From contig JALUXS010000097.1 in NCBI GenBank assembly GCA_027013185.1, forward strand, positions 1 through 39,071: a stretch of 39,071 nucleotides of DNA. Direction: 5' to 3'. The DNA is from Sulfurimonas sp. (GTDB lineage: Bacteria > Campylobacterota > Campylobacteria > Campylobacterales > Sulfurimonadaceae). Below the pieces are notes generated by a model. That model saw nothing but the letters and a program-made list of their open reading frames with translations. It was not told the DNA's origin and made no database searches. Below are positions 1-39,071 of the stretch, piece by piece (position 1 is the stretch's first letter; each line of letters opens with the position of its first letter). Position numbers and translations under genes: made by a program.

Positions 1-1013
1 AGCTCTTCAGCTTGTGGCAACGCCTTCTCCCTTCTTTTAAAAGCTCTTTCTGATGCTATATAAATAACAATTCTTTTCCATAACCAGCCGTGAATATAAA
101 TAGGGTAGCTATCGTAAAGTCCTTTTTTAGAGTCAGCGTCATAACCATTACCGACCATAATTTGTTTTATTTCACCATCGCTTGAAGGCCATTTTAGAGT
201 TTTAAACCATTTTTCTACATCCTCTCCCAAAAAAGATTCTGGTAGTGAATCAACAAAATGATGCAGACGAAGTGTAAGTATTGTCTGTTTTCTAGCTTTT
301 GATTCAAGTGCGATGAAAAATGTCAATATATATTCAGGAGTTCCAATATCAGTCAAGGCTCTTAGTATAGCATCTTGTTCGTCATTACTAAGAGGACGCA
401 AGTGTTCTCCATCAGTTACATAAGTAGATGTTGTTCTTTCTCTTGTTTTTGCACCAAGAAACTTGCACACATCTTTAGATTTAACAACCCTACCTGTTTT
501 AGTAATATGAGTTGTTTCTTTCCATAAAGGATAAGGCGTACTAAAATTATTATATTCAAACATCCACTCATAAAACATCGTAATTACAGGCATAATCCGT
601 TCTCCTGTTTTTGCTGTTCTGTTTGTTTCATATATTAAATGATTTTTAAATCGATGTGTAGGAGTATCATCATAACCTGCAGGGCTTAAATAGTCTGTTC
701 TTGTATTATCACAAAATTCTTTAAAATTGATAAGAGTATCTGCAAATAATCTCATACGGCTAGGAGAGAGTTTTGGGTTTTCTTTTATTTTGTAAAGAAG
801 AAAAAGATTAGCATCATCCCATAATGAACCATCTTCGTTTAGCACGAAACGGAAGTGAGTATATTCATGTGAGTTTTGATTATGAATAGGAACTTGGTAA
901 TATGCTTCTGTTATATTATTTTCATTATCCCAAACATGATACTCAATAGAACCTTTAACCTTTCGTGTACTTACAAATCTATTTTGTATTTTAGCAGGTC
1001 TATTAGCAAGCAT
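1..1013 (-). CDS. Tyrosine-type site-specific recombinase/integrase, N-terminal part (runs off window)
   Basis: The gene starts at ATG 1013 and is open to the left edge, giving about 337 residues without the C-terminus. A good ribosome site (AAGGAA) lies 7 bases before the start, and an extended -10 box lies upstream. The first ~200 residues are a core-binding-type region. Around residues 208-260 comes the start of a catalytic domain, where the segment ESKARKQTILTLRL matches the family helix that carries the first catalytic arginine (R241 here). The later catalytic residues (HxxR, His, Tyr) lie outside the window. The protein probably mediates integration and excision of a mobile element. It sits 119 bp past polA on the same strand, so the window edge may lie inside an integrated element. 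It is unlike the Xer protein at 8517-9344. Family call fairly sure; the element is inference. Confidence 0.7.
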   Translation of the reverse strand, partial: MLANRPAKIQNRFVSTRKVKGSIEYHVWDNENNITEAYYQVPIHNQNSHEYTHFRFVLNEDGSLWDDANLFLLYKIKENPKLSPSRMRLFADTLINFKEFCDNTRTDYLSPAGYDDTPTHRFKNHLIYETNRTAKTGERIMPVITMFYEWMFEYNNFSTPYPLWKETTHITKTGRVVKSKDVCKFLGAKTRERTTSTYVTDGEHLRPLSNDEQDAILRALTDIGTPEYILTFFIALESKARKQTILTLRLHHFVDSLPESFLGEDVEKWFKTLKWPSSDGEIKQIMVGNGYDADSKKGLYDSYPIYIHGWLWKRIVIYIASERAFKRREKALPQAEE

Positions 1014-1045
1014 TATAAAATTCCTTTATCCTATATCATCATTGA

Positions 1046-1054
1046 ATTATACCA
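1046..1054 (-). promoter_or_regulatory. Extended -10 promoter of the integrase gene
   Basis: On the minus strand the bases read TGGTATAAT, a perfect extended -10 box, about 32 bases before the integrase start codon. The -35 zone overlaps one copy of a 12-bp direct repeat. Confidence 0.5.
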
Positions 1055-1070
1055 AATTTTGTCTAACTTT

Positions 1071-1110
1071 AAAACTCTCATGGTAAATACTAAATATAAA
1101 AACTCTCATG
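1071..1110. repeat. Pair of 12-bp direct repeats upstream of the integrase
   Basis: AAAACTCTCATG occurs at 1071-1082 and again at 1099-1110, with starts 28 bp apart. The copy nearer the integrase covers its -35 region. The pair lies in the 119-bp spacer between polA and the integrase. They could be recombinase or excisionase arm sites, or an operator for autoregulation. The repeat is seen directly; its role is inference. Confidence 0.5.
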
Positions 1111-1132
1111 TGTGCTATGTATCGATAATCCA

Positions 1133-3856
1133 TTATTTTAATTCTCCCCAATTATCGCCAATATTTAAACTAGCTTTTAACGGTATGTGTAATTCTACGA
1201 TAGTATCCATAATATCTCTAAATCGTTTTCCAAGTTCATCAGCTATATTTTCATCTACTTCAAAAATTAATTCATCATGAATTTGCAGTAGCATTTTTGC
1301 ATTGAGTTTTTCTTCATTAATAATACTGTGAATTTTATTCATACTTAATTTTATAATATCACTCACACTACCCTGAAAAACACTATTTACTGATTCTCTT
1401 TCATATGCCGCTCTATACATTGGCGTAGCATTTTCATAATCAAAATAGCGTCTACGTTTGAGCAGAGTTTCTATGTAGCCTTTCTCTTTTGAACTCTCTA
1501 CAATAGAGCGAAAATATGCTTTTACCGTTGGAAAAGATGCAAAATACTTCTCTATTATTTCTTTTGCCTCTTTTGTTGTTATTCCCAGTGTATCTGAGAG
1601 CTTTTTTTGTCCCATACCGTATAAAAGACCAAAGTTGACAGTTTTTGCGATACTTCTTTTTGCTTTTGCATCCTCTTCGCCAAATAATATTATGGCAGTT
1701 TGGAGGTGAATATCTTTGTTATGCATAAAGGCATCTACCAAAACAGCATCTTGTGAGAAATGTGCCAATAAACGCAGTTCCATCTGTGAATAATCAATAC
1801 CTATAAGCTTTTTACCCTCTCCAGCAACAAAACCTTTACGAATTTTTGCACCCAGAGGTGTTCGTGTGGGAATATTTTGCAAGTTCGGATTTTTCGAGCT
1901 TAAGCGTCCTGTAGCCGTTCCGGTTTGAACGAATGAGGTATGAATTCTATGTTGTTCATCTTCATTTGCCAATTTTAAAAGCGGATCTATATAGGTTGAG
2001 TAAAGTTTATGCACCTCACGGTATTCCAATAGTTTAGGAATAATGGCATGTTTATCTTTTAAAGAATTTAACACTTTCTCATCTGTAGAATACCCTGTTT
2101 TTGTCTTCTTTCCTACAGGGAGTCCCAGTTTTTCAAAGAGTATTTTCCCAAGCTGCTGTGTTGAATTTATATTAAATTCACTCTCTGCAAGGGCATATAT
2201 ACTTTTTGTTAAACTCTCAAGTGTCTTTTTCACTTCAATCAAAAACTTTTCTAAAAAGCCGGTATCAACTTCTATACCTTCTGCTTCCATTTTTAACAAT
2301 GTCTCAATAAATGGAATTTCAACATTTTTGGCTTCGGCTATAAGATGCTTTGCATCTTGCAGTTCTAACTTCTTTAAAAACAGATTATAAAGTTTTAAAG
2401 TAATAAAAGCATCTTCCGCAGCATATACACAGGCATCGTCCAGTTCAACCGTAGAAAAATTTTCACCTTTTTTCACTGTATCTTTAAAATGAACCATCTC
2501 ATGCCCTAAGAGTTTGTCTGAAAGTTTATCAAGACTTAAAGCAGATTCAGGATTAATAAGCCATGCTAAAATCATACTGTCACTTTCTACATGTAGATTT
2601 TCTTCTTCTAAAAAACGTGTCACAAAATGTAAGTCAAATTTTATATTGTGCCCTACTACACGAGAGTGAAATATACGTCGCATAGCGCTCTTTGCAGTTT
2701 CTTTGCTGACTTGATCTGCAACGCCAAGATAGAAGTGTCCAAAAGGAACATAATATGCCTCATCATCATTAAAACAAAAACTAAAGCCGACAAGTTTATT
2801 TTTAATATAATCAAGTCCTGTGGTCTCTGTATCAAAAGCAACTACAGTATTTTCATCAAGCGTATCAAGTACTGCATTCAGTGCTTTTTCATCCGTAAGG
2901 AGTGTTGCTTTAAATTCCAGTTTTGCACTTTTTGTCTCACAAGATTCTTGAAGTTTTTGTGCATTTTCTTTTTGTTCTTCACTCACCATATTTTTTGCAT
3001 GTAAAATTCTTAAAATTGCATTTTGTTCGTATTTTACAAGTTCATCATAAATATTTAAAAAAGGATTTTCAACATCCATTTTATATTTTTCAAAATCAAA
3101 TGCATCACAGCCAAAAACATTTGGATGCAAAGTAACAAGTTTTTTTGACATATATGCCTGCTCTTTTGACGCTATAAGCTTCTTTTGCATGGCACCTTTA
3201 ATTTCATCTACATGTACATAAACATTATCTAGTGTGCCATACTCTTTTAAAAGTTTTTCAGCACCAACTTTTCCTATACCTTTGACTCCAGGCACATTAT
3301 CTGCACTGTCACCAAGGATTGACTGATAATCTATAAACTGCTCTGGCGTTACCCCATATTTGTCATAACATGCTTTTTCATTTACATATTTACGTTTTAT
3401 AGCATCAACAATCACAACCTTATCATCATCTATCAGCTGGTATAAATCTTTATCATGAGAAACGACCCTTACCTTATGTCCCTGTTCTTTTGCACAACGC
3501 ACTACAGTAGCAATAATATCATCAGCTTCAAATCCACTTTTACCAAGTGTTCTATACCCCATTTTATTTATCCACTCTATTGCAACAGGAAGCTGTTGTG
3601 TAAGTTCTGGCGGCGGTGCACTACGATTTGCTTTATAATTTACATCTATTTCATTTCTAAATGTATCACCTTTAGAATCAATGGCAAAAATTATATAATC
3701 ACTATCATGTTCTTTTTGTAAAGTAGCCATAAAATTGGTAAATCCAGTTAATAAGCCTGTTGGAAAACCATCTTTGTTACGAAGATGCTGTGGCAATGCA
3801 TAAAAGCTTCTAAAGAAGAAGCCAAAGGTATCTATCAATGTAACAGTTTTGCTCAT
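1133..3856 (-). CDS. polA: DNA polymerase I
   Basis: Full-length (907 residues) DNA polymerase I, which fills gaps in Okazaki-fragment processing and excision repair. The N-terminal ~290 residues are the 5'-3' flap exonuclease (aspartate-rich, with the helix-hairpin-helix segment VPGVKGIGKVGAEKLL). A 3'-5' exonuclease domain begins near residue 335 and keeps its metal ligands (FDTETTG near residue 340, then GHNIKFD and YAAEDAF), so proofreading looks intact. The polymerase domain has motif A DYSQMELR (about residue 687), the O-helix RSIAKTVNFGLLYG and motif C QIHDELIFEV (about residue 857). The ATG overlaps the stop of the upstream HDOD gene as TAATG, with GGAGG inside that gene, so the two are co-translated. 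Certain. Confidence 0.98.
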   Translation of the reverse strand: MSKTVTLIDTFGFFFRSFYALPQHLRNKDGFPTGLLTGFTNFMATLQKEHDSDYIIFAIDSKGDTFRNEIDVNYKANRSAPPPELTQQLPVAIEWINKMGYRTLGKSGFEADDIIATVVRCAKEQGHKVRVVSHDKDLYQLIDDDKVVIVDAIKRKYVNEKACYDKYGVTPEQFIDYQSILGDSADNVPGVKGIGKVGAEKLLKEYGTLDNVYVHVDEIKGAMQKKLIASKEQAYMSKKLVTLHPNVFGCDAFDFEKYKMDVENPFLNIYDELVKYEQNAILRILHAKNMVSEEQKENAQKLQESCETKSAKLEFKATLLTDEKALNAVLDTLDENTVVAFDTETTGLDYIKNKLVGFSFCFNDDEAYYVPFGHFYLGVADQVSKETAKSAMRRIFHSRVVGHNIKFDLHFVTRFLEEENLHVESDSMILAWLINPESALSLDKLSDKLLGHEMVHFKDTVKKGENFSTVELDDACVYAAEDAFITLKLYNLFLKKLELQDAKHLIAEAKNVEIPFIETLLKMEAEGIEVDTGFLEKFLIEVKKTLESLTKSIYALAESEFNINSTQQLGKILFEKLGLPVGKKTKTGYSTDEKVLNSLKDKHAIIPKLLEYREVHKLYSTYIDPLLKLANEDEQHRIHTSFVQTGTATGRLSSKNPNLQNIPTRTPLGAKIRKGFVAGEGKKLIGIDYSQMELRLLAHFSQDAVLVDAFMHNKDIHLQTAIILFGEEDAKAKRSIAKTVNFGLLYGMGQKKLSDTLGITTKEAKEIIEKYFASFPTVKAYFRSIVESSKEKGYIETLLKRRRYFDYENATPMYRAAYERESVNSVFQGSVSDIIKLSMNKIHSIINEEKLNAKMLLQIHDELIFEVDENIADELGKRFRDIMDTIVELHIPLKASLNIGDNWGELK

Positions 3857-4674
3857 TAAGATGCCTCCATTGTATCAAGCATATCATCTATGGCATCTTC
3901 AAGGAGTTCATACTTGTACCCTGCATCTCTCGCACGTCTAAGTCCAAAATTTATAGATTGTTCTGAAAATGGCTGATTTACAGGAACAATAGTTTTTATA
4001 ATGTTCAGTGCTGTCGCATACTCTTTTAACTCATCTGGTGCAGCGGATGGATTATCTGCATATTTAATCATCTCGACAAATTCTTGTTCAAAACCCCAAT
4101 GCTCAAACACTTCTGCAGTCACTTCAGAACTTGTAACATCCACATATGATTTTTCTAGTTGAGCTAAATTATTGGAGTGTTCAACCTCTGATTGGAAACT
4201 CATACTTTCATCTTCTTCAATAACGTCACTTGCGATTAAAATTTTTCCTGTTTCTTGCAAAAATGTGGCCAGGTAAAGTTTATCGGCCTTTTGCCTATCT
4301 ATTTGTTTATACCACTTTAACATAAGTGTAGCCTGCATAGAAGAAATTTCAGCGAACTTCTCACTCGTAATACCATAAGGCTGCATATCTACATTTAAAA
4401 GTTTACGAACAGAGTTCCCAAGGGCTATAGAACGTGTCATACTCATACCAAAGAGAGAAACAGCCTGAGATACATTTCTTATTTCTCGACCAAAGCCATA
4501 CAGTGCAGAATTGGCATTTTTCAGTAAATTTGCGACAATCATAGGATCACCTTCTATCACTTTTGCCAAATCAACCACACCAGATTCTTCATCCGCATAC
4601 ACCTTATTTATATCTACAATAGTTTTTGACAGAGGAGGAAGTGATTTTATACTCTCAATTATTGAGCTTTTCAT
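3856..4674 (-). CDS. HDOD domain signalling protein
   Basis: 272 residues. The N-terminal ~200 residues are an HDOD domain, a metal-free relative of HD phosphohydrolases: LPPLSKTIVDINKVYAD opens the domain and the helices DPMIVANLLKNANSALYG and VSQAVSLFGMSMTRSIALG follow. Such proteins are regulatory scaffolds in second-messenger, stress or motility signalling and are not thought to be enzymes. No extra output domain is seen. The gene is the first of a two-gene operon with polA, and its stop overlaps the polA start by one base. It has its own extended -10 promoter, arranged back to back with that of the next gene. Specific function unknown. Confidence 0.85.
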   Translation of the reverse strand: MKSSIIESIKSLPPLSKTIVDINKVYADEESGVVDLAKVIEGDPMIVANLLKNANSALYGFGREIRNVSQAVSLFGMSMTRSIALGNSVRKLLNVDMQPYGITSEKFAEISSMQATLMLKWYKQIDRQKADKLYLATFLQETGKILIASDVIEEDESMSFQSEVEHSNNLAQLEKSYVDVTSSEVTAEVFEHWGFEQEFVEMIKYADNPSAAPDELKEYATALNIIKTIVPVNQPFSEQSINFGLRRARDAGYKYELLEDAIDDMLDTMEAS

Positions 4675-4700
4675 TCAATACACCCTTAATATTTTCTCTT

Positions 4701-4709
4701 ATTATAGCA
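4701..4709 (-). promoter_or_regulatory. Extended -10 promoter of the HDOD-polA operon
   Basis: The minus strand reads TGCTATAAT, 27 bases before the HDOD start codon. It forms one arm of a 10-bp inverted repeat with the divergent promoter at 4723-4731. Confidence 0.6.
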
Positions 4710-4722
4710 TAAGCACTTATAA

Positions 4723-4731
4723 TGCTATAAT
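4723..4731 (+). promoter_or_regulatory. Extended -10 promoter of the MgtC/SapB-DUF4010 gene
   Basis: TGCTATAAT on the plus strand, 35 bases before the start codon at 4767. Another TATAAT lies 8 bases upstream at 4718-4723. It mirrors the minus-strand promoter at 4701-4709. Confidence 0.6.
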
Positions 4732-4766
4732 GCTTTACTTTTAATCATAGTAGGAAGAGTATAGTA

Positions 4767-6029
4767 ATGAATATAAATATTGATTTGATGCATCTGCTTA
4801 TTGTTACAGCACTTAGCTTTTTAATTGGGCTTGAAGTGAAATCTTATAGAATTCAGGTTTTAAAAACAAACAGTATAAACTACTTCTTTGGAAGTGTTCG
4901 GACATATGCTTTTATTGGTATATTAGGCTTTGTTTTATATAAAATTGAGCCTATTCATTTAAGTATGTACATTGTTGGCTATTTGTCTTTAAGTGTATTA
5001 TATGCACTTTTATATTATAAAAACTTACTTGAAGACAAACGAAGTATTTTACTTTTTGTTGTCATGTCTTTAGTCTACAGTTTTGGTGCCATCATCCAAA
5101 CACAAGCCCTATGGATGACTGCTTTAATATATGTTTTAATTGTCTTTATTTTAAATTCTAAGAAATCTGTTAGTAGATTTGTCAGTAGTATCAATGCTAA
5201 AGAGTTTGAAACTCTTGGAAAAATGATACTCCTCTCTGCCGTAATTCTTCCACTCCTTCCAAATACGCATATAATCCCCTATATTCCACTCTCACCATTT
5301 AAAATATGGTTAGCTGTTGTTGTTATTTCAGGGATAAGCTATGGAGGATATATAGTACAAAAATATTTTTTTCCAGCAAAAGGGTATTTTTTAACTGGTG
5401 TACTTGGTGGCTTGTACTCTTCAACAGCAACTACAGTTGTTCTAGCTAGAAAAGCCAAACAGGGTAATGATTTAAATATTATTGATGCAGCCATCATTTC
5501 TGCAACATCTGTTATGTATCTGCGTCTAATTATTATTGCTCTTATTTTTAATATTCAGGTTGGCAAAGCCCTGATAATTCCTTTTTTATCTTTAAGTTTT
5601 TTTGGATTTATTATTTCTTATATTTACTTGCAAAAGAACAATACTAAAAAAGAACATCCCGATATTGTTGATAAAAACCCTTTAGAAATGGGCACCGCTT
5701 TTCTTTTTGCATTCTTATTTGTCGTAATGATGATGATTACACATTTTGTAACAAATACATACGGCAATTCAGGCTTAGAAATTCTCTCTTTTATTGTAGG
5801 CTTTACCGATATTGACCCCTTTATACTTTCAATACTCACAGGAAAATTTAGCGTAACAGACATGCAAATCACAGTAGCCATTATGATTGCAGCAGGAAGT
5901 AATAATTTCTTAAAAGCACTCTATGCTTTATGGTTTGGCGGTAGAAAAAATACTTTCAAGTCTGCCTTATGGATTTCTATTTTAGGCATAGGAAGCATTG
6001 CATGGGCACTATTTTATAAAAATGCATAA
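4767..6029 (+). CDS. MgtC/SapB-DUF4010 family membrane protein
   Basis: 420 residues, almost entirely hydrophobic, with about 11-12 membrane spans. The first segment (LLIVTALSFLIGLEVKSYR) resembles the opening helix of MgtC/SapB proteins. The C-terminal half fits DUF4010, including LGGLYSSTATTVVLARKAK near residues 215-233 and the late AAGSNNFLKALYALWFGG. The family is an inner-membrane protein of unclear transport function; MgtC itself modulates magnesium and phosphate stress. The ribosome site AGGAAG precedes the ATG. The next membrane protein starts 12 bases after the stop, so the two form an operon. Family good; function unknown. Confidence 0.8.
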   Translation: MNINIDLMHLLIVTALSFLIGLEVKSYRIQVLKTNSINYFFGSVRTYAFIGILGFVLYKIEPIHLSMYIVGYLSLSVLYALLYYKNLLEDKRSILLFVVMSLVYSFGAIIQTQALWMTALIYVLIVFILNSKKSVSRFVSSINAKEFETLGKMILLSAVILPLLPNTHIIPYIPLSPFKIWLAVVVISGISYGGYIVQKYFFPAKGYFLTGVLGGLYSSTATTVVLARKAKQGNDLNIIDAAIISATSVMYLRLIIIALIFNIQVGKALIIPFLSLSFFGFIISYIYLQKNNTKKEHPDIVDKNPLEMGTAFLFAFLFVVMMMITHFVTNTYGNSGLEILSFIVGFTDIDPFILSILTGKFSVTDMQITVAIMIAAGSNNFLKALYALWFGGRKNTFKSALWISILGIGSIAWALFYKNA

Positions 6030-6041
6030 AGGAAAAGTTGT

Positions 6042-6779
6042 ATGGATATTTATTTTTCAGTTTTAAATTTTACACTCTCCGGTGCTATAGGACTAGTCGG
6101 CATTTTTACCCTAAGAAAAGTCAGTACACCCAAGGAAGTGCTCTTTGCACTTCTACCTCTTTTATTTGCACTGCATCAGTTTACCGAAGGATTTGTCTGG
6201 CTGGGTGTCGGTGGCTATATTGGACATCGTGCTTTAGAAATTGCATCTGGTATTTTCATTTATTATGCACAAGGACTTCTACCTTTTATAATTCCACTGG
6301 CTATCTGGTTTATTGAAAAAGATGGATACAAAAAGAAATTATTGGGAATCTTGACAGTTTTGGGCTTTTTTCTTGCAGTATATACAATGTATGCACTCTC
6401 AAATATACCAAGTACCGTGACAGTTGTAAATAATGCACTTTTTTACAATAATCCCAGTACAGCAAATATTTATGATGCACTCTTGTATATTTTAACGACC
6501 TGTGGTGCTTTAATGCTCAGTAGCAGTATCTCTATATCATTATTTGGCTTTTTAAATCTTATTGGACTGACAATCATCTTTTTACTCAGGCCCTATGGAT
6601 TTACTTCATTATGGTGCTTATATGCTGCTGTTATTAGTGGATTACTCTATTTTTATTTTATTGAACGCCGTATAAAGTTTTTGCAAAACCTTAAAGAAAA
6701 AAAAGAGAATATAAGTGAAAAAATGCAGCTAGAGTTGGACAGGCTTTTAGAAAAACATCCAAATCTACGAAAATTCTAA
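6042..6779 (+). CDS. DUF6629-like integral membrane protein
   Basis: 245 residues with about 6-7 membrane spans and a charged coiled C-terminal tail (residues ~207-245, rich in Lys and Glu). The N-terminal layout (small residues, then LRKVSTPKEVLFALLPLLFALHQ and a TEGFVWLG motif) matches what I recall of DUF6629 proteins, for which no activity is known. AGGAAA precedes the ATG by 7 bases. It is the second gene of the operon beginning at 4767. Its stop overlaps the stop of the convergent gene by 4 bases. Membrane nature is clear; the family name is from recall. Confidence 0.7.
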   Translation: MDIYFSVLNFTLSGAIGLVGIFTLRKVSTPKEVLFALLPLLFALHQFTEGFVWLGVGGYIGHRALEIASGIFIYYAQGLLPFIIPLAIWFIEKDGYKKKLLGILTVLGFFLAVYTMYALSNIPSTVTVVNNALFYNNPSTANIYDALLYILTTCGALMLSSSISISLFGFLNLIGLTIIFLLRPYGFTSLWCLYAAVISGLLYFYFIERRIKFLQNLKEKKENISEKMQLELDRLLEKHPNLRKF

Positions 6780-7483
6780 TGACACTGCAGAAGCGTTCTC
6801 AGAGGATTTGTCAGATAGTCATAACCGTTATAAACAGTAAATGCCCCGTAAAGTATGACCGCTACAGAAGAGAGGCTCATCATCATATTTCTAAAACTTG
6901 TAGCAGAAGCAAGTGAAGATAAAAATCCTAAAGAAAACATAGCCGGAATAGTACTAATACCAAATATAAACATTACTAAAGCACCATAAAGAGGGCTTGC
7001 TGTACTTGCCGCTGTAATTGCAAAAAAATAGACAAAACCACATGGAAGCAAACCATTAAGCATACCTAGAATAAAAAAACTGCTATTTGATTTCGAGTGT
7101 AAAATAGACTGAAACGATTTTTTATAAAAATTTGATGAAGATATTGAATGTTCTATAACTGTTAAAAATTTTATTTTCCCCATAAGCGAAAGACCCGCCA
7201 AAATCATAGCAATTCCTGCTATTATCAGGAGTGTCCCATTTGCGGTGTTATTAAAAGTGGCAACACCTCCAATTGCTCCAAAGAGAGCTCCTAAAATTGT
7301 ATATGTTAAAACACGACCAAAGTTATACAATAGGTGTGCTATAGTTTTAGAAACTTTCGAACTTGCAGGTTCAATTTTAACTGCAGAATAAGCGAGTACT
7401 ATACCACCACACATTCCAATACAATGTCCAAAAGAACCCAAAAAAGCAATACTTATAATTGTTAGTAAATTTACGGTATCCAT
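6776..7483 (-). CDS. SafE/DsbD_2-like six-span membrane protein (sulfite exporter TauE/SafE family)
   Basis: 235 residues, about six membrane spans. The first helix holds GHCIGMCGG (H20, C21, C25), the signature of the branch often annotated as 'sulfite exporter TauE/SafE' or cytochrome-c-biogenesis transmembrane (DsbD_2). The second half carries the companion motif NGLLPCGFVYFFA. Members of this branch often sit in cytochrome oxidase or copper-handling clusters, where His/Cys/Met residues could carry copper or electrons across the membrane. Its ATG overlaps the upstream NosL-like stop as TAATG, so the two are translationally coupled. Family good; substrate not known. Confidence 0.78.
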   Translation of the reverse strand: MDTVNLLTIISIAFLGSFGHCIGMCGGIVLAYSAVKIEPASSKVSKTIAHLLYNFGRVLTYTILGALFGAIGGVATFNNTANGTLLIIAGIAMILAGLSLMGKIKFLTVIEHSISSSNFYKKSFQSILHSKSNSSFFILGMLNGLLPCGFVYFFAITAASTASPLYGALVMFIFGISTIPAMFSLGFLSSLASATSFRNMMMSLSSVAVILYGAFTVYNGYDYLTNPLRTLLQCH

Positions 7484-7986
7484 TATTTTCCTAGTAATTT
7501 TTTTCTGATTTTTGGATTTTTCATAGTTTCTCCACGCAGCATTTTTAAACGCATGGTAGCAAAATCAACCAAACCCTTTTTATTATGCTCATAGGCTCCA
7601 AAACCATAGCCCATAGGTGTGATTTCATTTAATGAATAGTAAGCTTTTCTTCCATTTATCCATCTGTGAGTATCCCTGCTCATGACCCAGATTACAGCTG
7701 TTTTTTCAAACTTTTTATCACTCAGCCAATGAACAAAATCACCATGATCGTGAAAAAACCATGTTTTTCCATCAGGGGCAATAACCTGCGAAGCATAGGT
7801 TAAATCATCTATCACCATTCCACAATCACTGTCTTGAAATTTATGTAGCTGCATTTTAAGTGGCAATTGCATCAAATTTCCCTCTTTAATAACAACCATC
7901 TGCTGTTTTTTAGCCAAAGATAAAAAAAGCACAATAATGACAATAATAATAATTCCAACCAGTAAAATCGGCATAAATTTTTTCAT
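7483..7986 (-). CDS. NosL-like membrane-anchored protein
   Basis: 167 residues. Residues 1-24 form a single hydrophobic N-terminal anchor, and the rest should lie in the periplasm. The soluble part resembles NosL, the copper(I) chaperone of nitrous oxide reductase: a CGM motif at 55-57, then WFFHDHGDFVHWL, RDTHRWINGRKAYY and TPMGYGFGAYE (123-133). True NosL is a lipoprotein next to nosZ; here there is a membrane anchor instead of a lipobox and no nos gene, so another copper client (for example cytochrome oxidase) is as likely. AAAGG precedes the ATG. The gene is coupled to the SafE-like gene at 6776-7483. Family moderately sure; role inferred. Confidence 0.65.
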   Translation of the reverse strand: MKKFMPILLVGIIIIVIIVLFLSLAKKQQMVVIKEGNLMQLPLKMQLHKFQDSDCGMVIDDLTYASQVIAPDGKTWFFHDHGDFVHWLSDKKFEKTAVIWVMSRDTHRWINGRKAYYSLNEITPMGYGFGAYEHNKKGLVDFATMRLKMLRGETMKNPKIRKKLLGK

Positions 7987-8015
7987 ATTTTCAAACCTTT
8001 ATTTATTCAAACAGC

Positions 8016-8021
8016 ATTATA
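8016..8021 (-). promoter_or_regulatory. -10 box of the NosL-like/SafE-like operon
   Basis: TATAAT on the minus strand, 30 bases before the start at 7986. It gives this pair its own promoter, just after the end of the HD gene. Confidence 0.45.
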
Positions 8022-8043
8022 TAACCTAATTGTTACAGTTATA

Positions 8044-8520
8044 TTAATCTCTTCTTTTTTTACCTTTACCTAAATCATCATACACTAAAAATCTTCGTAA
8101 ATCTTCTTGAAATTTCTCATCTAAAGCATCCCAAATCGGTTTTTTCAAAGCATATCGCGGTAAATCTTCCTTTTTAGATTTTTTTATATCTCGAATCAGA
8201 TAATGATACCGGACAATATTCTTTGTATATTCACTGATAAAAGGCCAATTTTTTATAATTTGATAACTTTTCTCTTCATGATCTGTAAAACTCCACTCAT
8301 TAAAATCATAATCTTCTTTATCTTTTTTATAAGCTGTAAATGGTTTCCCTATATCATGAAGTAGTCCTGCTGCAAAAAATTTAAAATCTCCCGCTTTAAG
8401 TGCATAATATGTAACTCGCAGAGTATGAACAAAAACACCATGCTGATGCCATTTATTTTGTGTAAAACAAAGAGAATCCCAAAAAGGATATGAAAATATT
8501 TTATTATTTACCTGATTCAT
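8044..8520 (-). CDS. HD domain phosphohydrolase
   Basis: 158 residues from the ATG at 8520. This start is chosen because AGGAG lies 5 bases upstream and the ATG overlaps the stop of the recombinase gene as ATGA; a longer frame with no such site begins at 8547. The metal-binding HD signature is present: H32, then H55-D56 in GLLHDIGK, H81 in DHEEKS, and a late Asp near residue 148. The family hydrolyses phosphate esters of nucleotides or tRNA ends, but nothing here names the substrate. It is the last gene of a four-gene operon. Domain sure, function open. Confidence 0.82.
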   Translation of the reverse strand: MNQVNNKIFSYPFWDSLCFTQNKWHQHGVFVHTLRVTYYALKAGDFKFFAAGLLHDIGKPFTAYKKDKEDYDFNEWSFTDHEEKSYQIIKNWPFISEYTKNIVRYHYLIRDIKKSKKEDLPRYALKKPIWDALDEKFQEDLRRFLVYDDLGKGKKRRD

Positions 8521-9344
8521 ATATGCTCCTGTGCCATAGGATGACACACTTCGACTGTGTCTTTTAAATCCTGTTTTTGTATATGTGTATATATTTGCGT
8601 TGTCAAAAGAGAAGAATGCCCTAAAAGCTCCTGTACCACCCGTAAATCAGCCCCACCCCGAATAAGGGAAGTAGCATATGAATGTCGCAAAACATGCGGT
8701 GATACTCCCAGATATTTTTGTGTTATTTTATAAGCAGATATACGGCTTAATTGCCCTCCCTTATAATTGCACCAAACATAATCTTTATGCAATCCACTTG
8801 CAGATAAATACGCATTTATTGCCTTTGTAGCAACTTTTGCTAAGGGAACTATTCGCTCTTTTTCGCCTTTTGCATGTCTTACATGTAACCAATTTTCTTC
8901 TATATCACTCAGCGTTAATTCCAAACATTCACTTATTCGCGTTCCGCTGGCATATAAAAAAAGCAGTAATGCATAATCACGTTTTCCTATCCATTTTGAA
9001 GTGTCTATCAAACTAAGTCCCTGCATAATATCTTCATAAGATAAAAATTTTGGAAGAAGTTTAGGAATTTTTGCAAATTTCAATTTTGTTTTTTCACTAC
9101 TAAATTGTTGTTTATAACAAAATGCAAAAAAAGTATTAACGCAAGAGAGTTTTCGATTGAGTGTTCGTTTATTTTCATATAAAGACAATACACTCATAAG
9201 CTTTTGTGTATTTAAAGAGATAAGAGACGCATGGAGGCTTTCTTCAAGTGCAGATAAATCACTTGTATAAGCCTCTACACTTTTTTTACTCAAAGCCCTT
9301 GTTACAGTAATGTACTCAATAAAAGCTTCTAACTCATTTGACAT
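8517..9344 (-). CDS. Tyrosine recombinase, XerC/XerD-like
   Basis: 275 residues with the full tyrosine recombinase active site: R136 (ASGTRISE), K159 (HAKGEKERIVPL), H217 and R220 (HVLRH), H243 (LLGHSS) and nucleophile Y252 (QIYTHI). An N-terminal SAM-like DNA-binding domain covers about residues 1-95. The tail (KDTVEVCHPMAQ) resembles the XerC/XerD C-terminus that docks on the partner. The likely role is chromosome dimer resolution at a dif site, a job done by a single Xer protein in many Campylobacterota; this one is shorter than the ~350-residue Helicobacter XerH. The ATG overlaps the lipoprotein stop as TAATG. Family certain, role probable. Confidence 0.9.
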   Translation of the reverse strand: MSNELEAFIEYITVTRALSKKSVEAYTSDLSALEESLHASLISLNTQKLMSVLSLYENKRTLNRKLSCVNTFFAFCYKQQFSSEKTKLKFAKIPKLLPKFLSYEDIMQGLSLIDTSKWIGKRDYALLLFLYASGTRISECLELTLSDIEENWLHVRHAKGEKERIVPLAKVATKAINAYLSASGLHKDYVWCNYKGGQLSRISAYKITQKYLGVSPHVLRHSYATSLIRGGADLRVVQELLGHSSLLTTQIYTHIQKQDLKDTVEVCHPMAQEHI

Positions 9345-10339
9345 TATGGAACTAGTATTTTCTCATCATGCACATAAAAAGCTTTCTTTCCGACAAAAAC
9401 AAGTCCGTTATCCAAATCTACTTCGTGCACAGTGTAATGAAATGTTTTTTTATTCACCACTATCATATAACCTTCTTTTTCCAAAATATAAAGATTCTCT
9501 TTATCTTGAAGCATTCCAAGGAAGTGGGCAAAAGGAAATTTGATTTTTGCATTTGTTTGCAAAGATGGTGTAAGCGATATAACCTCACCCTGTTTCGTTG
9601 TTATATAAATATTTTTTGCATCATGGACTACATTTCGTATTTCAAATTTTGCACGCATCTCTTTTTGAGAGAGTGTTAAAATTTTTGTATCACTTGCTGC
9701 TATGATTTTATCACCAATAATACCAAAATAAATGATATTATTGAAATAATCAGCAGAAGAAACTATGACTGTTCTAAGTCTTTTTTTAAGTTTTGAATTT
9801 ACAATTATAACTTTTCCGTCCAGTGTAGAAAAAATCACTAAATCATTCATAAAATAAGGCTGTACAATTCTAATATCATTTGCAAGTGCTTTACCACCCT
9901 GCTCTTTAAATAAAAGATTTTTTGTCTCTAAATCATACAAAGCAATTTCATTATTTGCAAAAAGTACTGCTAAAATATTGTCTTTAATACCAGCAGTTGC
10001 TACAGTTCTCTTTAAATCAAAATGTTTCACAATATGAACATCTTTTTGTGATGTAATTGTTACATTTCCATCAATACTTGCAGATACAATCCAACCGTCA
10101 CTTGCTGCAACTACTCTTTGATGTTGTGTATCAATTTTTACCTTTGACACACCCTCTTTAGTTAAAATTTTATTATTATCTAACAATGCTGCATTAGCAG
10201 ATATATCTACAATATCATCTTCAATATCAGCATATTTCTCCCAATCATTTGAGAGTTTTTGTGGTTCAAAAACTTTTTTTGTACTACAACCACTAAAGAG
10301 AATAATAAGAAATGATGCAAGAAATATATATATTTTCAA
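9344..10339 (-). CDS. Outer-membrane-type lipoprotein with a beta-propeller fold (BamB-like)
   Basis: 331 residues. The N-terminus MKIYIFLASFLIILFSGC is a lipoprotein signal with lipobox FSGC (Cys18). The rest is a series of short beta repeats of the type 'vv.as.DG.v...s.', for example ASDGWIVSASIDGNVTI, NEIALYDLETKNLLF and TLDGKVIIVNSK, suggesting a PQQ-type propeller. The gene follows a membrane protein of YfgM type by 3 bases. In gammaproteobacteria, yfgM and bamB are neighbours and BamB is a propeller lipoprotein of the outer-membrane assembly machine. The BamB analogy rests on architecture and synteny only. Lipoprotein sure, propeller likely, function inferred. Confidence 0.72.
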   Translation of the reverse strand: MKIYIFLASFLIILFSGCSTKKVFEPQKLSNDWEKYADIEDDIVDISANAALLDNNKILTKEGVSKVKIDTQHQRVVAASDGWIVSASIDGNVTITSQKDVHIVKHFDLKRTVATAGIKDNILAVLFANNEIALYDLETKNLLFKEQGGKALANDIRIVQPYFMNDLVIFSTLDGKVIIVNSKLKKRLRTVIVSSADYFNNIIYFGIIGDKIIAASDTKILTLSQKEMRAKFEIRNVVHDAKNIYITTKQGEVISLTPSLQTNAKIKFPFAHFLGMLQDKENLYILEKEGYMIVVNKKTFHYTVHEVDLDNGLVFVGKKAFYVHDEKILVP

Positions 10340-10342
10340 AAC

Positions 10343-10960
10343 TTATTTTACCCCATAATGCATTAAAGCACGAGATACTTGTGCTAATGGTGAGCTAGCA
10401 TTAATCATACTTAATTTTTCATGTGCTTCATTAATTTTTCCGGATTTCATCAAAATAATTGCCACCTGTACTTGTGCCAAATCTCTATAAACTGCATTTT
10501 GCTTTTCAGTATAATTTTCAAGCTTTGTAATATCTTGAAGTTTTTGAGCACTTTCATACGTCGCCAAATCCCCAATCATTAAAGCTTTAGAACTCTCTAA
10601 TTTTTGTAAATCTTTTACATTTTTATTTACAATAGCTTGAGAATACATCCATACATCATGAAGTTTTGGACTTAATGATTCTAACGCTGCCAAAGTCGTT
10701 TTATCAGAAGGATTTGCTTCTAATTTCAACAATGCGTTGTTTGCTGCTTGAAGTGTATGTTCTTTATTGATGTTATAACCAATATCACCTGCTACAAACA
10801 GTACAATTGCAACAACAGACCCTATCATCACATTTTTGTATTTTTTTACAAATTTTTCTGTTACGACAGCTTTTTCAAAGAACTTTTCCTCAGAAGTCAG
10901 TTCTTCTTTAACCATATCTATATTTTCTTTTAAACTCAAAAATTGTTCCTTATTTAGCAT
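10343..10960 (-). CDS. YfgM-like single-span membrane protein with helical repeat domain
   Basis: About 205 residues from the ATG at 10960; a GTG at 10981 in frame is the alternative. Neither has a clear ribosome site, so the start is uncertain. A cytoplasmic N-terminus rich in Glu and Lys is followed by one membrane span (VMIGSVVAIVLFVAGDIGY), then a periplasmic all-helical domain with TPR-like segments (TLQAANNALLKLEANPSDKTTL, RDLAQVQVAIILMKSGKINEA). This is the layout of YfgM, a periplasmic chaperone-network protein. It is the first gene of the operon with the propeller lipoprotein, recombinase and HD protein. Architecture clear; homology to YfgM is a proposal. Confidence 0.65.
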   Translation of the reverse strand: MLNKEQFLSLKENIDMVKEELTSEEKFFEKAVVTEKFVKKYKNVMIGSVVAIVLFVAGDIGYNINKEHTLQAANNALLKLEANPSDKTTLAALESLSPKLHDVWMYSQAIVNKNVKDLQKLESSKALMIGDLATYESAQKLQDITKLENYTEKQNAVYRDLAQVQVAIILMKSGKINEAHEKLSMINASSPLAQVSRALMHYGVK

Positions 10961-11029
10961 TAAGTAGCTAATATTACCCACAAATAAGTTAAAGTTTTAT
11001 CAAATACCTGAGTTATACTAAGTTTTCTA

Positions 11030-11038
11030 TGATAAAAT
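11030..11038 (+). promoter_or_regulatory. Extended -10 promoter of the gatC operon
   Basis: TGATAAAAT, 30 bases before the gatC start. The divergent YfgM-like gene starts on the other side of this 87-108-bp spacer. Confidence 0.5.
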
Positions 11039-11068
11039 GTAATAAATAAAATATTTATAGGATAAAAA

Positions 11069-11359
11069 ATGCAAGTAGATGATGCACTATTAACAAAATT
11101 AGAAAAATTATCTTTTCTACATGTAAGCGATGATAAACGAGAAGAAATTGTCTCACAACTTTCAGAAATTGTAAGTTTTGTAGATAACTTAAGCGAACTA
11201 GACACTAAAGGAGTAGATGACACTTTTGCTATGAGTGACAGGGCAACTCCATTAAGAGAAGATATTCCAAGTTCTAACCCTTCAATTAGTGAAGAGATAT
11301 TAAAACATGCGCCAAATAGTGCAGACAATTTTTTCATTGTTCCAAAAATCATAGAGTAA
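11069..11359 (+). CDS. gatC: Aspartyl/glutamyl-tRNA amidotransferase subunit C
   Basis: 96 residues, the normal GatC length. GatC stabilises the GatA-GatB complex that converts misacylated Asp-tRNA(Asn) and Glu-tRNA(Gln) to the correct amide. The helical N-terminus (VDDALLTKLEKLSFLHVSDDKREEI) and the middle block LSEIVSFVDNLSELDTKGVDD fit the family, as does the basic-acidic LREDIPS region and the C-terminal DNFFIVPKIIE. gatA and gatB are not in the window, as is common in this phylum. It heads a three-gene operon; the next start is 5 bases after the stop. AGGAT lies 6 bases before the ATG. Confidence 0.95.
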   Translation: MQVDDALLTKLEKLSFLHVSDDKREEIVSQLSEIVSFVDNLSELDTKGVDDTFAMSDRATPLREDIPSSNPSISEEILKHAPNSADNFFIVPKIIE

Positions 11360-11363
11360 TATA

Positions 11364-11705
11364 ATGACACAAGTTTATGGTATTAAAAATTGCGACAGCG
11401 TTAAAAAAGCTCTAGCATTTTTTAAAAAATATAATATAGATTATGAACTTTTTGACTTTAAAACACAAGAACTTCCTTGTGAAAAAATAGATTACTGGGT
11501 TAAAAAAAACGGTATTAAGCCTCTCTTTAATTCCAGAAGTACTACTTATAGAAATTTAAAATTAAAAGAATTAAATTTGAATGAAGAAGAGCAAAAAGAG
11601 TGGTTATGCAAAGAAAACCTACTTATAAAACGTCCTATAGTAGAGTATGACAACAATGTCATAGTAGGTTTTAACGAAGAACAATTTAAAAGGAGTTTTT
11701 TATGA
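11364..11705 (+). CDS. ArsC/Spx-family protein, YffB-like
   Basis: 113 residues, thioredoxin-like fold. The opening VYGIKNCDSVKKALAFFKKY with Cys10 is the active-site loop of the YffB branch of the ArsC family. RSTTYRNLKLKEL and LIKRPIVEYDNNVIVGFNEEQF follow as expected (the RPI...GF signature). YffB-type proteins are glutathione-dependent thiol reductases or regulators, not proven arsenate reductases, so the arsC name should be avoided. It lies between gatC and pilT; its stop overlaps the pilT start as ATGA. Confidence 0.88.
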   Translation: MTQVYGIKNCDSVKKALAFFKKYNIDYELFDFKTQELPCEKIDYWVKKNGIKPLFNSRSTTYRNLKLKELNLNEEEQKEWLCKENLLIKRPIVEYDNNVIVGFNEEQFKRSFL

Positions 11706-12799
11706 GTGAAGAAGTACAAGCAGAGAGTTCCTCTCAAAGATTAGATGTTAAAAAATTATTAAAAAGTGTTTTAGCGTTTAAATCATCTGATTTACACCTT
11801 GTTGTCGGAAGTGAACCACAAATCAGAATAGACAAAGAGTTAAGAGCTCTGAATTTACCTGTACTCACAGCTAAAGATGTTGAAGAAATGGCATATTCTT
11901 TAATCGAAGACAAACAGAAGAAAATATTTGAAGAAAAAAATGAACTGGATTTTTCATTTGAGCTGAAAGATATTGGCCGTTTTCGTGCAAACTTTTATAA
12001 AACAATTTATGGGATTGGCTGTGCTTTTCGTATGATTCCTATTGAAATTCCAACACTTGACGAATATGGAAACCCACCTATTTTTAAAGAACTCATAAAA
12101 AAAGAAAAAGGTCTTATTTTAGTAACAGGACCTACTGGAAGTGGTAAATCAACCACCCTTGCCTCTATGCTTCATGAAATCAATATGACAGAACGTCGCC
12201 ATATTATTACTATTGAAGATCCGGTTGAGTTTGTTCATAAAAATATAAAATCACTTTTTTCACAACGTGATGTAGGAAATAATACAGCTTCTTTTGCTAC
12301 TGCCTTAAAGTATTCTCTTCGTCAAGATCCAGATATTATACTCATTGGGGAAATGAGAGATGCTGAAACAATCGGTGCAGCTTTAACAGCGGCTGAAACT
12401 GGACACCTCGTATTTGGAACGCTCCATACCAATTCAGCACCTGGAACAATTAACCGTATAATTGATGTATTTGACGGAGAAGAACAAGCACAAATTAGAG
12501 CACAACTGGCATCTTCACTTGTCGCAGTCGTCTCACAAACACTCATTCCAAGAGTCGGAGGCGGTAAAGTTGCCACCCAAGAAATTCTAATTACAAACCC
12601 TGCCGTACAAAATCAAATAAGAGAAGATAAAGTCCATCAAATATATTCTCAAATGCAACTTAACCAGCAAGAAACAAATATGACAACACAAACACAACAA
12701 CTTGTAGAACTACTTCAGAAAAAAGTAATTTCTAAAGAAAATGCTATAAAAAATTCAAATAGACCAGATGAACTTCTTAAAATGATAGGTGCTCTTTAA
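11702..12799 (+). CDS. pilT: Type IV pilus retraction ATPase PilT
   Basis: 365 residues, full length. The hexameric ATPase disassembles type IV pili from the cytoplasmic side, powering twitching and DNA uptake. After the N-terminal PAS-like domain (DLHLVVGSEPQIRID) come Walker A GPTGSGKST (residues 143-151), the Asp box ITIEDPVEF, Walker B ILIGEMRDAET and the His box HLVFGTLHTN. The AIRNLIRE-type C-terminal motif common in PilT is not evident; NPAVQNQIREDKVHQIYSQM fills that place. It is the last gene of the gatC operon, with no other pilus gene in the window. Its stop lies inside a terminator hairpin and overlaps the convergent gene by 4 bases. Confidence 0.95.
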   Translation: MSEEVQAESSSQRLDVKKLLKSVLAFKSSDLHLVVGSEPQIRIDKELRALNLPVLTAKDVEEMAYSLIEDKQKKIFEEKNELDFSFELKDIGRFRANFYKTIYGIGCAFRMIPIEIPTLDEYGNPPIFKELIKKEKGLILVTGPTGSGKSTTLASMLHEINMTERRHIITIEDPVEFVHKNIKSLFSQRDVGNNTASFATALKYSLRQDPDIILIGEMRDAETIGAALTAAETGHLVFGTLHTNSAPGTINRIIDVFDGEEQAQIRAQLASSLVAVVSQTLIPRVGGGKVATQEILITNPAVQNQIREDKVHQIYSQMQLNQQETNMTTQTQQLVELLQKKVISKENAIKNSNRPDELLKMIGAL

Positions 12800-12810
12800 G
12801 CACCTTTTCT
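12787..12810 (+). terminator. Rho-independent terminator of the gatC-pilT operon
   Basis: AGGTGCT (12787-12793) pairs with AGCACCT (12799-12805) around the loop CTTTA, followed by TTTTCT. The hairpin spans the stop codons of pilT and of the convergent methyltransferase gene, so it is coding on both sides. On the minus strand the following T-run is weaker. Confidence 0.65.
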
Positions 12811-13788
12811 AAATTTTATCATTTTAAAACGCTCACCTAGAAAATTTGGCATTATAAGCATCTTAGCTTTTTCAAGTTCTTGCTTATAAATTTTGTCATC
12901 TACATGCTCTTTTAGTATTTCTAAAAGTTCTAAAATTCCCATATCAACCAAAGCTACCATTTGTGCCTTTAATTCCACAAAATTTACACCTGCTGCTTCA
13001 TAAGCATCTTTTACATGTAGGAATGTTACATCATAGGTAATGTCGCTTTTTGCAAAAAGTTTTGCTCTGTCTAAATCATCTTCAAAGAAAGGATGTACTT
13101 TGTGTTTTGTATAAATTCTAAGTGAGAAATCAGGACGAGCCTGCATTTCACCATAATCAAAACTCATAAATTCAAACTTTTTGGCAGCTCCAGCCATTTC
13201 CTGTGCAAATTCTTCATAACCTAAGGCTATTTCACCTCTATCTTTATGGTATTTTTTTGCCTTTTGCTCAACCCAGTCATCTTTTACATCAAAGAAAACT
13301 TCATTGTTCTCAACACGTGCACTTTTGCCTTTAAAATATAGTTCACAAGGGAACGCATCAAATATTTCATTTGCTATGAAAAAAGCATTTTCACATTGTA
13401 GTTCACTTAAAGATTTACAATGTCTTATCTGCACAGCATCTCCAAAACTTTCTAAAAAGTACTTCTTTTGATGTGCCTGTAAATCATCAAATTTTTCTAT
13501 AATAACAAATTGAAATGTTTGTAAAAGTTGAGGACGCAATGTATAAATAAATTCACATACATCAGCAAGAAAATAACCATGATGTGCTCCTATCTCGCAA
13601 ATAACGGCATCTTCTTGTAAAAAACCTTCATCTACAAGAGAAATAATATGTTTTGCAATCGTACCACCAAAAAATTTACTTGTGCTGACTGCAGTATAAA
13701 AATCTCCGCTTTTTCCTATATTTTTATACTTTGCATAATAGCCATTTTTGCCATAAAGCCATTCTGTCATATATGTACTAAATTTCAT
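12796..13788 (-). CDS. MidA/NDUFAF7-type SAM-dependent methyltransferase
   Basis: 330 residues. The SAM-binding motif is EIGAHHGYFLADV (about residues 65-77), preceded by the family's typical N-terminus: SGDFYTAVSTSKFFGGTIAKHI. FFIANEIFDAFPCELYF and FEFMSFDYGEM follow, with the conserved acidic and FDYG elements of Methyltransf_28. In mitochondria the relative NDUFAF7/MidA dimethylates an arginine of complex I during assembly. A complex I role in this bacterium is only an analogy. Its ATG follows the TolC-like stop directly (TAGATG), with GGAGAA upstream. Last gene of a five-gene operon. Confidence 0.85.
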   Translation of the reverse strand: MKFSTYMTEWLYGKNGYYAKYKNIGKSGDFYTAVSTSKFFGGTIAKHIISLVDEGFLQEDAVICEIGAHHGYFLADVCEFIYTLRPQLLQTFQFVIIEKFDDLQAHQKKYFLESFGDAVQIRHCKSLSELQCENAFFIANEIFDAFPCELYFKGKSARVENNEVFFDVKDDWVEQKAKKYHKDRGEIALGYEEFAQEMAGAAKKFEFMSFDYGEMQARPDFSLRIYTKHKVHPFFEDDLDRAKLFAKSDITYDVTFLHVKDAYEAAGVNFVELKAQMVALVDMGILELLEILKEHVDDKIYKQELEKAKMLIMPNFLGERFKMIKFRKGA

Positions 13789-15024
13789 CTATTCTCCACC
13801 ATTTGCATACATTTCATATAAATTTAAAAGCTCTAACTGCTTGTCTATTTCATATATTTCTGTATCTATATTTTGTATTTGTAAAGAGTTTTTAAGTGTT
13901 TTCACATCATACTCAGTTTTGTATCCTGCACTAAAAAGTTTCTTTGTATCACTTAAAAGCTTTGAATATAATTCAATATTTTCATTACTCAATGCTATTT
14001 TTTTATCAAATTTTTTAATATTATGCATAACTTGTTCATATAAATAATTTAATTCTCTTTGCTTATCTTTTTGCACAACTTCTGCTTTTAAATAATCGAC
14101 TTTTGCAGATTCTATATCTCGAAATGTATTTATATCTATAGGAATTGAAACAGAAAGACCATAATCATAATACGCCAGCTCATTTGAGTTACTCACAACT
14201 TTTTGACCTACTTGAAAAGCCTGATTTGTCGTTAAGCTCCAATTGTAACCTGCTGTAAGATTTACTTTTGGAAGATATTTTGCCACAGTAACATTTTTAT
14301 TGTATCTGTTTTTTTGAATTTCAGCCTCATTCTTATGTAAAACAAGGTTATGCGTTATAAATTCTTTATTACTCAAGAGTTCAAGATGAGGAATTGTTAC
14401 TTTTTTATAATCTAAATCACTTAAAGTATGAAAAGAACTTACCAATTTTTCTTTTGCAGTTTCAATGTCATATAAAGCTGATATAGCAACATTCTTTTGA
14501 ATGATTGCATTATCTAAAAATCCGGAATCTAACTGTCCGCTAAAATACTCTTCTTTTTTTTGTTCTAAGTTAATTTTTGCATTTTCAATCTGTAATTTTT
14601 GTTTTTTTACTTTTAACTGTGTCTGCTTAATCTGCATTAAAACAGATACTGTATCTTTAATCATCTTTCTTTTTGCTACTGCGATAGAACACTTTGTATA
14701 GTATTTACTTGCATTGGCAAATTTAATGCCGTAATATATACCACCGCTTTGAAAAATGGGCTGATTCATACGAATTGCAGCATTTTGACTTGTCTGCTTT
14801 GTATTATAAGGATTACTTTTTTTATAACTATAATTTAATTGCAAAGGTGCTATCCACGAATCACGTAATTTAGAACTCTGGGCTTCATTTTTTTCATCAT
14901 CATACTGAAATTGTAATTTCTTATAAGAAGATATAAATTTATCTAATGTATTATTGTTCTCACTTGCAAAAAGAGCAGCGTTAGAGCTGAGACATAGTAG
15001 TATTAAGAGCTTTAAAGCCTTCAT
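13789..15024 (-). CDS. TolC-like outer-membrane efflux protein
   Basis: 411 residues. An N-terminal signal peptide (MKALKLLILLCLSSNAALFA) precedes two long coiled-coil repeats, the usual duplicated TolC fold. The family hallmarks include repeated Lys/Gln-rich helices and short beta segments such as LPKVNLTAGYNWSLTT and YDYGLSVSIPIDINTF. It would form a trimeric channel through outer membrane and periplasm. The start at 15024 lies inside argD (44-base overlap) but has GAGGAA at good spacing. A periplasmic adaptor gene is two genes upstream in the same operon, but no inner-membrane pump gene is present. Confidence 0.88.
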   Translation of the reverse strand: MKALKLLILLCLSSNAALFASENNNTLDKFISSYKKLQFQYDDEKNEAQSSKLRDSWIAPLQLNYSYKKSNPYNTKQTSQNAAIRMNQPIFQSGGIYYGIKFANASKYYTKCSIAVAKRKMIKDTVSVLMQIKQTQLKVKKQKLQIENAKINLEQKKEEYFSGQLDSGFLDNAIIQKNVAISALYDIETAKEKLVSSFHTLSDLDYKKVTIPHLELLSNKEFITHNLVLHKNEAEIQKNRYNKNVTVAKYLPKVNLTAGYNWSLTTNQAFQVGQKVVSNSNELAYYDYGLSVSIPIDINTFRDIESAKVDYLKAEVVQKDKQRELNYLYEQVMHNIKKFDKKIALSNENIELYSKLLSDTKKLFSAGYKTEYDVKTLKNSLQIQNIDTEIYEIDKQLELLNLYEMYANGGE

Positions 15025-16162
15025 CTATTTCCTCTTTTGTAATTGTAAGCGGTGGTAAAAATCTTAATGTATTTCTGCCGGCTTTGAGTACCATAACCCC
15101 ATTATCTCTTGCAACATTTATAATTTGAGACAAAGTATCAGCATCTTTAACACGAAGTCCGCACATCATACCAATCCCTACTTTTTGTGTAAAAATATCT
15201 TTATATTTATTATAAAAGTTTTGTAATGCTTTATTAAAGAGTAAAGATGTTATTTCTAAATCACCACTTGTTTTTTTCTCATTTAAAATATCTACAACTT
15301 CACAAACAGCACGACTACTTAAAAAATTACCACCGAATGTAGAACCATGATCACCGGCTTGAAGTACATTTTTCAGTGTTGTCATAACAATCCCCACAGG
15401 AACACCACCACCAACACCTTTTGCAAGTGTAATTATTTCAGGTTCTATACCATATGCTTGACTTGCTGTAAATTCACCGACTCTATACGCTCCTGTCTGT
15501 ACTTCATCCACAATAAGAGGAATTTCACGTTTCTTTAACAACTCTGCCAATTTTTGCACTTTTTCTCTGTTTTGAGGTTCTACTCCACCCTCTCCCTGAA
15601 TCAATTCTATCATAACAGCGGCCGTATGATTATCCAAGAGTGATTCTATTTCATCTAATCCCTCAGCATATACAAAACCGTCAGGAAATGGTCCAAAATA
15701 ATTATGCATAGCTTCCTGACCAGTCGCTTTTACTGTCGTTATTGTACGTCCGTGAAATGAGTGATTGAGTGTAATAATTTTATATCTTTTTATTTTTCCA
15801 TCGCGTTCACCATGCTTTCTCACGATTTTAATTGCACCTTCATTGGCTTCTGCACCACTATTTGCAAAAAAGCACTGCATATCATAACCGCTTGCCTCAA
15901 CAACTTTTTGTGCAGCAAGAGCTTGTGGAGCAATATAATATAGATTGGAAGTATGTGTTAGCTTTGTAACTTGTTCACACAATGCTTTAGATACTCTTTC
16001 ATTTGCATGACCGACAGAAACAACACCGATACCTGAAGTAAAATCTATATATTTTTTTTCATTTACATCAAATAATGTAGCATTTTCACCTCTTACAAAT
16101 TCAACATCAGCTCTTGCGTATGTTGGTAAAATATATTTTTTATCTAATTTCTGAATATTCAT
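14981..16162 (-). CDS. argD: Acetylornithine aminotransferase
   Basis: 393 residues, class III PLP aminotransferase. It swaps the amino group between N-acetylornithine and 2-oxoglutarate in arginine synthesis and may also act on succinyl-diaminopimelate in lysine synthesis. The PLP-contact motif IVDEVQTGAYRVGEF is followed by the catalytic lysine in TLAKGVGGGVPVG. The N-terminal FTSGIGVVSVGHA and the tail RFLPPLTITKEEID match the family. It lies 17 bases after the molybdopterin oxidoreductase and overlaps the TolC-like gene. No other arginine gene is nearby. Confidence 0.95.
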   Translation of the reverse strand: MNIQKLDKKYILPTYARADVEFVRGENATLFDVNEKKYIDFTSGIGVVSVGHANERVSKALCEQVTKLTHTSNLYYIAPQALAAQKVVEASGYDMQCFFANSGAEANEGAIKIVRKHGERDGKIKRYKIITLNHSFHGRTITTVKATGQEAMHNYFGPFPDGFVYAEGLDEIESLLDNHTAAVMIELIQGEGGVEPQNREKVQKLAELLKKREIPLIVDEVQTGAYRVGEFTASQAYGIEPEIITLAKGVGGGVPVGIVMTTLKNVLQAGDHGSTFGGNFLSSRAVCEVVDILNEKKTSGDLEITSLLFNKALQNFYNKYKDIFTQKVGIGMMCGLRVKDADTLSQIINVARDNGVMVLKAGRNTLRFLPPLTITKEEIDEGFKALNTTMSQL

Positions 16163-16179
16163 CTTTTTTCATACCTTAT

Positions 16180-17922
16180 TTATTTTTTAGTAATTTTAAC
16201 TTTATTTTCTTGAAAAACAGCATTTTTACCTTCATAAGAATGTTTTGATGAAGTTAAATTATTAACGCCTCTAGTTCCGCTATATATCAGCAGCGTGTCA
16301 TTACGTAATCTGCTATCATTTTTCACCTCTAAAACAACACTTCCATTTTCTGAAGTAATTTCAATGTTTTGTCCATCATTATATCCGTGAGAACTATTAA
16401 TATATACATATTCATTTCTGTTAAACTGAGAATTTAAACTTGTATGGCTTTTAGGTGTTATAAGATTAAATTCGTCTTCATTTTCACTTTGTTGTGTTTC
16501 AAATTCTTCAAGAAAAACAAATTCTCCATCGCTAGTATCAAAACCCTCTTGATATGGAATAGCCTTTTTATTTTCAACTTCAAAACATCCATTTATTTTT
16601 TTTACACCAAAGTTTTTAAAATGTTGTAAATATTCTTGTTCTGGTCGAAGTTCTAGGTTAAATTCTTTGCAAAGGTATGCTGCCAAATCATATTCACTAA
16701 TACCAATATCACTCTCAACTTGTTTATTCATAATCATTAAGCCATTATGAGAATAAGAAGTTCTAATATCATCTTTTTCCAAAAATGTTTTTGCCGGAAT
16801 CACTAAATCAGCTAATTGACTTGTTTCATTTTCCTCTAATCCAAAATAAACTATATTTGCCGTTTTTTCCAATGCATTTTGTACTCTCGCTGTATCTGGC
16901 ATTTGTGCAAGAGGATTTGTTCCTTGTATAAAGACAGTATCAAATTCATCAAAATTTGTATTCACTTTAGAAACTCTTTTTGCTTTTGTCTCAAAAGGTG
17001 AAGTGATTCCCTCTTTTGAATCCCCCAAGTAGGCAACCCCACAGCCCTCTTTTGCGAAAAGTCCTAAAGAGACTGCAAAAGCATCGATACTTCGCATAAC
17101 ATCAGCACCGTCTCTGTATTTTTGCATACCAACACCACAAACTATGGCAACTTTTTTATCAATGATATATTCAAGTATATCACCTATATCACCTAAGGTG
17201 ACACCTATATTTTCAAGCGTTGCTTTAATGCGTACACCTTGTGTCAGTTCATAATATTCTTCAAATTCACTTGCATATTTTTCAATAAATTTTTCATCTA
17301 AATTATCATTTATATAAACAAACCGTGATAGCAATAACGCCAAATAGATATCAGTATGCGGTTTGATTTGTACATGTAAATCTGCCATCTTGGCTATTTT
17401 TGTTTTAACAGGGTCAATAACTATAATTTTTTTGTTTTTTATAAGTGGTAAAATATGTGAAGATGTCGTATGCGGATTTCGTCCCCAAAAAATAACAACC
17501 TCAGATTTTTCAATTTCACTGAGAGGCATATTTTTATTGCTTCCACGACCTGCAATTATTCCAGCTGCCCCTGCTCCATCACATAAACTTCCATTTGTTA
17601 ATGTAGCACCTAATTTAGCAAAAAAATGATCTGTAACTTCCTGCATCAAAGCAAAATTTCCACTACCTCTATAATGTAAAATACCACTTTTCAAGTCAGA
17701 AGCTAAAAGCTCTTTTAACTTTAAAAGCGCTTCTTGCATCGTAATATCCTGCCCTTTATATCTGGGCTTTATAATTCTATCAAATTTGTTATAGTGATTT
17801 AAATGAGGGCATAAAAAACCATTTGTATGCCCATTTTTAAAAGGTTTTAATTTGTTTTTATCATATATTATGCCACAGGCATCATAGCAATCAAGAGGAC
17901 ATGCTGTTACGCTACTTTTCAT
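16180..17922 (-). CDS. Molybdopterin-dependent oxidoreductase, cytoplasmic, with N-terminal [4Fe-4S]
   Basis: 580 residues, shorter than most catalytic subunits of this superfamily. C8, C12, C16 and C38 form the N-terminal [4Fe-4S] site. Molybdopterin-binding segments follow: SEVVIFWGRNPHTTSSH, IIVIDPVKTKIAKMADLHVQIKP and DTVFIQGTNPLAQMP. The C-terminal domain (NRNEYVYINSSHGYNDGQ to the end) is the dinucleotide-binding fold. SLCDGAGAAG may hold the metal-ligand Cys. No Tat signal is present, so it should act in the cytoplasm. Substrate unknown (formate dehydrogenase-like, thiosulfate reductase-like or other); no small subunit is adjacent. It overlaps the adaptor gene by 11 bases. Confidence 0.8.
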   Translation of the reverse strand: MKSSVTACPLDCYDACGIIYDKNKLKPFKNGHTNGFLCPHLNHYNKFDRIIKPRYKGQDITMQEALLKLKELLASDLKSGILHYRGSGNFALMQEVTDHFFAKLGATLTNGSLCDGAGAAGIIAGRGSNKNMPLSEIEKSEVVIFWGRNPHTTSSHILPLIKNKKIIVIDPVKTKIAKMADLHVQIKPHTDIYLALLLSRFVYINDNLDEKFIEKYASEFEEYYELTQGVRIKATLENIGVTLGDIGDILEYIIDKKVAIVCGVGMQKYRDGADVMRSIDAFAVSLGLFAKEGCGVAYLGDSKEGITSPFETKAKRVSKVNTNFDEFDTVFIQGTNPLAQMPDTARVQNALEKTANIVYFGLEENETSQLADLVIPAKTFLEKDDIRTSYSHNGLMIMNKQVESDIGISEYDLAAYLCKEFNLELRPEQEYLQHFKNFGVKKINGCFEVENKKAIPYQEGFDTSDGEFVFLEEFETQQSENEDEFNLITPKSHTSLNSQFNRNEYVYINSSHGYNDGQNIEITSENGSVVLEVKNDSRLRNDTLLIYSGTRGVNNLTSSKHSYEGKNAVFQENKVKITKK

Positions 17923-18721
17923 TACTACTCTCTTTTAATTCTATTTTTTCTAATTTTGAAAATACTTTTGGTGTTTTTACTATAATTTGTGCCTTGTATT
18001 TAGACAAATTCTTTTCATCTGCAATGTATAGAACTCTTGAAATTTTATACTTTGTTTTTTTTGAATTTATATAAATTATTTTATTTTTTAAATGAAATAA
18101 ATCTTCTTTATCTAGGTATATTGTTAAAAGTCCTTTAGAGGTGTCTGCCACTTTTGCCAAAGGTGTTGCTATATTAACCGCCTGACCAGGCTTTACAGAA
18201 ATAGCATATAAAACAAAATCTTTTGCCTTAATGTTTTTATCTTTAAGATTTTTCAGTAACTGCTCTTTTTTCAAGACTAAATCAGCTATATTTATTTTTA
18301 AATTATTTATCTCTTTTTGTGTAGAAAGATACAAATTTTCACTACTTACTAAATCATAAAATTCTTTGTCTTTATCTATACGAGATTTAATTTTTAAATC
18401 TTTTATTGTTTGATAATTTTCTCTTTTTCTCTGTAAATTTTGTGCTAAATTTTGCAATACCTTTTTATCTAATAGCAAAGTGTTTTTTTGATATAAAAGT
18501 TTTTGTCTGACTGCTTTTAATTCATCTTCATCAATTTCTGAATCAATTGTAATAAAATTTTTATTAGACAATTTCTTTCCAATCATATTCTCATCAGTAT
18601 AAAGAACTATACCAGAGACATTTGATGCAAGCGTTCTTACTTCATAAGGCTCTACTTTTGAATAATAAACTTTTGAAAATACAAATGTACACATAAACAA
18701 CAAAGCTACTATAATTTTCAC
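17912..18721 (-). CDS. HlyD-type periplasmic adaptor protein
   Basis: 269 residues from a GTG start with AAGGAT at good spacing. An N-terminal signal peptide (KIIVALLFMCTFVFS) is followed by the lipoyl-like half motif VEPYEVRTLASNVSGIVLYTDENMIGKKL, a long coiled-coil hairpin (about residues 60-150) and a second lipoyl/beta segment (FVLYAISVKPGQAVNIATPLAKVADTS). It should bridge an inner-membrane transporter to a TolC channel. The channel is in the same operon but no transporter gene is; the adaptor may serve a pump encoded elsewhere. Domain layout good; transported compound unknown. Confidence 0.75.
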   Translation of the reverse strand: MKIIVALLFMCTFVFSKVYYSKVEPYEVRTLASNVSGIVLYTDENMIGKKLSNKNFITIDSEIDEDELKAVRQKLLYQKNTLLLDKKVLQNLAQNLQRKRENYQTIKDLKIKSRIDKDKEFYDLVSSENLYLSTQKEINNLKINIADLVLKKEQLLKNLKDKNIKAKDFVLYAISVKPGQAVNIATPLAKVADTSKGLLTIYLDKEDLFHLKNKIIYINSKKTKYKISRVLYIADEKNLSKYKAQIIVKTPKVFSKLEKIELKESSNEK

Positions 18722-18749
18722 AATAAAATCCTTACAACTATATGTATTT

Positions 18750-18758
18750 ATTTTAACA
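18750..18758 (-). promoter_or_regulatory. Extended -10 promoter of the adaptor-to-methyltransferase operon
   Basis: TGTTAAAAT on the minus strand, about 29 bases before the GTG start. It should drive the five genes down to 12796. Confidence 0.45.
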
Positions 18759-18796
18759 TTTCATTATTAACATTCAAGCATATTTCATTTTCTTTT

Positions 18797-18805
18797 TGGT
18801 ATTAT
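18797..18805 (+). promoter_or_regulatory. Extended -10 promoter of cheV
   Basis: TGGTATTAT, 29 bases before the cheV start, with AAAGG as ribosome site between them. Confidence 0.55.
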
Positions 18806-18834
18806 TAAGAGATATTTAAAATTAAAGGTATTTT

Positions 18835-19773
18835 ATGTCCCTATTAGATAATGTTGATGCCGCTACAAATCTGGCAAAAAATAATGAATTACAATTATTG
18901 GTTTTTAGAGTAAGTGAAAAAGAAGACTCCGCATATTATGCAATAAATGTATTTAAAACAAGAGAAGTTGTAGAGTCCAAAAATCATTTTTTAACTCAAA
19001 TTCCATCAACACACGCTTTACTCGAAGGTACTATAGTTTTAAGAAATCTTCAAATACCTATTTTAAATCTTCCAGCTTGGCTTGGACTTTCATTAAATGA
19101 AGATGAAATACAACGGTCAAATATTTTAATTTGTGATTTCAACGGTATTATTATGGGACTTAGAATTATGTCTGCATATAGAGTAATCAAAAAAAATTGG
19201 CATGATATACATGCACCTGACAGTTATAGGCTTAAAGAAGACAGTGTTGTTATAAATGATACAAGACTTGATGATGGAAGTTTATGCCTTATTTTAGATT
19301 ATGAGAAACTGCTTGCCGATGTATTGCCTCAAGCCCTCGTAAATGTAGACAAAGATACAGAACTATTACAAGAAGTCACAATACCAGACAAACTTAAATA
19401 TGGAACTGTTTTAATAGCAGAAGATTCAAAAACCGCACAAAGACATCTTATACAGCTCTTTAAAAAAGCAGATATTAATATGAAATTATTTGACAATGGT
19501 AAAAAACTCATTGACTATATAGATGCATTGGGTGAACAAATAAATGAAATACCTGCCATAATTACAGATATTGAAATGCCTGAAATGTCCGGATTTACAG
19601 TGATTCAAAGACTAAGAGCAAATCCTTTAACAAGAGATATACCCATCATTGTAAACAGTTCAATGACAGGAGATAACAACAAAAGAGAAGCCCAAGGTTT
19701 GGGAGCTGATGGATTTATAGACAAAACTAAAAGTCATAATGTCATCCCATTAATTGTTTCAGTAATGAAATAA
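18835..19773 (+). CDS. cheV: Chemotaxis coupling protein CheV
   Basis: 312 residues in the CheV layout: CheW-like coupling domain (about 1-165), then a receiver domain (about 185-312). The receiver has the acidic pocket LIAEDS, the phospho-accepting D245 in ITDIEMPEMSG, the switch NSS and the lysine in GFIDKTKS. CheV couples chemoreceptors to CheA and acts as a phosphate-modulated adaptor or sink. It is monocistronic, with its own promoter. Campylobacterota commonly carry one or more CheV proteins. Confidence 0.95.
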   Translation: MSLLDNVDAATNLAKNNELQLLVFRVSEKEDSAYYAINVFKTREVVESKNHFLTQIPSTHALLEGTIVLRNLQIPILNLPAWLGLSLNEDEIQRSNILICDFNGIIMGLRIMSAYRVIKKNWHDIHAPDSYRLKEDSVVINDTRLDDGSLCLILDYEKLLADVLPQALVNVDKDTELLQEVTIPDKLKYGTVLIAEDSKTAQRHLIQLFKKADINMKLFDNGKKLIDYIDALGEQINEIPAIITDIEMPEMSGFTVIQRLRANPLTRDIPIIVNSSMTGDNNKREAQGLGADGFIDKTKSHNVIPLIVSVMK

Positions 19774-19813
19774 TTACAACTAAATTAGAAAATTTATTGA
19801 GAAAAGTATAAAT

Positions 19814-19847
19814 TTTTAATTTCTCTATTGAAATAGAGAAATTAAAA
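19814..19847. terminator. Long A/T-rich hairpin between cheV and oadB
   Basis: A perfect 15-bp stem (19814-19828 with 19833-19847) around loop TGAA. It covers the last codons of oadB. It probably ends transcription from both convergent genes, but neither side has a clean T-run, so intrinsic termination is uncertain. Confidence 0.5.
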
Positions 19848-21159
19848 CACCCGCTGCTACGGCTGAACCTATAACTCCTGCAACATTCGGACCCATTGCA
19901 TGCATTAAAAGCATATTTGTACGGTCATATTCCATACCAACTTTATTTGATACACGTGCTGCCATAGGAACGGCAGAAACACCGGCTGAACCAATTAATG
20001 GATTGATTTTATGACCAGGGAAAAGATTCATAAATTTAGCCATCAGTACACCTGCCGCAGTACCTACAGCAAATGCGATAACACCCAAAATCATAATGAA
20101 AAGTGTCTCTGGCACCAAAAATTGATCTGCTGCCAATTTTGAACCAACACCAAGACCTAAAAAGATAGTTGTAATGTTGATAAGTGAATTTTGAAGCGTA
20201 TCATTTAAACGCTCAACTACACCTGATTCTTTTAAAAAGTTACCAAACATAAAAGCACCAATTAGTGGTGTAGACTCTGGTAGCACTAAGATGGCAAGCA
20301 TTAAAACCAAAACAGGAAAAACAAGTTTTTCCAAACGAGACACATGACGAAGTGTACTCATTCTCATTTTTCTCTCTTTATCTGTTGTCAATGCTCTCAT
20401 AATCGGAGGTTGAATAATTGGTACCATTGCCATATAGCTGTAAGATGCAACCGCAATCGCTCCTAAAAGTTCAGGCGAAAGTTTTGTTGCAATAAAAATA
20501 GACGTTGGACCATCTGCACCACCAATAATGGAAATAGCTGATGCCTGTTTAAGCGTAAAATCTACAAAACCATAATGTGCAAGTACAACAGCACCAACAA
20601 GTGTTCCAAAAATACCAAATTGTGCTGCTCCACCTAGGAGTGCTGTTTTAGGGTTTGATAAAAGTGGTCCAAAATCAGTCATTGCACCAACACCCATAAA
20701 TATTATAATAGGAAAAAGCTCATTTGAAAGACCTGCTTGGTAAATAACCCCTAAAAATCCATGTGGTCCAGCAATATCTGCTATAGGTATATTTGCTAAA
20801 AGACCACCAAATGCAATTGGCAGGAGTAAAAGCGGCTCAAATCCTTTCGCAATAGCAAGCCAAAATAATAAAAATGTCACAAGAATCATAATAACACGAC
20901 CAAGACCCTTATGAAAATCACTCATTGGCTTGCCTGTTGCACTTAATTCATCAGCACGAGGATGAACAAGAGCTACTATACCAGTTGATTTCAAGAAGCC
21001 TGTTATCATTTGAGAAAAAGGCTTTGATTGATATGTTTCTTCCTGATGGGCAGAGAGTTTTTGCACACTTGATTCATGCTCCGAGGCCATAGCATTTACT
21101 GAAAAGACACATGCAAAAAGCATCATAGATGCGAGTAATTTAATTACAATATTTTTCAT
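19825..21159 (-). CDS. oadB: Sodium-pumping decarboxylase beta subunit (OadB type)
   Basis: 444 residues. This membrane subunit decarboxylates carboxybiotin and exports sodium ions. After residue 80 it follows the family closely: [17 protein letters not shown], the key Asp segment [13 protein letters not shown] and [21 protein letters not shown] with the conserved Asn and Ser residues. The first ~80 residues are extra: a signal-peptide-like helix ([19 protein letters not shown]) and about 50 polar residues. The usual OadB start corresponds roughly to residue 75, but the ribosome site fits the longer form. It is the last gene of the oadGAB operon. Confidence 0.93.
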
Positions 21160-21163
21160 CCGC

Positions 21164-22963
21164 TTATCCTAGTACTGCTACTACTTGACCTTCTACAACT
21201 TTGTCATTTGTAGCTACATTAATAGACTTCACTACACCACCACGAGGTGCTACGACATCAATTTCCATTTTCATTGATTCAAGAATCATTATTACATCAC
21301 CCTCATTCACGCTTTGACCCGGATTTGCAACAATTTTCCAAACATTACCCGGGAGAAGTGCTTTAATTTCAGTATCGTTTCCTGATGCTACCGGAGCTGC
21401 TTGAGTTACTGGAACAACACTCTCACCGTCAACTGCTGTTACTTGAATATTTGCATCACCTTCTGCAACTTGAACACTAAATTTTTGTCCATCTACCATT
21501 ACTGTATAATTTCCACTTCCCATTGAACTTCCTTCTTTACAATCTTTTTTCATTTCAGATATTTTACGTACATTTAATTCGCCTTTACCTTGGAGGAATG
21601 CGATACCTTTTTCTTGACATGCAGCTGCAATAAATATATTTTCTTCTGTAATTTCTATATCTTCATCTTTGAGTCTATTAATCCAGCTTTCCAAAGATTT
21701 TGCAGGATCTGCGTCAGCCAAATCAAGTGCTTTTTCAGTTGTTGATTCTAACTTTAACTGTTCTGAAGCAATTTTCACTATTTCAGGATCTGGTGCAACC
21801 GGAGTTTTACCAAAATATCCAAGGACCATTTTCCCATAACCAGGTGCAATTGCCTTCCATGGTCCTTGCATTACATTGTTAAGAGCTTGTTGAAAATAAA
21901 ATTGTGAAACCGGTGTTACAGAAGTACCATAACCACCTTTTTCAACGACTTCTTGCATAGCAGCGATTACATCTGGAAATTTATCCATCATATCGTTATC
22001 ACGCATCATTTGTGTATTTGCAGTTAATGCACCACCCGGCATTGGTGAAAATGGAATAATTGGAGACACCATTGTCGCTTCAGGAGGTATAAAATAATCA
22101 CTTAAACATGATTGCAATTCTTTTTCGTATGTAAGAATTTTTCCAAGTTCAAGTCCACCCAAATCATAATTCATACCTTTTGTTGCATGAAGCATTGTTA
22201 AAATATCTGGCTGAGATGTTCCACCACTTACAGGAGCTGCAGCCATATCAATTCCATCAACACCTGCTTCAAGTGCTGCCATATAAGCAGCTACAGAAAC
22301 ACCTGCAGTTTCATGAGTATGTAAACGTAAATGCATATCTTCAGGAATGAGTTTTCTGGCCATTTTAATAGTTTCAAAAACTTTTTGAGGATTTGAAGTA
22401 CCAGAAGCATCTTTAAAACAGATACTATCATATTGTATATCACTTTCTAAAATATCACGAAGTGTTTTCTCGTAATATTCAACACTATGTGCACCATGGC
22501 ATCCCGGTGGTAAGTCCATCATTGTTACCACTACTTCATGTTTAAGTCCATGATGTACAATTCTTTCACCAGAATATTTTAAATTTTCTACATCATTTAA
22601 AGCATCAAAGTTACGAATAGTAGTCGCTCCATGTTTTTTAAACATTTTGGCATGCAGGTCTATCAACTCTTTAGAACCAGTATCAAGCATAACAGTACTG
22701 ACACCACGAGCAAGCGTTTGTAAGTTTGCTTCAGGTCCTACTATTTTACGAAATTTGTCCATCATTTCAAATGCATCTTCTCTTAAATAAAAGTAAAGTG
22801 ATTGAAATCTTGCTCCACCACCAAATTCAAAATGGTTAATACCTGCCATTTTTGCGGCTTCTACTGCTGGAAAAAAATCTTCCATCAATACACGTCCGCC
22901 AAATACCGACTGGAAGCCATCTCTGAAAGTTGTATCCATTACATCTATAAATTTTTTAGCCAT
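21164..22963 (-). CDS. oadA: Biotin-dependent carboxyltransferase: oxaloacetate decarboxylase alpha / pyruvate carboxylase subunit B
   Basis: 599 residues. The N-terminal carboxyltransferase domain opens with [17 protein letters not shown] and holds the metal-site motif RLHTHETAG. The C-terminal biotinyl domain has [10 protein letters not shown], with the biotin lysine at 565, after an acidic/Ala linker. The sequence is close to what I recall of Campylobacter PycB, which with a biotin carboxylase subunit makes oxaloacetate. Here it lies between oadG and oadB, which favours a sodium-pumping decarboxylase. Both roles are possible; a biotin carboxylase gene is at 35839-37266. Family certain, direction of reaction open. 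Confidence 0.93.
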
Positions 22964-22971
22964 TATAATCC

Positions 22972-23208
22972 TTAACCTTGTCTATGATGTGCTATTGCAG
23001 CCGTAATTGCCGCAACTATTTTTTTATTATCTTTTTGTGTACTACCACCAGATGCAGTCTCATCTGCTACATGCGGTTCAGGAAAATATTTATGTATAAT
23101 TAATGACATTATATTTATTACAAATATCATTATAACTAAGAATGAGAATACAGTTCCCATCCCCAAAAACATAAATTTAATCCCCTCCATTACGAGGTTA
23201 GTTTCCAT
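22972..23208 (-). CDS. oadG: Sodium-pumping decarboxylase gamma subunit (OadG type)
   Basis: 78 residues from the ATG at 23208, which has AAGGG at good spacing; an upstream in-frame extension to 23298 has no family match. One membrane span (GMGTVFSFLVIMIFVINIMSL) is followed by a polar tail ending AAITAAIAHHRQG, as in OadG, where the C-terminal histidines help bind zinc and hold the alpha and beta subunits together. It is the first gene of the operon, 8 bases before oadA. Confidence 0.88.
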   Translation of the reverse strand: METNLVMEGIKFMFLGMGTVFSFLVIMIFVINIMSLIIHKYFPEPHVADETASGGSTQKDNKKIVAAITAAIAHHRQG

Positions 23209-23239
23209 AAAATTACCCTTGTTTATAATTTGTGGGCAA

Positions 23240-23245
23240 AGTATA
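23240..23245 (-). promoter_or_regulatory. -10 box of the oadGAB operon
   Basis: TATACT on the minus strand, 32 bases before the oadG ATG, next to a second overlapping TATACT at 23245-23250 and a T-rich upstream tract. Confidence 0.4.
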
Positions 23246-23362
23246 GTATAAAGATGTTTAAAAAAAGTTGTTAGAATATTTTTAATTTTTAAATTCACAA
23301 TAGTTTGTTACTTTTTGGTGATGTAATTTTAAGACTTAAACTAAACAGTAATTTTTTTTAGA

Positions 23363-23368
23363 TAAAAT
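23363..23368 (+). promoter_or_regulatory. -10 box of the small membrane gene pair at 23404
   Basis: TAAAAT within GATAAAATAC, after a run of eight T bases, about 35 bases before the likely start. Confidence 0.35.
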
Positions 23369-23403
23369 ACAGTTAAGACAATAAAAATAGGATGATTATT
23401 AAA

Positions 23404-23709
23404 ATGATAATTGGTATGTATGAACAAAATTTTATGGCGTATGTAATTTTTGGACTTATTTTAAATTTTGCATTTTCGATTATATTTGGCATTTATTTAA
23501 GTAATAATATTGGAATGCAAGAGATGATAGAATCAAAAGGAAATAAACAACAATCTCTGCTTGTACGTTTTAGTCTTTTGATACCCTATGCAAAAATGTT
23601 AATAACCTTATACAGAGTAGCTGTTTTGCAACTTTTTTTCTTAAATAAGGGTTACACACACAAAGAATTTTGGATTTATATGACAAATGAGCAAAAAGAA
23701 AATTCATAA
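23404..23709 (+). CDS. Hypothetical membrane protein (two spans)
   Basis: About 101 residues from the ATG at 23404, which has AGGA 11 bases upstream; the ATG at 23392 is an in-frame alternative whose AGG touches the start. Two hydrophobic stretches are seen (AYVIFGLILNFAFSIIFGIYL and LIPYAKMLITLYRVAVLQLFF), separated by a charged loop. No family recognised. The next small gene starts 9 bases after its stop, so they likely form an operon. Confidence 0.6.
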   Translation: MIIGMYEQNFMAYVIFGLILNFAFSIIFGIYLSNNIGMQEMIESKGNKQQSLLVRFSLLIPYAKMLITLYRVAVLQLFFLNKGYTHKEFWIYMTNEQKENS

Positions 23710-23718
23710 AGGATACCA

Positions 23719-23892
23719 TTGAAAGATTTTAAGCTAAAACTGATTCTAACTGTTTTGAGTGCTTTTGTATTTTCATTTATTTTCATTTTACTTACATTTG
23801 CTCTGCCATTAGATAAAAACGATAAAGGTATAGCAGTTAAAAAGCCCAAAGGAAAGCTGGAAAAAATAGCACAATCATTGAAAAATAGATAA
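23719..23892 (+). CDS. Small single-span membrane protein (TTG start)
   Basis: A 57-codon frame beginning with TTG at 23719 and ending with TAA at 23890-23892. AGGA lies 5 bases upstream of the TTG. The product has a short positive N-terminus (KDFKLKL), one long hydrophobic segment (ILTVLSAFVFSFIFILLTFALPL) and a basic tail rich in Lys and Asn. It follows the membrane gene at 23404 by 9 bases. Coding is supported by the ribosome site, the membrane-protein layout and the stop just before the convergent gene. Function unknown. Confidence 0.6.
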   Translation: MKDFKLKLILTVLSAFVFSFIFILLTFALPLDKNDKGIAVKKPKGKLEKIAQSLKNR

Positions 23893-23896
23893 TCTT

Positions 23897-24406
23897 TTAT
23901 AGAGAGCTTTTCACTTCAATGAGTTTTAAAGTTTTGTAAGCACATTGAGGACTTAACTTTATAGCACATACTTTTAACGCTTCCAAACAGGCAACTAGAT
24001 ACTCCAAATCATCTTTTTTCATAAGCTCATAAAGAAGGATTTCTGCATCTTTTATACGTAAATTTCTTGCAACACCCAAATTTTTATGTGCTAGCTCTCG
24101 TAGAGCTGTGTAGTCTAAATCTTTATTATTTTCTTTTGAAGTTTTCAATGTCTTTAAATAGCTCTCAAACTGCACAACTGATTTAATCACCTGTGCAACA
24201 TAATCATCAACTAATTCTGCTACTAACTCTTTATCAAGTCCTAATTCATTTACAGCGATAGAAACATCATATTTATAATCTTGTATATGTAAATCAATTA
24301 GTTCTGTTGTTGCCAATGCCTTACACGTTCTTTTTGCATCACGCAGTATTGTATGAGCAGAGTATTCTTTGGATGATTCCATAAAAAATTTAAATTTATT
24401 TAACAT
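23897..24406 (-). CDS. Hpt-domain phosphotransfer-like protein
   Basis: 169 residues, helical. The segment ELAHKNLGVARNLRIKDAEIL aligns with the Hpt signature (AHxLKGxAxNLGI), placing the phospho-accepting histidine at H107 and the conserved Gly at 111. The flanking helices YDVSIAVNELGLDKELVAELVDDYV and LLYELMKKDDLEYLVACLEAL also fit the four-helix bundle. The usual LKG is altered (NLG). No partner kinase or receiver protein is adjacent; cheV, 4 kb away, is the nearest receiver domain. The start at 24406 has no clear ribosome site. Family probable. Confidence 0.65.
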   Translation of the reverse strand: MLNKFKFFMESSKEYSAHTILRDAKRTCKALATTELIDLHIQDYKYDVSIAVNELGLDKELVAELVDDYVAQVIKSVVQFESYLKTLKTSKENNKDLDYTALRELAHKNLGVARNLRIKDAEILLYELMKKDDLEYLVACLEALKVCAIKLSPQCAYKTLKLIEVKSSL

Positions 24407-24471
24407 AAACGTAAGATAACATATTTATGCATTAAAAGGTATAAAAGGTACAGAAGAAAATAAGCAATGTA

Positions 24472-24498
24472 GAATGGGTGCTACAATTACACCCATTC
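24472..24498. terminator. Hairpin downstream of htpG
   Basis: GAATGGGTG (24472-24480) pairs with CACCCATTC (24490-24498), loop of 9. It lies 8 bases after the htpG stop. The T-run on the minus strand precedes the stem, so this is not a textbook terminator; it may act as an mRNA 3'-end stabiliser or factor-assisted terminator. Confidence 0.45.
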
Positions 24499-24505
24499 AA
24501 AAAAA

Positions 24506-26398
24506 TTATAATGCTTTAGAAATTATTCTATTTAAACGAAGAACAAAATCAGCAGTATCATCAAGTTCTTGTCCATCAAACAGTTTTGCTTGGTCAAGTA
24601 ATACATGCGATGCATCTTCTATTAAATTTCTATCAGATGTATCTTTGAGTTTTGCAATCAGTTCATGATTAGGATTAATTTGCAAAATCGGTGCAGGTTC
24701 AGGTGCATCTGTCGCCTGTCCCATTTGCTTCATCATTTGTGCCATCATATAAGATGGGTCTTCTTTGTCAATTTTTATAGCAACAGGAGAATCAGTTAAC
24801 TCTGTTGTTACCTCAACATTTTTAACACTTTGCCCAAGAATATCTTTTACCTCTTTAACAAAACCTTCATAAGATTTTGCTAAGTCTTCTTTTACTTTTT
24901 TATCTTCTTCACTCTCTTCAAATTTTGCATCTGCCGCAGGAATAAGTTTGTATTCTTTATATTCTGTCACCATTGGGAAAATAATAGTATCTACTTCTTC
25001 ATTTAAAAGTAAAACATCTATACCGCGAGATTTGAATTTTTCTAAGATTGGAGAATGTTTTAGCATATCTAAAGATGTTTTCGCTGTTAAATAATAAATT
25101 TCTTTTTTCTCAGAATCGACATTTTTCACAAACTCTTCAATATTTGTCATTTCATCAGAATTGAGTGTATGAAATTTTAAAAGTTCTAAAATTTTCTCAC
25201 GATTACCAAAGTCACTGTATAGCCCTTCTTTGAGCACATTTCCAAATTCCTTATAGAAAGTATCATATTTTTGAGGGTCTTTTTTCATCATTTTTGCAAG
25301 TTCAGAAAGTACTTTTTTCACTGAAGCATTCTTTATTTTTGTCATTATCGGATTTGACTGTAAAATTTCACGACTTACATTTAATGGTAAATCTTTTGAG
25401 TCAATCACGCCGCGTAAGAAACGTAAATATGTTGGCATAAGTTCTTTTTCATCATCTGTAATAAAAACACGATTAATATATAATTTAATACCCGGCTTAT
25501 AATCCACTCTATATATATCCATTGGTGCTTTTGAAGGAATATAAAACAATGTTGTGTATTCTATTGCACCTTCAGCTTTATGATGTGTCCAAGACAATGG
25601 CTCTTCACTCGAATGTGCAATAGTTTCATAAAAAGATTTATAATCATCCTCTTTAAGTTCACTTTTTGACAATGTCCATAATGCACTTGCACTATTTATT
25701 TGAACATTTTCGATTTCTGTACGTGCTGCTTCTGTTTCCTTGCCATCATCATCAGTAACTGCAGGAATATGGTTTTCTTTATCCATAAAAATAGGAAATG
25801 GAATATGATTTGAATACTTTTTCACAATAGCATCAATACGATATTCTTCTAAAAATTCTTCTTCACCTTCATTTAAATACATAATGATTTCAGTTCCGTA
25901 AGACTCTTTTGTAGTCTCTTCGATTTCAAATTCACCATTTCCAGAACTAATCCATTTATAAGCCTGTTCTTCACCTGCTTTTTTAGTTATAACTTCTACT
26001 TTATCTGCTACCATAAATGCAGAATAAAAACCAACACCAAACTGACCTATTAAGTGAGAATCTACTTTTTCATCACCTGTCATATTTTCTAAAAATGCTT
26101 TCGTACCTGATTTTGCTATTGTTCCTAAATTATTCATTAAATCATCTTCATTCATACCAATACCAGTATCAGTAATTGTCAATAATTTATTTTCTTTATC
26201 TCTTTTTATATCGATTTTAGGATCAAATTTTATACCCTTGTATTTTTCATCTGTTAAAACCAACATATTTAATTTATCAAGTGCATCTGAAGCATTTGAA
26301 ATAAGTTCACGAAGGAAAATCTCCTTATTTGAATAAAGTGAATGAATCATAAGTTGTAAAATTTGATTTGCTTCTGTTTGAAATTGATGTTTAGCCAT
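24506..26398 (-). CDS. htpG: Chaperone HtpG (bacterial Hsp90)
   Basis: 630 residues from the ATG at 26398 (MAKHQFQTEANQILQLM), chosen for AAGGAT at good spacing; the frame is open to 26437 but that part has no family match. The GHKL ATPase pocket is intact: EIFLRELISNASDALDKL, TDTGIGMNEDDL, GQFGVGFYSAFMVADKV and the middle-domain arginine in LPLNVSREILQSN. The C-terminal dimerisation domain runs to the end. HtpG is a cytoplasmic ATP-driven chaperone. It is monocistronic. No CIRCE or HspR element is seen; the promoter looks like an ordinary sigma-70 type. Confidence 0.97.
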   Translation of the reverse strand: MAKHQFQTEANQILQLMIHSLYSNKEIFLRELISNASDALDKLNMLVLTDEKYKGIKFDPKIDIKRDKENKLLTITDTGIGMNEDDLMNNLGTIAKSGTKAFLENMTGDEKVDSHLIGQFGVGFYSAFMVADKVEVITKKAGEEQAYKWISSGNGEFEIEETTKESYGTEIIMYLNEGEEEFLEEYRIDAIVKKYSNHIPFPIFMDKENHIPAVTDDDGKETEAARTEIENVQINSASALWTLSKSELKEDDYKSFYETIAHSSEEPLSWTHHKAEGAIEYTTLFYIPSKAPMDIYRVDYKPGIKLYINRVFITDDEKELMPTYLRFLRGVIDSKDLPLNVSREILQSNPIMTKIKNASVKKVLSELAKMMKKDPQKYDTFYKEFGNVLKEGLYSDFGNREKILELLKFHTLNSDEMTNIEEFVKNVDSEKKEIYYLTAKTSLDMLKHSPILEKFKSRGIDVLLLNEEVDTIIFPMVTEYKEYKLIPAADAKFEESEEDKKVKEDLAKSYEGFVKEVKDILGQSVKNVEVTTELTDSPVAIKIDKEDPSYMMAQMMKQMGQATDAPEPAPILQINPNHELIAKLKDTSDRNLIEDASHVLLDQAKLFDGQELDDTADFVLRLNRIISKAL

Positions 26399-26427
26399 AT
26401 TTAAATCCTTTTTTTTTATTTGATAGT

Positions 26428-26456
26428 ATTTTAGCAAAAAAAGTTAATAGTTGCAA
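26428..26456 (-). promoter_or_regulatory. htpG promoter (-35 and extended -10)
   Basis: On the minus strand TTGCAA (26451-26456), a 17-base spacer, then TAAAAT (26428-26433) preceded by TGC. It is one of the few promoters here with both boxes. It lies 30 bases before the start. Confidence 0.6.
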
Positions 26457-26510
26457 GTTTTATCAATATTCTTTAGTCAATTTAACTCAAGTTTATTTAT
26501 TTTATGAATT

Positions 26511-26519
26511 TGGTATAAT
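26511..26519 (+). promoter_or_regulatory. Extended -10 promoter placed directly before a start codon
   Basis: TGGTATAAT ends 6 bases before the ATG at 26526. Transcription should begin at or next to the A of the ATG, giving a leaderless mRNA. Confidence 0.55.
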
Positions 26520-26525
26520 GCTTCC

Positions 26526-26891
26526 ATGAAAAATGATTATATAGACTTACTAGAACCAACACCTGTTTTACATACAAAAAAATGTAAAATAATTGCATAT
26601 ATTGTAAGATTGTTTTTACAATTTACATCACTTACTACAGCACTAATAGTGTGGTATATATATGACTATTTTATAGCCGGAGCTACTTTACTAATACTCT
26701 TTGTTGTTATGGGAATCATAAGAGCAAAAATGAGGAATAGTGTTATACCACCCACGCAAAGAGAGTATCATTATAATGATGATGGCATAGCAAAATGGTT
26801 TACAGCAAAAGAGTTATGCAACGATAATTTTAAAGCATCGAACGAATTACAATTGCATAATGAAGAACAAATAGATTTAGAAAAAAGATAA
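26526..26891 (+). CDS. Hypothetical membrane protein, likely leaderless
   Basis: 121 residues. A 20-residue polar N-terminus is followed by two hydrophobic stretches (IIAYIVRLFLQFTSLTTALIVWYIYDY and FIAGATLLILFVVMGII), then a polar tail with many Asn and Glu. No family recognised. There is no ribosome site before the ATG, and an extended -10 box ends 6 bases upstream; there is no other Met until residue ~62, so leaderless translation is the simplest reading. The last 62 bases overlap the convergent CopD-like gene. Confidence 0.62.
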   Translation: MKNDYIDLLEPTPVLHTKKCKIIAYIVRLFLQFTSLTTALIVWYIYDYFIAGATLLILFVVMGIIRAKMRNSVIPPTQREYHYNDDGIAKWFTAKELCNDNFKASNELQLHNEEQIDLEKR

Positions 26892-27276
26892 GTAAAGAAG
26901 AACCTCTAGAAATAATATTTTGCATTTTTGTACGCTCTTTACCATTTGTACGAAATGCAATATAAAAATGGATAATAGTCGCCACTACAATAATTGCAAC
27001 TATAAAAAGTTTTTTTCTTAATGTTTGCACGATAATATTGTCTGAATCACTAAAAAGTGCCTGCAATAAACCATCATTAACAACCATTACCGTACCGCTT
27101 ATTAGTAATATAAGTAAAGCAACTAATTCAAAATAACCAAAAATCGGCCCTATATGCGGATAAACCTGTTTTTGTTTTTCTTTATCCAAAAGAGTAACAC
27201 CTAAAACAAACATAAATATTGAGCCACCTATCCAGGCAATGGCAGCAATTAAGTGAATATGTATAAATAAACCCAA
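26830..27276 (-). CDS. CopD-like membrane protein
   Basis: 148 residues from a TTG start, with AAGGAT at 7 bases. Four membrane spans; the first carries HLIAAIAWIGGSIFMFVLG, the H-x-A-x-W-x-GG pattern of the CopD (copper resistance D) family and related haem-associated membrane proteins. FYIAFRTNGKER and SRGSSLLIFFLNLFVLHYAI complete the fold. Copper import is known for CopD itself, but single short members are often unassigned. The 3' end overlaps the convergent gene at 26526 by 62 bases, and both reading frames look real. Confidence 0.72.
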   Translation of the reverse strand: MGLFIHIHLIAAIAWIGGSIFMFVLGVTLLDKEKQKQVYPHIGPIFGYFELVALLILLISGTVMVVNDGLLQALFSDSDNIIVQTLRKKLFIVAIIVVATIIHFYIAFRTNGKERTKMQNIISRGSSLLIFFLNLFVLHYAIVIRSML

Positions 27277-27313
27277 ATAAAATCCTTTAAATGAGTTCGT
27301 ATGATATTACAAT

Positions 27314-27760
27314 TTAAATAACATAATCTTGACATACAACAATATTTTTTAAATTATTTTTTATCGCATCTTCCAATCTTGAAAAAAGTTCATATATCAT
27401 TTTGGAGTAATTATCAGTATAATCTTCGGAACTAACAACACTGATAAAATAATCTTCGTGAGTACCCAATCGTATAAGATTATAGTTAATATTTTCAGCC
27501 ACTTTTACACTATTATTGTTTTGTACAGAATCTGCTATCACACAAAATAAATTGTCGTTGATATATACAATTTTGTCTGTTTTTCTTAACATCTTTTTTA
27601 AGGTATCAAAATCAATCGGAATTGTGGTCATATCATAAATTGCGATTAAAGAAAACTCTATGTTGTAGCGTATATTTCTGTAGATATATTCAGATGCTTC
27701 CTCTAATAATAATTCAACAAAATCATGCCTATTTTTTTCTATCTCTTTTAAAACTTCCAT
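27314..27760 (-). CDS. Degenerate GGDEF-fold protein
   Basis: 148 residues from the ATG at 27760, chosen because AGGAGG lies 8 bases upstream; an open extension to 27802 lacks one. The order of elements resembles a nucleotide-cyclase (GGDEF) fold: IEFSLIAIYDMTTIPIDFDTL, then MLRKTDKIVYINDNLFCVIADS, then NSVKVAENINYNLIRLGTHEDYFISVVSS. The signature GGDEF is replaced by INDNLF, so diguanylate cyclase activity is unlikely. It could bind c-di-GMP or a partner. The gene stands alone with its own promoter. Fold assignment is by pattern, not proven. Confidence 0.55.
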   Translation of the reverse strand: MEVLKEIEKNRHDFVELLLEEASEYIYRNIRYNIEFSLIAIYDMTTIPIDFDTLKKMLRKTDKIVYINDNLFCVIADSVQNNNSVKVAENINYNLIRLGTHEDYFISVVSSEDYTDNYSKMIYELFSRLEDAIKNNLKNIVVCQDYVI

Positions 27761-27792
27761 CTTTTCTCCCTCCTTTTCATAAAATAATTTAT

Positions 27793-27801
27793 AGTATATC
27801 A
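27793..27801 (-). promoter_or_regulatory. Extended -10 promoter of the degenerate GGDEF gene
   Basis: TGATATACT on the minus strand, 32 bases before the start at 27760. Confidence 0.4.
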
Positions 27802-27885
27802 AAATAAAAGATAATTTTATTCTACTAAGTGCCTATTAACTCCTTAAGTGCTATGATTACGAAAACTAAAATAAGTAAAGTATAT

Positions 27886-29832
27886 ATGGCACTCATAGAC
27901 CTACAAAAAATATCAAAACATTATTCTGCACAAAAGATTCTTACTGAAGTCGATTTTCATGTTGATCCTGGAGAACGCATTGTTATTATTGGCAAAAATG
28001 GTAGTGGTAAATCCACTTTAATGAAAATTGTCAACGGTACTCTTACGCCTGATAGTGGTCGACGTATCATTAAAAATGATCTTGAAGTAAAAATGCTTGA
28101 TCAACGTCCAGAATTTGAAGAAGGACACAGTGTACGTCAAGCTGTAGAAGCAGGGCTCAAAGAACTGACACTAGCAAAGAAAAGATATAATGAGCTTTCA
28201 CTGCTTTTAGCAGATGATTTTAACAATAAAATACTTCTTGATGAACATGAAAAGATTTCTCGTTATATAGAACATCATAATGCTTGGAATTTGGATGATA
28301 AAATAGAAAGAATCATACAACATTTTCAGCTCAAAGAGTATGAAAACAAACCAGTATTGCTTTTAAGTGGAGGGGAACAGAGACGTGTTGCACTTGCTTC
28401 TCTTTTACTCCAAAAACCTGATGTACTTTTGCTTGATGAACCAACCAACCACCTTGATGTTTATATGGTTGAATTTTTAGAAGAGCTAATTCTTAAAGAA
28501 AAATTTACGCTTGTTTTTATCTCTCATGATAGATATTTTATAGATAGGATAGCCACAAAAAGTGTTGAAGTTGAAGATTGTAAACTGCGTGAATATCATG
28601 GCGGATATAATGACTACCTGACACAAAAAGAAGAATATTTAAGAACTCTGCAAAAACAGCATGATAATTTACTTGGTGTTTTAAAAAGAGAGAATGAATG
28701 GTTTGCAAGAGGCGTACGAGCACGACTCAAACGTAATGAAGGACGCAAAGAGCGTTTAATGCAATTACGTGAAGATGCTAAAACGAACCCTGCAAAAATT
28801 CGTAAAATGTCCGTAGAACTGCAACGTGAAGCAAAACATTTTAACCGCGATAAAAGCGTAAACAAACAAAAAATGCTTTTTGAAGTAGAAGACTTAGCCC
28901 TCAAACTCGGGGATAAAGAGCTCGTGCATGACTTTTCAACCAGAATACTACAAAAAGATGTTATTGCCATTGTTGGGCCAAACGGCAGTGGAAAATCAAC
29001 ACTTTTAAAGGCTCTTCTTGGACGCATCGAACCAACAAGAGGAAAAATAAAATGCGGTGAATTTAAAGTAGGTTATTTTGATCAGCATAGAGAGATGCTT
29101 GATGATGATAAAAACCTTATCGAAACCTTTTGCCCTCATGGCGGCGACCGTGTAAATGTTCGAGGCAGCGACTTACATGTATATGGATACCTAAAAAACT
29201 TTCTCTTTCCTCGTGAATTTTTAGATAAAAAAATAGGTGTGCTCAGCGGTGGCGAAAAAAACCGTGTTGCCCTTGCCCTACTCTTTACACAAGATGTTGA
29301 TATACTGATTTTAGATGAGCCTACAAATGATTTAGACATTCCGACTATTAACATTTTAGAAGAGCAATTGACAAACTTTCCCGGTGCGGTCATAATAGTC
29401 TCGCATGATAGATATTTCGTTGACAAAATTGCTAAAAAACTTTTTATATTTAAAGCAAATAAAACCATTGAAGAATCTCATCAACAATATAGTGAATATC
29501 TTGACCTTGAAAAAGAGGTTCAAGAGCTTGAAAGTATGGAAAAAGAAGCTTCCACTGAGAGTAAAAAAATTCTACATGTAAAAGAACAGCCAAAGACACC
29601 AAGGCTCACTTTTAAAGAAAAAATAGCTTTAGAAAAACTTCCACAAGAAATAGAAGTACTTGAAGAAAAGATAGATGAAAAAAATGCCTGTTTATCAAAT
29701 CCAAAATGTTATGAAGGTATTGGTTTAAGTACTCTTGCCAAAGAATTGGCTGAGATGGAAGAACTGTATGAAATAAAAGTTGAAGAACTTTTAACAATTC
29801 AGGAAAAAGAAGAAGAGATAAACAATGGATAA
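27886..29832 (+). CDS. ABC-F ATPase, Uup type
   Basis: 648 residues from the ATG at 27886 (MALIDLQKISKHYSAQKIL), where the family alignment begins; the frame is open upstream to a GTG at 27829 but no good ribosome site marks either start. Two ABC domains: Walker A GKNGSGKST and GPNGSGKST, signatures LSGGEQRR and LSGGEKNR, Walker B LLLDEPTNHLD and LILDEPTNDLD. The interdomain linker is long and basic. A C-terminal coiled-coil follows (about residues 560-648), as in Uup. ABC-F proteins act on the ribosome, not in membranes. It overlaps queF by 8 bases. Confidence 0.9.
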   Translation: MALIDLQKISKHYSAQKILTEVDFHVDPGERIVIIGKNGSGKSTLMKIVNGTLTPDSGRRIIKNDLEVKMLDQRPEFEEGHSVRQAVEAGLKELTLAKKRYNELSLLLADDFNNKILLDEHEKISRYIEHHNAWNLDDKIERIIQHFQLKEYENKPVLLLSGGEQRRVALASLLLQKPDVLLLDEPTNHLDVYMVEFLEELILKEKFTLVFISHDRYFIDRIATKSVEVEDCKLREYHGGYNDYLTQKEEYLRTLQKQHDNLLGVLKRENEWFARGVRARLKRNEGRKERLMQLREDAKTNPAKIRKMSVELQREAKHFNRDKSVNKQKMLFEVEDLALKLGDKELVHDFSTRILQKDVIAIVGPNGSGKSTLLKALLGRIEPTRGKIKCGEFKVGYFDQHREMLDDDKNLIETFCPHGGDRVNVRGSDLHVYGYLKNFLFPREFLDKKIGVLSGGEKNRVALALLFTQDVDILILDEPTNDLDIPTINILEEQLTNFPGAVIIVSHDRYFVDKIAKKLFIFKANKTIEESHQQYSEYLDLEKEVQELESMEKEASTESKKILHVKEQPKTPRLTFKEKIALEKLPQEIEVLEEKIDEKNACLSNPKCYEGIGLSTLAKELAEMEELYEIKVEELLTIQEKEEEINNG

Positions 29833-30322
29833 AAAAACTTATAAAGACAAAAGAGCCAAAGAAGTAACTCAACTTGGAGCGGGACATACAGAGTACAAAT
29901 ATGAATATGCACCTCAACTTTTAGAAACTTTTGAAAATGTTCATCCCCAAATGGATTACTGGGTCACACTTAACGCCGATGAGTTCACTTCTCTATGTCC
30001 AAAAACAAACCAGCCGGATTTTGGAACACTCATTATTAACTACATTCCTGATGTAAAAATGGTTGAGAGCAAATCACTCAAACTCTACCTTTTTAGTTTT
30101 ATGAACAGCGGAGAGTTTCATGAGGATGTTGTCAATAAAATAGGCAAAGATTTAGTAACACTTATGCAACCCAAATATCTTGAAGTTGTTGGTCTGTTTT
30201 ATCCTAGAGGTAACATCAGCATACACCCTACTTTTAGCTATGCAAATGATGAAGAGAAATATAAAGCAATAGAAAAGTATAGATTTTTAAATAGAAATCT
30301 CAATCCGCAAAGAGTAGGATAA
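29825..30322 (+). CDS. queF: NADPH-dependent preQ0 reductase QueF (type I)
   Basis: 165 residues, the single-domain type I length. QueF reduces the nitrile of 7-cyano-7-deazaguanine (preQ0) to preQ1 in queuosine synthesis. The catalytic set is intact: C58 in SLCPKTNQPDF forms the thioimide, D65 is the acid, and H99-E100 in FHED and the QueF motif ESKSLKLYLF (81-90) bind substrate and NADPH (residue roles from Bacillus subtilis QueF). It overlaps the ABC-F gene by 8 bases and is followed 1 base later by a QueF-like paralogue. Confidence 0.95.
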   Translation: MDKKTYKDKRAKEVTQLGAGHTEYKYEYAPQLLETFENVHPQMDYWVTLNADEFTSLCPKTNQPDFGTLIINYIPDVKMVESKSLKLYLFSFMNSGEFHEDVVNKIGKDLVTLMQPKYLEVVGLFYPRGNISIHPTFSYANDEEKYKAIEKYRFLNRNLNPQRVG

Positions 30323-30323
30323 A

Positions 30324-30683
30324 ATGAAGTTAAATATTTTACATGTAAAAGAAAATACGCATATACAATATATGTCTCATGAACTGCTATTTCTTGCACA
30401 AAGCGGACAACCTTACAGAGGTACAGTTTATATAAACTTTATTAGCATCGGTGAAACATTTGACTTACTTGATTTTAAAAAATATTTGACATCACTGAGA
30501 GATAAAAAGTTATATGCTGAAGATATTGCCTGTGAAATCTATGAGACTATTGCAAAAAGTATACAGACTCAAGATTTAGGTGTGATTGTTGATTTAACTG
30601 CACGTGGAGGCATACAACAAAGACTCTGTTATGGAACTAAGTTTGATGCTGTACAAAAAAAGAATATCTTTCAGGTGAGATAA
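30324..30683 (+). CDS. QueF-like T-fold paralogue lacking catalytic residues
   Basis: 119 residues; not a named family I know. It aligns along most of its length with its neighbour QueF: SGQPYRGTVYINFISIGE with TNQPDFGTLIINYIPDVK, FKKYLTSL with LKLYLFSF, and LYAEDIACEI...LGVIVDLTARGGI with EFHEDVVNKI...LEVVGLFYPRGNI. The catalytic Cys is Ala25, the Asp is Tyr31 and the His is Ala65; only the Glu (E66) and Asp67 remain. It cannot catalyse the QueF reaction as known. It starts right after the queF stop (TAAAATG), so the pair are co-made and could form a mixed T-fold assembly, as bimodular type II QueF does in one chain. Alignment seen by eye; role inferred. Confidence 0.72.
   Translation: MKLNILHVKENTHIQYMSHELLFLAQSGQPYRGTVYINFISIGETFDLLDFKKYLTSLRDKKLYAEDIACEIYETIAKSIQTQDLGVIVDLTARGGIQQRLCYGTKFDAVQKKNIFQVR
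30337..30350. repeat. Perfect 14-bp palindrome, longest of 11 TACATGTA copies
   Basis: TTTTACATGTAAAA. The core TACATGTA is found at 2588, 3209, 8880, 11118, 13012, 17371, 29174, 29573, 30340, 34678 and 38076 (first base given). The flanks favour Y before and R after. Ten copies are in genes and one is intergenic. The copy at 2586-2597 (TCTACATGTAGA) is a perfect 12-bp palindrome. About 1-2 copies would be expected from base composition. Confidence 0.75.
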
Positions 30684-30781
30684 CAAAGCGTAAAAGGCGA
30701 AGCTAAAGCATCGCTTCCCAAAGAATTAAAAAGTCTTTTTCGGAACCTAGACTTCAGTCTAGGCTAAGTTGCTTGAGAGCT
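30684..30781. repeat. Structured spacer with two hairpins between the QueF paralogue and DAHP synthase
   Basis: 98 bp without a gene. CCTAGACT (30746-30753) pairs with AGTCTAGG (30756-30763), forming a near-perfect palindrome. A second imperfect hairpin, GCGA-GC with GC-TCGC (30697-30714), is followed by CTTTT on the minus strand and could end DAHP synthase transcripts. The GC content is higher than in other spacers here, which suggests a dispersed repeat. Whether copies exist elsewhere cannot be seen in this window; none was found. Confidence 0.5.
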
Positions 30782-32131
30782 TTATTTATTTGCGTCTTTT
30801 AAAGAGTCTGCTATTAAAAATGCCAATTCCAATGACTGGTCTGCATTTAAACGCGGATCACAATGTGTATGATAACGAGAACTTAAATCTTCTTCTGTTA
30901 CCGTAAAACTACCACCGATACACTCAGTGACATTTTTACCTGTCATTTCCAAATGAACACCACCAGCAAATGTACCCTCAGCTTTATGCACTTGAAAAAA
31001 TTGTTTCATCTCTGTTAAAATAGCATCAACAGGACGAGTTTTATAATTATTTGATGATTTTATAGTGTTTCCATGCATAGGATCACATGACCAAACTACT
31101 TGTAAACCTTCTCTCTCAACCGCACGAATAAGTGCCGGCATATGTTCACCAACATTATTCGCACCCATTCTGACGATAATATTTAGGCGTCCTGCTTCAT
31201 TCTCAGGGTTGACTGCTTTAGCTAATCTTACTAAATCATCAGGGTCCATAGTAGGACCGGCTTTGATTCCGATAGGATTTTTAATACCTTTCATGTATTC
31301 AACATGTGCACCATCAAGCTGACGTGTTCTGTCTCCTATCCATACCATATGTGCAGCTGTATTATACCAGTCACCTGTAATAGAATCTTTTCTCGTAAAT
31401 GCTTCTTCATAAGGTAAAAGAAGTGCTTCATGAGACGTAAAAAAATCAGTTTCACGGAGTGTTCTATATGTTTTAGAAGTAACGCCACAAGCTTCCATAA
31501 ATTTGAGAGACTTTTCTATATCTTCAGCAAGTGCCTCATATTTTGCTCCGACTTCACTTTTGTGTGCAAAATCAAGATTCCATTTACTTACCTTGTGCAA
31601 ATCAGCAAGTCCACCCGATGCAAAAGCACGAAGTAAATTTTGTGTAGCAGTTGCCTGATTATAAGCTTTTATCATACGCTCAGGATCGGGTACACGAGAT
31701 TTTTTATCAAAATCTATCCCATTGATAATATCACCACGATATGAATCAAGTGTTATATCACCAAGTGTTTCGGTATTTGATGAACGAGGTTTTGCAAACT
31801 GACCGCCAAGACGACCAACTTTTACTACAGGCAAGCCTCCAGCGTAGGTCATAACAACTGCCATTTGCATTAACGCTTTAAAAGTATCACGAATATTATC
31901 GGCATGAAATTCAGAAAAACTCTCAGCACAATCTCCACCTTGCAGTAAAAAAGCTTTCCCCTGTGATACATTTGCAAGTTGTTCTTTGAGTGAACGAGCT
32001 TCACCTGCAAATACAAGTGGCGGATAATTTTTCAACTCTTTTAAAACACCTTCCAGTTTTACTTTATCAGGGTATGTCGGTTGTTGCAATATTGGTTTTT
32101 CTCTCCAGCTTGACGGGCTCCAAGTACTCAT
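30782..32131 (-). CDS. 3-deoxy-7-phosphoheptulonate (DAHP) synthase, class II
   Basis: 449 residues, plant-type class II enzyme. It joins phosphoenolpyruvate and erythrose 4-phosphate as the first step of aromatic amino acid synthesis. Landmarks are the start [32 protein letters not shown] with the metal-site Cys, [33 protein letters not shown] and SCDPMHGN. The family is unlike AroG/F/H of E. coli (class I), so no symbol is assigned. It is monocistronic, with AAGG before the ATG. Confidence 0.95.
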
Positions 32132-32162
32132 TATTAGACCTTATATATTGTTATTTTTTGCA

Positions 32163-32168
32163 ATTTTA
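32163..32168 (-). promoter_or_regulatory. -10 box of the DAHP synthase gene
   Basis: TAAAAT on the minus strand, about 32 bases before the start, preceded by TTTGGA. The extended TG is out of register by one base, so this is tentative. Confidence 0.35.
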
Positions 32169-32221
32169 TCCAAATATAGCTAAAATAACTATGAGAAAAG
32201 CTTTTTTTATGCTTAAACAGG

Positions 32222-32227
32222 TATAAT
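32222..32227 (+). promoter_or_regulatory. -10 box of the dgc-cvpA-fur-lysS gene cluster
   Basis: TATAAT, 24 bases before the start at 32252, with GGAG as ribosome site between. Confidence 0.5.
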
Positions 32228-32251
32228 TGCAAATATTTTTATTGGAGATTT

Positions 32252-33175
32252 ATGAAGAAAGATGACTTGAAATCATTAGTGGCTCAAATGTATAATGAGC
32301 TATTAGACAATATTGACTCCCAAAAAGAACCTGATAAGGAACAAGTAGTAACATATCTTCAAAATGCTGTGATGACAATTCAAAATATTAATGAAGATGA
32401 ACTTAATTCTGTAGAACATGCAAAATTAGCATTTACAAATGCTTATAAAGAAATTGCGACAAGAACTCTTTCTTCTTATAAAAATACCAATAATAGATTT
32501 GAAAAATTAACAAAAATTCATGAAAAAGCTGTACAAAGCTGTGAACATCAACTTATAGACTTACCCTCTATAAAAGATAAATTTGATGAGATTCAAAACC
32601 ATATGTCACAAGAAGTAAAACGTGCAAACAATATTATTAACAAGCTTTCTACTCAAGTAAAAGAACTTGAAAGTACTTCAAATTTAGATCCACTGACAAA
32701 AATTTTCAATAGACGTGCACTAGATACATATATGACAAATTTATGCGATAAAACAGAATTGCAGCATGAATTACATCTTTTACTTTTGGATGTTGATGAT
32801 TTTAAACAAATCAATGACACATATGGACATATTGCAGGAGATAAAATTTTAATATTTATTGCAAATTTGTTAAGAAAGGCCTTGCGAGATGGGGATAAAG
32901 TTTTCCGTTACGGCGGTGAAGAATTTCTTATTGTTTTAAATCGAATAGATACAGACACCTGCCAAACAATAGCACGTAGAATACTCAAGCTTATCAGTTC
33001 AAATCAACTCTTTTATAAAGGCCAAGCTATTAATGTTACGATGAGCATCGGTTCAACAATATATTACCCTGAAGATACGCCTGAAACTCTTATAAATAGA
33101 GCAGACAAAGCACTGTATAAATCAAAAAACGGTGGTAAAAATCAAATGAACATGGAATTAAAAAATGGAATTTAA
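32252..33175 (+). CDS. Diguanylate cyclase (GGDEF domain)
   Basis: 307 residues. The N-terminal ~140 residues are soluble and helical, ending in a coiled coil (about 100-145), with no membrane span or known sensor. The GGDEF domain starts at NLDPLTKIFNRRAL; the active site is GGEEF (221-225), an accepted functional variant. The inhibitory site RDGD (212-215) lies five residues before it, so product feedback by c-di-GMP is likely. It makes c-di-GMP from two GTP. It overlaps cvpA by 11 bases. Confidence 0.92.
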   Translation: MKKDDLKSLVAQMYNELLDNIDSQKEPDKEQVVTYLQNAVMTIQNINEDELNSVEHAKLAFTNAYKEIATRTLSSYKNTNNRFEKLTKIHEKAVQSCEHQLIDLPSIKDKFDEIQNHMSQEVKRANNIINKLSTQVKELESTSNLDPLTKIFNRRALDTYMTNLCDKTELQHELHLLLLDVDDFKQINDTYGHIAGDKILIFIANLLRKALRDGDKVFRYGGEEFLIVLNRIDTDTCQTIARRILKLISSNQLFYKGQAINVTMSIGSTIYYPEDTPETLINRADKALYKSKNGGKNQMNMELKNGI

Positions 33176-33782
33176 TTATTTTGACATTGTAGCAGCAATT
33201 ATAATTTTACTGCTTGGACTAAAAGGTATACTCAATGGTTTTTTTAAAGAAGTTTTTGGGCTTATAGGTATAATCGGTGGAATTTTTATAGCCTCACGCG
33301 TAGGAAATGTAGTCGGTCACTACTTAAGCAATATGATTTTTAAATTTTCCAATGAATCAGCAATTAATTTTACCGGTTTTCTTGTTACACTCGCACTCTT
33401 TTGGATGCTTATGATTTTTATAGGATTTACATTTAAGAAACTGAGTTCATTAAGTGGTCTTAGTCCCATCGACAGAATTTTTGGTTTTATTTTTGGTGCA
33501 GGAAAGTTCTTTTTAATCGCAGCAGTTATTGCCTATGCAGTTTATAATGTTAAAGCTATCAGAAGTACTTTGGATTCTGCACTTAAAACAAGTGTTCTTT
33601 TTCCTATTTTAGTTGAAACAGGAGCCTATATTATGAAAATAGATCCTACACATATAACAAAAGATATAAATACCACGATAGCACAAACAGATAAAAATAT
33701 GCAGAAAAAAGCTGAGGATAATGTTACACAATCTGCCTTAAACAAGATTGATGAAATCAAAAAGAAATTAGAGGAGAAATAA
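33165..33782 (+). CDS. CvpA family membrane protein
   Basis: 205 residues, four membrane spans in the first ~150. The start FNYFDIVAAIIILLLGLKGILNGFFKEVFGLIG is the CvpA signature, with Gly and small residues at the helix faces. The C-terminal ~40 residues are a Lys/Asp-rich helix that should be soluble. The E. coli namesake is linked to colicin V production and envelope stress; molecular function is unknown. It starts inside the diguanylate cyclase gene and ends 1 base before fur. Confidence 0.88.
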   Translation: MEFNYFDIVAAIIILLLGLKGILNGFFKEVFGLIGIIGGIFIASRVGNVVGHYLSNMIFKFSNESAINFTGFLVTLALFWMLMIFIGFTFKKLSSLSGLSPIDRIFGFIFGAGKFFLIAAVIAYAVYNVKAIRSTLDSALKTSVLFPILVETGAYIMKIDPTHITKDINTTIAQTDKNMQKKAEDNVTQSALNKIDEIKKKLEEK

Positions 33783-33783
33783 T

Positions 33784-34269
33784 ATGCCAAATGTCACAAC
33801 AAACTTTAATGACAGAACAGTTGAATATGAACAACTCCTCGTTAATTTCAAACAATTACTTAAAAAGAACAACTTAAAATTCACAATTCAACGTGAAGTA
33901 ATTTTGGAAACACTTTATAACTCTGATGAGCATTTGACGCCCGAGGCACTGCATCATCTTATACAAGAAAAATATCCTGAATTAAAAACTGGTATTGCAA
34001 CGGTTTACAGAACATTATCTCTTCTTGAAGACTCTCATGTCGTTACTTCCCTTTCGTTTGGTGCACAAGGTAAAAAATATGAACTCGGAGCAAAAGAGCA
34101 TCATGATCATCTTATATGTACAGAATGTGGAAAAATTACTGAATTTGTAGATGAAGAGATAGAAAAACGCCAACATGCCATTACAAAAGAACTTGGCTTT
34201 AAAATGAGTGACCATTCTATGCAGATATACGGTATTTGTAAAAAGTGCTACTCTAAAAGAAACAACTAA
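33784..34269 (+). CDS. fur: Ferric uptake regulator, Fur family
   Basis: 161 residues. The winged-helix DNA-binding domain includes [27 protein letters not shown] and [14 protein letters not shown]. The metal sites are present: [12 protein letters not shown] (regulatory His residues and first CxxC) and ICKKC (second CxxC, structural zinc). This points to Fur rather than PerR, but these two are hard to tell apart by motif alone. The N-terminus has a ~20-residue extension common in Campylobacterota Fur. GAGGAGA precedes the ATG. Second-to-last of the cluster, 20 bases before lysS. Confidence 0.88.
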
Positions 34270-34289
34270 ACAAACAAGAAGGAAAATTA

Positions 34290-35798
34290 TTGATTTTTGA
34301 AAATAAATATATACAACAAAGAATAGAAAAAGCAAATGCATTAAAAGATGCAGGATATAACCCTTATGCAAACAATTCACAGAGAAATACATCAATTGAA
34401 AAATATCTCAATGTTAATTCTGATATAGCAGAAACTGAGACAAAACGTGATGAGAACCGTCATTATATTGTAAGCGGTCGTATAAAATTTCTTCGTATTA
34501 TGGGAAAAGCAAGTTTTGTAAAAATTGAAGATGAAAGCGGTATGTTACAAATTTATATCTCCCGTGATAATCTTCCTGAAGGTTTTTATAACACTATATT
34601 TAAAAAAAATATAGAAGTCGGAGATATCATCGAGGTCGGCGGTTTTCCTTTTGTTACAGGCCAAGGAGAACTTTCTTTACATGTAGACAGTTTTACACTA
34701 CTAACAAAAGCAATTGCACCACTTCCTGAAAAATTTCATGGAATAACAGATAAAGAGATTCGATATAGAAAACGTTACCTTGATTTAATTATGAATTCTG
34801 AAGTAAGAAAAACATTTCAAATTCGTTCTCGTGTTATCTCTTTAACTCGCCGTTTCTTTGAAGACAAAGGCTTTTTAGAAGTTGAAACACCTATGATGCA
34901 CCCTATTGCCGGTGGGGCCAATGCCAAACCTTTTGTAACACATCATAATGCACTTGATGTTGATAGATTCCTTAGAATTGCACCGGAGCTTTATCTTAAA
35001 CGTCTTATTGTAGGTGGATTTGAAGCAGTTTTTGAGATTAACCGTAATTTTAGAAATGAAGGTATGGATGCAACACATAATCCTGAATTTACTTCTATTG
35101 AATTTTATTGGGCATATAAAACATACAAAGATTTAATTGAAATCACAAAAGAGTATTTTCAGTACCTTTTTGATCACTTGGACCTTCCTACACTTCTACC
35201 TTACGGTGATTTAGAAGTAAACTTTGATAATTTTCAAGAAATTCCTCTTATTGAATCATTGACTAGTGTTGGTGGTGTACCGGTAGATGTCACAAAAGAT
35301 AAAGAAAAAATTATTGCTTACCTCAATGAAAAAGGCATTACTGTAAAACCGGGTATGAATTTAGGACAACTTCAAGGCGAGCTATTTGATGAATTTGTAG
35401 AAGAAAAGCTTATAGACCCTACTTTTATTACAGATTATCCTGTTGAAATTTCTCCGCTTGCCCGCAGAAATGATGAGCATCCTGAGATTACAGAAAGATT
35501 TGAATTATTCATTGCAGGACGTGAAATAGCAAATGCTTTTAGTGAGTTAAATGACCCTGTTGACCAGTTATCTCGTTTTGAAGGACAAATGGCCGCAAAA
35601 GAGAGTGGTGATGATGAAGCACATGAAATGGACAGTGATTTTGTTGAAGCTCTCAGCTATGGTATGGCACCAACAGCGGGACAAGGCATAGGAATTGACA
35701 GACTTGTAATGCTACTTACAAACGAGCATAGTATTCGAGATGTTCTTTTGTTCCCTGCGATGAAACCTGTCACACAAGAGACCGCAGAAGATTCATAA
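34290..35798 (+). CDS. lysS: Lysyl-tRNA synthetase, class II
   Basis: 502 residues. It charges tRNA(Lys). The start is TTG, set by AAGGA six bases upstream and by the N-terminal match. An OB-fold anticodon domain (about 60-150, including [17 protein letters not shown]) leads to the class II core: motif 1 in [17 protein letters not shown], motif 2 in [21 protein letters not shown], motif 3 in [14 protein letters not shown] strong bidirectional terminator follows the stop by 2 bases. Confidence 0.97.
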
Positions 35799-35800
35799 GT

Positions 35801-35840
35801 AAAAGTGTAGAGCAATTTTTGTTCTACACTTTTATCTTTT
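35801..35840. terminator. Bidirectional terminator between lysS and the biotin carboxylase gene
   Basis: AAAAGTGTAGA (35801-35811) pairs with TCTACACTTTT (35823-35833); the inner GCAA/TTGT extends the stem to about 15 bp around TTT. T-rich bases follow on both strands. It serves the two convergent operons. Confidence 0.8.
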
Positions 35841-37266
35841 AATACAGAAGTTCTTCTGTTCCTTTTAAAATAAAACTTTTATCTTCTACACCTCGCTTTG
35901 ATTTATGTTTCTCAAAATCAAAGGTTGGCAACTTTTTCTCTAAGTATGATGTATCAAAAATTCCTGCTTTAAAATCATTCTCTGTGACGATTGCCTTATG
36001 TAGCGGCATATTTATTACAACACCATCAATAAAAAATTCGTCTAAAGCTCTGACTGCTTTTTTAACCACACCATCCCATTCTAAAGCATAAACAATGAGT
36101 TTTCCCACCATAGAATCATAATTAGCCGGTATCGTATAACCAGCATAAATACTTGTATCAAGCCGTACTCCCGGACCGCCTGGTGCCATATAGTTAGTAA
36201 TCGTTCCAACAGACGGCATAAAATTATTTTGTGGATTTTCGGCATTTATCCTAAACTCTATCGCATATCCTCGAATTATTATCTCATCTTGCGTATATTT
36301 GAGTCTATCGCCGCCGGCTATTTCTATCATCCTTTGTATAATATCAATGCCCGATATTATCTCAGTGACTGGGTGTTCTACCTGAACACGTGTATTCATT
36401 TCTATAAAATAAAAATCATCATTATCATCTACAAGAAATTCCACGGTTCCTACATTTTCATACCCTATCTCTTTGACGGCATTCACTGCTGTTTCGCAAA
36501 GTTTTTTCCGTGTTGCATCATTGAGTCTCGGACTCGGTGCTATTTCAATAACCTTTTGATGTCTTCTTTGAATTGAGCAGTCTCTTTCACCCAAATGAAC
36601 AACATTTCCATATTTGTCGGCAACGATTTGAACTTCAATATGTCGAGGGTTTTGCACGAACTTTTCAATAAAAACCTCCCCTTTACCGAAATACTTTATT
36701 GCTTCATTCGTAGCGGATTCAAAGAGTTCTTGAAATTCATCTGCTTTATACACGATACGCATACCGCGTCCGCCTCCGCCAAAAGCCGCTTTTATGATAA
36801 TAGGAAAGCCTATCTCACTTGCAATTTTTTCACCTTCTTTTGCATCCATTACAGGTTCAACCGTACCCTCAAGCACAGGGACACCAACTTTTTTAACAGC
36901 CGTTTTAGAAGCCATTTTATCACCAAAAAGTGCAATATGTTCTGCTTTTGGACCTATGAAAATAATGTCATTCTCAGCACAAGCTTGAGCAAACTCAGCA
37001 CTTTCAGATAAAAATCCATACCCCGGATGAATGGCATCACAGCGCATTCTTATAGCTATATCAATAATTTTATTATAATTAAGATATGCCTCTACTGGGT
37101 CACCGCTTATTTTATATGAACTATCAGCTTTTTGTACCCATACACCTTCTGCATCAACGTCTGAAAAAACAGCAACACTTTTAATCTGCAGCTCTTTACA
37201 TGCACGTATAATTCTTAAAGCAATTTCACCTCTGTTGGCAATTAAAATTCTTCTAATTTTATTCAT
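35839..37266 (-). CDS. Biotin carboxylase subunit (AccC / PycA type)
   Basis: 475 residues. The ATP-grasp biotin carboxylase fold is complete: KIRRILIANRGEIALRIIRA, HPGYGFLSE, the Gly-rich loop KAAFGGGGRGMRIV, ERDCSIQRRHQKVIE and FIEMNTRVQVEHPVTE. It carboxylates biotin with ATP and bicarbonate. E. coli AccC has 449 residues; the extra C-terminus (KSKRGVEDKSFILKGTEELLY) fits the longer subunit A of two-part pyruvate carboxylases. The partner could be the biotin protein at 21164-22963 or an acetyl-CoA carboxylase encoded elsewhere. No accB is adjacent. AAAGGAAAA precedes the ATG. Confidence 0.9.
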   Translation of the reverse strand: MNKIRRILIANRGEIALRIIRACKELQIKSVAVFSDVDAEGVWVQKADSSYKISGDPVEAYLNYNKIIDIAIRMRCDAIHPGYGFLSESAEFAQACAENDIIFIGPKAEHIALFGDKMASKTAVKKVGVPVLEGTVEPVMDAKEGEKIASEIGFPIIIKAAFGGGGRGMRIVYKADEFQELFESATNEAIKYFGKGEVFIEKFVQNPRHIEVQIVADKYGNVVHLGERDCSIQRRHQKVIEIAPSPRLNDATRKKLCETAVNAVKEIGYENVGTVEFLVDDNDDFYFIEMNTRVQVEHPVTEIISGIDIIQRMIEIAGGDRLKYTQDEIIIRGYAIEFRINAENPQNNFMPSVGTITNYMAPGGPGVRLDTSIYAGYTIPANYDSMVGKLIVYALEWDGVVKKAVRALDEFFIDGVVINMPLHKAIVTENDFKAGIFDTSYLEKKLPTFDFEKHKSKRGVEDKSFILKGTEELLY

Positions 37267-37289
37267 AATATTTTCCTTTGTATTCAGAA

Positions 37290-37295
37290 ATTATA
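37290..37295 (-). promoter_or_regulatory. -10 box of the biotin carboxylase gene
   Basis: TATAAT on the minus strand, 24 bases before the start. It places a promoter between this gene and the desulforubrerythrin gene. Confidence 0.45.
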
Positions 37296-37327
37296 TTATG
37301 AAAAAGAAAACATTTGAAAAAGAGCTG

Positions 37328-37987
37328 CTACTTCGTCTCTATTAAACGTGCTTGATATGCTTGGGGATGTTTACATACAGGACAGACTTCAAGTGCTTTT
37401 TTTCCATAATGAATATGCCCGCACACTTCACAAATCCAAATTTCATCTTCATTGTCACTTAAAAACTCTTTATGTGATGTAAGTCGTTCCAAAAGCATTT
37501 CATACATTTTTTCATGCGATATTTCAACTTTTCCTATATTTTTAAAGAGTGTTGCAGCCTCTTTATGCCCCTCTTCTTTTGCAATTGCCGAAAAATCAGG
37601 GTACATAGTGGTATTTTCATAAGTTTCACCATTTATTGCATCTTGAAGATTTTCTTCAGTAATACCAAAATTATTTTCTCTTTCAAATTTCATTCTATTA
37701 TGAAGGGCAAATTGAAGTTTAGCATGCTCTTTTTCATTATTGGCTGCTCTTTGAAAATGTGCTGCTATATCACGATAACCCTCTTTTTGAGCGACTTTTG
37801 CATAATATTCATACTTGTTTCTCGCCATTGATTCACCAGCCACTGCTTTCATCAGATTAACTAAAGTAAGGTTTTGTGTAATCATCTCCATTGCCTGACC
37901 ACAACAATGAAGTTCTCCTCCGCCTACATTTTGAACTTCCACTATGTTTCCACATATGTTACATCTGTATGTTTCGTACTTTCTCAT
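37328..37987 (-). CDS. Desulforubrerythrin (Rrc-type peroxide/oxygen-stress protein)
   Basis: 219 residues with three metal domains. The N-terminal desulforedoxin-like site has C9-x2-C12 and C28-C29. The middle four-helix diiron domain has ESMARNKYEYYAKVA, NEKEHAK and SHEKMYE ligands. The C-terminal rubredoxin has WICEVCGHIHYG and CPVCKHP. This matches the Campylobacter jejuni desulforubrerythrin (Cj0012c), which reduces hydrogen peroxide with electrons passed between the iron sites. It is monocistronic, with AAGG and an extended -10 box upstream. Highly likely. Confidence 0.93.
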   Translation of the reverse strand: MRKYETYRCNICGNIVEVQNVGGGELHCCGQAMEMITQNLTLVNLMKAVAGESMARNKYEYYAKVAQKEGYRDIAAHFQRAANNEKEHAKLQFALHNRMKFERENNFGITEENLQDAINGETYENTTMYPDFSAIAKEEGHKEAATLFKNIGKVEISHEKMYEMLLERLTSHKEFLSDNEDEIWICEVCGHIHYGKKALEVCPVCKHPQAYQARLIETK

Positions 37988-38017
37988 AATAACGCCTTTA
38001 TTTTAAAATATAGCGTC

Positions 38018-38026
38018 ATTATGGCA
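38018..38026 (-). promoter_or_regulatory. Extended -10 promoter of desulforubrerythrin
   Basis: TGCCATAAT on the minus strand. The 12-bp palindrome TATTTTAAAATA (37999-38010) lies in the leader or just after the start site, a possible operator. Confidence 0.45.
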
Positions 38027-38037
38027 CAGTAAAACTT

Positions 38038-38104
38038 AAAGGATAATAATTTTCCTTTATTTTCTTTTTTGGCTTTACATGTAGATAATAAATATAAAAG
38101 CCAA
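38038..38104. repeat. Two hairpins in the 193-bp spacer upstream of glyA
   Basis: TAAAGGA/TCCTTTA (38037-38059) is followed by a T-rich run on the plus strand, in the form of a terminator, although no plus-strand gene ends there. TTGGCTTT (38069-38076) pairs with AAAGCCAA (38097-38104) around a 20-base loop holding the only intergenic TACATGTA. The rest of the spacer is A/T-rich without a reading frame. Confidence 0.45.
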
Positions 38105-38180
38105 CTGATTATTCAGAACAAAATTATTATATTTTTAGTACAATAAGTATATTTTTAATTTTAACAAGGAATTTTACACC

Positions 38181-39071
38181 ATGAGTTTTTTAAAAGAGTA
38201 TGATGAAGAAGTTTTTAACTTATGCGAAAAAGAGCTAGAAAGACAAACTGACCATTTAGAAATGATTGCAAGTGAGAACTTTACACTTCCAGCCGTAATG
38301 GAAGCAATGGGTTCTGTATTTACAAATAAATACGCAGAAGGATACCCTGCAAAACGTTACTATGGTGGATGTGAATATGCGGACGGCATAGAGCAACTAG
38401 CAATCGACAGAGCATGTAAGCTTTTTGGATGTAAGTATGCAAATGTACAGCCACACTCAGGAAGTCAAGCAAATGGAGCAGTTTATGCAGCACTTTTAAA
38501 AGCTGGTGATAAACTTTTAGGCATGGATTTAAGCCATGGTGGACACCTTACACATGGTTCAAAACCTTCATTTTCTGGTAAAAATTACTCCAGTTTTACC
38601 TACGGTGTTGAACTTGATGGTCGCATTAATTATGACAGAGTTTTAGACATTGCAAAAATTGTTCAGCCTAAAATCATAGTTTGTGGTGCTTCTGCCTATG
38701 CACGTGAAATTGATTTTAAAAAATTTCGTGAAATTGCTGATGAAGTTGGTGCAATTCTTTTTGCTGACATTGCACATATTGCAGGTCTTGTAGCTGCGGA
38801 TGAACACCCTAGCCCATTTCCTCATGCACATGTAGTTACAACGACAACGCATAAAACACTCGCAGGACCTCGCGGTGGTATGATTATGACAAATGATGAA
38901 GATATTGCGAAGAAAATTAACTCTGCAATTTTTCCGGCACTTCAGGGTGGACCGCTTGTTCATGTCATTGCTGCAAAAGCTGTTGGATTTAAACACAATC
39001 TTACTCCAGAGTGGAAAGATTATGCAAAACAAGTGAAAATCAATGCAGCAATTTTAGCTGATGTACTCATG
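38181..39071 (+). CDS. glyA: Serine hydroxymethyltransferase, N-terminal part (cut by window end)
   Basis: 297 codons to the right edge; the full protein should be near 415 residues. It converts serine and tetrahydrofolate to glycine and methylene-tetrahydrofolate. PLP fold: [40 protein letters not shown], the PLP lysine K225 in [13 protein letters not shown], and [11 protein letters not shown] with the PLP-binding Asp/His. AAGGA lies 10 bases before the ATG. No neighbour is co-transcribed within the window. Confidence 0.97.

Follow-up and report, generated by a model that had tools for sequence, protein, structure and literature searches.

Two overlapping genes on a Sulfurimonas contig encode a NosL-fold protein with a predicted membrane anchor (here N) and a membrane protein of the DsbD_2 family (here S), and together they probably form a copper handover pair. 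The window, that is, the whole stretch of DNA analysed, comprises 39,071 nucleotides of a Sulfurimonas assembly (G000) of 1.51 Mb in 121 contigs. N (167 aa, 7483..7986, minus strand) was recognised by its open reading frame, structure model and fold match, and S (235 aa, 6776..7483, minus strand) by its open reading frame, Pfam match, alignment and coupling to N. The junction reads ...AAATAATGGAT..., with one A common to the TAA of N and the ATG of S, confirming the TAATG coupling reported in the preliminary description of this DNA. From these genes, their coupling, the predicted fold, the conserved residues and the gene neighbourhoods, we infer copper binding, a direction of transfer, partners and a client. 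N would be a periplasmic Cu(I) carrier with the NosL fold, tethered to the inner membrane, and S would be its membrane partner, giving N either Cu(I) or the electrons that keep its single Cys reduced. N would then hand Cu(I) on to a respiratory copper enzyme, aided by a separate operon encoding NosL, an FtsX-type permease, an ATPase and a membrane protein that we call c24. For G000, in which no nosZ was found, the client would most likely be the CuB site of the cbb3 oxidase. We are evenly divided on whether cbb3 is the main client in G000, and the reading as a whole, a tethered NosL-fold Cu(I) carrier and a membrane partner most likely serving CuB, is likewise finely balanced.

The adjacency of N and S is far above chance and recurs in many Campylobacterota. 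S adjoins N in 28 of the 29 non-self loci L003-L031, with a contig end cutting two, and among 80 loci drawn from named genomes both reading frames were called in 76; with starts taken from the longest ORF, they lie within 30 bases of each other in 75 of these 76 and show the exact one-base overlap in 26. In L087, L095 and L105, ORF calling did not pick up N, and L100 is without S. In 40 of 54 genomes with the pair there is one S match only among the matches listed, and two of the pair genomes (G026 and G152) each have one further S match outside that list. The neighbours of the pair are genes for an HD-domain protein and a tyrosine recombinase (by Pfam) and polA and an HDOD gene (by eye), and the same gene order surrounds it in many Sulfurimonas loci; these genes look housekeeping and therefore carry little information on the function of N and S. 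A convergent DUF6629 gene (6042-6779) overlaps S (6776-7483) tail to tail by four bases. The window's ORF list (at least 80 aa up to base 20000 and at least 120 aa beyond, with six ORFs profile-scanned), read by eye, shows no nosZ, nosDFY or oxidase gene, as previously stated, and the ccoN of G000 (TIGR00780) lies on another contig, C4. The earlier characterisation of the pair as being without nos genes holds at this locus; relatives of N, however, are found within or next to nos clusters.

N is a NosL-fold protein by its predicted structure. In a Foldseek search with the AlphaFold model (pLDDT 94.3, built from 47 sequences), NosL chains of NosDFYL entries take the top four places (best E 4.9e-4). 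A second aligner matches the model to the NosL crystal structure 7og7 with Z 13.9 (2.2 A over 111 residues) and to the NosDFYL chains with Z 12.7-13.3; the next other fold is MerB at Z 6.6, and the older NMR structure of NosL, 2hpu, gives Z 4.4 only. The likeness of MerB to NosL is the topic of a paper cited in PMC7558416. The structure prediction that had been suggested as a check thus returned the NosL fold. The Pfam NosL profile (PF05573) does not match the window's N even at E<=1; 18 of 26 aligned N members match it weakly at E<=0.1 (best 1.5e-4), the window's N not among them, and solved structures searched by sequence with N, S and c24 yielded no useful match. At L144, a Sulfurimonas locus with a nos cluster, the lipoprotein-like NosL encoded there is 38% identical to N over 95 columns, with the CxM and TPM motifs aligned. 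As profile comparison with the NosL operon proteins is weak alone, the claim that N is NosL-like, made previously from sequence, rests on the fold, the CxM and the second Met. N has one strongly hydrophobic stretch, residues 7-25, and a model helix at residues 5-27 (7906..7974, minus strand), which bears out the proposed membrane anchor; N has no lipobox, since its only Cys is C55.

PMC6530538 presents NosL as a dedicated copper chaperone of nitrous oxide reductase and ascribes to it a CxM motif plus one more invariant Met, with CxxCxM in clade II proteins. The corresponding residues of N are C55-x-M57 (7816..7824, minus strand), matching the CxM copper motif, and M125 in the sequence TPM (7612..7614, minus strand), which the alignments place opposite the conserved PM of NosL. 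C55, M57 and M125 are invariant in 47/47 close and 26/26 wider relatives, the 47-sequence alignment consisting of the window's protein and loci among the 80 best matches and hence of close kin. The segment H79-D-H81 (7744..7752, minus strand) belongs to one of two site types that are all-or-none in the 26 wider relatives, H79 without Cys at 83 in 15 and D79 with C83 in 11, and the nos-cluster NosL proteins compared here have DDIGC (DDxGC) at this place. Of the four ligands first proposed, C55 and M57 are conserved throughout and H81 is kept in one of the two site types only, while H86, present in 14/47 and 4/26 relatives, was rejected. N and the NosL of PMC6530538 are alike in fold, CxM, second conserved Met and a periplasmic domain on a membrane tether; they differ in that N has a helix anchor rather than a lipid, an invariant Asp52 at the position of the first Cys of clade II NosL and HDH for the DDxGC of the nos-cluster NosL proteins compared here, and in that nosZ was not found in G000.

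S is a full match to the DsbD_2 family (PF13386; 2.5e-51, 174.9 bits against a cut-off of 24.9), differing from other members in its coupling to a NosL-like gene and its short tail ending in Cys-His. Its GHCIGMCGG motif, already noted in the preliminary description, contains the segment H20-C21-I-G-M24-C25-G-G (7403..7426, minus strand), in which H20, C21, G23, M24, C25, G26 and G27 are invariant in 26/26 sequences. Equally invariant are H50, H112, C148 in LLPCG (7040..7042, minus strand) and C234, the latter forming with H235 (24/26) the C-terminal pair (6779..6784, minus strand); the tails of all 25 N-linked S proteins contain CH or CC. With helix ends placed by eye, the mean Lys+Arg content is 3.2, 5.5 and 1.8 in three alternate loops, compared with 0, 0.1 and 0 in the N-terminal end and the two intervening loops and 1.1 in the C-terminal tail. 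If the positive-inside rule applies, S would have its two termini in the periplasm, with the Cys-His tail turned towards N. Several S relatives that do not adjoin N (in L136, L137, L148 and L150) have C-terminal tails rich in Cys/Met or Met/His, such as KCGGMKCAPGKCG and MKMHMHHMM, which by their composition look like copper sites. A copper-rich tail as a rule for S proteins linked to ccoN was rejected, as the seven ccoN-linked tails of family f20 are 4-9 residues long with at most one Met.

The cysteines of S could serve electron transfer or could bind Cu(I). In DsbD and CcdA, electron transfer relies on two Cys, one each in helices 1 and 4, and we take the position of C148 to resemble that of the second redox Cys in these proteins. 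S might then relay electrons as CcdA and DsbD do, holding the thiols of N, NosL and c24 in the reduced state, while no copper would pass through S; either client would be compatible with this. Its membership of DsbD_2 and its two Cys in the first helix region plus one at LPC, all invariant, point that way, as do the conserved Cys pairs of c24. Against it, N has a single Cys, no thioredoxin-like CxxC partner was seen beside the pair, and several S relatives away from N have the copper-site-like tails described above. As an alternative to copper passage through S, we consider this relay possible but somewhat doubtful. A 111-aa gene that follows N in G018 was considered as a thioredoxin-like thiol partner and dropped, as it is without CxxC and its YtfJ match is weak and below cut-off.

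Genome comparisons were made in a sample of 199 genomes, with the positions of N, S and ccoN taken from the best ~150 matches listed, weaker ones falling outside, and absence of ccoN or S assigned by elimination from the listed positives; G002, G042 and G071, with ccoN matches weaker than 1e-8, were scored as without ccoN. For nosZ, 81 rows in 80 genomes were kept at 1.8e-23 or better (74 genomes above the cut-off), leaving out weak cupredoxin-like rows and some second fragments. The names carA, ccoO/Q/P, DUF507, polA, HDOD and MFS, and those of nos genes except nosL, nosY and nosZ, were assigned by visual inspection or by resemblance to such genes.

The link to cbb3 comes from S. In other genera, S relatives lie directly upstream of ccoN, and among the matches listed for the 199 sampled genomes a relative is found within 6 kb of ccoN in 31 and adjoins N in 54. 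Among the matches listed, no genome has one S beside N and another beside ccoN, a statement that covers the 40 pair genomes with a ccoN position, the other 14 of the 54 having none among those matches. The order carA–S–ccoN occurs in G102 and G089 (L136 and L138), from sister genera within the window's own family; the carA–ccoN gap of G000, G125, G034 and G147 (L152-L155) holds no ORF of 70 aa. Further supporting such a link, ccoN is found in 163/173 genomes with S versus 6/26 without, a comparison in which one family, f16, accounts for at least 11 of the 20 genomes with neither gene. In a tree of 76 S rows (25 N-linked, 17 ccoN-linked and 34 other), the N-linked and ccoN-linked proteins fall mostly in different clades, so that the two kinds may be paralogues. 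A simple move of S from ccoN to N was considered and not adopted, the root of the tree being unsure and reciprocal loss of paralogues being an equally good explanation. The pair itself shows no enrichment with ccoN (47/54 versus 122/145 genomes, p 0.82, ignoring kinship). The earlier suggestion that the pair delivers copper for oxidase assembly is partly supported: it gains from the relatives upstream of ccoN, from the co-occurrence of S with ccoN and from the failure to find nosZ in G000, but not from the distribution of the pair.

Many relatives of N are the last gene of an operon that encodes a NosL (PF05573), sometimes a ~100-aa protein, an FtsX-type permease (PF02687), an ABC ATPase and c24. 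The c24 protein is a Cys-rich membrane protein of ~320 aa with conserved GAMC, CC and PTHxCPFC motifs; the one relative scanned had no Pfam match, and a model built from five sequences (pLDDT 68) gave no fold match. Its CPFC preceding a helix gives the impression of a DsbB-like protein. c24 is present in 95/199 sampled genomes of the order and in 47/150 of a phylum-wide draw, and among the matches listed N lies within 600 bases, on the same strand, of 82/111 c24 rows in the 199 genomes. In G000 the operon lies without N on contig C32 (L032, with c24 at L032:5317-6276) and N-S stands separately, a split also seen in G125, G016 and G147 of the same genus.

In many relatives a NosL-fold protein adjoins an ABC permease and an ATPase, as in the NosDFYL machine (7osf, 7osg, 7osj and 7znq). 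The permease of the c24 operon is of FtsX type, whereas the nosY compared here is ABC-2, and the operon is without NosD and has c24 in addition; in G000, moreover, the pair is split from the c24 operon and has no NosD, NosF or NosY genes beside it. The c24 operon itself occurs in or beside nos clusters at L042, L050, L140 and L204, and 18 of the 58 genomes with both c24 and nosZ have the two genes no more than 25 kb apart. At L204 (G180), the operon closes with a NosL gene whose product starts with a lipobox-like sequence, and nos genes lie ~5 kb away. The nos region of L042 (G142:C44) encodes three NosL-type proteins besides N, of 157 and 164 aa (by Pfam) and 358 aa (by clustering and alignment). 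Beside the nos cluster of G125 (L144:5332-6970), a NosL gene overlaps a second nosD-like gene tail to tail, and this nosD-like protein is 45% identical to that of L042.

These associations favour a general periplasmic copper supply, in which N-S and the c24 operon would have no dedicated client and would supply any respiratory copper enzyme present, NosZ as well as cbb3. Both the pair (31/80 versus 23/119 genomes, p 0.003, ignoring kinship) and c24 (58/80 versus 37/119) are commoner in genomes with nosZ; in the co-occurrence comparison first proposed, the pair is thus enriched with nosZ and not with ccoN. Seven pair genomes are without ccoN, and without ccoO as well; six of them have nosZ and the seventh (G156) is 79% complete. 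ccoN or nosZ is thus present in 53/54 pair genomes, a weak argument given that ccoN was scored present in 169/199 sampled genomes. Conservation of the pair in organisms with no copper enzymes, which had been named as evidence against a copper role, was not seen: 20 of the 23 sampled genomes scored without ccoN and nosZ hold none of S, c24 and the pair, and of the other three one has ccoO, so that its missing ccoN is probably an assembly gap, and two are at 88% and 79% completeness. In G000, profile search of the 79%-complete assembly did not find nosZ, the sole match (2.5e-4) lying inside a 575-aa multicopper oxidase frame; with the assembly incomplete, nosZ could sit in the missing part. In G125 (L144), nos genes adjoin a transporter gene close to the cco genes, a place where G000 (L152) has other genes. 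The nos cluster of G125, also a Sulfurimonas, comes with its own NosL lipoprotein, and yet N-S is kept elsewhere in that genome, which speaks against a shared general supply. Given the pair's enrichment with nosZ, its lack of enrichment with ccoN and the six ccoN-less pair genomes with nosZ, this alternative remains a strong rival to delivery to cbb3, even if we judge it rather unlikely.

The multicopper oxidase of G000 (575-aa open frame, G000:C110:26001-27518, L156) has small neighbours that look by eye like copper-homeostasis genes, and it is another possible client. Its presence could also suggest that the pair serves copper defence and not enzyme assembly, but it lies on contig C110, not near the pair, and nos and cco genes are found next to N and S relatives, making this very improbable.

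The families concerned, NosL and DsbD_2, are known. In beta-proteobacteria, NosL is reported mostly from species with nitrous oxide reductase (PMC6769254). A Parageobacillus NosL without NosZ, described in PMC13068155, resembles the present case in that its gene is proposed to serve another copper enzyme; it differs in that NosDFY is present, the NosL is a lipoprotein and the proposed client is nitrite reductase. Dedicated copper delivery to cbb3 in the same phylum is represented by the assembly genes of Campylobacter jejuni (PMC8267372), a source that calls cbb3 biogenesis in microaerophilic pathogens little known and whose main text does not mention NosL, SafE, TauE or DsbD. Our searches of open-licence PMC literature found no description of the N-S pair or the c24 ABC operon, nor of the anchor, the re-tooled site or the way in which S lies beside N in some genomes and beside ccoN in others.

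A bolder form of the cbb3 reading, speculative and in our view quite unlikely, is that N represents an 'oxidase NosL' branch re-tooled for oxic respiration, with Asp in place of the first Cys, His-x-His in place of the later one and a helix anchor instead of the lipid. With S, c24, the FtsX-type ABC motor and NosL, it would make up a second powered machine for copper insertion, a parallel to NosDFYL that serves cbb3. Returning to the preferred reading, if N-S serves cbb3, NosL-type chaperones would have a client besides nitrous oxide reductase, and respiratory copper in Campylobacterota would be linked to a recurring ABC operon that includes a membrane protein unnamed in Pfam.
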